64,000 nt of DNA from Prescottella soli (GTDB lineage Bacteria > Actinomycetota > Actinomycetes > Mycobacteriales > Mycobacteriaceae): positions 558,001-622,000 of the forward strand of contig NZ_CP157276.1 in the NCBI RefSeq assembly GCF_040024445.1. Reading direction: 5' to 3'. Made by a program: the position numbers and the translations under genes. This document shows, one piece after another, positions 1 through 64,000 of this stretch (positions are counted from its first letter, which is position 1; each line of letters opens with the position of its first letter). The notes under the pieces were generated by a model. It was not told where the DNA came from. It made no database searches and saw only the letters and a list, made by a program, of their open reading frames with translations.

Positions 1-862
<862 letters not shown>

Positions 863-1008
863 GCACATCTCCTCGGTAAGAGCCACAGGCACAACTTCGG
901 CCACGCAGACGCGTGACCGGCATGTCATGTTGCCCGCGAACGAGCACAAGAACCACCGATTTTACCGTGCTGCCCGCTCGGTGCCACACGGCGGCCACGT
1001 GACTCCGC

Positions 1009-1022
1009 TAACGTGCGATGCC
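1009..1022 (+). promoter_or_regulatory. Putative -10 element of a leaderless SDR transcript
   Basis: TAACGT (1009-1014) matches the actinobacterial -10 pattern TAnnnT and lies 8 nt before the ATG at 1023. No Shine-Dalgarno sequence precedes that ATG. Transcription would start at or very near the start codon. This is inferred from spacing only. Confidence 0.35.
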
Positions 1023-1793
1023 ATGACACGCGAGAACGACTTGCAGGGACGGAACGCCCTCGTCACCGGCGCCAGCCGCGGAATCGGCAAGGCCATCGCC
1101 GCCGAACTCCTCGCCCGCGGAGCCAACGTCGTCGTCACCGCCCGCAAGGCCGAACCGCTGGACGAGGCCGCGATGGAACTGCGCGCGCTCGGCCACGCCG
1201 GCCACGTCGTCGCGATCGCCGGCAACTCCGGCGACGCCGACGCCCGCCGCGAGGCGGTGACCCGGACGGTGTCCGAGCTCGGTTCGCTCGACATCCTCAT
1301 CAACAACACCGGCATCAACCCCGTGTACGGGGCCTTGATGGACGCCGACCTCGACGCGGTCCGCAAGATCTTCGACGTCAATGTCGTCGCCGCCCTCGGA
1401 TACGTGCAGGAGGCGTACCGGGCGTGGATGGCCGAACACGGCGGCGCGATCGTCAACCTCGCGAGCGTCGCGGGAATCCGGTCGACCGGCGTCATCGCCG
1501 CCTACGGCGCGTCCAAGGCGGCGCTCATCCGCCTCACCGAGGAACTGGCGTGGCAGCTCGGTCCCACGATCCGGGTCAACGCCGTCGCCCCGGGCGTGGT
1601 GAAGACGAAGTTCGCGGCGGCCCTCGTCGCCGGCGGCGAGGACCAGGCGTCGTCGATCTACCCGATGAAGCGGCTCGGCACACCCGAGGACGTGGCGGGG
1701 CTGGTCGGCTTCCTGGTTTCCGACGACGCCGCCTGGATCACCGGCGAGACCGTTCGCGTGGACGGCGGCCTGCTCGCGACGGGCGCGCTCTGA
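1023..1793 (+). CDS. SDR-family oxidoreductase (FabG-like)
   Basis: A 256-residue classical short-chain dehydrogenase/reductase. It has the NAD(P)-binding TGASRGIG (residues 15-22), NNTG (94-97, a variant of NNAG), catalytic Ser148 and the Y161-x3-K165 pair in YGASK. The C-terminal GETVRVDGG is typical of FabG-like enzymes. The family reduces or oxidises ketone/alcohol substrates in the cytosol; the substrate cannot be read from the sequence, and FabG-like naming does not prove a role in fatty acid synthesis. Its stop codon overlaps the likely start of the cyclase gene, so the two are probably cotranscribed and translationally coupled. Confidence 0.92.
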   Translation: MTRENDLQGRNALVTGASRGIGKAIAAELLARGANVVVTARKAEPLDEAAMELRALGHAGHVVAIAGNSGDADARREAVTRTVSELGSLDILINNTGINPVYGALMDADLDAVRKIFDVNVVAALGYVQEAYRAWMAEHGGAIVNLASVAGIRSTGVIAAYGASKAALIRLTEELAWQLGPTIRVNAVAPGVVKTKFAAALVAGGEDQASSIYPMKRLGTPEDVAGLVGFLVSDDAAWITGETVRVDGGLLATGAL

Positions 1794-2905
1794 CCCCCAC
1801 GCCGGATCTCGCGGTCGTCGGGCTGGGGCCCGCCGGCCGGGCGCTCGCGCACCGCGCGGCCCGCGCCGGTCTGCGCGTCGTGGGCATCGACCCGCACCCG
1901 GACCGGCCGTGGTCGCCGACCTACGCGGCCTGGGTGGACGAACTCCCCCGCTGGCTCGGACCCGAGGTGCTGCGCGCGACGGTCGGCCGGCCGAACGTGT
2001 GGGCCACCCGTTCGAGGGTGCTCGACCGCGAGTACGCGATCCTCGACAACGCGGCGCTGCACCGGCGGCTCGACCTCGAGGGCGTGCGGGTGGTCGCCGG
2101 AGTCGCCGCCGCGGTCGCGTCGAACACCGTCGTCCTGCGTGACGGGACCGAGGTCCGGGCACGCCGGGTGATGGACGCTCGTGGCCTGCGCCCCGATCCG
2201 ACACTGGCCGAGCAGACGGCGTTCGGCCTCGTCCTGCCCACCGCCGCGGCGGCCCCGGCGATGGGCGGTGCCGCATGCTGGTTCATGGACTGGCGTCGCG
2301 ACAACGGCACGACGCCGGAGGATCCGCCGTCGTTCCTATACGCCGTGCCGCTGGGCGACGACAGCGTTCTGCTCGAGGAGACGTGCCTGGTCGGACGGCC
2401 GGGGCTGGCGCTCGACGAGCTGCGCCGGCGCCTCGACGCCCGCCTGCGGGCACGCGGTGTGGAACCGCCCGCGAACCTCGAGGTGGAGCGGGTCCGGTTC
2501 CCGGTGCAGGCCCCGCGAAGTGCCGGGACGGTGGACGCATTCGGCGCCCGGGCGGGCCTGATCCACCCGGGCACGGGGTACAGCGTCGCGGCGTCGCTGA
2601 CCGCCGTCGACGACGTCGTCGAAGCCCTCGTGGCAGGTCGGGATCCCGGAAACGCTCTGTGGCCGTGGCGCGCTCGCATCGTGCGGTCGCTCCGCGGGGT
2701 CGGACTCTCGGCGCTGCTCCGACTCGACCCCGCCCGCACCGAGGAGTTCTTCGACGCCTTCTTCGCACTGCCGGTGGAGCGTCAGCGCGCCTACCTGTCG
2801 GGGCGCGCCGACGCGACCGGGACGATGCACACGATGTGGGCGTTGTTCCGCACGGTCCCACCGCCGATCCGTCGGACGCTGGCGCGGGCCGGCGTCGGAT
2901 GGTGA
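1790..2905 (+). CDS. Lycopene cyclase family flavoprotein
   Basis: A protein of about 371 residues with an N-terminal Rossmann dinucleotide-binding motif (VVGLGPAGRALAHR from residue 9), followed by the lycopene-cyclase signatures YAAWVDELP and FLYAVPLGDD and the LLEETCLV segment. Plant/CrtL-type beta-cyclases close the ends of lycopene with an FAD cofactor, so the gene probably serves carotenoid formation. No other crt gene is in view. The start is uncertain: in this frame there is no ATG, GTG or TTG between the long upstream SDR overlap and the Rossmann motif. The best candidate is CTG at 1790, sitting as CTGA on the SDR stop codon. A later GTG near 1878 would delete the FAD motif. Confidence 0.85.
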   Translation: MTPTPDLAVVGLGPAGRALAHRAARAGLRVVGIDPHPDRPWSPTYAAWVDELPRWLGPEVLRATVGRPNVWATRSRVLDREYAILDNAALHRRLDLEGVRVVAGVAAAVASNTVVLRDGTEVRARRVMDARGLRPDPTLAEQTAFGLVLPTAAAAPAMGGAACWFMDWRRDNGTTPEDPPSFLYAVPLGDDSVLLEETCLVGRPGLALDELRRRLDARLRARGVEPPANLEVERVRFPVQAPRSAGTVDAFGARAGLIHPGTGYSVAASLTAVDDVVEALVAGRDPGNALWPWRARIVRSLRGVGLSALLRLDPARTEEFFDAFFALPVERQRAYLSGRADATGTMHTMWALFRTVPPPIRRTLARAGVGW

Positions 2906-2909
2906 CGAA

Positions 2910-3611
2910 TCAGGAACCGAGCGAACCCGTCGGGATCCACCACGGCAGCAGGCCGAGCGACCCGCTCGCCGGCGGGGCCGTCCTCGGCAGCGGCGCGCCG
3001 TCGAGGTCCGCGGGCTGCGCGACGCCGAGGTTGTCGAGAACGGTGGGCGTGATGTCGGCGATCGCGTAGTCGTCGTCGGTGGCGCCGGCCTGGTAGCCCG
3101 CACCCCGCGCGATCACGAACGTCGTTGCCTCCTCGGCACTCTGGCCGCCGTGTCCGCCGGTCGGCTTGTGTCCGTGGTCGGAGGTGACGAGGATCGTCCA
3201 TTTCTCGCCGGTCGCCTTGCTGCGGGCGTCGACGGCGGCGACGATCTTGCCGACCTCAGCGTCGACGCGCTCGAGCGCCGGCGCGTACTCCGGCCCCGCG
3301 GTGCCCGACGAGTGCCCGGCGCCGTCCACCTGGTCGAGCTGGGTGAAGACGAAATCGGGTCCGTTGGTGGCGATCTCGGCGGCGACGGCCGAGGCGGTCG
3401 CCGCATCGGTCGCGGCCTCGCTACCGGCGCCCGGGGTCGTCACGACGACGTCGGCCCTGGGCGTACCCGATCCGGCGATGGTGGCGATACCGCCCCACGT
3501 CGAGATCGAGGCGGTGCGCAGTTCGGGCTTCACCTGCTCGATGCGAGTGAACGCGGTCGGGTACTGGTCGTAGCGCGCACCGTTGAACGAGTTGTCGACC
3601 ACACCGTGCTT
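2910..3611 (-). pseudogene. Alkaline-phosphatase-superfamily protein, C-terminal fragment
   Basis: This strand encodes about 234 residues of an alkaline phosphatase/nucleotide pyrophosphatase-type protein. Two metal-site motifs are visible: QLDQVDGAGHSSG and TSDHGHKPTGGHGG. The recognisable homology begins at KHGVVDNSFNGARYDQYP, which in this family follows the segment with the nucleophilic Ser/Thr. Upstream of about 3611 the reading frame stays open briefly but no longer resembles the family. The matching N-terminus is on the same strand at 10947-11156, so I read this as one gene split by an insertion with loss of about 50 codons. A GTG at 3602 could start a residual 230-residue protein, which would lack the nucleophile. 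Confidence 0.8.
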
Positions 3612-3892
3612 GGTGTGCCCCTGCGTTATCTGCCTCTGGTATCGAGTGATCGAGCCTCTAATGCTTGCTGATCTGGGTACATATTGCAGCTGGGGCGCAG
3701 GGGGTAGTCTCTGTCATGTGAGGCGCGGGAGCAGCTTCTCGCTTGCATGGCGTGGCGGCGCGAGCGTGGACAGTCACGATCGTGGCGCGCTGACCGGAAT
3801 CAGGGCCCCCTGGTCACCACCTGCGCGAGGTGACAGCACAGCCCCGGATGCGCTGTTAGCATCACCGGCATGACTAGCTTGCAGAAAGGCTC
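3612..3892. other. Non-coding stretch at the left end of the inserted segment
   Basis: No convincing coding frame. The sequence is less GC-rich than the flanks around 3640-3690. A CAGGGCCCCCTGG near-palindrome occurs around 3804. It leads into an AAAGG site in front of the small ORF at 3893. Confidence 0.4.
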
Positions 3893-4126
3893 ATGACCGG
3901 CCGTCGAACGCTTGTCGTTGAGATCGAGGATCTGGCGATCGAGGACGGTGCGATACCGCAACCTCGGGTTGGATCGGTGATCGGGCTTCCACTCCGATGC
4001 GGTGACATGCCAGACCACTGCAGGAAGGTGCCGGGCGCCGAAACACCCGACGTCAGAGCGAAAAAGTCTGACCCGTCTACGCACGGTGTCGACTGGGTCA
4101 AGAACTTCTGTTGGCAGTTCTGGTGA
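3893..4126 (+). CDS. Small hypothetical protein (77 aa)
   Basis: The ATG is preceded by AGAAAGG with a 3-nt spacer (3884-3889), a reasonable if close ribosome binding site. The 77-residue product begins MTGRRTLVVEIEDLAIEDG and is acidic at its N-terminus, with no signal peptide, membrane segment or motif that I recognise. It ends in a hydrophobic WVKNFCWQFW. It may be a truncated remnant of a longer protein, since the region after it has no gene. Support is the start site and an open frame only. Confidence 0.35.
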   Translation: MTGRRTLVVEIEDLAIEDGAIPQPRVGSVIGLPLRCGDMPDHCRKVPGAETPDVRAKKSDPSTHGVDWVKNFCWQFW

Positions 4127-4517
4127 TCACAATCTGGGAGTGCCAACCTCCGGGTGGCGTTCCCAGATTGCTCGTTTCAGATCGGATGCACCGCTCAGTC
4201 CGATGGAGTGCCTGTCGGAGCTCCGAGTAGTCGACGCCGACGCCACGGTCAGTGGCCCACGTCAGCGCTGTCGGCCGGAACTCTTGAATCAGGAGCCGGT
4301 CGCGGATCTCTCCGTCTTCCGTGAGCCAAGCCGGCTGAATGACCCCGAACCCCTGAAGTATCTCTTGACTACTTCGACATCAACGTCGGGGGCACGACGA
4401 GTGGGGGCAGTCCCTCGGCCTTGCGCTTTCCGGAATAGCTTCGAACTAGCTATAGGCTAGATGGATTCTAGAAGGCGTCTCATATCCGACTACACCTTAA
4501 GAGGAGCAAGGACCCGC
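4127..4517. other. Non-coding stretch before the response regulator
   Basis: I find no credible gene. Open frames here lack start sites and family resemblance. The end includes CTAGCTATAGGCTAG (about 4446-4460), an A/T-rich block where a promoter for the response regulator could lie. TATAGG or TAGGCT could serve as a -10, but I cannot choose. Confidence 0.35.
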
Positions 4518-5177
4518 GTGAACTCAGTGCGAACGCCCAGGTTTCGCGTAGCGATTGTCGAAGACCACAGACTCCAGCGGTTAAGGACCGAGGAACTTCT
4601 GAACAGCGCGGGGCTGGAGTTGGTCTTCAGCGGAGAGACGGCCCTGGAGTTCTTGGAATGGTCCAGATCGGTCACGCGGAACGAACGCCCTCATCTGCTC
4701 GTCCTAGACCTGATGGTGGATCGCCAGCCCAACGTGGACGTCGAACTGGTTCGGAAGCTCCTGGAGGCAGGCCTACGTATTGTGGTGCTGTCGGCACTCG
4801 CTTCTCCCTCCTTAGTGCAGAGCATGATAAAAGTAGGAGTTTCGGCCATCGTGGGCAAACGCGACTCCGAGGAAGCTATCCTCGCAGCGGTCCGGGCCGC
4901 ACTCCGGGGTGAAGAGTGGATGAGTCCCGAACTCGCTGCATTTATCGCTGGGGATTCCACCCGGCCGAAGCTGAGCGTCCAGGAAGAACGTGCGCTCCTG
5001 CTGTACGCATCCGGGCTCAAGCTACAACAAGTCGGTGATGCCATGAACATCAGCAAGGAAACCGCAAAACAGTACCTCGACCGGACACGAAAGAAGTATG
5101 CAGCCTCCGGCGTTACCCTGAAGACCCAACTGGACTTCGGCAGGGTCGCCTGGAGGGAAGGCCTCATCGAGCCCTGA
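4518..5177 (+). CDS. NarL/LuxR-type response regulator
   Basis: A 219-residue two-component response regulator. The receiver domain (about 10-125) has the acidic pair E15-D16, phospho-acceptor D64 in LLVLDLMVD, S92 and K114. The C-terminal LuxR-type helix-turn-helix is about residues 150-200 (VGDAMNISKETAKQYL). It presumably binds DNA when phosphorylated. I chose the GTG at 4518 because GAGGAGCAAGG lies 7-17 nt upstream; an ATG at 4461 would add 19 basic residues and has no such site. It converges on the histidine kinase at 5479-7884, its likely partner. GC content is below the chromosomal background, suggesting transfer. Confidence 0.85.
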   Translation: MNSVRTPRFRVAIVEDHRLQRLRTEELLNSAGLELVFSGETALEFLEWSRSVTRNERPHLLVLDLMVDRQPNVDVELVRKLLEAGLRIVVLSALASPSLVQSMIKVGVSAIVGKRDSEEAILAAVRAALRGEEWMSPELAAFIAGDSTRPKLSVQEERALLLYASGLKLQQVGDAMNISKETAKQYLDRTRKKYAASGVTLKTQLDFGRVAWREGLIEP

Positions 5178-5478
5178 CACAGGGTATGGCGAACCATATT
5201 GGGACAGCGCGACGTGTTCCGCTCATCGAGTGAGCAGGGCATCGGTTAACTGTTGCCGACAGTGCAGCAATGATACATCGTTTACAGGCTCTTCCTGATC
5301 GTATTCAACCGCGCATCGAAAAAACCACCTCGGCCACACCATCGGGGCGCTATCGACCGGACTCGATCCACCAGATGGTCGTATCGGCTGCTGCGGACCC
5401 GCCTACCTCCCCGCCACCACTGCCTGCGAGACTCCCACCGACTCACTCGCACCCGTTGCTGGACGCACGAAATTCGAC
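5178..5478. other. Convergent intergenic region without a gene
   Basis: About 300 bp between the stop codons of the response regulator (+) and the histidine kinase (-). Open frames across it are proline/serine-rich artefacts. I see no strong hairpin that would mark an intrinsic terminator. Confidence 0.4.
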
Positions 5479-7884
5479 TCAGGCGAACATCATTTCAACA
5501 AGGTTGACGGCTCCCAGCTGGGTGTTAGTGACCCTTGCGAAGGGAAAGTCGGGCGACGTGATCGATTCACCCACGAGGGTTAGCTGGAGCTCGTCGCCGA
5601 CAGGAAAGAGTGATACGCGTAGTTCGTCCCCTGGATTGAGCTTCAACAGCATCCCCAGAATGTAAGAGGCTATCGATTGAGCGGTTTCCTCGTCTCGGAT
5701 GTCAACATCACCGAGCTGCAAAAAGTATGCCACTCCGAGGTGGCGAGCGCGTGCGAGCGTCGCAGGAAAGGCCCGGCTGAGGTTTACAAGATGTGGGCTG
5801 ATTTGAACCAGCTGCCGTAGGTACCGCTCTTCTACCCCGCACGCCTGACGGGTCAATTGCGAAGCCGGGTTCCGACCACTTCGCCCGATTTCATCCAGCA
5901 AACTGATCGCCGACTCGAGCCCCGCGTCCATCCATCTCTGTTTGCTCTTCTGCGCGGCTTCCTCGACTTCGGCCTGCAGCAACGCTTCGTGTGCTTCGAG
6001 TTCTGATCTCACGACTTCTCTACCGAGAGTTGCAAGTAGCCGTTGCAGCATCGCCCATAGTCCGCAGAAACCGATCCCGACAGCCCCTGCCACCAGCACG
6101 ATCTGCGCTGCCGTTGCTGAATAGGAAAGGCCCACGAGGGCAGTCGCGAGGGCTACAAGGATCCAGAGCGCGGCCGCGAGACCTCGCGTCGACCGTCTAG
6201 GCGTTATGGCCAGAAGGAGGATGAACGGCCCGGTGGAGGCAAGAGCCTGCCAGTGCATCGCACCGTCGCTTCCGAACTCGACTGCTGCGGCAGACAATAC
6301 GAAGACGGTGATAGAGATAGTGGCCAGGAGGACGCCGGCGAGACGGTGATACTGGAAACCCGGGATGAAGCGGTAGACGAGACAGGCAGTTGCCATCAAA
6401 GTGATCATCGGAAAGAGCGCCATGTGGTGGTTCGTACCGCCCGCGGCCGTGAGGATCACGCTGACCGCAGTGACGCCAATCGCCCACAGTTCGCTCGAAC
6501 GCTGGTAGAGCTGGACAGCGGACGTCCAGGGAGCGTTCTTGGCACCGCCGGCGACTTCCGTATGCCCCGATCCGGTGCCTGCTTGATCCAGTGGCACCGT
6601 AACGGTGACCAGGGTCCCCGCACCTGGGCGGGAATCGATGGAGGCATGAAATCCGTTGTCGCAGGCGCGACCGATAATCGACTCAGCGATGCCACGGCCA
6701 TCGGTAGGCGTTCGGGGATCAAAGCCTCGGCCTAGGTCACTGATGGTGACAGTCAGTCGGGCCTCCGACATTCGAACATCGATCACCACGTGATCGGCGC
6801 CGGAATGTTTGGCAGAATTCTTCACTGCTTCGCGGACAACGTGTACGACCGCGGCTATGGTAGAAGCGGAAATAAGCTGATTGCAGTGAGCGATTTCGTC
6901 ATCGGCAACCCCGCTTCGGCGGATAGCAAATCCAGGTTGATGAAAGATCTCCTCTAACTTCTCAGGAATTGGACGGGTCGTCCGAGCTTGTAGCGCACGG
7001 AGAATTTTCACGTCCCGGCGACATTGTTCTTGTATGTATCGATGACCGGCGATGTCGGCGCTACCATCTGCGATGGCACCGAGCGTGTTTATTGCCGTGT
7101 CGTGAAGCATGCGAGACTCCTCGACAAGTTCCATGCTTACACGTTCGACCAACCGGGTCCGCTGCAGGGCGGCGTTTCTACGAGATTCGATCGCATCCGC
7201 TTCGGATGCGATAATGACAAGTCGTGACACTCCCCACCGGACGGCGATAATGATCGATAGCTGAGTAGTCAGAATCGAGACGAAAGTTCCTATTCCCCAC
7301 TCAGGAAGTGCCAGAGCCAAGATCGCAACCAGCGCCACTGTGATGCCGGTAGTGAGAGGGGCTCCGTAGGGGCGGAGCAACAGTATGATTCCTAGGCAGG
7401 TCGCAAAGTTGATCTGCCAGCATGCGGCAAAAACGAGAGCGGAATCTATATCTCCGCTCGCGAGGTAGGCCCAGAGTCCGGTACCCGCCATTCCTGTCGA
7501 AATCAGTGGGTCCAGGTGGCGCCCGGTGCGCGCGAGAAGTGCGCTTAATCCGACAAGTGTCACCGCGGCTGCGAGTGCGAGACCATCACGGCCGAGGGTG
7601 CCGAATGCGGTGAACACCATGACGAATTGCCAGAGTGCAGCGAAGGCGAGTGCAGATTGACGGAACGCCATAAGGATCGAACGAGTCTCCACCGCGGTGG
7701 AGAATTCTCTCGGAGATACAGATTCGCGTTCACTAAGATCTACGAACAATACGGCAAATATCGGTAACCGAAATGCTGCCGAAAAGAACGTTCTCAACTT
7801 CTGGATTCCAATCGTGGCGGGCAACGAATAATCAATTGTATCGTCCAGCATCTTGTTAGTTGCAATCGCGGTCGAAACTCCCAA
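5479..7884 (-). CDS. Membrane histidine kinase with a second, degenerate kinase half
   Basis: 801 residues from a TTG; an in-frame ATG is at 7851, and neither has a clear ribosome site. The first half has about five membrane segments (75-222), a cytoplasmic helix, a HisKA_3-like dimerisation motif ESRMLHDTAINTL with phospho-acceptor H261, and a HATPase domain with N-box N356, D383 in SDLGRGF and DGRGIAESI at 395-403. The second half repeats the plan: membrane segments (465-620), a helix (620-650), a DHp-like stretch RWMDAGLESAISLL in which the His position is not His, and a fold resembling the ATPase core (700-775) without N, D or G boxes. It probably senses a membrane signal and phosphorylates the adjacent regulator. 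The duplication is my inference from order and weak similarity. Confidence 0.85.
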   Translation of the reverse strand: MGVSTAIATNKMLDDTIDYSLPATIGIQKLRTFFSAAFRLPIFAVLFVDLSERESVSPREFSTAVETRSILMAFRQSALAFAALWQFVMVFTAFGTLGRDGLALAAAVTLVGLSALLARTGRHLDPLISTGMAGTGLWAYLASGDIDSALVFAACWQINFATCLGIILLLRPYGAPLTTGITVALVAILALALPEWGIGTFVSILTTQLSIIIAVRWGVSRLVIIASEADAIESRRNAALQRTRLVERVSMELVEESRMLHDTAINTLGAIADGSADIAGHRYIQEQCRRDVKILRALQARTTRPIPEKLEEIFHQPGFAIRRSGVADDEIAHCNQLISASTIAAVVHVVREAVKNSAKHSGADHVVIDVRMSEARLTVTISDLGRGFDPRTPTDGRGIAESIIGRACDNGFHASIDSRPGAGTLVTVTVPLDQAGTGSGHTEVAGGAKNAPWTSAVQLYQRSSELWAIGVTAVSVILTAAGGTNHHMALFPMITLMATACLVYRFIPGFQYHRLAGVLLATISITVFVLSAAAVEFGSDGAMHWQALASTGPFILLLAITPRRSTRGLAAALWILVALATALVGLSYSATAAQIVLVAGAVGIGFCGLWAMLQRLLATLGREVVRSELEAHEALLQAEVEEAAQKSKQRWMDAGLESAISLLDEIGRSGRNPASQLTRQACGVEERYLRQLVQISPHLVNLSRAFPATLARARHLGVAYFLQLGDVDIRDEETAQSIASYILGMLLKLNPGDELRVSLFPVGDELQLTLVGESITSPDFPFARVTNTQLGAVNLVEMMFA

Positions 7885-8009
7885 GACGGAGTGGGCTCGG
7901 CTGCGATTTCAGGAGGCCCCACATGGGGGAGGTGTCAGTGGCTGGCGCTTGCACAGGCGTCACTAATCGGTGGATTTCCAGGCCCGGCTCATTACCAATC
8001 CTGATCACA
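7885..8009. other. Divergent intergenic region between kinase and LuxR regulator
   Basis: No gene. The stretch contains a short hairpin CCCC-ACAT-GGGG (7917-7928) and leads into the tandem repeat at 8010. With the repeat and the leader to 8181 it is the only space available for the promoters of both divergent genes. Confidence 0.4.
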
Positions 8010-8071
8010 TGTCCCCTTGCCGGGGGTCATACTAGTTGACTGTCCCCTTGCCGGGGGTCATATTATTTGAC
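8010..8071. repeat. Two tandem copies of a 31-bp repeat
   Basis: Copies run 8010-8040 and 8041-8071. Each starts TGTCCCCTTGCCGGGGGTCA and ends in an A/T-rich TAxTAxTTGAC-type tail; the copies differ at only a few tail positions. Inside each copy CCCC-TTGCC-GGGG forms a small dyad. The repeat lies 111 bp before the LuxR start. It could be a double operator, or the repeated terminal motif of a lost insertion sequence (multiple end repeats are known for IS21-family elements). No transposase is present. Confidence 0.75.
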
Positions 8072-8181
8072 ACTTAATTAATGCCCAGCCTACGGTCACG
8101 GCTGCCGCAAACAATATGACTGAAATTTCCGGTCCACATCGCGGACTTCGTCGGTCGCCGCACCGAACCCGAAGGACGTCC

Positions 8182-10668
8182 ATGACGCAAGAGCTCATCG
8201 ATTCGAGTGCCGACACCTATGTCTGGGCGCCGGGCAGGTTGGTCGACCGACTCCGACGCAGCTCCGGGCTCATCGTCGTGCAGGCGCCGCACGGATTCGG
8301 GCAATCGAGCCTGGTGTCCGCCTGGCTCGACGCATCCCGCGCGGCCGGACGCCTCGCGGTCCGCATCGCGCCGCCCGCGCCGACGATCACCGCGGACGCC
8401 CATTGGGCCCAGGTCACCGCTGCCCTGGCGGATGCTGATGGTCCGGTCGACATCGCGATCGAACGCGTCGACCTGCACCGGGACCCGATCGTCGAACGAC
8501 GGATCCTCGATCTGGTCGACGGCAGTCCCGCTGTGCACGTCGTGGCGACGGTGATCGGGCAATCGCTGTTCGACGACCCGCTGACAATCGGGCCGTACGA
8601 CGACACCCTCCGGGCCGACGATCTGCTGTACACGCAGGACGACCTGCAGGAGATGTTTCGCTCCGCGGGCCTCGACCGGTCGGATGCCGATCTGAGCGCC
8701 CTCCAGCACAGGTCCGGAGGGCACCCCGGATTGTGCACAGCGGTACTCGAAAGGACGAAGTCCGAACGTCCCCTCACCGGCGAAGACCTCGAGCGGGTGT
8801 TCGCCGACGCGGTCACGAGCCACGTTCACGACGACATCCTGGCGGCGGTGAATGCCGAGGAGCGAGAGTTCCTGGTGCGCGCCGCGACCGCGCACGTCCT
8901 CACCGTGGACCTCGCGCAGCACCTCGGTGGCGGCCCGGACTCGCCGCGGTACCTGCGAGACCTCGAGTCGGCCGGGATCCTGGACCACCGCGGGACCGCC
9001 GACGGTGACACCTGGCGGCTACCGCCCGCGGTGCGCACCGAACTGATCGCCGTCCAGTCGGCCGAGGGCCTCGAACCGGCGGCCCGGTCGGCGCTACTCG
9101 CCCTCCACCATCGGGATCGGGGCGAACACGCGGCCGCGCTGCGCTGTGCCGTCGACGCCGAGGACTGGGAACTCGCCGTCGACGTGTTCGACCAGCACGG
9201 AGCCGCCCTGGCGAGCTCACATACGGATCTGCTTCGGGACGTCCTGCTGATCCTGCCCGAGGCGATCATGGACGATCGTCCTGGGATTCGCCTGCTCCGC
9301 GCCGTGGTGATTCAACTGGAGGGGGGCAATCCCGATCCCGGCCCCACGAACTCCCACGACGCCGCTGACCTGCTCGATCTGACGGCCGCCTTGGATCCCC
9401 GTGCGGCGCTGATCGTGCTGGGGCTTCGGGTTCTTCTGCGGCGCCTGGCCGGGAACTACGAGACGGCCGCCGAGCAGACGCGTCTTCTCGACGTCGGGGT
9501 GCGGCGACTGCTCGACGTCGACACCGATGCGGCCACCGATTTCCTGCCGTTCCTGCGCATGCAGTTCGGGCTCACGTACCAGTTGGCGGGAGACTTTGCC
9601 GGGTCCACGGTGCAACTTCGACTCGCCCATCGACTGGGCACGGCGCGCCGGATGCACTTCGTCTCGCGCAACGCCGCCGGCAATTCCGCCCTCAACTGGG
9701 CATTCGCCGGCGAGGCGCAGCGGGCATACGACTGGCTCAGGGAAGAGAACCAGATCCCGCCCGCCGACGACTGGACAGAGTCGCTGGTGCGGATCGGCGG
9801 TGCGGTCGCCCGCGCACTTACCGCGATCGACACCCTCGACTTCGACACCGCTGGCCGTGCCGTCGACAGTCTGCGAGAGCTACCCGAGGTCGTGGAGCTG
9901 TGGCCGTTCGTCACCTTCGCACGCTGCCGATACGCCATCGCGACGGGCACGCCAGCCCTCGGCGTCGCGGCGCTCACTGAGTTCGCTGAAGCACGGTCAC
10001 GCGCGAGGGGAACCTTCGTACAGACGCTTCTCGACGCCATCGAGGTCGAGGTGCGCCTCGCGCTCGGCGATGTCGCGCGGGCGCGGGCCCTCACGGATTC
10101 CCTGTCATGCACCACACCGTGGGCAGTTGTCGCGGTCGCACGTACACATCTCCTCGCCGGGGACCACCAGTCCGCGATCATCACGTGCCGCAAGTACGAC
10201 TGGCTCGGGATGCCCTACGCACGATCGCATCTCGAGGCACTCGTGATCGAATCGGCGGCGGCCAGCCGACTGGGCCGTGACAGGGATGCTCTCCGCACCT
10301 GGACCCACGCCTGCGATATCGCCGATCGCACCGGGATCCGGAGCGCGTTCGCGACGATCGAGCGCACCGCAGTAGTTTCCCTCAGCGGACGGGCGGCACG
10401 GCCGTCTGCGACCGTCGCCGAGTTCCTGGCGACACCGGTACCCGAGCACTATCCCGCCGCACTGGAGTTCCCCCAGCTCACCGAACGCGAGATGGCCGTG
10501 CTCAACGGTGTGATGCGAGGCCTGACCGCCGGACAGATCGCAGCGCTGATGTTCCTCTCGACCTCGACCATCAAGACGCACAAGCGCACGCTCTACCGAA
10601 AGCTGGCGGCGCACACGCGCGCCGAGGCGATCGACCGTGCTCGCACCTTCGGATTCCTCGATACCTAG
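8182..10668 (+). CDS. LuxR-family (MalT/LAL-like) regulator with degenerate P-loop
   Basis: 828 residues. The N-terminal region resembles the STAND ATPase module of LAL regulators, the middle is helical and TPR-like, and the C-terminal LuxR helix-turn-helix (about 765-828) reads LTEREMAVLNGVMRGLTAGQ and then STSTIKTHKRTLYRKL. The Walker A position reads APHGFGQSS with Q41 where Lys is expected, and the Walker B region is also poor, so ATP binding is doubtful. I chose the ATG at 8182 because GAAGGA lies 5 nt upstream; an ATG at 8116 would add 22 basic residues. Its target is unknown. GC is high, unlike the kinase next door. Confidence 0.85.
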   Translation: MTQELIDSSADTYVWAPGRLVDRLRRSSGLIVVQAPHGFGQSSLVSAWLDASRAAGRLAVRIAPPAPTITADAHWAQVTAALADADGPVDIAIERVDLHRDPIVERRILDLVDGSPAVHVVATVIGQSLFDDPLTIGPYDDTLRADDLLYTQDDLQEMFRSAGLDRSDADLSALQHRSGGHPGLCTAVLERTKSERPLTGEDLERVFADAVTSHVHDDILAAVNAEEREFLVRAATAHVLTVDLAQHLGGGPDSPRYLRDLESAGILDHRGTADGDTWRLPPAVRTELIAVQSAEGLEPAARSALLALHHRDRGEHAAALRCAVDAEDWELAVDVFDQHGAALASSHTDLLRDVLLILPEAIMDDRPGIRLLRAVVIQLEGGNPDPGPTNSHDAADLLDLTAALDPRAALIVLGLRVLLRRLAGNYETAAEQTRLLDVGVRRLLDVDTDAATDFLPFLRMQFGLTYQLAGDFAGSTVQLRLAHRLGTARRMHFVSRNAAGNSALNWAFAGEAQRAYDWLREENQIPPADDWTESLVRIGGAVARALTAIDTLDFDTAGRAVDSLRELPEVVELWPFVTFARCRYAIATGTPALGVAALTEFAEARSRARGTFVQTLLDAIEVEVRLALGDVARARALTDSLSCTTPWAVVAVARTHLLAGDHQSAIITCRKYDWLGMPYARSHLEALVIESAAASRLGRDRDALRTWTHACDIADRTGIRSAFATIERTAVVSLSGRAARPSATVAEFLATPVPEHYPAALEFPQLTEREMAVLNGVMRGLTAGQIAALMFLSTSTIKTHKRTLYRKLAAHTRAEAIDRARTFGFLDT

Positions 10669-10946
10669 CCAGAATGAAGTGCATTCCGGGCGGGTTTTCC
10701 GGAACGGTAGCCGCCCTGATCTGCCGCGCCCTGCGCCGTACTGCACGCCAGGTGCAAGAACAAGACACGCTTGACGTACCGCCGCTCTCAGCGGGTGCCC
10801 CCTAGTCCTGCAAGTTCGTGGCGGTGGCGGTGGCGGTGGCGGAGGCGGAGGCGGAGTGTGCCCGACCGCGGCAGTGGCGGCGCCTACTTCCCGTCGGCGC
10901 CCCTCAGCGGTCACCGTCACACCCTGACTGCACAGCACACGGGACT
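10669..10946. other. Non-coding stretch at the right end of the inserted segment
   Basis: No gene recognised. A weak inverted repeat TTCCGG (10684-10689) / CCGGAA (10699-10704) follows the LuxR stop and might aid termination. A hexamer repeat is at 10818-10853. The junction with the phosphatase N-terminal fragment is near 10946. Confidence 0.4.
10818..10853. repeat. Hexanucleotide tandem repeat (GTGGCG/GAGGCG)
   Basis: Four GTGGCG units are followed by two GAGGCG units. It is non-coding on the plus strand. On the minus strand it would give a proline-rich artefact. It could be a site of slippage. Confidence 0.7.
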
Positions 10947-11156
10947 GTTGGGGGTGTTCACGGACTTGACGTGATCGAGCATCGTGCCGTCGAGACCGAT
11001 CACGACGGTCTTCGTGACCAGTGCCGGTGCGGTCGCCGTGACGACACCGCCGGCGAGCGTGCCCGCGGCGAGGAGGAGGGGGCGGCGGCCGGACGGTCGC
11101 CCCGATGTAGCCGAAATGTCTCGAGATGGTGATGATCTTCGTACCACGGCGCACAC
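10947..11156 (-). pseudogene. Alkaline-phosphatase-superfamily protein, N-terminal fragment
   Basis: From a GTG at 11156 the frame gives a basic leader, a signal-peptide-like stretch RRPLLLAAGTLAGGVVTA, then KTVVIGLDGTMLDHVKSVN. This is the conserved N-terminus of the same family whose C-terminal half lies at 2910-3611: the first metal-binding Asp sits in IGLDGT. Homology stops after NTPN at about 10947; the frame then runs nine unrelated residues to a stop at about 10917. The gene therefore lacks the nucleophile segment and is dead. It is divergent from ku. Confidence 0.72.
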
Positions 11157-11186
11157 GACGCACCGATCTGGGTGATAGTGGGGTGC

Positions 11187-12017
11187 ATGCGATCAATCTG
11201 GAAGGGTTCCATCGCGTTCGGGCTGGTCAACGTGCCGGTCAAGGTGTACTCCGCGACGGAGGACCACGACATCCGCTTCCATCAGGTCCACGCCAAGGAC
11301 GGTGGACGGATCAAGTACAACCGCGTCTGCAGCGAGTGCGGGCAGACGGTGCAGTTCGCCGACATCGACAAGGCCTACGACTCCGAGGAGGGTGACCGCG
11401 TCATCCTCACCGACGAGGACTTCGAGAAGCTGCCGGCCGCCGAGAAGCACGAGATCCCGGTGCTGCAGTTCGTCCCCACCGAGCAGATCGACCCGATCCT
11501 GTTCGAGCGGAGCTACTACCTGGAACCGGACTCGTCGTCCCCGAAGGCCTACGTGCTGCTCGCGAAAACCCTCGCGCAGACGGACCGCACCGCGCTGGTG
11601 CACTTCACACTGCGGCAGAAGACCCGGCTCGCGGCGCTGCGCGCGCGCGACGGCGTCCTGGTGATCCAGACGCTGCTGTGGCCCGACGAGGTGCGCGCCG
11701 CCGAGTTCCCGTCGCTCGACGACGCCGAGGAGCCGAAGCCGAAGGAACTGGCGATGGCGGGCACCCTCGTCGACAGCATGGCCGAGAACTTCGACCCGAC
11801 GGAGTTCACCGACGACTACCAGATCGAGCTGCGCCAGTTGCTGGACGAGGCGATCGCGAGCGGCGGCAAGAAGGTGATCCCGGCGGCCGAGCGCGTCGAG
11901 GCCGGCGCCGATGCCGAAGTCGTCGACCTGGTCGCCGCGCTGCAGCGGAGCCTCGAGGCCGCGGGCGAGGAAGCGACTCCCGCCCCCGCGAAGAAGCCGC
12001 GACGCAAGCGCGCCTGA
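11187..12017 (+). CDS. ku: Bacterial Ku, non-homologous end-joining protein
   Basis: 276 residues beginning MRSIWKGSIAFGLVNVPVK, the hallmark start of bacterial Ku. A single Ku core domain (about 1-230) follows, with a basic Lys/Arg-rich C-terminal tail (PAKKPRRKRA). Ku homodimers thread onto DNA ends and recruit the ligase LigD. No ligD is in this window. The ATG at 11187 was chosen from the family start; an upstream ATG at 11172 would add five residues. It converges on the DUF1990 gene, 3 bp from its stop codon. Confidence 0.95.
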   Translation: MRSIWKGSIAFGLVNVPVKVYSATEDHDIRFHQVHAKDGGRIKYNRVCSECGQTVQFADIDKAYDSEEGDRVILTDEDFEKLPAAEKHEIPVLQFVPTEQIDPILFERSYYLEPDSSSPKAYVLLAKTLAQTDRTALVHFTLRQKTRLAALRARDGVLVIQTLLWPDEVRAAEFPSLDDAEEPKPKELAMAGTLVDSMAENFDPTEFTDDYQIELRQLLDEAIASGGKKVIPAAERVEAGADAEVVDLVAALQRSLEAAGEEATPAPAKKPRRKRA

Positions 12018-12020
12018 TCG

Positions 12021-12530
12021 TCAGTCCGCGAAGGCCCGCAGGTAGCGGCGCGTCAGGTAGCGCTGCACGGCACGCGCGGCCGGATCGCCGAGGCGCGTGA
12101 ACCAGCGTCCGGGACGGGAGAACGCCGTGATCGTCGCGCGCACCGACCCGTCGGGCGCGCGTTCGACGCAGAAACATTCCTCCCCCGACTCCGGGTGTCC
12201 GGACAGGGTGCCGTAGGCGAATCCCCGGCGGTCCGGTTCGTCGAGCACGTAGACCACCCGGCACGGGATCGTGAACCCGAGCCACCGCAGCTCGACGGTC
12301 GTGCCGGGCGCCGCGGTCGGGTTCTCGGCCGCCACCCTCAGGCCGGCACGACGGTGGACGTCCCACCGCATCAACGCGTCGGACGCGGCGAGGAAGATGT
12401 CCTCACCGCGTCCGAGCGATGTCCATTCACGGATGTGTCGGTACCCCGCCGGCAGCTCTCCGGCGGTGGCACCGACCTCCCGATACGTCAGTTCCCGCGC
12501 GGCCCGACTAGACCGTGAACCCGAGGGCAC
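12021..12530 (-). CDS. DUF1990 family protein
   Basis: About 169 residues. The core runs from LTYREVGATAGELPAGYRHI to PGRWFTRLGDPAARAVQ and the RYLRAF end, as in the DUF1990 family, whose function is not established. The start is uncertain: a GTG at 12530 overlaps the end of sufT by 23 bp, and a shorter product could only begin at CTG just before TYREVG. It is the last gene of the SUF operon by position and orientation. Whether it has anything to do with Fe-S assembly is open. Confidence 0.75.
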   Translation of the reverse strand: MPSGSRSSRAARELTYREVGATAGELPAGYRHIREWTSLGRGEDIFLAASDALMRWDVHRRAGLRVAAENPTAAPGTTVELRWLGFTIPCRVVYVLDEPDRRGFAYGTLSGHPESGEECFCVERAPDGSVRATITAFSRPGRWFTRLGDPAARAVQRYLTRRYLRAFAD

Positions 12531-12908
12531 GCAGCTGCTCGCGGCCGTCGTCGGTGATCTTGTCCGGACCCCACGGCGGCATCCAGACCCAGTTGATCCG
12601 CAGCTCGTCACACAGGCTGCTGTTCACCAGGGCCCGCTTGGACTGCTCCTCGATGACGTCGGTCAGCGGGCAGGCCGCGGACGTCAACGTCATGTCGAGC
12701 AGCACGACGTCGACGCCGTTCTCGTCGATCTCCTTGAAGTCGTACACCAGACCGAGGTCGACGACGTTGATGCCGAGTTCGGGGTCGACGACGTCACGCA
12801 TCGCCTCCTCGAGCTCGTCGAGGCGCTCCGGGGTGAGGGTCGCGCCGTACGCGGCGGTCGCCTCGGCCTCGGTGGTCTCGGTCTGGGCCTGCTCGGCCTG
12901 GGTGTCCG

Positions 12909-12912
<4 letters not shown>
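12508..12912 (-). CDS. sufT: SufT/MIP18-type (DUF59) Fe-S maturation factor
   Basis: 134 residues: an acidic, low-complexity N-terminus (about 1-25) and a DUF59 domain with DPELGINVVDLGLVYD and the conserved Cys in TSAACPLTDVIEEQ. DUF59 proteins help transfer or mature Fe-S clusters. This matches Rv1466 at the end of the mycobacterial suf operon. Its ATG overlaps the stop codon of sufU by 4 bp (ATGA), so translation is coupled. Confidence 0.92.
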
Positions 12913-15450
<2,538 letters not shown>

Positions 15451-15500
15451 TCGATTTCCTATGCGGGTTATCGGCGAAGTATCGGTGGAGAGGCGGCGGA

Positions 15501-16685
15501 TCAGGCGCCGACCGCGGCCAGTTCGGCCTCGACGGCGGCCTCGAGGCGCTCGCGCACCTCCGCAACGGCGATGCGGTTGATGATCTCGTGGAAGAAGCCA
15601 CGCACGACCAGCCGCCGGGCCTGATCCTCGGGGATGCCCCGGGCCCGCAGGTAGAACAGCTGCTCGTCGTCGAAACGTCCCGTCGCGCTGGCGTGTCCGG
15701 CACCGACGATCTCACCGGTCTCGATCTCGAGGTTCGGCACCGAATCGGCACGCGCGCCGTCGGTGAGCACGAGGTTGCGGTTGAGCTCGAACGTGTCGGT
15801 GCCCTCCGCCTCGGCGCGGATCAGCACGTCGCCGATCCACACGGTGTGCGCGTCCGGCTTGCCCGACTCCGGATCGCCCTGCAGCGCACCCTTGTACACG
15901 ACGTTGGACTTGCAGTGCGGCTGCGAATGATCCACCAGCAGACGGTGCTCGAAGTGCTGGCCCGCGTCGGCGAAGTACAGGCCGAGCAGCTCGGCGTCGC
16001 CGCCGGGGCCGGAGTACTTGACGGTCGGGGTGATCCGGACGAGGTCGCCGCCGAGGCTCACCGACGTGTGCCGCAGCACCGCGTCGCGGCCGAGCATCGC
16101 GTGGTGCGCGGCGGTGTGGACCGTGTCGTCCGCCCAGTCCTGGACCGCGACGACGGTCAGCGACGCGCTGTCGCCGAGCACGAATTCGACGTTCTCCGCG
16201 TAGGTTCCGCTGCCCTTCTGATCGAGGACGACAGTGGCCTTCGCGAACTCCTCGAGCCGGATCTGCAGGTGCCCGAACGCCACCGCGCCCTCACCCGGGC
16301 CGGTGACCTTGATGTGCACCGGGGCCGCAACCTCGGTCTCGCGGCCGACGGTCACGACCGTGGCCGACTCGAACGACGAGTACGCCTGCGCGGCAACCCG
16401 ATCGAACGGGACGCCACCCTGGCCCAGCCGGGCGTCGTCGCGGCCGACGGTCTCGACGGAGACGTCGCCGACGACCTCGACGGTCGCCTTGCCCGACGCG
16501 ACGGCGGTGCCGTCGTGCAGGCCGCGCAGCCGGCGCAGCGGGGTGAACCGCCACGCCTCGTCGCGGCCACCGGGCACCTCGAACGCGTTCACGTCGAACG
16601 AGGTGAAGACCTCACCCTTGTTGGTTGCGGGGACGGCGTTCTCGCCGGCCGCCGCGCCCTGTACTCCCGTCACGGGGGTGCTCAC
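15501..16685 (-). CDS. sufD: SUF scaffold protein SufD
   Basis: 394 residues of the SufBD beta-helix family, with the conserved stretches NVVYKGAL, PNLEIETGEIVGAGHASATG and FDDEQLFYLRARGIP. SufD pairs with SufB in the SufBC2D complex and is linked to iron entry. It starts at a GTG whose G is shared with the TAG stop of sufB, so translation is coupled. Confidence 0.94.
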   Translation of the reverse strand: MSTPVTGVQGAAAGENAVPATNKGEVFTSFDVNAFEVPGGRDEAWRFTPLRRLRGLHDGTAVASGKATVEVVGDVSVETVGRDDARLGQGGVPFDRVAAQAYSSFESATVVTVGRETEVAAPVHIKVTGPGEGAVAFGHLQIRLEEFAKATVVLDQKGSGTYAENVEFVLGDSASLTVVAVQDWADDTVHTAAHHAMLGRDAVLRHTSVSLGGDLVRITPTVKYSGPGGDAELLGLYFADAGQHFEHRLLVDHSQPHCKSNVVYKGALQGDPESGKPDAHTVWIGDVLIRAEAEGTDTFELNRNLVLTDGARADSVPNLEIETGEIVGAGHASATGRFDDEQLFYLRARGIPEDQARRLVVRGFFHEIINRIAVAEVRERLEAAVEAELAAVGA

Positions 16686-18127
16686 TAGCCCACCGCCCCT
16701 TCCATCTGCAGTTCGATCAGGCGGTTGAGCTCGAGGGCGTACTCCATCGGCAGCTCCTTGGCGATGGGCTCGACGAACCCTCGCACCACCATGGCCATGG
16801 CCTCGTCCTCGGTCAGACCGCGGCTCATGAGGTAGAACAACTGGTCGTCGCTGACCTTCGACACCGTCGCCTCGTGGCCCATCGTCACGTCGTCCTCGCG
16901 GACGTCGACGTACGGGTAGGTGTCGGAGCGGCTGATCTGGTCGACCAGCAGGGCGTCACACTTGACGGTCGCCTTCGACCCGTGGGCGCCCTTGTTGACC
17001 TGGACCAGGCCGCGGTACGACGCGCGGCCGCCGCCACGGGCGACGGACTTGCTCACGATCGTCGACGACGTGTGCGGCGCCAGGTGCAGCATCTTCGCGC
17101 CGGTGTCCTGGTGCTGACCCTCACCGGCGAACGCGACGGAGAGGACCTCGCCGCGGGCGTGCTCGCCCATCATCCACACGGCCGGGTACTTCATCGTGAC
17201 CTTCGAGCCGATGTTGCCGTCGATCCACTCCATCGAACCGCCCGCCTCGACCTTGGTGCGCTTGGTCACCAGGTTGTAGACGTTGTTCGACCAGTTCTGG
17301 ATCGTCGTGTAGCGGCAGTGGCCGCCCTTCTTGACGATGATCTCGACGACCGCCGAGTGCAGCGAGTCGGACTTGTAGATCGGCGCGGTGCAGCCCTCGA
17401 CGTAGTGCACGGAAGCGCCCTCGTCGACGATGATCAGCGTGCGCTCGAACTGGCCCATGTTCTCGGTGTTGATCCGGAAGTAGGCCTGCAGCGGGATGTC
17501 GACCTTCACGCCCGGCGGGACGTAGATGAACGATCCACCCGACCAGACGGCGGTGTTCAGCGCGGAGAACTTGTTGTCGCCGGCGGGGATGACCGATCCG
17601 AAGTACTCGCGGAAGATCTCCGGGTGCTCACGCAGACCCGAGTCGGTATCGAGGAAGATCACGCCCTGGGACTCGAGGTCCTCGCGGATCTGGTGGTACA
17701 CCACCTCGGACTCGTACTGCGCCGCCACACCGGCGATCAGCCGCTGCTTCTCCGCCTCGGGGATGCCCAGCTTGTCGTACGTGTTCTTGATGTCCTCGGG
17801 CAGGTCGTCCCAGCTCTCGGCCTGCTTCTCCGTGGACCGCACGAAGTACTTGATGTTGTCGAAGTCGATGCCATCGAGGTTCGAACCCCAGTGCGGCATC
17901 GGCTTCTTGTCGAAGGTGCGCAGCGCCTTGAGGCGGATGTCGAGCATCCAGTCGGGCTCGTTCTTCTTCGCGGAGATGTCCCGCACGACGTCCTCGGACA
18001 GCCCTCGCTGCGCACTGGCACCGGCGACGTCGGTATCCGACCAGCCGTACTCGTAGTTGCCCAGCGAGGCGATCGTCTCTTCTTGAGAGAGCGCCTCGGG
18101 TGTCACCTGGTCTGGTGTGACGGTCAT
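16685..18127 (-). CDS. sufB: SUF scaffold protein SufB
   Basis: 480 residues; begins [15 protein letters not shown] after a GGAGCTCGC ribosome site. Conserved blocks include [36 protein letters not shown], and [19 protein letters not shown] near the C-terminus. SufB carries the nascent cluster with SufC and SufD. The reading frame is uninterrupted and of ordinary length, so there is no intein here, unlike the M. tuberculosis SufB. It follows sufR by 59 bp. Confidence 0.95.
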
Positions 18128-18186
18128 GCGAGCTCCTTCCGGAGTCTTGTTACGTACCGGTGTGAGCTGTCCACCGGGGAGAACAT

Positions 18187-18933
18187 CTAGGAGGTCTTGC
18201 GGGGTACTGCGAGTGGGACATGGGTCGTGCAGGCACAGTCGCCGTTCGCGATCGTCGCCAGACGTTGCACGTGGCGTCCGAGCAGTTCGGCGAACGCCGC
18301 CCGCTCCGCCTCGCACAGTTCGGGGAACTCCTCGGCGACGTGCGACACCGGGCAGTGGTGCTGACAGATCTGCACACCGTTGCCGACCGGCCGGATCGAC
18401 GCGGCGAATCCCGCCGAGGTGAACGCCTCCGCGATCTCCTCCGCCGTGGACTCGACGTCCTCGGGTTCTCCGTCGCCCACCGGCTCGACCTCACGGACGA
18501 TGGACTGCACCCGACGTCGAGCGAAGTCCTCGATGGCCGCGTCGCCACCGATCTCGCGCAGCTGCCGCATCGCCGCACCCGCGAGGTCGTCGTACGTGTG
18601 ACCGAGCTTCCCGCGACCTGCCGCGGTGATCTGGAACAGCTTCGCCGGGCGACCGCGGCCACGCTGGCGCCAGCTGGCCGCGCTGGCCTCCTGCGCCTCG
18701 CCCGCCTCGATGAGCACGTCCAGGTGCCGTCGGACACCGGCGGCGCTGAGGCCGAGCCGGGCTCCGATGTCGGTGGCCGAGATCGGCCCCTCCTCGAGGA
18801 GCAACTGCACCACCGCGGCGCGGGTGTGCCCTTCGTGCGCGCCGGTAACGGGCAGCGACGAACCCGCGGAGACCTGAACAGGTTCGTGACCTGCACTTTC
18901 TCCGCTCGAGCGTCGGGCCGCTTCCGATTTCAC
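18187..18933 (-). CDS. sufR: SufR, Fe-S-sensing repressor of the suf operon
   Basis: About 248 residues from a GTG at 18933. A winged helix-turn-helix (about 40-120; [20 protein letters not shown], then [11 protein letters not shown]) is followed by a cysteine-rich C-terminus: [21 protein letters not shown] and [11 protein letters not shown]. Family knowledge: SufR binds an Fe-S cluster through these cysteines and represses suf transcription. It is the first gene of the operon, and a palindrome overlapping its start codon is a likely autoregulatory site. It is divergent from mptB. Confidence 0.93.
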
Positions 18934-18946
18934 AACACCAGTGTGA
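18930..18946 (-). promoter_or_regulatory. Putative SufR operator
   Basis: On the minus strand the sequence is TCACACTGGTGTTGTGA, an inverted repeat TCACA-N7-TGTGA. It contains ACACT-N5-TGTGA, which I recall as the M. tuberculosis SufR site. It covers the assumed GTG start of sufR, which would fit a leaderless transcript blocked at its start point, or a slightly later translation start. Confidence 0.6.
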
Positions 18947-19051
18947 CGGAATTCGACGCGCCGGTCTACGAAGGGTGCCCTCTGTAATCGGCGCCACACC
19001 GGCCGCGACCGCGGCGGCTCAGCCCTGGCTGGAGCACTCCGTTCACACCGC

Positions 19052-19064
19052 TACGCTGCACCGT
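19052..19064 (+). promoter_or_regulatory. Putative -10 element of a leaderless mptB transcript
   Basis: TACGCT (19052-19057, TAnnnT) lies 7 nt before the GTG at 19065 and no Shine-Dalgarno site is visible. The spacing fits a transcript starting at the GTG. Inference from spacing. Confidence 0.35.
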
Positions 19065-20753
19065 GTGCCGCAGACCGAGATGGATCACGAGTCGGAAGCC
19101 CCGGCCCGGTCCCGGGTCGATCGGGCCACGCTCTTCGCCAAGCGTGCGCTCGGGATCGACGGGCGCTCCCCCCGACCGTCGGTAGCCGACGCCCTCCACG
19201 GCGACGAGACCGAGGCCCCCGGCCTCGACGCGGCCGAAACCCGCCAACTGCACTGGATACGCCTGTTCGGCGCCACCGGCGCGGTGCTCATGGCCGTCGG
19301 CGCGCTGGGAGCCGGAGCGCAGCCGGTTCTGCAGAACCCCGTCCAGGGCCTGCGCGTGCTGGGACTGCCGGCGCGCATGCCGAGTGCAACACTGAGCATG
19401 GCCATGACCGGCACCGTCATGGTGGTCCTCGCGTGGCTGTTGCTGGGCCGCTTCGCGGTCGGCAGCCTCCGTGGCGGACGCCCGCCGCGGCAGCTGAGTC
19501 GATCGCAGCTGGACCGCACCATGCTGCTGTGGGTGATACCTCTCACAGTCGCGCCGCCGATGTTCAGTCGCGACGTCTACTCGTACCTCGCGCAGAGCGA
19601 GATCACCGCGCGCGGCCTCGATCCGTACGAGATCGGCCCCGCCGGCGCGCTCGGCGTCGACAACGTCCTGACCCGGACCGTCCCCACCATCTGGCGCGAC
19701 ACCCCGGCGCCCTACGGCCCACTGTTCCTCTGGATGGGACGCGGGATCACCTGGCTCACCGGCGACAACATCGTCGCCGGGATCTTCCTGCACCGACTGC
19801 TCGCGCTCGCCGGCGTCGCGATGATCGTGTGGGCCCTGCCCCGGCTCGCGCGGCGCTGCGGCGTCTCGGCCGTCGGCGCGCTCTGGCTCGGCGCCCTCAA
19901 CCCGCTCGTGCTCTTCCACCTCGTCGCCGGCATCCACAACGAGGCCCTGATGATCGGCCTGATGCTCGCCGGTGTCGAGCTCGCCCTGCGGGCCGTGGAG
20001 GGCACCGATCCGATTCGCGGAAGGGCCCTGCTTCTGCTGCTGGCCGGCGCGACCCTGATCGCGCTGTCCTCGACGATCAAGATCCCCTCGCTGCTCGCGC
20101 TCGGGTTCGTGGGAATGGCGCTCGCCCGCAGGTGGGGCGCCAACCTGAAGGCACTCGTGTCCGCCGCGGCGCTACTGGGGGTGGTGGCGATCACGGTGAC
20201 CGTCTTCGTGAGCGTCGCGAGCGGGCTCGGGATGGGCTGGACGCAGACACTCGGCACCGCGACGGAAGTCCGCAGCTGGATGTCGATCCCGACACTGCTC
20301 GGACTCGGTACCGGCCTGGTCGGCGTGCTGCTCGGTCTCGGCGACCACACCACCGCCGTCCTGAGCCTCACCCGGCCGATCGCGTCACTGATCGCCGCCT
20401 TCATCACGCTGCGCATGCTGGTCGCGGTGCTGGTCGGACGGATCCATCCGGTCGGGGCGCTCGGCGTGTCCCTGGGCGCGATCGTCCTCCTCTTCCCGGT
20501 CGTGCAGCCGTGGTACCTGCTGTGGGCGGTCATCCCGCTCGCGGCGTGGGCCACCCGCCCGGTGTTCCGGATCCCGGCGATCGCGTTCTCGTCCTTCGTG
20601 AGCGTGATCCTCATGCCCAACGGCGCCGAGTACGAGCCGTTCATGATCGTCCAGGCCGCCGTCGCCACCGCGATCGCCAGCGTCGTGCTGATGCTCGTCA
20701 CCCGCAACAAGCTGCTCTGGCGGGCCCAGCCCGGGACCACCGGACAAGCCTGA
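19065..20753 (+). CDS. mptB: Alpha-(1->6)-mannopyranosyltransferase MptB-like (GT-C)
   Basis: About 562 residues from a GTG at 19065; an ATG at 19080 is an alternative. A polar N-terminus of about 70 residues is followed by some 12-14 membrane segments. The first large loop carries PMFSRDVYSYLAQSE, the acidic motif of polyprenyl-phosphate-dependent GT-C enzymes. MptB starts the alpha-1,6-mannan core of lipomannan at the membrane. Position next to sufR on the opposite strand is as in M. tuberculosis (Rv1459c). The 131-bp gap to sufR holds both promoters. Confidence 0.85.
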   Translation: MPQTEMDHESEAPARSRVDRATLFAKRALGIDGRSPRPSVADALHGDETEAPGLDAAETRQLHWIRLFGATGAVLMAVGALGAGAQPVLQNPVQGLRVLGLPARMPSATLSMAMTGTVMVVLAWLLLGRFAVGSLRGGRPPRQLSRSQLDRTMLLWVIPLTVAPPMFSRDVYSYLAQSEITARGLDPYEIGPAGALGVDNVLTRTVPTIWRDTPAPYGPLFLWMGRGITWLTGDNIVAGIFLHRLLALAGVAMIVWALPRLARRCGVSAVGALWLGALNPLVLFHLVAGIHNEALMIGLMLAGVELALRAVEGTDPIRGRALLLLLAGATLIALSSTIKIPSLLALGFVGMALARRWGANLKALVSAAALLGVVAITVTVFVSVASGLGMGWTQTLGTATEVRSWMSIPTLLGLGTGLVGVLLGLGDHTTAVLSLTRPIASLIAAFITLRMLVAVLVGRIHPVGALGVSLGAIVLLFPVVQPWYLLWAVIPLAAWATRPVFRIPAIAFSSFVSVILMPNGAEYEPFMIVQAAVATAIASVVLMLVTRNKLLWRAQPGTTGQA

Positions 20754-20806
20754 TCCGGTCGGGGCCTACGCTGGTTCCTCGTGATTGTCAGAACGTCGGA
20801 AACGGC

Positions 20807-21736
20807 GTGAGTATGGGTGCGCCGGCAGTACGTCTCCAAGGCGTCGAGAAGGCCTTCGGCACCGTCCGCGCCGTCAACGGGCTCGATCTCGTCCTCGAAC
20901 AGGCGCAGGTGCTGGCCCTGCTCGGCCCGAACGGCGCCGGCAAGACCACGACCGTCGAGATGTGCGAGGGCTTCGTCGCGCCCGACGCCGGATCCGTTCG
21001 GGTCCTCGGCCTCGACCCGATCGCCGACTCCGCGGCACTGCGGCCTCGGATCGGGGTCATGCTCCAGGGCGGCGGCGCGTACCCGGGTTCGAAGGCCGGC
21101 GAGATGCTCGACCTGGTCGCGTCGTACTCGGCGGACCCGCTCGATCCCGACTGGCTCCTGCGCAGCCTCGGCCTACAGGACGCCCGCCGCACCCCGTACC
21201 GCCGTCTGTCGGGTGGCCAGCAGCAACGGCTGTCCCTCGCCTGCGCCCTCGTCGGCCGGCCCGAACTCGTGTTCCTCGACGAACCGACCGCGGGCCTGGA
21301 CGCGCAGGCGCGCCTGCTCGTGTGGGAGCTGATCGACGCGCTGCGCCGCGACGGCGTCAGCGTCCTGCTGACCACGCACCTCATGGACGAGGCCGAGGAG
21401 CTGGCCGACGAACTCGTCATCATCGACCACGGCCGGATCGTCGCGTCCGGGACGCCGTCGGAGGTCACCCGCACCGGCGCCGAGGGTCGGCTGAGTCTCG
21501 TGGCACCGCCCGGCCTCGACCTCGCCCCGCTGCGCGCCGCGCTGCCGGCCGAGTTCCAGGTGCAGGAGGTCTCGTCCGGGGACTACGTCGTGCGCGGCGC
21601 GATCAACCCGCACGTCGTCGCGGCGGTCACGTCGTGGTGCGCAGGACAGGACGCGCTGGCCACGGAGATCCGGGTCGACCAGCGCCGCCTCGAGGACGTC
21701 TTCCTCGAACTCACGGGACGGGATCTGAGGGGATGA
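20807..21736 (+). CDS. ABC transporter ATP-binding protein
   Basis: 309 residues from a GTG (an ATG two codons on is possible). ABC ATPase of the drug/lipid exporter type: Walker A GPNGAGKTT, Q-loop MLQGGGAYPG, signature LSGGQQQRLSLA, Walker B ELVFLDEPTAGLD and the switch His in LTTHLMDEAEEL. The C-terminal extension (about 225-309) is usual in ABC-2 exporters. A TACGCT element at 20767-20772 could be its -10. It is coupled by an ATGA overlap to the permease. The pair corresponds to Rv1458c-Rv1457c; cargo unknown. Confidence 0.92.
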   Translation: MSMGAPAVRLQGVEKAFGTVRAVNGLDLVLEQAQVLALLGPNGAGKTTTVEMCEGFVAPDAGSVRVLGLDPIADSAALRPRIGVMLQGGGAYPGSKAGEMLDLVASYSADPLDPDWLLRSLGLQDARRTPYRRLSGGQQQRLSLACALVGRPELVFLDEPTAGLDAQARLLVWELIDALRRDGVSVLLTTHLMDEAEELADELVIIDHGRIVASGTPSEVTRTGAEGRLSLVAPPGLDLAPLRAALPAEFQVQEVSSGDYVVRGAINPHVVAAVTSWCAGQDALATEIRVDQRRLEDVFLELTGRDLRG

Positions 21737-22530
21737 GCGTGACGCACCACGACCGCCTGGCCGACAACCGATTCGCCGACGGCACGTTCGCCCCGCGCCC
21801 CCAGCCTGCGCCGCCGGGGAGGATGCTGGCCGCGCAGACCAAGCTCGAACTGACGCTGCTGCTGCGCAACGGCGAGCAGTTGCTGATCACGATGTTCATC
21901 CCGATCACCCTGCTGATCGGCCTGACCCTGCTGCCGATCGGCGATTTCGGGAGCGACCGCGTCGACACGATCGTTCCCGCCGTGATGATGGTCGCGATCA
22001 TGTCGACGGCGTTCACCGGTCAGGCGATCGCCGTCGGCTTCGACCGCCGCTACGGCGCCCTCAAACGTCTCGGGGCCACGCCGCTGCCGCGCTGGGGCAT
22101 CATTGCCGGCAAGAGCGCCGCGGTCGTGATCGTCGTCGCGATGCAGACCCTCCTGCTCGGCGCCATCGGATTCGCACTGGGCTGGCGCCCCAGCGTGGTC
22201 GGACTGCTCCTCGGCGCAGTCGTGATCGCCCTCGGAACCGTCACGTTCGCGGCGATGGGGCTGCTGCTGGGCGGCACGCTGCGCGCCGAGATCGTCCTCG
22301 CGCTCGCGAACATCCTGTGGTTCGCGATGGCCGGCATCGGCAGCGTCATCTTCGGCGACCAACTACACGCCGGTGTCCGGATCACCGCGGAACTGATCCC
22401 GTCCGGCGCCCTCGCCCAAGCCCTCGAGGACGCCACCGCGGGCAGCATCAACGTGTTCTGCATTGCGGTGCTCGCGGTGTGGGCGCTCGTGACCGGATTC
22501 GTCGCGACCAGGACTTTCAAGTTCACCTGA
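21733..22530 (+). CDS. ABC-2 type transporter permease
   Basis: 265 residues with a polar N-terminus (1-45) and six predicted membrane segments, the layout of ABC-2 permeases. Start ATG follows GAGGGG and overlaps the stop codon of the ATPase gene (ATGA), so the two form one exporter. Nothing in the sequence tells the substrate; the neighbourhood of envelope mannosyltransferase and haem A synthase does not settle it. Confidence 0.9.
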   Translation: MSVTHHDRLADNRFADGTFAPRPQPAPPGRMLAAQTKLELTLLLRNGEQLLITMFIPITLLIGLTLLPIGDFGSDRVDTIVPAVMMVAIMSTAFTGQAIAVGFDRRYGALKRLGATPLPRWGIIAGKSAAVVIVVAMQTLLLGAIGFALGWRPSVVGLLLGAVVIALGTVTFAAMGLLLGGTLRAEIVLALANILWFAMAGIGSVIFGDQLHAGVRITAELIPSGALAQALEDATAGSINVFCIAVLAVWALVTGFVATRTFKFT

Positions 22531-22597
22531 CACGAGTATTCGTTCATTCGGCCCGTCTCGGGCGAAACGCTTCCGGGTCCGACCGTCCAGTATCAGA

Positions 22598-24172
22598 ATG
22601 TGCGGCGTGACCGCCTCTCTGATGACCGGATTCCGCCGGACCTCCCTCGCCGCGTGCGGGGCGCTCGCCCTGGCGCTGGCACCGATGACCGCCGACGCCG
22701 CCCCGGCCTGGGGTCCACTCGCTCCCCCGAACCCGCACCTGGGCCCGGAGGGCACGTCGACGATGCATCAGGACGCGGGATCGTCCGATGCGACGCCGCT
22801 CGCCGGGCCGGGCACCGGAGCCGTCTCGATCGCGCAGTACCCGCTCGCGTCGGCGTGCCCGACGCTGCTGCAGGGCTCGGACGGACTGGTCGTCGCGCTG
22901 TGCACGACGATGATCGGCCAGAACCCGACCGTGCACCTGCTGGATCCGAACGCCCCGACCGTTCCCGCGGGCGGCACGCTCGCCCAACTCCAGCTCACCA
23001 AGGGCAGCCTGCTCGGCGGCGTATACGCCTACCTCGACTCGGACGATCGCCTGGTTGTCGTGGACGGCACCCGGCACCTGCTGCGGATCGGCCACACGCA
23101 CACGGGCGGCACGTGGACGTTGGCCGTCGAGTCGAGCGTCGACCTGACGGCCGCGATTCCCGACGGGGACAACGTCACGGGCCTGGCACCGGACTGGGCC
23201 GGCAACGTCTGGTTCGCGACGGGCGGCGGCATCGTCGGCACCGTCGATGCGGCCGGCGTGGCCCGGACGGTGGCGCTGCCGGCCGGCGAGCAGGTGCAGA
23301 ACAGCATCTCGACGTCGCCCGGCGGCACGTCGGTCGCCTCGACGCACGCGACGTACCAGCTGAGCGCCCGGCCGGACGCCCAGCCCCACATCGTCTGGCG
23401 ACAGCCCTACGACCGCGGCTCGGCCCGCAAGCCCGGGCAGCTGAGCTGGGGCACCGGATCGACCCCCACCTACTTCGGTCCGTCGACCGGGTCGGAATAC
23501 GTGACGATCGTCGACAACACCGACGGACAGGTGAACCTGCTCGTGTACCGCTCCGCCACCGGCGAGGAGGTCTGCAAGGAACCGGTCCTCCCGCCGGGCG
23601 ACGGCGGGGGCAGCCTGGGCAGTACCGGGAGCGCCGGCGGGTCGGGCGGCAGCCTGTCCGGCAGCGTCAGCGGCAGCACCGGTTCGGGCAGCGGCAGCGA
23701 GAACTCGCCGATCGGCATCGGGCGTTCGGTGTTCGTCGCGGGCACCTACGGCTACCCCTACCCGACGGTCCCGGCCGGGGCGGGCGAGGCGGTGCCGGCG
23801 TCCGCGCCGTTCCGGGGCGGCATGACGCGCGTCGACGTCGACGCCGACGGCCAGGGATGCACCACCGTGTGGCAGAACCAGGTCCGCAGTTCCGCCGTGC
23901 CGCACCTGTCGACGGCCGACGGCAACATCTACACGATGGTCCGGCAGGGCGCCGACATGACGACGCCGCTCGACGGCTTCGCGTACGGGGTGATCGACCC
24001 CGACACCGGTGCCGTGAAGACCACCAAGACGATCACCGGGACGATGCTGGGCGACACCCTGCAGATGTCGGCGCTCATCACCCACGACGGCCGGTACATG
24101 CAGGGAACGATCTCGGGCATCGTGTCCGTCAATCCCGGCAGCGGGGGGTCGAGCGGCTCGTCGGGATCGTGA
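22598..24172 (+). CDS. Secreted protein with beta-propeller-like repeats and Gly/Ser linker
   Basis: 524 residues. A signal peptide (TSLAACGALALALAPMTADAAPA, shown here only as its hydrophobic core LAACGALALALAP) is followed by repeats of the kind found in beta-propellers: LDPNAPTVPAGG, LAPDWAGNVWFATGG, GYPYPTVP and VDVDADGQGCTTVWQN. A low-complexity Gly/Ser linker lies at about 330-365 and another Ser/Gly tail ends the protein. Four to six cysteines suggest extracytoplasmic disulfides. I do not recognise the family and assign no function. GTG 22607 and ATG 22622 are alternative starts. A strong terminator follows. Confidence 0.8.
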   Translation: MCGVTASLMTGFRRTSLAACGALALALAPMTADAAPAWGPLAPPNPHLGPEGTSTMHQDAGSSDATPLAGPGTGAVSIAQYPLASACPTLLQGSDGLVVALCTTMIGQNPTVHLLDPNAPTVPAGGTLAQLQLTKGSLLGGVYAYLDSDDRLVVVDGTRHLLRIGHTHTGGTWTLAVESSVDLTAAIPDGDNVTGLAPDWAGNVWFATGGGIVGTVDAAGVARTVALPAGEQVQNSISTSPGGTSVASTHATYQLSARPDAQPHIVWRQPYDRGSARKPGQLSWGTGSTPTYFGPSTGSEYVTIVDNTDGQVNLLVYRSATGEEVCKEPVLPPGDGGGSLGSTGSAGGSGGSLSGSVSGSTGSGSGSENSPIGIGRSVFVAGTYGYPYPTVPAGAGEAVPASAPFRGGMTRVDVDADGQGCTTVWQNQVRSSAVPHLSTADGNIYTMVRQGADMTTPLDGFAYGVIDPDTGAVKTTKTITGTMLGDTLQMSALITHDGRYMQGTISGIVSVNPGSGGSSGSSGS

Positions 24173-24185
24173 ACTCGCACACGAT

Positions 24186-24235
24186 TGCGCCTCCCGCGGG
24201 CCGGATAACCTGCACGTTTCCCCGCGGGAGGCGCA
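24186..24235. terminator. Hairpin terminator after the secreted-protein gene
   Basis: A perfect 15-bp inverted repeat TGCGCCTCCCGCGGG (24186-24200) / CCCGCGGGAGGCGCA (24221-24235) with a 20-nt loop, 14 bp after the stop codon. No U-tract follows, as is common in actinobacteria. Confidence 0.75.
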
Positions 24236-24266
24236 CCCCAACGACGGCGTGTAGTGGACGGCCCTC

Positions 24267-24278
24267 TACCATCGGGGC
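24267..24278 (+). promoter_or_regulatory. Putative -10 element of leaderless ctaA
   Basis: TACCAT (24267-24272) followed by 6 nt and the GTG start of ctaA, without a Shine-Dalgarno site. The same TACCAT-N6-GTG layout occurs before the gene at 34765. Confidence 0.45.
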
Positions 24279-25253
24279 GTGCTGTATCGCGGGTTTGTGA
24301 ACCTGGTCAACCGTCTGCCGCTGCCGTCCCTCGCGGTCCAGAAGTGGATCGCGATCGCGGTGATCGTGTCCCAGGGCGGAATCGCGGTCACCGGATCGGT
24401 GGTCCGAGTGACCGCGTCCGGCCTCGGCTGCACCACCTGGCCGCAGTGCTACCCGGGCAGCTTCGTCCCGACGTCGTCGTCCACCGCGCCGTGGTTCCAC
24501 CAGTCGATCGAGTTCGGCAACCGGTTGCTGACGTTCCTGGTGATCGCGACCGCCGCCGCGGTGGTCCTCGCCGTCACCCGTGCAGGACGCCGACGCGAGG
24601 TGCTGGTCTACGCGTGGCTGATGCCGCTGTCGACCGTCGCGCAGGCGGTCCTCGGGGGCATCACCGTGCTGACCGGGCTGCTCTGGTGGACGGTGGCGCT
24701 GCACCTGCTGGTGTCGATGGCGATGGTGTGGCTGTCGGTGCTGCTCTACCACAAGATCGCCCAGCCCGACGACGGCGTCGAGGTCACCACGCTTCCCAAG
24801 CAGCTGAGCTGGCTCACGGCCCTCACCGGCGTCGCACTGGGCGCAACGCTGGTGGCCGGCACGATGGTGACCGGCGCCGGCCCCCACGCCGGGGACAAGA
24901 CACCGGAGCGCACGGTCGAACGTCTCGACCTGGACATCACCAACCTCGTGCACCTGCACGCCGAGATGCTCGTCGGATACCTTGCGCTGCTGATCGGCCT
25001 CGGGTTCGGCCTGTACGCCGTCGGGGCGAGCGCCGCGGTGAAGCTGCGGCTGAAGGTCGTGATCGCGCTCGTCGTCGTGCAGGGGTGTGTCGGGCTGGTG
25101 CAGTTCTGGACGCACGTGCCGGCCGCGCTGGTCACGGTGCACGTGACGCTCGCCGGCGCCTGCACCGCGGCGACCGCGGCGCTGTACGCGGCAGGCCGGG
25201 TCCGCGAACCGGTCGGCGAACGCGCCGACACCGAAGCAGTCGCGTCCGCCTGA
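24279..25253 (+). CDS. ctaA: Haem A synthase (COX15/CtaA family)
   Basis: 324 residues with eight membrane segments. The first outer loop carries the conserved Cys pair in GLGCTTWPQCYPG, and conserved histidines lie in WFHQSIEFGNRLLT, WTVALHLLVSMA, NLVHLHAEM and VTVHVTLAG. CtaA oxidises the C8 methyl of haem O to give haem A for aa3-type cytochrome oxidase. ctaB, which makes haem O, is 1.5 kb downstream on the other strand, the same arrangement as in mycobacteria. Confidence 0.94.
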   Translation: MLYRGFVNLVNRLPLPSLAVQKWIAIAVIVSQGGIAVTGSVVRVTASGLGCTTWPQCYPGSFVPTSSSTAPWFHQSIEFGNRLLTFLVIATAAAVVLAVTRAGRRREVLVYAWLMPLSTVAQAVLGGITVLTGLLWWTVALHLLVSMAMVWLSVLLYHKIAQPDDGVEVTTLPKQLSWLTALTGVALGATLVAGTMVTGAGPHAGDKTPERTVERLDLDITNLVHLHAEMLVGYLALLIGLGFGLYAVGASAAVKLRLKVVIALVVVQGCVGLVQFWTHVPAALVTVHVTLAGACTAATAALYAAGRVREPVGERADTEAVASA

Positions 25254-25279
25254 CCCCGGCGTCACTCCACGGAACGACG

Positions 25280-25317
25280 AAGGCCGGGGTTCTGCTCACG
25301 TGCAGGACCCCGGCCTT
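25280..25317. terminator. Bidirectional hairpin terminator between convergent genes
   Basis: AAGGCCGGGGTTCTGC (25280-25295) pairs with GCAGGACCCCGGCCTT (25302-25317) with one mismatch; the loop is TCACGT. It sits between the stops of ctaA and the convergent gene at 25326. Confidence 0.8.
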
Positions 25318-25325
25318 CGAGTGTT

Positions 25326-25679
25326 TCAGCGTTCGTTGCGCGCCTTGGGGAAGCGCGTCTGGTGGGCCACCCAGCCCGCCATCTTCGCGAAGTGGCCCTT
25401 GCGCGGGGTCACGACACTCGTCAGCGCGCGGTCCCACTCCGAGACGGTGATCTCGTCGAAGGAGGCGACGACCGCATTCGCGATCGCGACCGTGTCGACC
25501 ACCTGGTCGCCGAGGATGCCGTCGGCGCCGACGAGCGTGATCCGCACGCCCGCGCGACCCACTGGCTGGATGACCGCGCTCGCGGATCCGCCGTGCTCGG
25601 ACAGGAACTTCCGGATGGCGGCGACCGTGCCCGAGGGCAGGACCGGGGCCGCAGCGGTGCTCTGGGTATCGGTGCTCAT
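25326..25679 (-). CDS. Conserved hypothetical protein
   Basis: 117 residues from the ATG at 25679. A small soluble alpha/beta protein: an N-terminal FLSEHGGSASAVIQPVGRAG, a glycine-containing turn LVGADGILGDQVVDTV, and an aromatic, basic end HFAKMAGWVAHQTRFPKA. No family or catalytic motif is recognised. By position it corresponds to a small hypothetical protein next to qor in mycobacteria. It is divergent from qor with 82 bp between. Confidence 0.7.
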   Translation of the reverse strand: MSTDTQSTAAAPVLPSGTVAAIRKFLSEHGGSASAVIQPVGRAGVRITLVGADGILGDQVVDTVAIANAVVASFDEITVSEWDRALTSVVTPRKGHFAKMAGWVAHQTRFPKARNER

Positions 25680-25761
25680 GGCCACAGACTACTGTGCGGT
25701 AGCCCGGTGACCGGCACGGCAGTCCCATTGGATGTGGGACGGCGGGGTGTACAACAAGAAC

Positions 25762-26727
25762 ATGCGCGCAATCGTGGTGTCCGAGAACGGCGGTCCCGAG
25801 GTCCTCACCCCCACCGAGGTGTCCGATCCCCGACCCGGCCCCGGTGACCTGGTGGTGGCCACCGAGGCGATCGGGATCAACTTCATCGACACGTACTTCC
25901 GCAACGGCACCTACGCCCGCGATCTCCCGTACATCCCCGGCGACGAGGGCACCGGCGTGGTCACCGCGGTCGGCGCCGACGTCACCGAGTTCGGGGTCGG
26001 CGACCGCGTGGCGTGGGCCGCTGGACCTGGCAGCTACGCGGAGAAGGTCGTCGTGCCGGCCGCCGTGGCGGTGGATGTACCCGACGGTGTCGCTCCGGCA
26101 CAGGCCGCGTCGGCGCTGTTGCAGGGCATGACGGCGCACTACCTGATCGAGTCGGCGTACCCCGCGCGGTCCGGGGAGACGGTCCTCGTTCACGCGGGCG
26201 CCGGCGGTGTGGGGCTCCTACTCACGCAGATGGCGGCCGCGAAGGGCGTCAAGGTCATCTCGACGGTCTCGACGGACGAGAAGGAGGCCTTGTCACGGGA
26301 GGCGGGCGCCTGGCGGGTCCTCCGCTACGGTGACGGGCTCGCCGAGAAGGTGCGTGAACTCACCGGCGGCGAAGGGGTCGCGGCGGTCTACGACGGCGTC
26401 GGTAAGGACACGTTCGACGCGAGCCTCGAGTCGCTGCGGATCCGCGGCACACTCGTCCTGTTCGGCGCCGCCAGCGGACCGGTCCCCCCGTTCGATCTGC
26501 AGCGCCTCAACGCGGGCGGATCGCTGTACGTGACCCGTCCGACCCTGGCCCACTACGTGCGCGACCGCGAGGAGCTCACCTGGCGTGCGGGCGCCGTCTT
26601 CGACGCGATCGCGGCGGGCACCCTGAAGCTCCGGGTCGGTGGGAGCTACCCGTTGGACGCCGCCGAGCAGGCGCACCGCGATCTGGAGGGGCGCAAGACC
26701 ACCGGTTCGATCGTGCTGGTGCCGTAG
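25762..26727 (+). CDS. qor: NADPH:quinone oxidoreductase (zinc-free MDR family)
   Basis: 321 residues from the ATG at 25762. A GroES-like domain with GINFIDTYFRNGTY and IPGDEGTGVV, then a Rossmann domain with AGAGGVGLLLTQMA. It lacks the zinc-binding cysteines of alcohol dehydrogenases, as expected for quinone reductases. The closing segment DLEGRKTTGSIVLVP is typical. Similar to Rv1454c. It probably reduces quinones or reactive carbonyls with NADPH in the cytosol. An in-frame ATG at 25732 would add ten residues. Confidence 0.9.
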   Translation: MRAIVVSENGGPEVLTPTEVSDPRPGPGDLVVATEAIGINFIDTYFRNGTYARDLPYIPGDEGTGVVTAVGADVTEFGVGDRVAWAAGPGSYAEKVVVPAAVAVDVPDGVAPAQAASALLQGMTAHYLIESAYPARSGETVLVHAGAGGVGLLLTQMAAAKGVKVISTVSTDEKEALSREAGAWRVLRYGDGLAEKVRELTGGEGVAAVYDGVGKDTFDASLESLRIRGTLVLFGAASGPVPPFDLQRLNAGGSLYVTRPTLAHYVRDREELTWRAGAVFDAIAAGTLKLRVGGSYPLDAAEQAHRDLEGRKTTGSIVLVP

Positions 26728-26740
26728 CGCGCGACACCGA

Positions 26741-26780
26741 CGACGAGGGCCCCGGTCGAATACGACCGGGGCCCTCGTCG
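26741..26780. terminator. Perfect 18-bp hairpin terminator
   Basis: CGACGAGGGCCCCGGTCG (26741-26758) and its exact reverse complement (26763-26780) around an AATA loop. It lies between the convergent stops of qor and ctaB and would serve both. Confidence 0.88.
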
Positions 26781-26801
26781 AGGATCGGGCGACTGGCTGC
26801 G

Positions 26802-27797
26802 TCAGAACAGCTGCGCGATGGTCTGCCAGCCGAGGACCGAGTCGACGGCCAGACCGCAGCACACCACCGCGAGGTAGTTGTTGGACTGCAGGAACAGCTT
26901 GAGTGGCTTGATGGGGGTGCCGCCGCGGACGCTGTTGTACAGCTGGTGCGCGACGAACAGGAACCAGGCGCCGGCGAGCAGCGTGACGACCGCGTAGATC
27001 CATCCGGCGGCCGGCACCAGCGCTAGCGATGCGAGGACGGTGGCCCAGGTATAGATCACGATCTGCTTCGTGACGTGCTTCTCGGAGGCGATGACCGGGA
27101 GCATCGGCACGCCCGCGGCCTTGTAGTCCTCCTTGTAGCGCATCGCGAGCGCCCAGGTGTGCGGCGGCGTCCAGAAGAAGATGATCAGGAACAGGACGAC
27201 CGGCTCCCAGCTCAGCGACCCGGTGACGGCGGCCCAGCCGACCATCACGGGCATGCAACCGGCGGCGCCGCCCCAGATCACGTTCTGCCAGGTGCGGCGC
27301 TTGAGCACCATCGTGTAGACGAGGACGTAGAAGGCAATCGTCAGGACGACGAGGAAGCCCGCGAGCAGGTTCGCCCGCCACCACAGCCACAGGAACGATG
27401 CGATGCCGAGCGTCGCACCGAAGATGAACGCGTTCCTCGTCGGCACGGCCTGACGGGCCAGCGGACGCAGCGCTGTGCGCTTCATCACCTTGTCGATGTC
27501 GGCGTCCACGACGCAGTTCAGCGAGTTGGCACTCGCCGCGCCCATCCAGCCACCGAACAGTGTGCTGAGAATGAGTGCCAGGTCGATGTGGCCGCGGTCC
27601 GCGAGCAGCATCGCCGGAATCGTTGCGACGAGCAGGAGCTCGATCACACGCGGCTTCGTCAACGCCACGTACGCGAGGATCGTCGAGATCACACGCCCTC
27701 GCAGCGTCGACGTGTCCCGAGAATTTTCCGAATCGGAAGCGGATGCGACGCCGGGGCTGCCGAAGCCGTGTCCGCTCGGCCTATGCCCTGTACGCAC
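26802..27797 (-). CDS. ctaB: Protohaem IX farnesyltransferase (haem O synthase)
   Basis: 331 residues from a GTG at 27797, chosen because AAGGAG lies 5 nt upstream (an in-frame GTG at 27815 has none). UbiA-family prenyltransferase with nine membrane segments. The Asp-rich motif is [15 protein letters not shown] and the second loop motif [15 protein letters not shown]. It transfers farnesyl to haem B to make haem O, the substrate of CtaA. Divergent from tkt with 194 bp between. Confidence 0.95.
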
Positions 27798-27991
27798 GCT
27801 GTCTCCTTGCCCCACGCGACTACATCCTTGCTGACTACTGCACTACTACAGACGATGGTAGACGGCCGATACCCGGCAACCGAATCGACCCGAATCAGGG
27901 GGCACACTAGGCTAGAGACGCACAAGAGGCTCGCCAGCGCCCACCGCACCCTCACGGCGCCACGCACAACCATGTCAGGAGACATCTGCCC

Positions 27992-30094
27992 GTGTCGATC
28001 ACAGACGAGATCCGCGTCCTCACCCACCCGGTCCACCCCGCCGACTGGACGGACCTGGACACCAAGGCCGTCGACACCGTACGAGTCCTCGCCGCGGACG
28101 CCGTCCAGAAGGTCGGCAACGGCCACCCTGGCACCGCAATGAGCCTCGCACCTCTCGCCTACACGCTGTTCCAGCGGGTGATGCGCCACGACCCGAAGAA
28201 CCCCGAGTGGGTGGGACGCGACCGCTTCATCCTGTCGTGCGGCCACAGCAGCCTGACGCTGTACCTGCAGCTGTACCTGTCGGGCTACGGCCTGGAGCTG
28301 TCCGACATCGAGGCGCTGCGCACGTGGGGTTCGCTCACCCCCGGCCACCCGGAGTACGGCCACACCGTCGGCGTCGAGATGACGACCGGTCCCCTGGGCC
28401 AGGGTCTCGCGTCGTCGGTCGGCATGGCGATGGCGGCCCGCCGCGAGCGCGGCCTGTTCGATCCGGACGCCGCGGCCGGCACCAGCCCGTTCGACCACTT
28501 CGTCTACGTCATCGCCTCCGACGGTGACATCGAGGAGGGTGTCACCTCCGAGGCGTCGTCGATCGCGGGCGTCCAGGAGCTGGGCAACCTGATCGTCTTC
28601 TACGACGACAACAAGATCTCGATCGAGCACGACACCGCGATCGCTCTCGGCGAGGACACCGCCAAGCGTTACGAGGCGTACGGCTGGCACGTGCAGACGA
28701 TCGAGGGCGGCGAGAACGTCTCGGCGATCCTCGACGCCGTCGAGGCCGCGAAGGCCGTCACCGACAAGCCGTCGATGATCCTGCTGCGCACCATCATCGG
28801 CTACCCGGCCCCGACCAAGATGAACACCGGCGACGTGCACGGCGCCGCGCTCGGCGCCGACGAGGTCGCCGGGGTCAAGCGCGCCCTCGGCTTCGATCCG
28901 GAGAAGAGCTTCGACGTCGATCCGGCCGCGCTCGCACACGCCCGCCAGGTCGTGGGTCGGGGCACCGCGGCGCACACCCAGTGGCAGGTCGGCTTCGACG
29001 CCTGGGCCGCGCGTGAGCCCGAGCGCAAGGCGCTGTTCGACCGTCTGCACGCCGGCGAGTTCCCCGAGGGCTGGGCCGACAGCCTCCCGACCTGGGAGGC
29101 GGACGCGAAGGGTGTCGCGACCCGCAAGGCGTCGAGCAAGGTCCTGAACGCGCTCGGCCCGATCCTGCCGGAACTGTGGGGCGGCTCGGCCGACCTGGCC
29201 GGCAGCAACAACACCACGATCGACGGCTCCGACTCGTTCGGCCCGACGTCGATCTCGACGAAGGACTGGAACGCCCAGCCGTACGGCCGCACGCTGCACT
29301 TCGGCGTCCGCGAGCATGCGATGGGCTCGATCCTCAACGGCATCGTCCTGCACGGGCCGACCCGCGCCTACGGCGGCACGTTCCTCGTCTTCAGCGACTA
29401 CATGCGTCCGGCGGTTCGCCTCGCCTCGCTGATGAAGACCCCCGCGCTGTACGTGTGGACGCACGACTCCATCGGCCTCGGCGAGGACGGCCCGACGCAC
29501 CAGCCGATCGAGCACCTCGCGGCGCTGCGGGCGATCCCGAACATGTCGGTGATCCGTCCGGGCGATGCCAACGAGACCGCCCACGCATGGAAGGCGGCGC
29601 TCGAGCACAAGACCGGCCCCACCGCCCTCGCGCTCACCCGCCAGGACATCCCGGTCCTCGACGGCACCAAGAACAAGGCAGCCGAGGGTGTGGCCCGCGG
29701 CGCGTACGTGCTGGCCGAGGCGTCCACCGGCACCCCCGAGGTCATCCTGCTGGGCACCGGCTCGGAGCTGCAGCTGGCCGTGGCCGCCCGTGAGGCACTC
29801 GAGGCGGACGGCATCGCCACCCGCGTCGTGTCGGCCCCCTGCCTCGACTGGTTCGAGCAGCAGGACCAGGCCTACCGCGACGAGGTCCTGCCTCCGTCGG
29901 TGCGCGCCCGCGTCACCGTCGAGGCCGGCATCGCGATGCCGTGGTACAAGATCCTCGGCAGCGACGGCGAGGCCGTGTCGATCGAGCATTACGGCGCCTC
30001 CGCCGACTACAAGACGTTGTTCCGTGAGTTCGGCTTCACGGCCGAAGCGGTCACCGATGCGGCGCGCCGCACCCTCGCACGTGTGAAGGGATGA
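27992..30094 (+). CDS. tkt: Transketolase
   Basis: 700 residues, GTG start with AGGAG about 10 nt upstream. Thiamine-diphosphate enzyme: substrate His in GNGHPGTAMSL, GPLGQGLASSVGMA, the Mg/ThDP motif SDGDIEEGVTSEA, and the pyrimidine-domain signature GVREHAMGSI with GPTHQPIEHL. It transfers two-carbon units in the non-oxidative pentose phosphate pathway. It leads the operon tkt-tal-zwf-opcA-pgl. Confidence 0.97.
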   Translation: MSITDEIRVLTHPVHPADWTDLDTKAVDTVRVLAADAVQKVGNGHPGTAMSLAPLAYTLFQRVMRHDPKNPEWVGRDRFILSCGHSSLTLYLQLYLSGYGLELSDIEALRTWGSLTPGHPEYGHTVGVEMTTGPLGQGLASSVGMAMAARRERGLFDPDAAAGTSPFDHFVYVIASDGDIEEGVTSEASSIAGVQELGNLIVFYDDNKISIEHDTAIALGEDTAKRYEAYGWHVQTIEGGENVSAILDAVEAAKAVTDKPSMILLRTIIGYPAPTKMNTGDVHGAALGADEVAGVKRALGFDPEKSFDVDPAALAHARQVVGRGTAAHTQWQVGFDAWAAREPERKALFDRLHAGEFPEGWADSLPTWEADAKGVATRKASSKVLNALGPILPELWGGSADLAGSNNTTIDGSDSFGPTSISTKDWNAQPYGRTLHFGVREHAMGSILNGIVLHGPTRAYGGTFLVFSDYMRPAVRLASLMKTPALYVWTHDSIGLGEDGPTHQPIEHLAALRAIPNMSVIRPGDANETAHAWKAALEHKTGPTALALTRQDIPVLDGTKNKAAEGVARGAYVLAEASTGTPEVILLGTGSELQLAVAAREALEADGIATRVVSAPCLDWFEQQDQAYRDEVLPPSVRARVTVEAGIAMPWYKILGSDGEAVSIEHYGASADYKTLFREFGFTAEAVTDAARRTLARVKG

Positions 30095-30100
30095 ATCATC

Positions 30101-31234
30101 ATGACTGACACTGCAACCCAGAACGCCAACCTCGCGGCGCTGTCCGCGGCGGGCGTGTCCGTGTGGCTCGACGACCTGTCCCGCACGCGGCTCGAGACCG
30201 GCAACCTCGCGGAGCTGATCGCCACCCGCAGCGTCGTCGGCGTCACCACGAACCCCACGATCTTCCAGGGCGCCATCACCAAGGGCAACGCGTACGACGC
30301 GCAGCTGCGGGAGCTGGCCGAGCAGGGCGCCGACGTCGACGAGACGGTTCGCACCCTCACGACCGACGACGTCCGCAATGCGTGCGGGGTCCTGGCCCCG
30401 CAGGCCCAGGCGTCCGCCGGTGTGGACGGCCGCGTCTCGATCGAGGTCGATCCGCGTCTGGCCCACGAGACCGACGCGACCGTCGCGCAGGCGATCGAGC
30501 TGTGGAAGCTCGTCGACCGCGACAACCTCTTCATCAAGATCCCGGCCACCAAGGCGGGTCTGCCGGCGATCACCCGGGTGATCGCCGAGGGCATCAGCGT
30601 CAACGTCACGCTGATCTTCTCGGTCGAGCGCTACGAGGCCGTCATCGACGCCTACCTCGCCGGACTCGAGGCCGCGAAGGCCGCCGGCCACGACCTGTCG
30701 AAGATCCACTCGGTGGCGTCGTTCTTCGTCTCCCGCGTGGACACCGAGATCGACGCGCAGCTCGACAAGATCGGTTCGGACGCGGCCCTCGCGCTGCGCG
30801 GCAAGGCCGGTGTCGCCAACGCCCGCCTCGCGTACGCGTCGTACCTGAGGGTCTTCGAGGGTGGCGACCGGTGGGCGGCCCTGGCGGCCGAGGGCGCGCT
30901 CGTCCAGCGTCCGCTGTGGGCATCGACCGGCGTGAAGAACCCCGAGTACTCCGACACGATGTACGTGACGGAGCTGGTCGCCGCGAACACCGTCAACACC
31001 ATGCCGGAGAAGACCATCGAGGCGGTCGCCGACCACGGCACCGTCACCGGGGACACCATCACCGGCACCGCCGAGGCGTCGCAGGCCGTGTTCGACGACC
31101 TGGCCGCGGTCGGCATCGACATCCCGGCGGTGTTCGACAAGCTCGAGGTCGAGGGCGTCGACAAGTTCGAGGTCTCGTGGAACGAGCTCCTCGACACGAT
31201 CACGGAGCAGCTCGCAGCTGCTCGAGAGAGCTGA
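30101..31234 (+). CDS. tal: Transaldolase
   Basis: 377 residues, ATG after AAGGGATGA at the end of tkt. Of the long actinobacterial/cyanobacterial transaldolase type: [14 protein letters not shown], the Schiff-base Lys region [17 protein letters not shown], and [11 protein letters not shown]. It exchanges dihydroxyacetone units between sugar phosphates. 6 bp after tkt and 3 bp before zwf. Confidence 0.97.
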
Positions 31235-31237
31235 TCC

Positions 31238-32779
31238 GTGAGCGAACCCGCGGTGGACCGTTGGATCAACCCCCTTCGGGACAGCAGGGATCGGCGACTG
31301 CCTCGCATCGCCGGCCCCTGCGCCCTGGTGATCTTCGGCGTCACCGGCGACCTGGCACGTAAGAAGCTCATGCCGGCGGTGTACGACCTCGCCAACAGGG
31401 GGTTGCTGCCGCCCGGGTTCGCTCTCGTCGGTTTCGCCCGGCGTGACTGGGCGGATCAGGACTTCAGTCAGGTCGTCCACGACGCGGTCCGCGAGCACGC
31501 GCGTACCCCGTTCCGCGAGGACGTGTGGGAGCAGCTCGCGAAGGGCATCCGCTTCGTGCAGGGCAGCTTCGACGACGAGTCCGCGTTCACCAGGCTCTCG
31601 GACACGCTCGACACGCTGGAACGGGAGCGTGGCACGCGCGGCAACCACGCGTTCTACCTCTCGATTCCGCCGGCGCAGTTCCCGACGGTGTGCGAGCAGC
31701 TGTCGCGGTCGGGGCTGGCGAAGTCGGTGGACGGCCAGTGGCGGCGCGTCGTCATCGAGAAGCCGTTCGGCCACAACCTCGAGAGTGCTCGGGAGCTGAA
31801 CGCGGTGGTGAACAACGTGTTCCCCGAGGACATGGTGTTCCGCATCGACCACTACCTGGGAAAGGAGACGGTCCAGAACATCCTGGCGCTGCGGTTCGCG
31901 AACCAGCTGTTCGACCCGATCTGGAACGCCCACTACGTCGACCACGTGCAGATCACGATGGCCGAGGACATCGGCCTCGGTGGCCGCGCCGGGTACTACG
32001 ACGGAATCGGCGCCGCCCGCGACGTCATCCAGAATCACCTGCTCCAACTGCTCGCGTTCACCGCGATGGAGGAGCCGGTGAGCTTCGAGCCGTCGGAGCT
32101 ACAGGCCGAGAAGATCAAGGTGCTGTCGGCGACCCGGCTCGCGGAGCCGCTCGACGAGACCACCGCGCGCGGCCAGTACGCGGGCGGCTGGCAGGGCGGC
32201 CTCAAGGTCGTGGGCCTGCACGAGGAGGAAGGGTTCGCGCAGGACTCGACCACCGAGACCTACGCGGCGATCACCCTCGAGGTGGACACCCGCCGCTGGG
32301 CCGGTGTCCCGTTCTATCTGCGGACCGGGAAGCGTTTGGGCCGCAGAGTCACCGAGATCGCCGTCGTCTTCAAGCGCGCGCCGCACCTGCCGTTCGACGC
32401 GACGATGACCGAGGAGCTCGGCCAGAACGCCCTGGTGATCCGCGTCCAGCCGGACGAGGGCGTCACCATGCGCTTCGGGTCCAAGGTCCCGGGCTCGAGC
32501 ATGGAGGTCCGCGACGTCAACATGGACTTCAGCTACGGGCAGGCGTTCACCGAGTCGTCGCCCGAGGCGTACGAGCGGCTGATCCTCGACGTCCTGCTCG
32601 GCGAGCCGTCGCTGTTCCCGGTGAACGCCGAGGTCGAGTTGTCGTGGAAGATCCTCGATCCCGTACTCGACCACTGGGCGAAGCAGGGCAAGCCGGAGCC
32701 GTACGAGGCCGGAACGTGGGGACCGCCGTCGGCGCAGGAGATGATGCGCCGCACCGGGCGTGAATGGAGAAGACCGTGA
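31238..32779 (+). CDS. zwf: Glucose-6-phosphate dehydrogenase
   Basis: 513 residues. N-terminal NADP-binding IFGVTGDLARKKLMPA, substrate-binding active site RIDHYLGKETVQN with the catalytic His in the same block, and EKPFGHNLESA. It performs the first, NADPH-yielding step of the oxidative pentose phosphate pathway. The GTG start is 3 bp after tal. Its end overlaps opcA by 16 bp. Confidence 0.97.
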   Translation: MSEPAVDRWINPLRDSRDRRLPRIAGPCALVIFGVTGDLARKKLMPAVYDLANRGLLPPGFALVGFARRDWADQDFSQVVHDAVREHARTPFREDVWEQLAKGIRFVQGSFDDESAFTRLSDTLDTLERERGTRGNHAFYLSIPPAQFPTVCEQLSRSGLAKSVDGQWRRVVIEKPFGHNLESARELNAVVNNVFPEDMVFRIDHYLGKETVQNILALRFANQLFDPIWNAHYVDHVQITMAEDIGLGGRAGYYDGIGAARDVIQNHLLQLLAFTAMEEPVSFEPSELQAEKIKVLSATRLAEPLDETTARGQYAGGWQGGLKVVGLHEEEGFAQDSTTETYAAITLEVDTRRWAGVPFYLRTGKRLGRRVTEIAVVFKRAPHLPFDATMTEELGQNALVIRVQPDEGVTMRFGSKVPGSSMEVRDVNMDFSYGQAFTESSPEAYERLILDVLLGEPSLFPVNAEVELSWKILDPVLDHWAKQGKPEPYEAGTWGPPSAQEMMRRTGREWRRP

Positions 32780-33687
32780 TCATCGAGCTCCCGTCGACCA
32801 CGACCGGCGCGATCAACAAGAAGCTCGTCGAGCTGCGCGAGACCGGTGGCGCGGTCACTCTCGGCCGGGTGCTGACGCTCGTGGTGTGCACCCGCGAGAG
32901 CAAGAACTCCGAGGACGTCATCGACGCCGCGAACGAGGCGAGCCGCGAGCATCCGTGTCGCGTCATCGTCGTCGCCCGCGGATCGCGTTCGGAGGAAACC
33001 CATCTCGACGCCGAGATCCGCGTCGGCGGCGACGCCGGGGCGTCCGAGGTCGTGATTCTGCGCGTCTACGGCGAGCTCGCCGATCACGAGGCGAGCGTCG
33101 TGGTCCCGTTCCTGCTGCCCGACACCCCGGTGGTGGCGTGGTGGCCGGACGACACGCCGACGGTCCCTGCCCTGGATCCGGTGGGACGGTTGGCGATCCG
33201 CCGGATCACCGACGCGACCGGCGCCGCCGATCCGACCGCGACCATCAAGAGCCGCCTCGGCTCGTACACCGCCGGCGACACCGACCTCGCGTGGAGCCGC
33301 ATCACCTACTGGCGGGCGCTGCTGACGTCGGCGCTGGATCAGCCGCCGCACGAGCAGATTTCCGCCGCGACGGTGTCGGGCCTGGCGACCGAGCCTGCGC
33401 TGGACGTCCTCGCGGGGTGGCTGGCCGACCGGATCGAGGGTCCGGTTCGCCGGCAGACCGGACCGTTGTTCGTCGAACTGCACCTCGCCAACGGCGACCG
33501 CATCGCGATCAGCCGACCGCAGACCGAGACCACCGCGACGCTGAGCCGCACCGGACAGCCGGACGCGCTGGTGGCGCTCGCTCGGCGCGAGACCCGCGAC
33601 TGCCTGGCCGAGGAGCTCCGGCGACTCGATCCCGACCAGATGTACGAAGCCGCACTGACCGGACTGTCGAAGGTGGAATATGTCTGA
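32764..33687 (+). CDS. opcA: OpcA, glucose-6-phosphate dehydrogenase assembly protein
   Basis: 307 residues with the OpcA signatures VVCTRESKNSEDVIDAA and PVVAWWPDDTP and the C-terminal LRRLDPDQMYEAAL. OpcA assists oligomerisation and allosteric activation of G6PDH in cyanobacteria and actinobacteria. Overlaps on both sides (16 bp with zwf, 8 bp with pgl) suggest coupled translation with its partner enzyme. Confidence 0.95.
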   Translation: MEKTVIIELPSTTTGAINKKLVELRETGGAVTLGRVLTLVVCTRESKNSEDVIDAANEASREHPCRVIVVARGSRSEETHLDAEIRVGGDAGASEVVILRVYGELADHEASVVVPFLLPDTPVVAWWPDDTPTVPALDPVGRLAIRRITDATGAADPTATIKSRLGSYTAGDTDLAWSRITYWRALLTSALDQPPHEQISAATVSGLATEPALDVLAGWLADRIEGPVRRQTGPLFVELHLANGDRIAISRPQTETTATLSRTGQPDALVALARRETRDCLAEELRRLDPDQMYEAALTGLSKVEYV

Positions 33688-34462
33688 CGTGAACGCCCAC
33701 AGTGACATCCACCGGCCCGCCGGTACCGAAATCCACCGTTTCGCCGACACCGACGCCCTGGTGCGGGCGGCGGCCGAGCGCTTCGTCCACGCGGTCGTCG
33801 CGGCGCAGCGGGCGCGCGGGTCTGCCGCGGTCGTCCTCACCGGCGGCGGCACCGGCATCGCTTTGCTCGAGCACGTGCGCACCAACCCGGGCGCCATCGA
33901 CTGGTCGGCGCTCGACGTGTTCTTCGGCGACGAGCGTTTCCTGCCCGCAGGCGATCCGGAGCGCAACGAGGTGCAGGCGCACCAGGCGCTGCTCGACCAC
34001 GTTCCGGTCGATCCTGCCCGTGTCCACGTCGTGGCGGCCTCCGACGGTGCGTACGGCAGCGATCCGGTGACGGCGGCGGCCGCGTACGCCGAGGTCCTCG
34101 ACGCATTCGCGTCCGATCGCACGGGTCCGCTGTTCGACGTCCACCTGCTCGGCATGGGCGGTGAGGGGCACGTCAATTCGCTCTTCCCGGACACCGACGC
34201 GGTTCGCGAGCCCGAGCGGCTGGTGGTCGCGGTGACCGACTCCCCCAAGCCGCCGGCGGTGCGTGTGACGCTGACGCTGCCCGCCGTGCAGTCGGCGCGC
34301 GAGGTGTGGTTGATCGTCTCAGGTGAGGCGAAGGCCGACGCGGTCGCCGCGGCGGTCGACGGCGCTGCGTCGGAGGACATCCCCTCCGCGGGCGCGCGCG
34401 GCATCGAGCGCACGGTGTGGCTGCTCGACGAGTCTGCCGCGAGCAAGCTCCCGAACGCCTGA
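33680..34462 (+). CDS. pgl: 6-phosphogluconolactonase
   Basis: 260 residues of the NagB/DevB-type lactonase family: VVLTGGGTGIALLEHV, the active-site stretch VFFGDERFLP, and LGMGGEGHVNSLFP with the catalytic His. It hydrolyses 6-phosphogluconolactone, the product of Zwf. Last gene of the operon, overlapping opcA by 8 bp. Confidence 0.95.
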   Translation: MSDVNAHSDIHRPAGTEIHRFADTDALVRAAAERFVHAVVAAQRARGSAAVVLTGGGTGIALLEHVRTNPGAIDWSALDVFFGDERFLPAGDPERNEVQAHQALLDHVPVDPARVHVVAASDGAYGSDPVTAAAAYAEVLDAFASDRTGPLFDVHLLGMGGEGHVNSLFPDTDAVREPERLVVAVTDSPKPPAVRVTLTLPAVQSAREVWLIVSGEAKADAVAAAVDGAASEDIPSAGARGIERTVWLLDESAASKLPNA

Positions 34463-34752
34463 CGACGTCCGTCATTCCGGCTGGTCGTCGGCGGGTTCGC
34501 CGGGAACCCACGGCTGCGGTGCCTCACCGGTATCGGCCACGACGGTTCGTGGTCGGCACCCGGTCGCCAACCGAGCGCCGCTGCGCGGTCCGCTCGATGC
34601 ACGCGCTCCGAGCCGCCGATACGTCGTACCCCTCGGGTTCCGATCCATCCGCGCACACCCTCCCCTGCCAGTCCCGCCATCAGTTCCGTTCGCTGGGTTG
34701 GACGCCAGGAATCGCGGTTCGGTTCCCTCGGACCCCGCGGGTGGTACGGCGG
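34463..34752. other. Intergenic region after the pentose-phosphate operon
   Basis: About 290 bp without a convincing gene. A minus-strand frame ends at 34472 with the acidic tail EAPQPWVPGEPADDQPE, which looks like a real protein terminus, but the residues before it are arginine/proline-rich noise. It may be the decayed end of a lost gene. Confidence 0.35.
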
Positions 34753-34764
34753 TACCATTCCGGC
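34753..34764 (+). promoter_or_regulatory. Putative -10 element of a leaderless transcript
   Basis: TACCAT (34753-34758) and 6 nt precede the GTG at 34765, the same layout as before ctaA. No Shine-Dalgarno site. Confidence 0.45.
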
Positions 34765-35220
34765 GTGCAACGCGCGGAGTACATCTCGGAGCTCGGAACC
34801 GTCCTCGATCGCCACACCGATGCGGCGGCGGAGAAGATAACGGCGATACTCGCAGCATGTCCCGCGGAGGCGACCGAGCTGTGCTTCGACGTGTTCCCCG
34901 ACCAGGACGGTGAGGGAACCTTCGACGTCTGGGCGCGACTCGACGGCCCGGACCACTTCGCGCTGAACAAGCCCATCGCCGACCACCGCCACCTGTTCGG
35001 GATCGTCTACACCGAGGACGGGCTCGAACCCGACGTCCCGCGCTGGTCGAGCAACGCGCCCTTCTGCATCCAGGACGCGATCGTCGACGCAGCCGCGACG
35101 TGGGTCGGCGAGTTGTGGTCGCGCGTCGGCCAGAGTCGGTCGTCGTTGCCCTGGTACGTCGAGGGCGAGGACGGCTACGGCACCGTCACCCCGCTGCTGC
35201 TCACCCCGGCGGGTCGGTAG
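34765..35220 (+). CDS. DUF6389-like hypothetical protein
   Basis: 151 residues. The block VFPDQDGEGTFDVWARLDGP is the clearest conserved feature and recalls DUF6389 proteins of Rhodococcus and Nocardia, whose function is unknown. It is soluble and acidic, with an N-terminal helix LDRHTDAAAEKITAILA. No catalytic motif is recognised. GTG start, likely leaderless. It converges with the hydrolase, 9 bp apart. Confidence 0.75.
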   Translation: MQRAEYISELGTVLDRHTDAAAEKITAILAACPAEATELCFDVFPDQDGEGTFDVWARLDGPDHFALNKPIADHRHLFGIVYTEDGLEPDVPRWSSNAPFCIQDAIVDAAATWVGELWSRVGQSRSSLPWYVEGEDGYGTVTPLLLTPAGR

Positions 35221-35229
35221 CCCTCGGCA

Positions 35230-36102
35230 CTACCGAAGCGCCTCGTTCACGACGGCGATCAGGTCGGCGGCCGCTGTCATCGGCAACGTGTAGTGCGTCG
35301 CGGCCTCGACGACGACCGTTCGCGCCGCCGGTACCGACGACCGTACCCGCGCCTCAACTCGGCGGATGTCGTGAACGCGGCTTCGGCCCGCAAGCACCAC
35401 GGTCATCGGACACCGCACGCCGGACAGCTCACTCGGTCGCGGTCGCCGCGGGACCACCGGCCTCGTCGCCGGAAAGTGCTCGGCACCGAACGCCACGAGA
35501 TCGAGCCACTCCGGGTCGACCTCCACTCCTGCTGTTTCCCAATCGATCAACGCGCGCTGTCGAGCAGCCGTGGGTCGCATCAACAGAGGCATCGCCCGGA
35601 CGAGAAAGCCGGCCCGGAAGCCGGCGAAGCACGAGTTCGGGTCGACCAGTACCAGTCGATCGGCCCGGTCCGGGTTCCGGATCGTGAACGCGAGTCCCAC
35701 CATCGCGCCGTACGAATGCCCGACCATCGCCACACTGGCCAAGCCCAGTGCGTCGAGGACGTCCACCAGCCACTCCATCAGGTCGTCGACGTCGCGCATC
35801 GGTTCACGAATCACGCTCCGCCCCACGTCACCGAGGTGATCGACCGCGAAGACACGGTGCGTGGCCGCCAACTCCCCCGCGACCGCGAACCACGAGGTCG
35901 ATGTCGCACCGCCACCCGCCAACAGGATCACCGGCGGCCCCGCCACGGGACCGCACACGTTGACGCGCGTCGTCCCGTGACGGGTCGTGACGTCGACGCC
36001 CTCGACCGGAGCACCCCACTTCCCCAGGACGCGGTCGTACCGGTCGTCGAACGCGCGTCCGGACGCCGTGGCGGCGAACTCGGAGACACTGCTATCGCCC
36101 AT
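35230..36102 (-). CDS. Alpha/beta hydrolase
   Basis: 290 residues from the ATG at 36102, with GAGGGGGG five nt upstream. Alpha/beta-hydrolase fold: oxyanion loop ILLAGGGATSTSWF, nucleophile elbow MVGHSYGAMVG with Ser, an acidic residue after CPMTVVLAGRS, and the catalytic His in ATHYTLP near the C-terminus. The substrate cannot be read. It is divergent from a MarR gene 70 bp away, which may control it. Confidence 0.9.
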   Translation of the reverse strand: MGDSSVSEFAATASGRAFDDRYDRVLGKWGAPVEGVDVTTRHGTTRVNVCGPVAGPPVILLAGGGATSTSWFAVAGELAATHRVFAVDHLGDVGRSVIREPMRDVDDLMEWLVDVLDALGLASVAMVGHSYGAMVGLAFTIRNPDRADRLVLVDPNSCFAGFRAGFLVRAMPLLMRPTAARQRALIDWETAGVEVDPEWLDLVAFGAEHFPATRPVVPRRPRPSELSGVRCPMTVVLAGRSRVHDIRRVEARVRSSVPAARTVVVEAATHYTLPMTAAADLIAVVNEALR

Positions 36103-36124
36103 GCGAACCCCCCTCGACTTTTTC

Positions 36125-36137
36125 CTCGATGGTCGAG
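36125..36137. promoter_or_regulatory. Possible MarR operator
   Basis: CTCGATGGTCGAG is a perfect 5-bp inverted repeat around TGG, midway between the divergent hydrolase and MarR genes. A further GTCGAG half-site follows at about 36148. The assignment rests on position and symmetry. Confidence 0.35.
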
Positions 36138-36172
36138 ATACTAGGTTGTCGAGAGATGGAGGTCCAGAGGAA

Positions 36173-36655
36173 ATGCAGTTGCCGGAATCGACGAGACCGG
36201 ACGACGCGGCACACCCCATCGTCCACCGCCTCAGGGCACTGACGGTCGAGCTTCATCTGCTCGGAGCGGAGTTCGCGTCACGTAATCAGTTGCACACCAC
36301 CGATCTTCGCGCCCTCATCTGCCTGCTCGACGCCGATCGCTCCGGAGTCCCCGCCACGCCCGGCCTGCTGTCCGACGAACTGGGGCTCACCTCCGCGTCG
36401 ACCACGGCATTGGTGGATCGACTCGAGAAGGCCGGGCACATCCGGCGCAGCCGGGACACCGCCGATCGCCGACGTGTCCTGCTCGGGGTGACGCCGTCCG
36501 CGGTGGAACTGGGATGGTCCTTCTTCGGCCCACTGATCGGCGCGGCGACGGAGACGATCGAGCGCTTCACCCCGGACGAGCGGAGCACCGTCGAACGCTT
36601 CCTCGTCCAGATGGCCACGGCCGCCACCGCTACGCGTGACGAACTCGCGCCCTGA
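36173..36655 (+). CDS. MarR-family transcriptional regulator
   Basis: 160 residues from an ATG just after AGAGGA. The winged helix-turn-helix is at about 50-115: LSDELGLTSASTTALVDRLE, then GHIRRSRDTADRRRVLLGVT, the wing typical of MarR. Such proteins bind as dimers to palindromes and release DNA on binding small phenolic or similar ligands. Divergence from the alpha/beta hydrolase suggests that gene as target. Confidence 0.9.
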   Translation: MQLPESTRPDDAAHPIVHRLRALTVELHLLGAEFASRNQLHTTDLRALICLLDADRSGVPATPGLLSDELGLTSASTTALVDRLEKAGHIRRSRDTADRRRVLLGVTPSAVELGWSFFGPLIGAATETIERFTPDERSTVERFLVQMATAATATRDELAP

Positions 36656-36665
36656 AACCACAGCG

Positions 36666-37337
36666 ATGAATCGCACGCTTGCCAAAGCCTCTGCGCGCGT
36701 GGAGGCTGACGGCATGGAGCGATCCGGAGACTCCGGCGAAGTGCGGCGAGTCAACTTCGCGTTCGTGGCCGACGCGTCGAGCGAGACGCCGGCGGTCGAG
36801 CACACCACGCCTGCGCGACCTCACCGACAACCGAATCTGCCGGTGCGAACACCCCCCGACAACGAGATCCCTGCGACCCTCCCCCTTGTCCTTCCCCTCG
36901 CCACGACAGACGACGTCGCGATCTGGCTCTACGACCTGACTGTGTACAGCAGCGGAGTGGCCTTCACCCTGCAAGGCCGACACCGACCCGACCGTGAGCC
37001 GAAGCCGCACAGGAGTCCCCGGATGTGCCTCGCGGGTCACCCCCGCCCGGGCGAGACCGCGCCCATCCAACTGACGATTTCACTCTCGGACGGCACCGTC
37101 CTGCCGAATTCCACTCCCCGACAGGAATTTCCGAAGAACAGCGCGGTTCACTGGCTCGAGACCGGCCACGGGTCGTCGGGTGCGGACTACTACCTGAGTC
37201 CGCTGCCCCCACCCGGTTCCCTCGTCGTCACGATCGCTTACCCCGAGTTCGGCATTCCGCCGTCCCGGATCGAGATCGGGGCCGACGCGATCCTGGACGC
37301 CGCCACTCGCGTCACGCGCCTCTGGCCGAAGGATTGA
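36666..37337 (+). CDS. Protein of unknown family, first of a tandem paralogous pair
   Basis: 223 residues from the ATG at 36666. A disordered-looking, proline-rich N-terminus of about 60 residues precedes a beta-rich domain with NEIPATLPL, TTDDVAIWLYDLTVYSSGV, YYLSPLPPPGSLVVTIAYP and the end AATRVTRLWP. The same landmarks in the same order recur in the next gene. Neither has a signal peptide or a motif I know. The true start may be later (ATG 36714 or GTG 36843, the latter matching the length of the paralogue). It begins 10 bp after MarR and is followed at 4 bp by its paralogue. Confidence 0.65.
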   Translation: MNRTLAKASARVEADGMERSGDSGEVRRVNFAFVADASSETPAVEHTTPARPHRQPNLPVRTPPDNEIPATLPLVLPLATTDDVAIWLYDLTVYSSGVAFTLQGRHRPDREPKPHRSPRMCLAGHPRPGETAPIQLTISLSDGTVLPNSTPRQEFPKNSAVHWLETGHGSSGADYYLSPLPPPGSLVVTIAYPEFGIPPSRIEIGADAILDAATRVTRLWPKD

Positions 37338-37341
37338 TTCC

Positions 37342-37884
37342 GTGCAGCACCGAACGTCCGTACCCGAGGACGAAATCCCTGTGATCCTCCACGGCGGCTG
37401 TATCCCGGCCCGCACCGACGACGTCGCACTCTGGATCGACAACATTCATGTGTTCTCGACCGGCATCGAGTTCACGATCCGGGCGCGCTACCGATCGGCG
37501 GCGCAGGTCGAGGTATTCGGGCTCGGCCCTGATACCCACCCGCACACGAACGGCGCACGTCTCCACCTGGCCGTTGCGTACCCAGACGGCCGCCTCGCCA
37601 CGAACACCGTCGACTTCCGTTCACCACCACACGATCCGAACCAGCCGTACCTATCTTCGGGCAGCGCGATCAGCGGAGAAGCGTCCGCGTACGCCCGGCA
37701 CTTCCTCAGCCCACTTCCGCCGCCCGGGCCTCTCACCGTCGCGTTCGCGCTGCCGGAGGCGTCCATCGGGGAGCACCGGCTGATCCTCGACGGTTCCGCG
37801 ATCCTCGAGGCTGCCGCAGGTGTCGTACGACTCTGGCCGCCCGAGCAGACCGACACGCCGAACCTCGCCGCCACGCTGTGCTGA
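37342..37884 (+). CDS. Protein of unknown family, second of the tandem pair
   Basis: 180 residues from a GTG. Domain landmarks match the previous gene: DEIPVILHGG, RTDDVALWIDNIHVFSTGI, HFLSPLPPPGPLTVAFALP and AAAGVVRLWPPE. The alternating hydrophobic pattern suggests a beta-sandwich. Cytosolic by lack of signal peptide. The pair appears to be a local duplication, cotranscribed, perhaps with MarR. Function unknown. Confidence 0.72.
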   Translation: MQHRTSVPEDEIPVILHGGCIPARTDDVALWIDNIHVFSTGIEFTIRARYRSAAQVEVFGLGPDTHPHTNGARLHLAVAYPDGRLATNTVDFRSPPHDPNQPYLSSGSAISGEASAYARHFLSPLPPPGPLTVAFALPEASIGEHRLILDGSAILEAAAGVVRLWPPEQTDTPNLAATLC

Positions 37885-37963
37885 TACTACGCACCGGCCG
37901 GATCGAACTGGACATCAGCCGCACCGGGGCGAACGGCGGTCACACCCTCGGGGCGGCTGGGGA

Positions 37964-38278
37964 TCAGCCCTCGGGATCGGGCGAGACGAGCCAAGTCCGG
38001 AAGATCTTCTCGGTTGCGATGCCCTCCACGACGAACGGATCATCGGCTGCGAAAGCTTCCGCGGCCTCCAGCGAGGTGAAGATCGACATCGCCGCGGCTT
38101 GTCCCTCCGAGGTTTCGGCGAACGGCCCGATCATGACGAGTGCGCCCGGCCGGTCGATTCGGAACTTGGCCGCGTACGCACTGTGCGCTGGAAAGACCTC
38201 TGGGATCCGGGCGCGGGCCGCGTCGTCGGAGTAATACAGCAGGACGACGTGCGGAACCCACACCGGCTGTGCCGTCAT
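37964..38278 (-). CDS. YCII-related domain protein
   Basis: 104 residues from the ATG at 38278, preceded by GGAGTGGG. The YCII fold is visible as VVLLYYSDDA, the conserved His in FPAHSAYAAKF, RPGALVMIGPFAETSEG and the DDPFVVEGIATEKIF segment. YciI-like proteins are small dimeric ferredoxin-fold proteins, a few of them hydrolases or dehalogenases; most have no known role. It is followed (upstream) by the aldolase gene on the same strand. Confidence 0.82.
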   Translation of the reverse strand: MTAQPVWVPHVVLLYYSDDAARARIPEVFPAHSAYAAKFRIDRPGALVMIGPFAETSEGQAAAMSIFTSLEAAEAFAADDPFVVEGIATEKIFRTWLVSPDPEG

Positions 38279-38369
38279 TCGAACCCACTCCACGACTTGT
38301 TTGTCGGCCGCGATCATTTTATCCGGCGACCGAGTCGACGAGGTAGAGGAATTCCTTGATCGACTCGAC

Positions 38370-39263
38370 CTAGCGGCAGACGCTCTCGAGCGCACCGACG
38401 ATCGCCGAAGCGTCTTCGGCCGGCAGCAACGGCAACCGGACGTTCGCGCTCGATATCCGGCCCTGGGCGTGAAGAACCGCTTTGATGACGGTGGGGTTGG
38501 GCTCGGACATGAGCGCGCAGGCGGGGCCCACGAGTCGGCTGCCCAGAGCTCGTGCGCGCTCGGATCTTTCACTGCGCCACAGCTGGAACAGTTCGACGAA
38601 TTCACGAGCGCACACGTTCGCCGTGGCCAGGACGGCGCCCGCCGCGCCAATCGCCAGCAGCGGCGAGACCAGCGCGTCCTCCCCCGCGAGGACCGAGAAC
38701 GAGTCCGCGGAGGCGATCTCCGCGAGCAGCAGCGCGGTGTCGGTGTCCACCGAGCCGACCGCCTGCTTGATGCCGACGATCTGCGGATGCTCCGCCAGCC
38801 GCACGATGGACTCCCAACCCAGTTGCCGGCCAGTGCGATACGGAACGTTGTACAGAATCAGCGGGAGTCGGCTGCGATCGGCGATGTATTCGAAATGCGC
38901 CACGACACCGGCCTCGGACGGGCGTGTGTAGTACGGAACCACCACCAATACGCCCGCGACGTCGGCGTCTTCGTGCAGCTCCTCGATGGCGCGGACCGTG
39001 CCGGCGGTGTCGTTGGATCCCGCCCCGACGACCAGGGGAACACCGCGCTCACGGCAGACCTTGCCGCAGATCTCCACGACATCTCGACGTTCCTGCGGGC
39101 TCAGCGTGGACGCCTCCGCGGTGGTCCCGAGCGCGACGATCCCCGCCGCTCCCTCCTCGATCACGCTGTGCGCGAGGCGTTCCAGATCGGCCACCGCGAG
39201 TTCTCCACCGTCCGTGAACGGCGTGACGAGCGGGACGAATATTCCTGACGGTTGGAAGGTCAT
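38370..39263 (-). CDS. Dihydrodipicolinate synthase/N-acetylneuraminate lyase family aldolase
   Basis: 297 residues from the ATG at 39263. TIM-barrel class I aldolase: FVPLVTPF, ALGTTAEASTLS, the Tyr in ILYNVPYRTG and the Schiff-base Lys in IVGIKQAVGS. DapA itself reads GTTGE here, so the GTTAE variant and a location away from lysine genes argue for a different substrate in the family. It is divergent from a LysR regulator 70 bp away, its probable controller. Confidence 0.88.
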   Translation of the reverse strand: MTFQPSGIFVPLVTPFTDGGELAVADLERLAHSVIEEGAAGIVALGTTAEASTLSPQERRDVVEICGKVCRERGVPLVVGAGSNDTAGTVRAIEELHEDADVAGVLVVVPYYTRPSEAGVVAHFEYIADRSRLPLILYNVPYRTGRQLGWESIVRLAEHPQIVGIKQAVGSVDTDTALLLAEIASADSFSVLAGEDALVSPLLAIGAAGAVLATANVCAREFVELFQLWRSERSERARALGSRLVGPACALMSEPNPTVIKAVLHAQGRISSANVRLPLLPAEDASAIVGALESVCR

Positions 39264-39321
39264 GCACCCAGTCTCACCGGCCACATAATCAAGATCCAGT
39301 TACTGTTTCTGATGCCATCCG

Positions 39322-39333
39322 TAAGCTGATCTG
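39322..39333 (+). promoter_or_regulatory. Putative -10 element of leaderless LysR gene
   Basis: TAAGCT (39322-39327) followed by 6 nt and the ATG at 39334. No Shine-Dalgarno site is present. Confidence 0.45.
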
Positions 39334-40242
39334 ATGCTCGATGTCCGCAAGCTCAGACTTCTTCGCGAACTTGCCCACCGCGGAACCATCGCGGCGGTCG
39401 CCGAAGCGCTCTCGTACACGCCGTCGGCGGTGTCGCAACAGCTGGCGGCTCTCGAGCGCGAGGCCGGTCGGACTCTGTTGACGCGGACGGGACGTCGAGT
39501 GGCCCTCACGCCGGCCGGGGCCGTGCTGGTCGAGCACGCCGAGGCGATTCTCGCCGACCTGGAACGAGCCGAGGCGGCGCTCGCCGCGAGTGAATCTGGA
39601 CTGGCTGGATCGGTTCGGCTGGGGGCGTTTCCGACCGCCCTCCGGACTGTCGTGCTCCCAGCAATGCTGGAAATCGGTCGCGCCGAACCGGACCTGGAGT
39701 TGACGGTGACCGAAGTCGATCCCGCCGAAGTGCCGGACCGACTCCGCGGGGGTCGGTTGGACCTCGCGCTGGTCCATGAATACGACAACGTGCCTTCGAC
39801 CGTGGGGGCGGGAATCGAACTCGAACCGTTGCTCGACGAGGTCGTCTACCTGGCCTCGCCCACACCACCGGAGGTGCCCGGCACCGCAGGGATCCGCGAT
39901 CACTCCGGGAGTCGCTGGATCGTCGGCAACCCCGGCACGCTCTGTCACACCATGGCCGTACGCACCTGCCAGGCCCACGGCTTCGAACCAAGCGTCGCCC
40001 ACCGGGTCGACGACTTCGCGACCGTCCTCCGACTCGTCGCCGGTGGAGCCGGTGTGGCGTTGGTCCCCCAACTCGGGGCAACCGAGGTGCCAGCCGGGGT
40101 GGTACTCACGCCCCTCCCGATCGGCAGGCGGACCCGGATCGCGTACCGCCGCGGCAGCCGATCGCAGCCCGCATTCGCCGCAGTGAGCGCCGAACTGCAT
40201 CGCGCGGCCCGAGACCCCGGCCTCGCAGCCCGCAACAGCTAG
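39334..40242 (+). CDS. LysR-family transcriptional regulator
   Basis: 302 residues. N-terminal winged helix-turn-helix (1-65): MLDVRKLRLLRELAHRGTI, VAEALSYTPSAVSQQLAALE. The C-terminal half is a periplasmic-binding-like effector domain (90-295). LysR proteins usually control the divergent neighbour, here the DHDPS-family aldolase, using the shared 70-bp gap. Confidence 0.92.
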   Translation: MLDVRKLRLLRELAHRGTIAAVAEALSYTPSAVSQQLAALEREAGRTLLTRTGRRVALTPAGAVLVEHAEAILADLERAEAALAASESGLAGSVRLGAFPTALRTVVLPAMLEIGRAEPDLELTVTEVDPAEVPDRLRGGRLDLALVHEYDNVPSTVGAGIELEPLLDEVVYLASPTPPEVPGTAGIRDHSGSRWIVGNPGTLCHTMAVRTCQAHGFEPSVAHRVDDFATVLRLVAGGAGVALVPQLGATEVPAGVVLTPLPIGRRTRIAYRRGSRSQPAFAAVSAELHRAARDPGLAARNS

Positions 40243-40281
40243 CCGTTGCCGCGCCGGTAACCGCCCGACTTCACTGCCGAA

Positions 40282-40842
40282 CTATTTGCCTTCCAACACT
40301 TCCACCAAGGGCCGATACGCAACTTTTGTGGCGAAATCCAGAGCACTCTGCCCATTATTTTCGTTCTTGTAGTTCGAATCCGCACCGTACGCCAAGTACA
40401 TCTCTACCAACTGCACATCTTCCGGTTCTTTGACGTAGAAGACCGCATACCACAGCGGTTGCCCTCCATACCTATCGCATGTGGCCAGGTCCGCTCCGTG
40501 CCGAAGCAGCAATTCCGCGATCTTCAGCTTGTTCTCGATGCCCGTCCAAGCGATTGGCTGACGTTCCGGAAGCAGGTGCAGGGCCGTCCGCCCCTCTATG
40601 TTTTGCAGATTCGGATCCGCCCCATGCTCCAAAAGCAGTCTGACCGATTCCGTACGCTCCATTTCAACCGCCAGCATCAATGGCGTATGAAGCATACCCT
40701 CCTCGGCTTCATTCACCATTTCCCTATTCTCGTCCAGCAGTTTCCTCAACCCCGACGGGTCTTCTTTCATGGCCAATTTGTGGACGCGGTATTCGCCCGG
40801 CTCTACGGTTTTCTCGGCGCGACGCTTCCAGAAGCTCCTCAT
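40282..40842 (-). CDS. Ankyrin-repeat protein, low GC
   Basis: 186 residues from the ATG at 40842 with GAGGGGAG upstream. After a basic start MRSFWKRRAEK there are about four ankyrin repeats: HTPLMLAVEMERTESVRLLL, GRTALHLL, KIAELLLRHGADL, and GQSALDFATKVAYRPLVEVL. Ankyrins mediate protein binding; no catalytic domain is present. Codon use is far less GC-biased than in every neighbour (many A- and T-ending codons), a sign of recent acquisition. It lies downstream of ppc on the same strand. Confidence 0.88.
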   Translation of the reverse strand: MRSFWKRRAEKTVEPGEYRVHKLAMKEDPSGLRKLLDENREMVNEAEEGMLHTPLMLAVEMERTESVRLLLEHGADPNLQNIEGRTALHLLPERQPIAWTGIENKLKIAELLLRHGADLATCDRYGGQPLWYAVFYVKEPEDVQLVEMYLAYGADSNYKNENNGQSALDFATKVAYRPLVEVLEGK

Positions 40843-40944
40843 CACTGCACTCCCCTCATCCTTGTGCGCCGCACCGGCAAACAATGTCCGGTGCCGCGAC
40901 TGGTGCATCACCGGTCGCAGCGTCGACCTCGTGGCCGGCGGCAA

Positions 40945-43743
40945 CTAGCCGCTGTTGCGCAGCGCGGTCGCGAGCCCGTTCATGGTCAGCTGGATGCCGC
41001 GGCGGACACCGTCGGAGTCGTCGCCGCCACGGTAGCGGCGCAGCAACTCCACCTGCAGGTGGTTGAGCGGCTCGAGGTACGGGAAGCGGTTGTGCACCGA
41101 GCGGTCGAGCGCGGGGTTGTCCCAGAGCAGGTTGTCGTGTCCGGTGATGGCCCGGTACATCGTGATGGTGCGGCCGTGCTCGGCCGCGATCTTGCCGAAC
41201 ACCTCCTCGCGCAACGCGTCGTCGGGCACCAGTTCGGAATACCGCGCGGCCAGGCCCATGTCGGACTTCGACATCACCTGGGCCATGTTCGACAGCACCG
41301 TCCGGAAGAACGGCCACCGCTCGTACAGGCCGGACAGCGTCGCGAGTCGTCCCTCGTCGCCGCTCACCCACTGCTCGAACGCGGTTCCGGTGCCGTACCA
41401 GCCGGGCAGCATCACGCGCGACTGGCTCCACGACAGCACCCACGGGATCGCCCGCAGGTCCGAGATCGACTCGGTCGGCTTGCGGGACGCCGGTCGGCTC
41501 CCGATGTTCAGTGCCCCGATCTCCGCTACCGGGGTCGACGCCTTGAAGTACTCGACGAATCCCGGTGTGTCGTGCACGAGGTCGGCGTACGCGACGCGCG
41601 CCAGTTCGGCGAGTTCGTCGAGGATCGCGTAGGCCGGTGCGGCATCGTCGCCGAGCCCTTCCACGTCGAGCAGGGTCGATTCGAGCGTGGCGGAGACGAG
41701 CGCCTCGAGGTTGCGGCGGGCGAGGCGCGGTTCGGCGTACTTCGCGGCGATGATCTCGCCCTGCTCGGTGATCCGCAGCGATCCCTCGACCGCGCCGGGC
41801 GGCTGGGCGAGGATGGCGTCGTAGCTGGGACCGCCCCCGCGTCCGACCGTTCCGCCTCGGCCGTGGAAGAGCCGCAGCCGGATTCCCGTCTTGCGGGCCG
41901 CACGAACCAGGTCGAGTTCTGCGCGGTACAGGGCCCAGTTGGCGGCGAGGTATCCGCCGTCCTTGTTGGAGTCGGAGTATCCGAGCATCACTTCCTGGCT
42001 GTCGCCGCGGTTCGCGACGAGTGCCCGGTAGATCGGTACCTCCAGTGTGGCGGTGAGGGTTTCGGCGCCGCGTCGCAGGTCGTCGATGGTCTCGAACAGC
42101 GGCACGATTCCCACCGGGCAGGTGGGGCCGGCGTCGCCGTCCGGGTCGAACAGCCCCACCTCGGCGAGCAGAACCGCGGCCTCGAGCATGTCGCTGACGG
42201 AGTCGCACATGCTGATGACGTAGTTCGGCACGGCCTCGGGGCCGATCCGCCGCACCGCGTCCGCGGCCGCGTGCAGGATGCCGAGCTCCTTCGCGGTCAG
42301 GTCGCTGAACTCGGCGTGCGGGCCGGCGAGCGGGCGGCGGGTCGCGAGCTCGCCGGCCAGCAACCGGATCCGGTCGTCCTCCGGCAAGGAACGGTAGTCG
42401 GGGTGCACGCCCGCCCAGGCGAGTAGTTCCGCGACCACCGTCTCGTGGACCTCCGAGTTCTGCCGCATGTCGAGACCGCACAGGTGGAACCCGAAGACCT
42501 CCACCGAGTTCCGCAGCCGGGCGAGCCGGTCGTCGGCGACGGTGCCGTCCCCGTGGGACCGGAGCGAGGTGTCGATGGTCGCCAGGTCCGCGAGCAGCTC
42601 GGCCGGGGCGTCGTAGCCCGGCAGGTCACCGTCGACCGCGTGCACGGCCGGATGCCCGAGGATCCGAGCGGCGGTAGCCGTGAGACGGACCCGCAGACCG
42701 CGCACCGCCCGGCGGTAGGGCTCGTCCGCCCGGAACGCCGACTCGTCCCCGGATCCATCGGCGAGCCTGTCGAGCTCCGGTGTCACCGTGACCAGCCACG
42801 CCGACATCGACAGCTCCCGCTCGAGCACCTCGAGTTCGGCCAGGTGATGTTCGATCGCGGTCTCCGCCGCGCGGTGCGTCGCCCGTCCCACCACATCGGC
42901 GGTGACGAACGGGTTGCCGTCGCGGTCCCCGCCGATCCACGAACCCGGTCGCAGCATCGGATCGGCGAGGACGCCGGTGCCCGGCCAGCGCGATTGCAGC
43001 GCGTCGCGCAGATCGGCGTTGATCTGCGGGACCACCTCGAACAGCGAGGCGTCGTAGTAGCGGAGCCCGACCTCGATCTCGTCCTGGATCCGCAAGCGGG
43101 ACAGCCGGATCAACGCCGTCTGCCACAGGGTCAGGATCTGGCGGCGCAACCGGACGTCCACCGCCTGCACCTCGGCCGGGTCCCCGGCCGCCCACTCCCG
43201 CCGCCGCATCAACTCCATGATCCGGTGCTGGGTCTCGAACACCGTCCGGCGGCGGGTCTCGGTGGGGTGCGCGGTGATGACCGGCGCGACCAGCGCGCCG
43301 GTGAGCGCGCGGGCGGCGGACGGCGGGTCCACGTCCGCCGCATCGAGTTTCGCGTACGTGGCGGCCAAGCTGCTGTCCTGAGGAGGCTCCCCCGCCCGGA
43401 CGTGGATCGCGCGCCGACGCTCGCGGTGGATGTCCTCGGCGACGTTCGCGAGCAGTGCGAAATGACTGAACGCCCGAATCACCGGGATCGCGTCCGCGGT
43501 GTCGATCCGCGCGAACATCTCGGCGAGCTCAGCCCGGTCGATCTCGGACCTGCGGACCCGGAACGATTCGACACGGGCCCGTTCGACGAGCCCGAAGATG
43601 TCGTCGCCCGACTGCTCGCGCACGATCTCACCGAGGATCCCGCCGAGCAGGCGAATGTCCTCGCGCAACGGTTCCGTCGCCGCGCGCGACGCGGCCGAGG
43701 ACGTGGACTCGGAAGTGGGCGACGACGCAGGGATCCCGGTCAT
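40945..43743 (-). CDS. ppc: Phosphoenolpyruvate carboxylase
   Basis: 932 residues, full length. Signature 1, [12 protein letters not shown], contains the catalytic His; [14 protein letters not shown], the loop [16 protein letters not shown], and signature 2, [14 protein letters not shown], are all present. It carboxylates PEP to oxaloacetate, refilling the TCA cycle. In related actinobacteria ppc lies with gap-pgk-tpi and secG; here the tyrosine phosphatase gene separates them. Confidence 0.97.
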
Positions 43744-43795
43744 GACCCGATTATCGACCGGCGACCGGTCGGCCGCAGGGCAACGGAGCGGGCGG

Positions 43796-44206
43796 TCAGC
43801 CCTTCCAGATCACCTTGGACGGCTTCAACCGGACGATGACCCGCGGGGTGTCCGGGGTGTCGTGCTCCCACCGCTCGGCGCCGGTGTACTTGTTGGCCAG
43901 CTTGTGGATCAACGTGCCGCCCGGATCGTCCGTGATGCTGGTGGTGCCGCGGATCTCGACGTAGCTGTAGGGACCGCTCGCCGGGTAGATCAGCACCGTG
44001 GCCCGTGGGTCGCGCAGCAGGTTGTCGGCCTTGCGTCGTCCTCGCACCGTGGAGATCAGCACCTCGTCGCCGTCACGCTCGAGCCAGACGACGGACAGCT
44101 GGGGCTGCCCGTCCGGTTCGATGGTCGCGAGGGTGGCGAACTCGGGCGCGTCGATCAACGCCGCCGCGGCGTCCGGGATCACCGTGGAACTCTGGTATCC
44201 CGCCAC
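43796..44206 (-). CDS. PPOX-class (F420/flavin-binding) oxidoreductase
   Basis: 136 residues of the split-barrel pyridoxamine-oxidase-like family: [20 protein letters not shown], then [20 protein letters not shown] and [13 protein letters not shown]. In actinobacteria such proteins commonly bind F420 or FMN and reduce varied substrates; the cofactor cannot be decided from sequence alone. It starts at a GTG directly after secG (2 bp apart). Confidence 0.88.
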
Positions 44207-44208
44207 CG

Positions 44209-44442
44209 TCAGCCGAACTTGATCTCGAGCCCGATGCCGATGATCGCGATCAACCAGATCGCGGCGGTGAAGACCGTGAGCCGGTCGAGGTTCTTCTCGA
44301 CGACGCTGGACCCCGCCAGGCTGGACTGGACACCGCCACCGAAGAGGCTGGACAGACCGCCACCCTTACCGCGGTGCAGCAGCACCAGCAGGATCAGCAG
44401 CAGGCTGGTGATCACCAGCAGAATGTCCAGGAACAGTTCCAT
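44209..44442 (-). CDS. secG: Preprotein translocase subunit SecG
   Basis: 77 residues with two membrane helices (about 3-22 and 56-73) separated by a glycine-rich cytoplasmic loop: HRGKGGGLSSLFGGGVQSS, then AGSSVVEKNLDRLT, which is diagnostic for SecG. It stabilises SecYE and speeds protein export. Confidence 0.95.
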   Translation of the reverse strand: MELFLDILLVITSLLLILLVLLHRGKGGGLSSLFGGGVQSSLAGSSVVEKNLDRLTVFTAAIWLIAIIGIGLEIKFG

Positions 44443-44603
44443 GTCGGTATTCGCTGCCCTTCACGCACGACGGATTCGGCCACTAGCGGGCCCAGCTTAC
44501 CTGCAACCTGGGCGATCGGTCGCAAACCGGTCAACGTGGCGGACCACGGACCGGCCTTCTCCCGACCACCGGAGCATTACTGCGGACACATTTCCTCCCG
44601 TGT

Positions 44604-44619
44604 AGTGAGACAGCTCACT
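44604..44619. promoter_or_regulatory. Perfect 6-bp inverted repeat upstream of the phosphatase
   Basis: AGTGAG-ACAG-CTCACT lies in the 245-bp gap between secG and the divergent tyrosine phosphatase, 68 bp before its ATG. It could be an operator. No regulator is assigned. The rest of the gap (44443-44687) shows nothing else. Confidence 0.3.
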
Positions 44620-44687
44620 TATGTGGCACAACGTGCCGCATTACCTTCCGAGCAGTCCGACCCCATCACCGTGAGGAAGGCTTCACC

Positions 44688-45620
44688 ATGACGCACCGCC
44701 ACGCCGCCCTGCGCCGTACCGCCCGCACTGCCCTGACCCTGGCCGTGTCCGGATCGTTCCTGTTCGCCGGGACCGCTGCCGCCACGGCGGCCGGTTCCCT
44801 CGACCTCGGTTCCCTCGGATCCCTCGGTTCCCTCGGCTCGTCCGCGTTCGGTTCGAGCGCGCCGTCCGCCGTCGAGACCCCCCGTCTCCCGTCGGTCGAC
44901 AACTTCCGGGACGTCGCCGGGCCCGGCTACACCAACACCCTGGGGTTGCGCCTGAACACGGGCGTCTTCTACCGGGCCAATGCGATCACGCCGAACGACA
45001 CGGACCTCGCCACGCTCGGATCGCTGGGGCTGTCCGCCGTCTACGACCTGCGCACCGACGAGGAAGTCGCCCAGAAGCCCGACCGGCCGGTCGACGGCGC
45101 CGAGTACGTCCGCATCCCGATCCTGTCCGGCGACCTGGCCGCCGGCGTCGCGAAGCTGAAGACCCCCGAGGATGCCCGACGCTTCATGCAGGACATGAAC
45201 CGCTCGTTCGTCACCGATCCCGCGGCCCGCGCCGGGTTCGCACGACTGCTCACCGACCTCGCGGACACGTCCGGCCCGCAGCTCTACCACTGCACCGCCG
45301 GCAAGGACCGCACCGGCTGGACGTCGGCGCTGCTCCTCGGGATCGCCGGGGTGTCGCGCGAGACGGTCATGAACGACTACCTGCTCACCAACGAGTACTC
45401 GGCCGCCTCGATCGAGCGGACCTACCAGGGCATCGCGGCAACGCAGGGCCAGGCCGTCGCCGACGTCTACCGGCCGCTCCTCGGCGTCGACGCCAGCTAC
45501 CTGCAGGCCGGCCTCGACGAGCTGAAGGCGCAGTACGGCACCGTCGAGAACTACCTCCACACCGGCCTGGGCCTGTCCCAGGCGACGATCGGCCAGCTCG
45601 CGCTGAAGCTGCTCGGCTGA
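44688..45620 (+). CDS. Secreted tyrosine/serine phosphatase (Y_phosphatase3 type)
   Basis: 310 residues; ATG after GAGGAAGG. A signal peptide (1 to about 34, ending TAAATAAG) is followed by a short repeat region LGSLGSLGSLGSS and then the phosphatase domain: DNFRDVAGPGY, FYRANAI, VYDLRTDEEV and the P-loop HCTAGKDRTGW with catalytic Cys and Arg. Homologues such as MptpB act on phosphotyrosine, phosphoserine or phosphoinositides. Export is predicted, so its natural substrate is outside the cytosol. It stands between secG and tpiA and ends at a strong terminator. Confidence 0.92.
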   Translation: MTHRHAALRRTARTALTLAVSGSFLFAGTAAATAAGSLDLGSLGSLGSLGSSAFGSSAPSAVETPRLPSVDNFRDVAGPGYTNTLGLRLNTGVFYRANAITPNDTDLATLGSLGLSAVYDLRTDEEVAQKPDRPVDGAEYVRIPILSGDLAAGVAKLKTPEDARRFMQDMNRSFVTDPAARAGFARLLTDLADTSGPQLYHCTAGKDRTGWTSALLLGIAGVSRETVMNDYLLTNEYSAASIERTYQGIAATQGQAVADVYRPLLGVDASYLQAGLDELKAQYGTVENYLHTGLGLSQATIGQLALKLLG

Positions 45621-45640
45621 ATCCTGGTACCGACGAAAAA

Positions 45641-45677
45641 CGCGGGGCGCGTGACCTTTCCGGTCACGCGCCCCGCG
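45641..45677. terminator. Perfect 16-bp hairpin terminator
   Basis: CGCGGGGCGCGTGACC (45641-45656) and its exact complement (45662-45677) around loop TTTCC, preceded by an A-run. It lies between the convergent phosphatase and tpiA genes and would serve both. Confidence 0.88.
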
Positions 45678-45697
45678 CTCGTTCGGTCGCTACCCGA

Positions 45698-46483
45698 TCA
45701 CGGGAGCGGTCCGCCGGCGGCAATCGCCGACAGGGTGGCGAACTCGTCCGCCTTGAGCGAGGCTCCGCCGACCAGGCCGCCGTCAACGTCGGGCTGAGCA
45801 ACGAGCTCGCCGACGTTCTTGGCGTTGACCGAGCCGCCGTAGAGCACGCGCACGTCCTGCGCGATCTCCGGCGTGGCCAGCTCGGCGAGCGTGTCACGCA
45901 CCGCCTTGCAGACTTCCTGCGCGTCGGCGGCAGAGGCCACCTTGCCGGTGCCGATGGCCCACACGGGCTCGTAGGCGACGACGATCTTGGAGATCTCGTC
46001 GGCCGACAGACCCGCGAGCGAACCCTTCAGCTGCGCGACGTTGTACGCCACGTGCTCGCCGGCCTCGCGGATGTTCAGGCCCTCGCCGATGCAGACGATC
46101 GGGGTGATCCCGTTCGCCAGCGCCGCCTTGGTCTTGGCCAGGACGGTCTCGTCGGACTCGCCGTGCAGCGTGCGCCGCTCCGAGTGTCCGACGACGACGA
46201 AGGTGCAGCCCAGCTTGGCCAGCATCGAACCGCTGATCTCGCCGGTGTAGGCGCCCGACTCGTGGGCGGACACGTCCTGCGCACCGTAGGTGAGCAGGAG
46301 CTTGTCGCCCTCGACCAGCGTCTGCACGCTGCGGATGTCGGTGAACGGCGGGATCACCGTCACGTCGACCTTCTCGAAGTACTTCGCGGGCAGCGAGAAC
46401 GCGATCTTCTGCACCAGGGCGATGGCCTCGAGGTGATTGAGGTTCATCTTCCAGTTGCCGGCGATCAAAGGCTTACGTGCCAT
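45698..46483 (-). CDS. tpiA: Triosephosphate isomerase
   Basis: 261 residues: GNWKMN with the active-site Lys, VVGHSERR with the catalytic His, and [12 protein letters not shown] with the catalytic Glu, ending in [10 protein letters not shown]. It interconverts dihydroxyacetone phosphate and glyceraldehyde-3-phosphate. Last gene of the gap-pgk-tpiA operon, 3 bp after pgk. Confidence 0.97.
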
Positions 46484-46486
46484 GCC

Positions 46487-47698
46487 TCAGTCCTCCAGCG
46501 CCGCGATGCCGGGAAGCGTCTTGCCCTCGAGGTACTCGAGGGAGGCGCCACCACCGGTGGAGATGTGCGAGAAGCCGTCCTCCGGCAGACCGAGCTGACG
46601 CACGGCCGCCGCAGAATCGCCGCCGCCGACGACGCTGAACGCGCCCTTGCCGGTGGCCTCGATGATCGCCTCGGCGACACCCTTGGTTCCGGCCGAGAAC
46701 TTCGCGAACTCGAACACACCCATCGGACCGTTCCAGAACACCGTCTTGGCACCCGAGAGGATCGCCGCGAAGCGCTCCACCGACTCCGGTCCGATGTCCA
46801 GGCCCATCCAGCCGTCCTCGATCTCGAGGACGGAGACCGTCTTCGACTCGGCGTCCGCCGAGAACGAGTCCGCGATCACCACGTCCTGCGGGATGTGGAT
46901 GACGTCCGCGTACCGCTCGAGCAGGTCCTTGCAGGTGCCGATCATCTCTTCCTGGCACAGCGAGTTGCCGACCGAGATGCCCTGCGCGGCAAGGAAGGTG
47001 TAGTACATGCCGCCACCGATGACGAGGGTGTCGACCTTGGGGGCCAACGCCTCGATGACGGCCAGCTTGTCCGACACCTTCGAGCCACCGAGCACGACCG
47101 CGTACGGGCGCTCCGAGTCCGTGGTCAGCTTCTGCAGAACCTCGACCTCGGCCGCGACCAGGTTGCCCGCGTAGTGCGGGAGCAGCTTCGCGATGTCGTA
47201 GACCGACGCCTGCTTGCGGTGCACGACACCGAAGCCGTCGGAGACGAACGCGCCCTCACCGTCGACCAGGTCGACGAGTGCCTTCGCGAGCGCCTCACGC
47301 TCGGCGTCGTCCTTGCTGGTCTCGCGCGGATCGAAGCGGATGTTCTCCAGCAGGAGGACATCGCCGTCCGTCAGGCCCTCGGAACGCGCGAGCGCGTCCT
47401 GGCCGACGACGTCGCCGGCGAGCTGGACGTTGCGCCCCAGCACCTCGCCGAGCTTCGCGGCGACCGGCGCCAGCGACAGCGCCGGGTCGACCTCGCCCTT
47501 GGGGCGACCGAGGTGCGCCATCACGATGACCTTGGCGCCTGCCTCGGCCAGCGCCGAGATGGTCGGCGCGGACGCGACGATGCGGCCCGGATCGGTGATG
47601 GTTCCGTTGTCCAGCGGAACGTTGAGGTCGGAGCGCACCAGCACGGTACGACCCTCGACCCCCTCGTCCAGCAGGTCCTTCAGAGTCTTGACTGCCAC
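46487..47698 (-). CDS. pgk: Phosphoglycerate kinase
   Basis: 403 residues: [14 protein letters not shown], the substrate block [20 protein letters not shown], and the nucleotide-binding [16 protein letters not shown]-yielding step of glycolysis. It starts 4 bp after gap at a GTG without a clear ribosome site, suggesting coupling to gap. Confidence 0.97.
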
Positions 47699-47702
47699 GG
47701 CG

Positions 47703-48842
<1,140 letters not shown>

Positions 48843-48878
48843 TCACCCTAGTGCGCGCACCTGTGCGGGCGCGCATCT

Positions 48879-48901
48879 GCCCCGGTCACCGGAACCGGGG
48901 C
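48879..48901. terminator. Possible terminator after whiA
   Basis: GCCCCGGT (48879-48886) pairs with ACCGGGGC (48894-48901) around a 7-nt loop, about 40 bp past the whiA stop codon in its direction. Shorter and weaker than the other hairpins here. Confidence 0.4.
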
Positions 48902-48939
48902 GCGTCCGACGAGTCGGTTTCCTGTCTGTTCCGCCTGCG

Positions 48940-49917
48940 TCAGGCCTCTTCGAGCAACTCCGGGGTCACCGCCGACTCGGTGTCGGGGATGCCCAACTCC
49001 TTGGCCCGGCGATCGGCCATGGACAGCAGTCGGCGGATGCGGCCCGCGACGGCGTCCTTGGTCATCGGCGGGTCCGCGAGCTGACCGAGTTCTTCGAGCG
49101 ACGCCTGCCGGTGCTTGACGCGCAGCGTGCCCGCGGCCGCGAGATGGTCGGGGACGTCCTCGGCGAGAATCTCGAGGGCCCGTTCCACCCGTGCCGCGGC
49201 CGCGACGGCCGCGCGGGCCGAGCGTCGCAGGTTGGCGTCGTCGAAGTTGGCGAGGCGGTTCGCCGTGGCACGCACCTCGCGCCGCATGCGGCGCTCCTCC
49301 CACGTCAGGCGCGTGTCCTGGGCGCCCATCCGCGTGAGCAGGGCACCGATCGCCTCACCGTCGCGCACGACGACCCGGTCGGTGCCGCGGACCTCGCGGG
49401 CCTTGGCGGTGATCCCCAGCCTGCGCGCGGCACCGACGAGTGCGAGCGCCGCCTCCGGGCCGGGGCAGCTGACCTCGAGCGCCGACGAGCGCCCCGGCTC
49501 GGTCAACGACCCGTGTGCCAAGAACGCGCCGCGCCAGGCCGCCTCGGAATCGCCGACGCTGCCGCCGACGACCTGCGCGGGAAGCCCGCGCACCGGTCGA
49601 CCGCGCATGTCGAGCAGTCCGGTCCGCCGGGCGAGTGCCTCGCCGTCCTTGGCGACGCGCACCACGTACCGCGATCCCTTGCGCAGGCCACCGGCGCTGA
49701 GCACGTGCACGTCCGAGTGGTAGCCGTACAGGTCGAGGATCTCGCCGCGCAACCGGCGCGCGATCGATCCCATGTCCACCTCGGCCTCCACAACGACGCG
49801 GCCGCCGACGATGTGCAGTCCGCCCGCGAAACGCAGCAGCGACGACACCTCGGCCTTGCGACAGCTGACCTGTGTGACCGTGAGCCTGCTGAGCTCGTCC
49901 TTGACCTCGGCTGTCAT
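48940..49917 (-). CDS. whiA: DNA-binding regulator WhiA
   Basis: 325 residues from the ATG at 49917, which overlaps the yvcK stop codon (ATGA). N-terminal LAGLIDADG-like region (about 1-190; [27 protein letters not shown]), C-terminal helix-turn-helix ([19 protein letters not shown]). WhiA controls developmental and division genes in actinobacteria. It ends the conserved cluster uvrC-rapZ-yvcK-whiA. Confidence 0.95.
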
Positions 49918-50975
49918 CGCCACGTGGCGCTCTCCCTTCCCCCGGCTGTCCGTTCGGCTGCCTGTTCGTTCACGTCGTGCACGTCCGGACGGGCACCGAC
50001 CGGTGCCGACGCGGAGAGCCCGTCGAGCACGGCGGCGAGCTTGCCCGCGTGATGCTTGTGGCTCCCGTCCTCCGCGACGTCCGCGTACACGACCTCCGCA
50101 CCCAGCTGCTCGGCAGCCCGGCACAGGTAATCGCGTTCCCGGCCGGCCGGAACCGACACCGAGTCGACGACGACGTGGTCCACACGGAGATCCGGTGCGT
50201 GCTGGCAGAGTACGTGGAGGTGACGCTCCGCGGAGAATCCGGCCGTCTCCCCCGGCTCCGGCGCGAGGTTCAGGATCAGCACCTTCCGCGCCGACGCGTG
50301 CTTCACCGCGTCGAGCAGTTCCGGCACGAGAACATGCGGAATGACGCTCGAGAACCACGATCCCGGGCCGAGCACGACGAGGTCGGCCACGTCGACCGCG
50401 GCGAGTGCCTCCGGGCACGCCGGCGGGTTCGCCGGCCACAACCGCACCCTCCGGACCTTCCCCGGCGTCGTGGCGACGGCGACCTGGCCGCGGATGCAGC
50501 GGCTGACCCGCGGATCGGTCTCGAGCCCGACCACGTCGGCTTCGATCTCGAGCGCCACCGGGGACATGGGCAGCACGCGGCCCTCGATCTCGAGCAGCCG
50601 CGCGACGGTGTCGAGGGCTGCGACGGTGTCGCCCAGCACCTCGGTGAGCCCGGCGAGGATCAGGTTGCCGACGGAGTGGCCGGCGAGCGCGCCCGTGCCT
50701 CCGAAACGGTGCTGGACGGTGTCGGTCCACGCCTGAACGTTCGGCTCCCTCGCGGCGAGTGCCGCCAGCGCCATCCGCAGGTCACCGGGCGGAATGACAC
50801 CGAGTTCGCTGCGCAGCCGGCCCGAGGACCCGCCGTCGTCGGCGACCGTCACCACCGCCGTGACGTCCGGGCTCAGTCGCCGCGCGGCGCTGAGCGTCGC
50901 GTACAGGCCGTGACCGCCACCGAACGCGACGATCCGCGGCGCGCGGCCGTTCCCGCGCTGTCGCTCGTCGCTCAT
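49914..50975 (-). CDS. YvcK/CuvA family gluconeogenesis and envelope factor
   Basis: 353 residues: N-terminal nucleotide-sugar-binding loop [47 protein letters not shown], and [11 protein letters not shown]. YvcK (CuvA in mycobacteria) binds UDP-sugars and is needed for cell shape and growth on gluconeogenic carbon. ATGA overlaps at both ends with rapZ and whiA show translational coupling. Confidence 0.92.
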
Positions 50976-51871
50976 TCGCGCCCCACATCGCGGTGGACGA
51001 CACGGACGGCGAGACCGTCCTCCTTCCGCAGAAGTGCCGCGAGCGCCTCCGACATGGCCACGCTGCGATGCTTGCCGCCGGTGCACCCGACCGCGATCGT
51101 CATGTAGCGCTTTCCCTCCCGGCGGTATCCCGCCGTCGTCATTTCCAGCAGGCGCAGGTACGTGTCGAGGTACTCCTCGGCCCCGCCCCGGGACAGCACG
51201 TAGTCCCGCACCGCCTCCTCCAGTCCAGTGTGTTCGCGCAGTTCCGGGATCCAGTGCGGATTCGGCAGGAACCGGACGTCGCACACCATGTCGGCGTCCA
51301 TCGGCAGCCCGTGCTTGAACCCGAAGGACTGCACCGTCACCTGGATCTCGCTGCTGCCCTCGCCACCGAAGGCGGTCTCGATCTTCTCGCGCAGCTCACG
51401 GACCGCGAGCGACGACGTGTCGACCACCAGGTCGGCTACCGCCTTCACGTGGGCCAGCTGCACACGCTCGGCGGCGATGCCCTCCGACAGGGTGCCTTCC
51501 TTGCTGCCGCTCTGCAGCGGATGGCTGCGCCGCACGTGCTCGAAACGGCGGATCAGCGCGGAATCGTTCGCCTCCAGATACAGCACCCGCATCTGCACGG
51601 GCATCTGCTCGAGGGCCGCGACGACACGAGCGAGATCGCCGGTGAACGGACGGCTGCGGACGTCGACGACGACGGCCAGCCGACGAATCGGCGGGTCGGA
51701 TTCGACTCCGAGATCCACCATCCGGGTGATCAGTTCGGGAGGCAGATTGTCGACGACGTACCAGCCGAGGTCCTCGAGGACCTTGGCCGCCGTGCTCAAC
51801 CCTGCGCCGGACAACCCCGTGACGAGCGCGACCTCCATGCCGCCGTCGTCGCGTTCCTGCTGGTCGTTCAC
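50972..51871 (-). CDS. rapZ: RapZ-type nucleotide-binding protein
   Basis: 299 residues from a GTG overlapping the uvrC stop (GTGA). P-loop-like [18 protein letters not shown] at about 17-34, [37 protein letters not shown] and the C-terminal [14 protein letters not shown]. The Walker A Lys is replaced by Leu, so classical ATP binding there is doubtful. RapZ controls amino-sugar supply in E. coli; in actinobacteria the role is not settled, but linkage to yvcK points to envelope precursor control. Confidence 0.92.
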
Positions 51872-53967
51872 TGGAGACTCTGTCCTGTTCGTTCGGATAC
51901 ACCGATGTCCGTCACATCATCCCCCACCGTCGGCGCTCCCGCAGTGACATCCGACCCCGCGTCCTGCTCCGCGGCGGCGCCGCCGAGCGCGTCGAGCACG
52001 GCCCGCGCCGTCGCGACACCGATGCCGGGCACCTCGGTGATCTCCTCGATCGTCGCGTTGCGCAGCCGCGCCACCGACCCGAAGTGCTTCACGAGCGCAG
52101 TGCGCCTCGTCTCGCCCAGGCCGCGCACCGAATCCAGCGCGGACGCCGTCATCCGCCGCGACCGCTTGCTTCGGTGGAAGGTGATCGCGAAGCGGTGCGC
52201 CTCGTCACGGACCCGCTGCAGCAGGTACAGCGACTCGCTGGTGCGGGGCAGGATCACCGGGTCCTCCTCGCCGGGTACCCACACCTCCTCGAGGCGCTTC
52301 GCCAGGCCGATGACGGCGACGTCGGTGATGCCGAGCTCGTCGAGCACCTCCGCCGCGGCCGCGACCTGCGGCGCACCACCGTCGACGACGTACAGGTTGG
52401 GCGGGTACGCGAACTTGCGCGGACGACCGGTCTGCGGGTCCAGCGCGGCCTCGGGCGCGAGGTCGCCGCCACTCACGTCGGCCGTGTCCCGGTTGTGGCG
52501 CAGGAACCGCCGGCGGGTGACCTCCGCGATGCTTGCGACGTCGTCGGAGCGGCCGTCACCGGCCGCCTCCTTGATCGCGTAGTGCCGGTAGTCGGACTTG
52601 CGCGGCAGCCCGTCCTCGAAGACGACCAGCGACGCCACGACGTCGGTGCCCTGCACGTGGCTGATGTCGACGCACTCGATCCGCAGCGGCGCCGAGTCCA
52701 GGTCGAGCGCCTCCTGGATTCCCTGCAGCGCCGCCGACCGCGACGTGAAGTCGCCGGCCCGCTTCAGCTTGTGCTGCGCCAGCGCTTCCTTCGCGTTCCG
52801 CTCGACGGTCTCGGCGAGCGCCTTCTTGTCGCCGCGCTGCGGGACCCGCAGCTTCACGGCCGACCCGCGCAGCCCGCTCAGCCACTGCTGGACCTCGTCG
52901 GTGTTCCGCGGCAGCACCGGCACCAGGACCTCGCGCGGCACCACGTTGGCCGGCCGGTCCGCCGGACTCCCGCCCGCGTCGAGGGCAGCCTGCTCGCCGT
53001 AGAACTGGGTGAGGAACTGCTCCACCAGGATCGCCAGTTCGGACTCGTCTCCGGCATCGGCGGCCACAGCGTCTCGCTCGATGACGTCGCCGGCCTTCTC
53101 GACCACCCAACCGCGCTGACCGCGCACGCGGCCGCCGCGGACGTGGAATACCTGGACCGCGACCTCGAGGTCGTCGGACGCGAATGCCACCAGGTCCGCG
53201 TCGGTGCCGTCACCGAGGACGACGGCCTGCTTCTCGAGCGCCTTCCTCAGCGCACCGACGTCGTCGCGCAGCCGGGCCGCGGTCTCGAAGTCGAGGTCCT
53301 CGGCCGCCGCCTGCATCCGGGTCTCGAGCTGTCGAACGAGCCGGTCGGTGCGGCCGGACAGGAAGTCGCAGAAGTCCTCGACGATCTGCCGGTGCTCGAC
53401 GGCCGTGACGCGGCCGACGCACGGCGCCGAGCACTTGTCGATGTAGCCGAGCAGGCAGGGCCGACCGATCTGGTTGTGCCGCTTGAAAACTCCCGCCGAG
53501 CACGTCCGCGCCGGGAAGACCCGCAGCAGCAGGTCGAGCGTCTCGCGGATGGCCCACGCGTGCGCGTACGGACCGAAGTAGCGGACACCCTTGCGGCGAG
53601 GGCCGCGGTAGACGAACAGCCGTGGGAACTCCTCGTTCAGCGTCACCGCGAGCACCGGGTACGTCTTGTCGTCCCGGTACCGCACGTTGAACCGCGGATC
53701 GAATTCCTTGATCCAGTTGTACTCGAGCTGGAGCGCCTCGACCTCGGTGCTGACGACCGTCCACTCGACGCTGCCGGCGGTGGTGACCATCTGCCGGGTC
53801 CGCGGATGCAGCGACGAGACGTCGGCGAAGTACGAGTTGAGCCGCGAGCGCAGGCTCTTCGCCTTGCCGACGTAGATCACACGGCCGTGCGGATCACGGA
53901 ACTTGTACACGCCGGGCTCCACCGGGATGGTTCCGGGCGCGGGACGATACGTCGAAGGATCAGGCAC
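51868..53967 (-). CDS. uvrC: Excinuclease ABC subunit C
   Basis: 699 residues. N-terminal GIY-YIG nuclease ([20 protein letters not shown]), cysteine-containing segment, UvrB-binding UVR motif (about 205-240, [15 protein letters not shown]), RNase H-like nuclease with [20 protein letters not shown], and C-terminal helix-hairpin-helix ([16 protein letters not shown]). It cuts on both sides of a lesion in nucleotide excision repair. GTG start. Confidence 0.96.
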
Positions 53968-54008
53968 GATTCAAGGCTAGTCGGCGGTACCGACGGTATC
54001 CGCTCGCA

Positions 54009-56208
<2,200 letters not shown>

Positions 56209-56308
56209 GTGCTTGGGCTCCAATATCTTGAACTGGCGTGCTCGCCAGTATGTCCCGGTGCATCGCTTCAGATGCACCTCAACAGTACGACCTCTCGATA
56301 CGAGGTCG

Positions 56309-56929
56309 TTATTCCGGCTGTCGGGCGGCGGCGGTGTGCAGACGCTCGACGTACTTGGCGATGACGTCGACCTCGAGGTTGACCGGGGTCCCCGGTTCCG
56401 CCGAGCCGAGGGTGGTCAGCGCCAGCGTCGTCGGGATCAGCGAGATCTCGAAGTACTCGTCGCCGGGTTCGCCGCCGAGCGCCGACACGGTCAGGGACAC
56501 CCCGTCGACCGTGATCGATCCCTTCTCCACGACGTAGCGAGAGATGCTCGACGGGAGCGAGATCCGCACCACCGTCCAGTTCTCGGACGGGCTGCGCGAA
56601 ATCACCGTCCCGACCGTGTCGATATGGCCCTGCACGATGTGTCCGCCCAGTCGGCTGTTGACCGCGGCGGCGCGCTCGAGGTTGACCCGGCTGCCGACCT
56701 GGAGGGCGCCGAGGCTCGACCGCACGAGGGTCTCCCGCATCACGTCCGCCGTGAACGCCTCGCCGTCGACGACGTCGACGACAGTGAGGCACACGCCGTT
56801 GACCGCGATCGAGTCGCCGTGGCCGGCGTCCGCGGTGACCACGGGGCCACGGACGGTGAACCGGGCCGCGTCCGCCAGGTCTTCCTTGGCGACGATCTCG
56901 CCGAGTTCTTCGACGATTCCGGTGAACAT
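56309..56929 (-). CDS. ribE: Riboflavin synthase alpha subunit
   Basis: 206 residues from the ATG at 56929 (AAGGAG 11 nt upstream; a GTG at 56941 is too close to that site). Starts with the family hallmark [12 protein letters not shown] and contains two lumazine-binding repeats: [12 protein letters not shown] with [13 protein letters not shown], and [14 protein letters not shown]. It dismutates two lumazines to riboflavin. 100 bp upstream of ribBA. Confidence 0.95.
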
Positions 56930-56971
56930 GTCTTCGCTCACTCCTTCGGATCCCGGAGGATCGGTTAGGCG

Positions 56972-56991
56972 GTGATCCCGAACGGGATCAC
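56972..56991. other. Small hairpin between ribD and ribE
   Basis: GTGATCCC-GAAC-GGGATCAC, an 8-bp stem with tetraloop, lies immediately after the ribD stop codon and 43 bp before the ribE start. It could be a transcript-processing or partial termination element. The space is too short for an FMN riboswitch, and none is seen. Confidence 0.5.
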
Positions 56992-56992
56992 G

Positions 56993-58036
56993 TCACAGGC
57001 GATCCCACGCCGCGGTGCGGCCCGATTCAGGGATCAGGTTCAACAACACGTCGTCGCCGATCGTCTCGACGCTCTCTCGCCGAAACCGTAACGCCTCGGC
57101 GATGGTCCGGACCCCCGTGCCTTCCACTGCGTGGGACCCCGCACCCAACACGACGGGCGCGATGTACGCCTGGATCCGGTCGATCCGCCCGGCCGCGAGG
57201 AACGCCCCCGCCAGCCGTGGCCCACCCTCGACCAGGACCTCGTCCTGATCGGCGAGGGCGGCCAGGACGTCCGCGACGTCGTGCGTGCGCAGTACCAGTG
57301 TGGGCGCCGCGTCGTCGAGGACTTTCGCGGTGGATGGGATCGCCCGGTTCCCCACGACGACGCGCAGAGGCTGGTGCGGGGCGAGGGAGCCGTCGGGCAG
57401 TCGGGCCGTCAGCCACGGATCGTCCTCGAGCACGGTCCCGATGCCGACGACGATCGCGTCGAGCCGGGCCCGGTCCGCGTGCACGCGCGCCCGCGCCTCG
57501 GGGCCGGTTATCCACTGGCTGGTGCCGTCCGCCGCGGCGCTGCGGCCGTCGAGGGTCGCCGCGAACTTCCACGTCACGTGCGGCCGACCGGTTCGTTGCC
57601 GGTGCAGCCACGCGCGCAGCGGTCCGCGTTCCACGTCGTCGGCGAGGGTGCCGCCCGACACCACGACGCCGGCTTTCCGGAGCGTCTCGGCGCCACCCGA
57701 GGCCGCCGGGTTGGGATCGGCGACCGCGTAGTGCACGGCCGCGATCCCGGCGTCGACGAGTGCCTGCGAACACGGCCCGGTGCGACCGTAGTGGTTGCAC
57801 GGCTCGAGGGTGACGACGGCGGTGCCGCCCCGGGCGCGCTCCCCGGCCTCGGTCAGCGCGACGACCTCCGCGTGCGGCCCGCCGGGCGGCTGGGTGGCGC
57901 CGATCCCGACGATCTCGCCGGACGCGTCGAGGATCACCGCCCCGACCGGCGGGTTCGGGCTCGTGGTGCCCCGGACGACGTGCGAGGCGTCGATCGCGAG
58001 CCGCATCGCGGCCTCGTGGGCGCGCGCAGACGTCAT
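56993..58036 (-). CDS. ribD: Bifunctional riboflavin deaminase-reductase RibD
   Basis: 347 residues from ATG 58036 (a GTG just before is possible). The N-terminal deaminase has the zinc ligands in GGPHAEVVAL and LEPCNHYGRTGPC. The C-terminal reductase has VTWKFAATLDGRSAA and VLVEGGPRLAGAFL. It makes the ribitylaminopyrimidine intermediate. It lies 13 bp after rpe and heads the rib genes on this strand. Confidence 0.94.
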   Translation of the reverse strand: MTSARAHEAAMRLAIDASHVVRGTTSPNPPVGAVILDASGEIVGIGATQPPGGPHAEVVALTEAGERARGGTAVVTLEPCNHYGRTGPCSQALVDAGIAAVHYAVADPNPAASGGAETLRKAGVVVSGGTLADDVERGPLRAWLHRQRTGRPHVTWKFAATLDGRSAAADGTSQWITGPEARARVHADRARLDAIVVGIGTVLEDDPWLTARLPDGSLAPHQPLRVVVGNRAIPSTAKVLDDAAPTLVLRTHDVADVLAALADQDEVLVEGGPRLAGAFLAAGRIDRIQAYIAPVVLGAGSHAVEGTGVRTIAEALRFRRESVETIGDDVLLNLIPESGRTAAWDRL

Positions 58037-58049
58037 CACGACCGACCCG

Positions 58050-58733
58050 TCAGATCGCCGGCGTCAGGTGCGGCGACGCCTTGGCGGCCTGCGCACGCAG
58101 CCCGCGGACGGCGGCGGCGGGATCGGAGGCGCCGTAGACGGCCGATCCGGCGACGAAGCAGTCGACGCCCGCCTCCGCGGCCTGCTCGATGGTGTCGGCG
58201 TTGATGCCGCCGTCGATCTCGACCAGCAGGCGCAGCTCGCCCGAGTCGACGAGCTTGCGGACGGCGCGCGCCTTGTCCAGTACGGCGGGGATGAACGACT
58301 GGCCGCCGAAGCCCGGCTCGACGCTCATCACCAGCAGCGTGTCGAAGTTCTTCAGGATCTCGAGGTAGGGCTCGATCGGGGTGTTCGGCTTGACGCTCAG
58401 CCCTGCCTTGGCGCCGGCGGCGCGGATGTCGCGGGCCACCGCGACGGGATCGTCGGTGGCCTCGGCGTGGAACGTGACGTTGTGCGCGCCCGCCTCGGCG
58501 TACGGCGGCGCCCAGCGGCCCGGATCGTCGATCATCAGGTGGCAGTCGAGCGGGATGTCGGTCGCCTTCAGCAGGCTCTGCACGACCGGCAGGCCGAGCG
58601 TGAGGTTCGGCACGAAGTGGGCGTCCATCACGTCCACGTGCAGCCAGTCGGCACCGGCTACGGCGTCGGCCTCCTCGGCGAGACGGGCGAAGTCGGCGGA
58701 GAGAATGGAGGGAGCGATCATCGGGGTTGCCAC
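58050..58733 (-). CDS. rpe: Ribulose-phosphate 3-epimerase
   Basis: 227 residues: [12 protein letters not shown], the metal/catalytic residues in [14 protein letters not shown] and [23 protein letters not shown], and [11 protein letters not shown]. It interconverts ribulose-5-P and xylulose-5-P, linking to the pentose phosphate genes at 28-34 kb and to the pentose-derived riboflavin precursors. Start GTG, with an ATG four codons in. Confidence 0.96.
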
Positions 58734-58743
58734 GCGGGCGAGT

Positions 58744-61119
58744 TTAGTCGGCAGGCGTCGGTCGCCCGTCGCTGCCGGGGTACCGGCGGGCCGGCTCGCG
58801 GCCCGCCGGTTGGGTCACTTCCGGCCCCGCCGGCGGACGGATAGTCGGCAACACCCGAATCTCGTTGCCGCGCAACGTCACCGACGTGCCGTCGTGATGG
58901 ATGGTCAGTTCCTCGCCGTGCACGAGTCGGTACCGCGTCTCGGTCCGGTCGATCTCGACCCGCAACCGGCATCCGGCGGCGGCGACGCCGAACGCGAGCC
59001 GGTCGATGCCGCGTGGGAGCGCCGGCCGGAACGTCAGCCCGGACTGCCTGCGCCGCGCACCGCCGAAGCCCTGGACGAGCGTGAGCCAGATGCCGGCCAG
59101 CGACGCCAGGTGCAGACCGTCGCTCGTGTTGTGCTCCAGGTCGAGCAGGTCGATCAGCGCCGTCTCCCCCAGGTAGTCGTAGGCGAGGTGCATCGCTCCG
59201 ACGTCCGCGGCCACCACCGCCTGACTGCACGCCGACAGTGACGAGTCCCGCACCGTCAGCCGCTCGTAGTACGCGAAGTTGCGGGCCTTCTCCTCGGCCG
59301 TGAACGCGTCGGGCACCCACTGCATGGCCAGCACGACGTCGGCCTGCTTGACCACCTGCTTGCGGTAGAGGTCGAAGTACGGATAGTGCAGCAGCAGCGG
59401 GTAGTGCTCGGGCGGCGTCCCCGCGAAGTCCCACACCTCGCGGTCGGTGAATCCCGACGACTGCGGGTGCACGCCGCGCCGCTCGTCGTACGGCACGAAC
59501 ATGTGTTCGGCCGCGGTGCGCCACCCGCCGAGTTCCTCGTCGGTGACGCCGAGATCCGGCATCCGATCGCGGTGGCGTTCGACGACACCGACGGCGGCGG
59601 TGAGGTTCTCGCGCGCCATCAGGTTCGTGTAGAGGTCGTTTCGCACGAGTGCGCTGTACTCGTCGGGGCCGGTGACCCCGTCGATGCGGAACCGCGCGTC
59701 CTCGTCGAAGTAGCCGAGGGATCGCCACAGACGCGCCGTCTCCACGAGCAGATCCAGGCCCACCGTGCGCTCGAAGTCGGTGTCGTCGTTCGCCCGCAAG
59801 TATCCGATGGCGGCCCGCGCGACGGCGGCGTTGACGTGGAACGCGGCGGCCCCGGCCGGCCAGTACCCGCTGCATTCCTTGCCGGTGATGGTCCGCCACG
59901 GGAACGCCGCACCGTCGAATCCCAGCTGGCGGGCCCGGTCCCGCGTCGTCTCCAAAGTCGAGTGCCGCCAGCGCAACGCGTCGGCGACGGCCTGCGGGAA
60001 GACGGACGTCAGCACCGGGAGGACGAACATCTCGGTGTCCCAGAACGCATGACCGTCGTAGCCGCGCCCGGTCAGCCCCTTCGAGGCGATCGCGACGCCC
60101 TCGGCGCGAGCCGACGCCTGCAGGATCTGGAACAGCGCGAACCGCACCGCCTGCTGGACCTCCGGGTCGCCGTCGACGACGACGTCGGCGTGCTCCCAGA
60201 ACGAGTCGAGGAACGTCCGCTGCTCGGAAACCAGCCCGTCCCAACCACTGTCCCGCGCGATCGTCAGCTCACCGGCGATCTCGTCGCGCATCGCCGGTGC
60301 CGTCCGCCGGGACGACCATCCGTGGGCGACGTACTTGACCATCCGTACGTGCTCGCCGGCCGCGAGCTCCGCAGCGATCGTGACCCGCCCCTGGTCGGGA
60401 TAGCTCTCGGACTCGACATGGACGTGCGAACCGAACACGTCGTGGTCCATCCCGACGGCCACGCGCAGTCCGCTCTCGCCGGTCGTGTGGATGAGCTGCA
60501 CCAGCGCATCGTGATCGAAGTTCTCCTCGCCGACCAGAGGCTCCCCGAGCACCGCCGCCGCGCGCGGATCCGCCTCCGGTTCGGGCATCGGCTCGTTGGC
60601 GACCAACTCGGACTGCACCACCACTCTGGCCGGACCGTCGAGCGGCTCGACCCGGTAGTCGACGGCGCCGATCGCGCGCTGCGTGAACGACGCGAGCCGG
60701 GTGGTGCGCACCCGGACGGTCCGACCCGCGGGCGAGCACCACTCGACGGTGCGCCGCAGCACCCCGGCCTGCAGGTCCAGCTCCTGCTCGTGCTTGAGGA
60801 GCTGTCCGCGCCGGACGTCGAACGGCTCGTCGTCGATCAGCAGCCGCACGATCTTGCCGTCGGTGATGTTGATGATGGTCTCGCCGAAGTTCGGGTAGCC
60901 GTACCCGGGTTCGGCGTACGGCATGGGGCGGACCTCGTAGACGCCGGACAGATAGCTGCCGGGCAGTCCGTGCGGATCCCCCTCGTCGAGGTTGCCCCGC
61001 CAGCCGAGGTGGCCGTTGGAGACAGTGAACAGGGACTCGGTCTGCGCGAGGACGTCGAGATCGAGGCTCGTCGCGCGCAGTGTCCAGGGTTCGACCGGAA
61101 AGGCGGGATGAGTGATCAC
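58744..61119 (-). CDS. GH65 family glycosyl hydrolase/phosphorylase
   Basis: 791 residues. N-terminal beta-sandwich (about 1-270), linker, then an (alpha/alpha)6 barrel with [15 protein letters not shown], the general acid Glu in [24 protein letters not shown] and [13 protein letters not shown], and a short beta-rich C-terminus. GH65 enzymes split trehalose, maltose, kojibiose and related disaccharides, most by phosphorolysis. I cannot choose the substrate, and no beta-phosphoglucomutase gene is adjacent in the window. The last 35 residues are proline/arginine-rich and poorly conserved. Confidence 0.9.
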
Positions 61120-61193
61120 GACGTCGAACCTCCCAGTCGCCTGCCGGTCCTTCGACTACGGACCCGTCAGTTCACGCTAGGACACCCGCGCCG

Positions 61194-62279
61194 TCACGGC
61201 ACAAGAACAGCCGCACCGCCGAACGCCCCGCCGGCGAGGTCCGCGAGCGCCTTGTCGGCGGCGTCGAGCGGATAGCGGTGGGCACTGACCCGCAGGCGGT
61301 GCTGCTGCGCGAACGCCAGGAAATCCCTCGCGTCCTGCCGCGTGTTGGCGGTGACGCTGCGGACCTGGCGCTCGCGGAACAGGTGCCGCTGATAGTTCAG
61401 CGGCGGAATGTCGCTGAGGTGGATGCCGGCGAGCGCGAGCGTGCCACCGGCGTCGAGCGCCTCGAGCGCGGGCGGCACGAGGTCGCCGGCCGGTGCGAAC
61501 AGGATCGCCGAGTCCAGGGGTTCCGGCGGCGGGTCGGCCGCGCCCTGTACCGACGCCGCACCCAGACTGAAGGCCAGTTCACGCGCCTCCTCGCCGCGGG
61601 TCATCACGTGGACCCGAGCGCCGCGGGCCAGCGCGACCTGCGCGGTGAGGTGGGCGCTGCCGCCGAAGCCGTAGATCCCGAGGCGCCCGCCGTCGGGCAG
61701 GTCGGCGCGCAACAGCGACCGGTAGCCGATGATGCCCGCGCACAGCAGCGGCGCGATCTCCACGATCGGATATCCGGTGGGGAGTTCGAGCGCGTAGTCG
61801 GCCGGCACCGTCGTGTACTCGGCGTAGCCGCCGTCGGCGTCCCACCCCGTGTACGTCGAGTAGGGGCACAGGTTCTCGTCACCACGCACGCAGTAGCGAC
61901 AGTGCCCGCAGGTACCCCGCAGCCACGCGATTCCCACTCGCTGGCCCACCTCGAATCGCCCGGCGTGTTCTCCCAGGTCCTCGCCCACCCCGACGACCTC
62001 GCCGACGATCTCGTGGCCGGGAATCACGTTGAGCCGATGGGGCGGCAGTTCGCCCTCGACGACGTGCAGGTCCGTCCGGCACACGCCGCACGCGAGGACC
62101 TTGACGAGCAGATCCTTGCTGGTGGGCCGCGGGAGCAGTTCGCGGTCCATCCGGAGTGGGCGATCCGCCAGCGGCCCGGGTCTGGTGGTACGCCAGGCGC
62201 GCATCGTCGTGGTCGCCGTCGTGGTTCGTGAGGTGTCGCTCCGCATCCCGGATCCGTACTCGTCGTCGGCGATGGTCAC
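61194..62279 (-). CDS. Zinc-dependent alcohol dehydrogenase (AdhP/AdhA-like)
   Basis: 361 residues from a GTG. Catalytic zinc ligands [15 protein letters not shown] and [15 protein letters not shown], structural zinc cysteines in [17 protein letters not shown], Rossmann motif [17 protein letters not shown]. Oxidises alcohols or reduces aldehydes with NAD(P). The first 25 residues are Ser/Thr-rich and unlike the family, so the real start may be the ATG at 62204 ([12 protein letters not shown]). Divergent from the phosphoketolase gene. Confidence 0.88.
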
Positions 62280-62454
62280 GGCCAGTGCGCGACATCATCG
62301 GAGGTGCCGGTTGTCGTCTCTTCCAGGATGCCTGGTTCGGCGCGCTCGCAACAGGGGGAATCGGAGGAACCGGTCTCGTCGCGCCAAGCGCTGGCGGCCG
62401 ACGCCCGCTGCGGTCAGGATGGAGGCACCTTCGCCCTATCGGAGGAGTCGACCC

Positions 62455-64000
62455 GTGGAAACCAGCCCCGACGGCGATCTCGCATTACTGCACCGCTACT
62501 GGATGGCGGCGAACTATCTGACCGTGGCGCAGATCTACCTCCGTGACAACGTGCTGCTGCGCAGTCCACTGGCGGCGCCGGACATCAAGCCGCGGCTACT
62601 CGGGCACTGGGGCACCAGTCCCGGACTGTCGCTCGTGTACGTGCACCTCGACCGGCTCATCCGCCGCACCGACGCCGACGTCCTGTTCATCGCCGGCCCC
62701 GGTCACGGCGGCCCAGCCGTCGTCGCGAACACCTACCTCGAGGGCACGTATTCGCGGCTGTACCCGGACGTCACGCCGGACGAGGCCGGGCTGCGGCGGT
62801 TGGCGCGACAATTCTCCACGCCCGGCGGCATTCCGAGTCATTCCGGTGTGGAGACGCCGGGATCGATCAACGAGGGCGGCGAGCTCGGGTATTCGCTCGC
62901 GCATGCGGCGGGCGCGGCGATGGACAACCCCGACCTGCTCGTCGCGTGCGTCGTCGGTGACGGCGAGGCCGAGACCGGGCCGCTGTCGGCGTCGTGGAAG
63001 GCCCCGTTCTTCCTCGACCCGGCGCACGACGGCGCCGTGCTGCCGATCCTGCACCTCAACGGGTACAAGATCTCAGGCCCGACCGTGCTCGGGCGCCGCT
63101 CGGACGAGGAGGTGCTGGCGCTGCTGCACGCGTTCGGCTGGGATCCCGTGCTGGTCGCCGGCGACGATCCGGCGCAGGTCCACCGGGACATGGCCGAGAC
63201 CGTCGATCGCGCCTACACCGCGATCACTCGGATCCGCCGCGACGCCCGCGAATCCGGCTTCACGGAACGCCCACGGTGGCCGGCGATCGTCCTGCGCACA
63301 CCGAAGGGCTGGACGGGACCGAGCATCGTCGACGGCCTCGAAGTCGAGGGCACGTTCCGTGCGCACCAGGTTCCGGTCGCCGACGTCCGCGACGACCCCA
63401 CGCACCTGCGGATCCTCGAGCAGTGGATGCTCTCGTACCGACCCGAGGAACAGTTCGACGCGCAGGGCAGGCTGGTCCCCGAACTCGCCGCGCTCGCACC
63501 GGACGGCGACCGGCGGATGGGCGCGAACCCGCACGGGAACGGCGGGCAACTCCTGCGCGCGCTCGAACTTCCCGCCGCGGACCGGTACGCCGTCGAGGTG
63601 CCGTCACCGGGCGCGGTCCACCACGAGACCACCCGGCCACTCGGCGAGTTCCTCCGCGACGTCTACGTCGCCAACCCCGACAACTTCCGACTGTTCTGCC
63701 CCGACGAGACCAACAGCAACCGCCTGGGCGCGGTGTTCGAGGTGACGGACCGCTGCTTCGTGGGAACCCTCATTCCGGGCGACGACCACGTCGGCCATCA
63801 CGGACGGGTGATGGAAGTGCTGTCGGAGCACCTGTGCCAGGGCTGGCTCGAGGGCTATCTCCTCACCGGTCGGCACGGGCTGTTCGCGACGTACGAGGCC
63901 TTCGCGATGGTCAGCGCCTCGATGACCATTCAGCACGCCAAGTGGCTCGAGCGCTCGCGCTCCATCGACTGGCGTGCTCCGGTGGCGAGCCTGAACATCC
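62455..64000 (+). CDS. Phosphoketolase, N-terminal part (runs off the window)
   Basis: 515 visible residues of about 800. GTG start with GGAGGAG 7 nt upstream. Thiamine-diphosphate enzyme: [82 protein letters not shown], and [17 protein letters not shown] at the start of the pyrimidine domain. It splits xylulose-5-P (and often fructose-6-P) with phosphate to acetyl phosphate, a bypass from the pentose phosphate pathway. The C-terminus lies beyond the window. The gap 62280-62454 shows no other gene. Confidence 0.93.

Follow-up and report, generated by a model that had tools for sequence, protein, structure and literature searches.

A sensor protein with an intact and a degenerate histidine kinase-like half, recurring in fused and split form among actinomycetes

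The window, a 64,000-nucleotide stretch that is part of a 5.48 Mb one-contig genome, encodes a sensor protein in which an intact-looking histidine kinase half is followed by a second kinase-like half that has lost its catalytic residues. The pair recurs, fused or as neighbours, in other actinomycetes, a pattern that points to a useful role for the dead half as partner of the live one. The reading that we favor, and consider reasonably probable, is that two old paralogues make up a two-component sensor, in which the pseudokinase half pairs with the live half and sets the activity of its site. In this reading the first half (membrane domain, DHp with the His, and intact ATPase) would autophosphorylate and then hand the phosphate to a response regulator. 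The second half (membrane domain, DHp-like hairpin and dead ATPase) would pair with it, either within the same chain or, when the genes are split, as the neighboring subunit, so that it would contribute the opposite side of the four-helix DHp bundle and determine both the geometry of the single live site and how active it is, a control that would probably answer to its own membrane domain. Here we infer the physical pairing of the halves, the direction of the regulation and the phosphotransfer to the neighboring regulator. An earlier note on this DNA had proposed a built-in regulatory subunit within an obligate dimer; the existence of split pairs and the reciprocal loss in the DHp (see below) make this likelier, the contact between the halves being presumed.

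Table 1. Coordinates of the sensor kinase, its parts and the adjacent regulator gene within the window
Feature	Position	Strand	Basis
Response regulator, REC + HTH-like region, convergent with the kinase, downstream	4461..5177	plus	Response_reg E 1.4e-8, above cutoff
Tandem sensor kinase ORF, 801 aa	5479..7884	minus	single uninterrupted 801-codon frame; full-length homologues
First multi-pass membrane domain, residues ~79-215	7240..7650	minus	hydropathy
First DHp, residues 231-305, contains His 261	6970..7194	minus	profile comparison and residue counts
H261 codon, predicted phosphorylated His	7102..7104	minus	His in 58/58 first halves
R296 codon, first-half DHp helix-2 Arg	6997..6999	minus	present here, missing in 49/58 first halves
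First catalytic ATPase domain, residues 306-439, with N356, D383, G398	6568..6969	minus	HATPase_c E 2.6e-10 and residue counts
Second multi-pass membrane domain, residues ~466-613	6046..6489	minus	hydropathy
Second, DHp-like hairpin without His, residues 627-700	5785..6006	minus	hhalign DHp vs DHp, prob 94.4
L656 codon, counterpart of H261	5917..5919	minus	His in 0/58 second halves
R690 codon, invariant second-half column	5815..5817	minus	Arg in 55/55, then 58/58 second halves compared
Second, degenerate ATPase-like domain, residues 701-801, N/D/G boxes lost	5482..5784	minus	hhalign prob 92.8 and residue counts

The kinase frame may start at a TTG, which gives 801 aa, or at an ATG at residue 72 (base 7671), which gives 730 aa. 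Hydropathy placed one membrane domain before core 1 and another between the two cores, with five hydrophobic segments preceding each core and one more at residues 32-50 if the TTG start is used. The two membrane domains matched each other with an hhalign probability of 67. A frameshift or a second gene within the ORF, which the earlier note had named as an outcome contrary to its reading, was ruled out, because there is one frame here and the homologues of other genera and families span both halves unbroken.

The first half has the makings of an intact HisKA_3-like histidine kinase, and autokinase activity is predicted for it. H261, N356, D383 and the DxGxG and G motifs were found at the positions that the earlier note had assigned to them. 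The His, the N-box Asn and the D-box Asp were present in 46/46 fused and 12/12 split first halves, and the G-box Gly was kept in all 58. In a Pfam search HATPase_c matched only the first half (residues 345-433, E 2.6e-10, 41.1 bits against a cutoff of 26.4). The Pfam HisKA_3 model returned no row for the window protein at E up to 10, and the assignment of the first DHp therefore rests on its motif (LHDT) and on the profile match to DesK: against PDB sequences, a profile of 28 first-half cores matched DesK across DHp and ATPase, with a best E of 6e-17; its matches to VraS and DevS covered the ATPase.

That the second half is related to the same kind of core was indicated by profile-profile comparison. 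With hhalign, core 1 and core 2 matched with a probability of 97.6 (E 3e-12), and the same two cores in separately made tool alignments gave 97.5 (E 6.6e-12). By domain, DHp against DHp reached 94.4 and ATPase against ATPase 92.8, and the cross pairings gave 0.1. A reversed profile scored 0.2. The highest value was 0.9 among 40 column shuffles and 76.7 among 40 shuffles of 15-column blocks, the latter a measure of what common helix pieces alone achieve. The earlier note had held that the second copy keeps the spacing of the first, and indeed the profile alignment pairs the segments that it had matched, with H261 facing L656; the comparison of the halves that it had proposed thus returned homology, and not a second core unlike HisKA/HATPase. 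An unrelated C-terminal membrane protein is excluded by the same homology. The loss of the His and of the N, D and G boxes, also claimed before, holds for the family: among 58 second halves the His was found in none, the N-box Asn in one, the D-box Asp in none and the G-box Gly in six. The latter was counted in its own column; the adjacent R397 column is a gap in 54/58 second halves.

Domain models did not recognize these cores. When 55 second-half cores were searched against Pfam (E up to 1), no kinase family appeared among the 25 families listed of the 26 matched, and no kinase model was among the 7 families matched in NCBIfam (E up to 0.1). The second-half profile had only unconvincing matches among PDB sequences: a designed ferredoxin (E 7.8e-5), followed by a "Sensor protein" (7zp0, E 0.007), Gemin7 (E 0.009) and ZraS (E 0.07). 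A bridge is provided by 14 active single kinases, selected for matching both profiles, which scored 45-129 bits with the second-half profile and 192-243 bits with the first-half profile, and all of which (14/14) have the His. From the match to core 1 and from these bridging kinases we infer that core 2 descended from a histidine kinase, and that the second half, homologous to a core of DHp plus ATPase, is a pseudokinase derived from one.

Homologues were sought in genomes of the genus (14, the window's own included), the family (301 + 201), the order (298) and the class (296). Full-length homologues were found in several families, and within the genus the full-length kinase was found only in the window's own genome. 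At least 46 distinct fused proteins and at least 12 split pairs of neighboring genes (9 from the loci collected plus 3 from Actinomadura) were obtained, counts that are no census because the loci were taken from best-match lists at strict E-values. The conservation of the layout, which the earlier note had left to a homologue search, is thereby established for other actinomycetes in fused or split form. In the split pairs the second-half frame starts at or slightly before the end of the first-half gene, as judged by the first possible start codon or by the start of the match. In a sample of phylum genomes, second-half matches were found in 6/246, all six within the class, the out-of-class share of the sample being uncounted. 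The plasmid collection gave no match, and the genome contigs searched with the window protein gave no relative. The set of 58 + 58 halves used for the comparisons omits two divergent split-like pairs whose second-core starts show no LHD motif (L010 and L016), a locus in which the match starts inside the first half (L093), locus-end fragments, repeats of the same protein and the later-found loci L153-L158. Four fused kinase/pseudokinase genes stand head to tail in tandem arrays at L073 (genome G014) and at L115/L124/L129/L131 (G068), and no regulator-like ORF was found in the examined flanks of these arrays. The loci L118-L121, L125, L127, L005, L036, L046 and L050 encode active single kinases that match both profiles, and these may be relatives of the kinase from which the pseudokinase arose.

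A quick tree was built from 140 cores, and in it 58/58 second halves formed one clade (SH-aLRT 99), which adjoins the 14 active singles (support of the joint group 89); the exact sister group is unsure, since the branches of the second halves are long and the tree tool warned of this. The main subfamilies recur in first and second halves, including the one that joins the window's protein with L034, L025, L084, L085, L035 and L065. The identities of the two halves correlated pairwise, with r 0.92 for the 46 fused and r 0.79 for the 12 split systems, a correlation that occurred in 0/2000 permutations. Because linked inheritance alone produces such a correlation, it speaks for one old, stably kept pairing and not for contact between the halves. 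This pairing was maintained across fusion or fission. The internal tandem duplication seen by the earlier note stands as regards the two kinase-like halves; it is not a recent intragenic duplication, as the second half belongs to an old family that also occurs as a standalone neighbor gene.

For 24 active relatives, 14 of them single and 10 ordinary kinases, the conserved columns were followed through both halves. Among them the catalytic set is kept by the first halves and lost by the second. The Arg of DHp helix 2 (R690 in the window) was found in 24/24 active relatives and 58/58 second halves, and in 9/58 first halves, where Glu is the commonest residue of this column (24/58). Likewise, an Arg eight residues before the His was present in 22/24 active relatives, 44/58 second halves and 12/58 first halves. 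On a tree that joins the first halves to the active relatives, the helix-2 residue changes state at least nine times. The window's protein is atypical, its own first half being among the nine with the helix-2 Arg (R296), which tells against the favored reading, and its second half carries a Lys at the position eight before the His column. In these alignments, then, the loss is reciprocal, a new observation: second halves drop the catalytic residues, and first halves mostly drop the DHp Arg.

A composite site is a possible, if somewhat doubtful, explanation of this pattern. Helix 1 of the live half, with the His, and the helix-2 Arg of the dead half would together make one docking and phosphotransfer site, and the protein would be a one-sited asymmetric kinase. 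The mirror site would be dead twice, having no His on one side and, on the other, an Arg that is usually replaced, mostly by Glu. In the DesK:DesR complex (PMC5231405), the regulator sits on one protomer's helix 1 and touches helix 2 of the second protomer to a minor extent; DesK Arg235 forms a salt bridge with DesR Asp103. Taken together, these contacts would place Arg235 on the second protomer. R690 lies 34 residues from L656, level with the His position in the symmetric hairpin, and is for this reason plausibly the equivalent of Arg235. This equivalence rests on the symmetry of the hairpin and gets no support from the automatic alignment to DesK, which sets the extra residues of DesK after the Arg position and not within the hairpin. 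The hairpin is shorter here, with 34-35 residues from the His position to the helix-2 Arg, versus 47 in DesK (His188-Arg235). In the phosphotransferase complex of DesK (PMC5231405), contact is made across protomers, the CA domain of one reaching DHp helix 1 of its partner. If phosphorylation occurs between protomers, a pair of a first and a second half sets the live ATPase against a His-less hairpin, and pairing would instead be required between first halves from two chains; by analogy, a mixed-half pair would not suit a DesK-like ATPase contact unless phosphorylation takes place within the half.

In a rival arrangement, first halves pair with first halves and second halves with second halves, so that the second half would be a parallel sensory or scaffolding module and not a DHp partner. 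DesK is itself a dimer of one kind of chain (PMC5231405), each half here has a membrane domain of its own, and the helix-2 Arg is still there in 9/58 first halves. Nevertheless, like-with-like pairing alone leaves unexplained why first halves so often lose a DHp Arg that 58/58 second halves retain, and we regard this arrangement as unlikely, although it deserves serious consideration. A pseudokinase could also act in trans and titrate or rewire other histidine kinases of the cell, in the manner of the laboratory-evolved ChrS with HrrS, for which heterodimers are reported (PMC9491836), and the second half does retain a DHp-like hairpin. Yet it is fused to, or lies directly beside, one partner and has diverged together with that partner, which makes a trans-acting role quite improbable.

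Selection bears on the remaining alternative, that the second half is the functionless remnant of a decaying duplication. The catalytic boxes are lost, and no kinase family is among the Pfam/NCBIfam matches listed for 55 cores, as such a remnant would have it. However, the second half was retained in the 58 systems compared, with R690 invariant, and the dN/dS of the second core was 0.05-0.40 in 14 homologue pairs. For 13 pairs, some with a member in common, it could be computed for both cores, and in 11 of these the dead core had the lower value. These values are unlike those of a decaying remnant, and this explanation, to which we give scarcely any credence, was rejected. The description of the protein as a catalytic half joined to a degenerate kinase-like half is thus upheld by profiles, residue counts, the tree and dN/dS, with both conservation and selection of the second half.

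The earlier note knew of no characterised example, and none of this layout was found in the open-access literature, a scope that leaves most subscription journals outside. DesK, which we take to be of the HisKA_3 type (in part from PMC5231405), VraS and DevS have the H, N, D and G boxes of the first half; they differ from the present system in that here a dead second core is fused or next door. DivL, a pseudo-histidine kinase of Caulobacter, is a kinase-like regulator of a live kinase, a resemblance in principle only, and, unlike here, it is separate from and unfused to its partner. DivL has a Tyr in place of the His. ChrS of Corynebacterium glutamicum is an actinobacterial sensor kinase without a working ATPase, reported to form heterodimers with its live paralogue HrrS; it arose by laboratory evolution through a frameshift in the CA domain, and is not a natural fused or paired family (PMC9491836). 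The AbrC1/AbrC2/AbrC3 system of Streptomyces coelicolor resembles the split form in having two kinase genes beside one response regulator, the genes being 114 and 308 bp apart. AbrC1 and AbrC2 both autophosphorylate on His, and identity with them was rejected, since both are active. A survey of 2010 counted two transmitter domains in 2/15704 non-hybrid and 51/4650 hybrid kinases (PMC3018481). Such proteins have two cores in one chain, as here, and no live-plus-dead pair is described for them in the available parts of PMC3018481 and PMC4603909. As no known system compared has the layout, a HisKA_3-like kinase with a dedicated pseudokinase half represents a new variant, and the results suggest that such surveys leave out kinases of this class, in which degeneration has put the second core beyond the reach of the models. 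If the composite-site reading is true, a one-sited asymmetric kinase exists in many actinomycete families and went unnoticed because domain models do not detect its second half. Two questions could be addressed here, namely whether histidine kinases require two equal sites and what purpose the asymmetry of their dimers serves: one site is apparently fixed in the dead state in fused and split forms alike, so that each half can be mutated, or deleted, without touching the other. The Arg/Glu swap sharply predicts the helices that contact the response regulator.

In the response regulator gene (4461..5177) HTH models match below their cutoffs. A regulator-like ORF was detected in the examined flanks of 28/55 systems, including 9/9 split ones; some of the 28 ORFs may be other LuxR-type genes, because the search profile includes the HTH region. 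In the other 27/55, including L063, the closest homologue found, no regulator-like ORF was seen in the flank examined, which speaks against the favored reading. The genome of L063 (G329) holds a second fused paralogue, L065, with a regulator-like ORF beside it, none having been found near L063. Over positions ~3500-8000, which hold the regulator and the kinase, the GC content is 56-61%, versus 66-75% around. This drop, and the absence of a full-length kinase from the 13 other genomes of the genus, suggest that the regulator and the kinase were acquired by transfer. No empty site could be found: in blastn, the LuxR gene was the only part of the first 16 kb of the window that aligned to three congeneric loci. 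This large LuxR-type gene (8116-10668; GerE and a weak AAA match, labeled MalT-like in the analysis) lies upstream of the kinase on the opposite strand. It is probably outside the system: within the genus it is best matched (63-70% identity) in three genomes that yielded no full-length kinase, although a gene of this kind also stands next to the kinase in G062. At 8010-8060, between the LuxR gene and the kinase, two perfect copies of a 20-base sequence lie 31 bp apart. This repeat has a near-palindromic C/G-rich core, only these two copies exist genome-wide at up to 2 mismatches, and it may serve as a regulator site or be what a mobile element left behind. Beside the low-GC island, a type I phosphodiesterase-like ORF of 230 aa was observed at 2913-3602; its best stretch covers profile positions 149-224 of 342, and the ORF may be truncated at its start.
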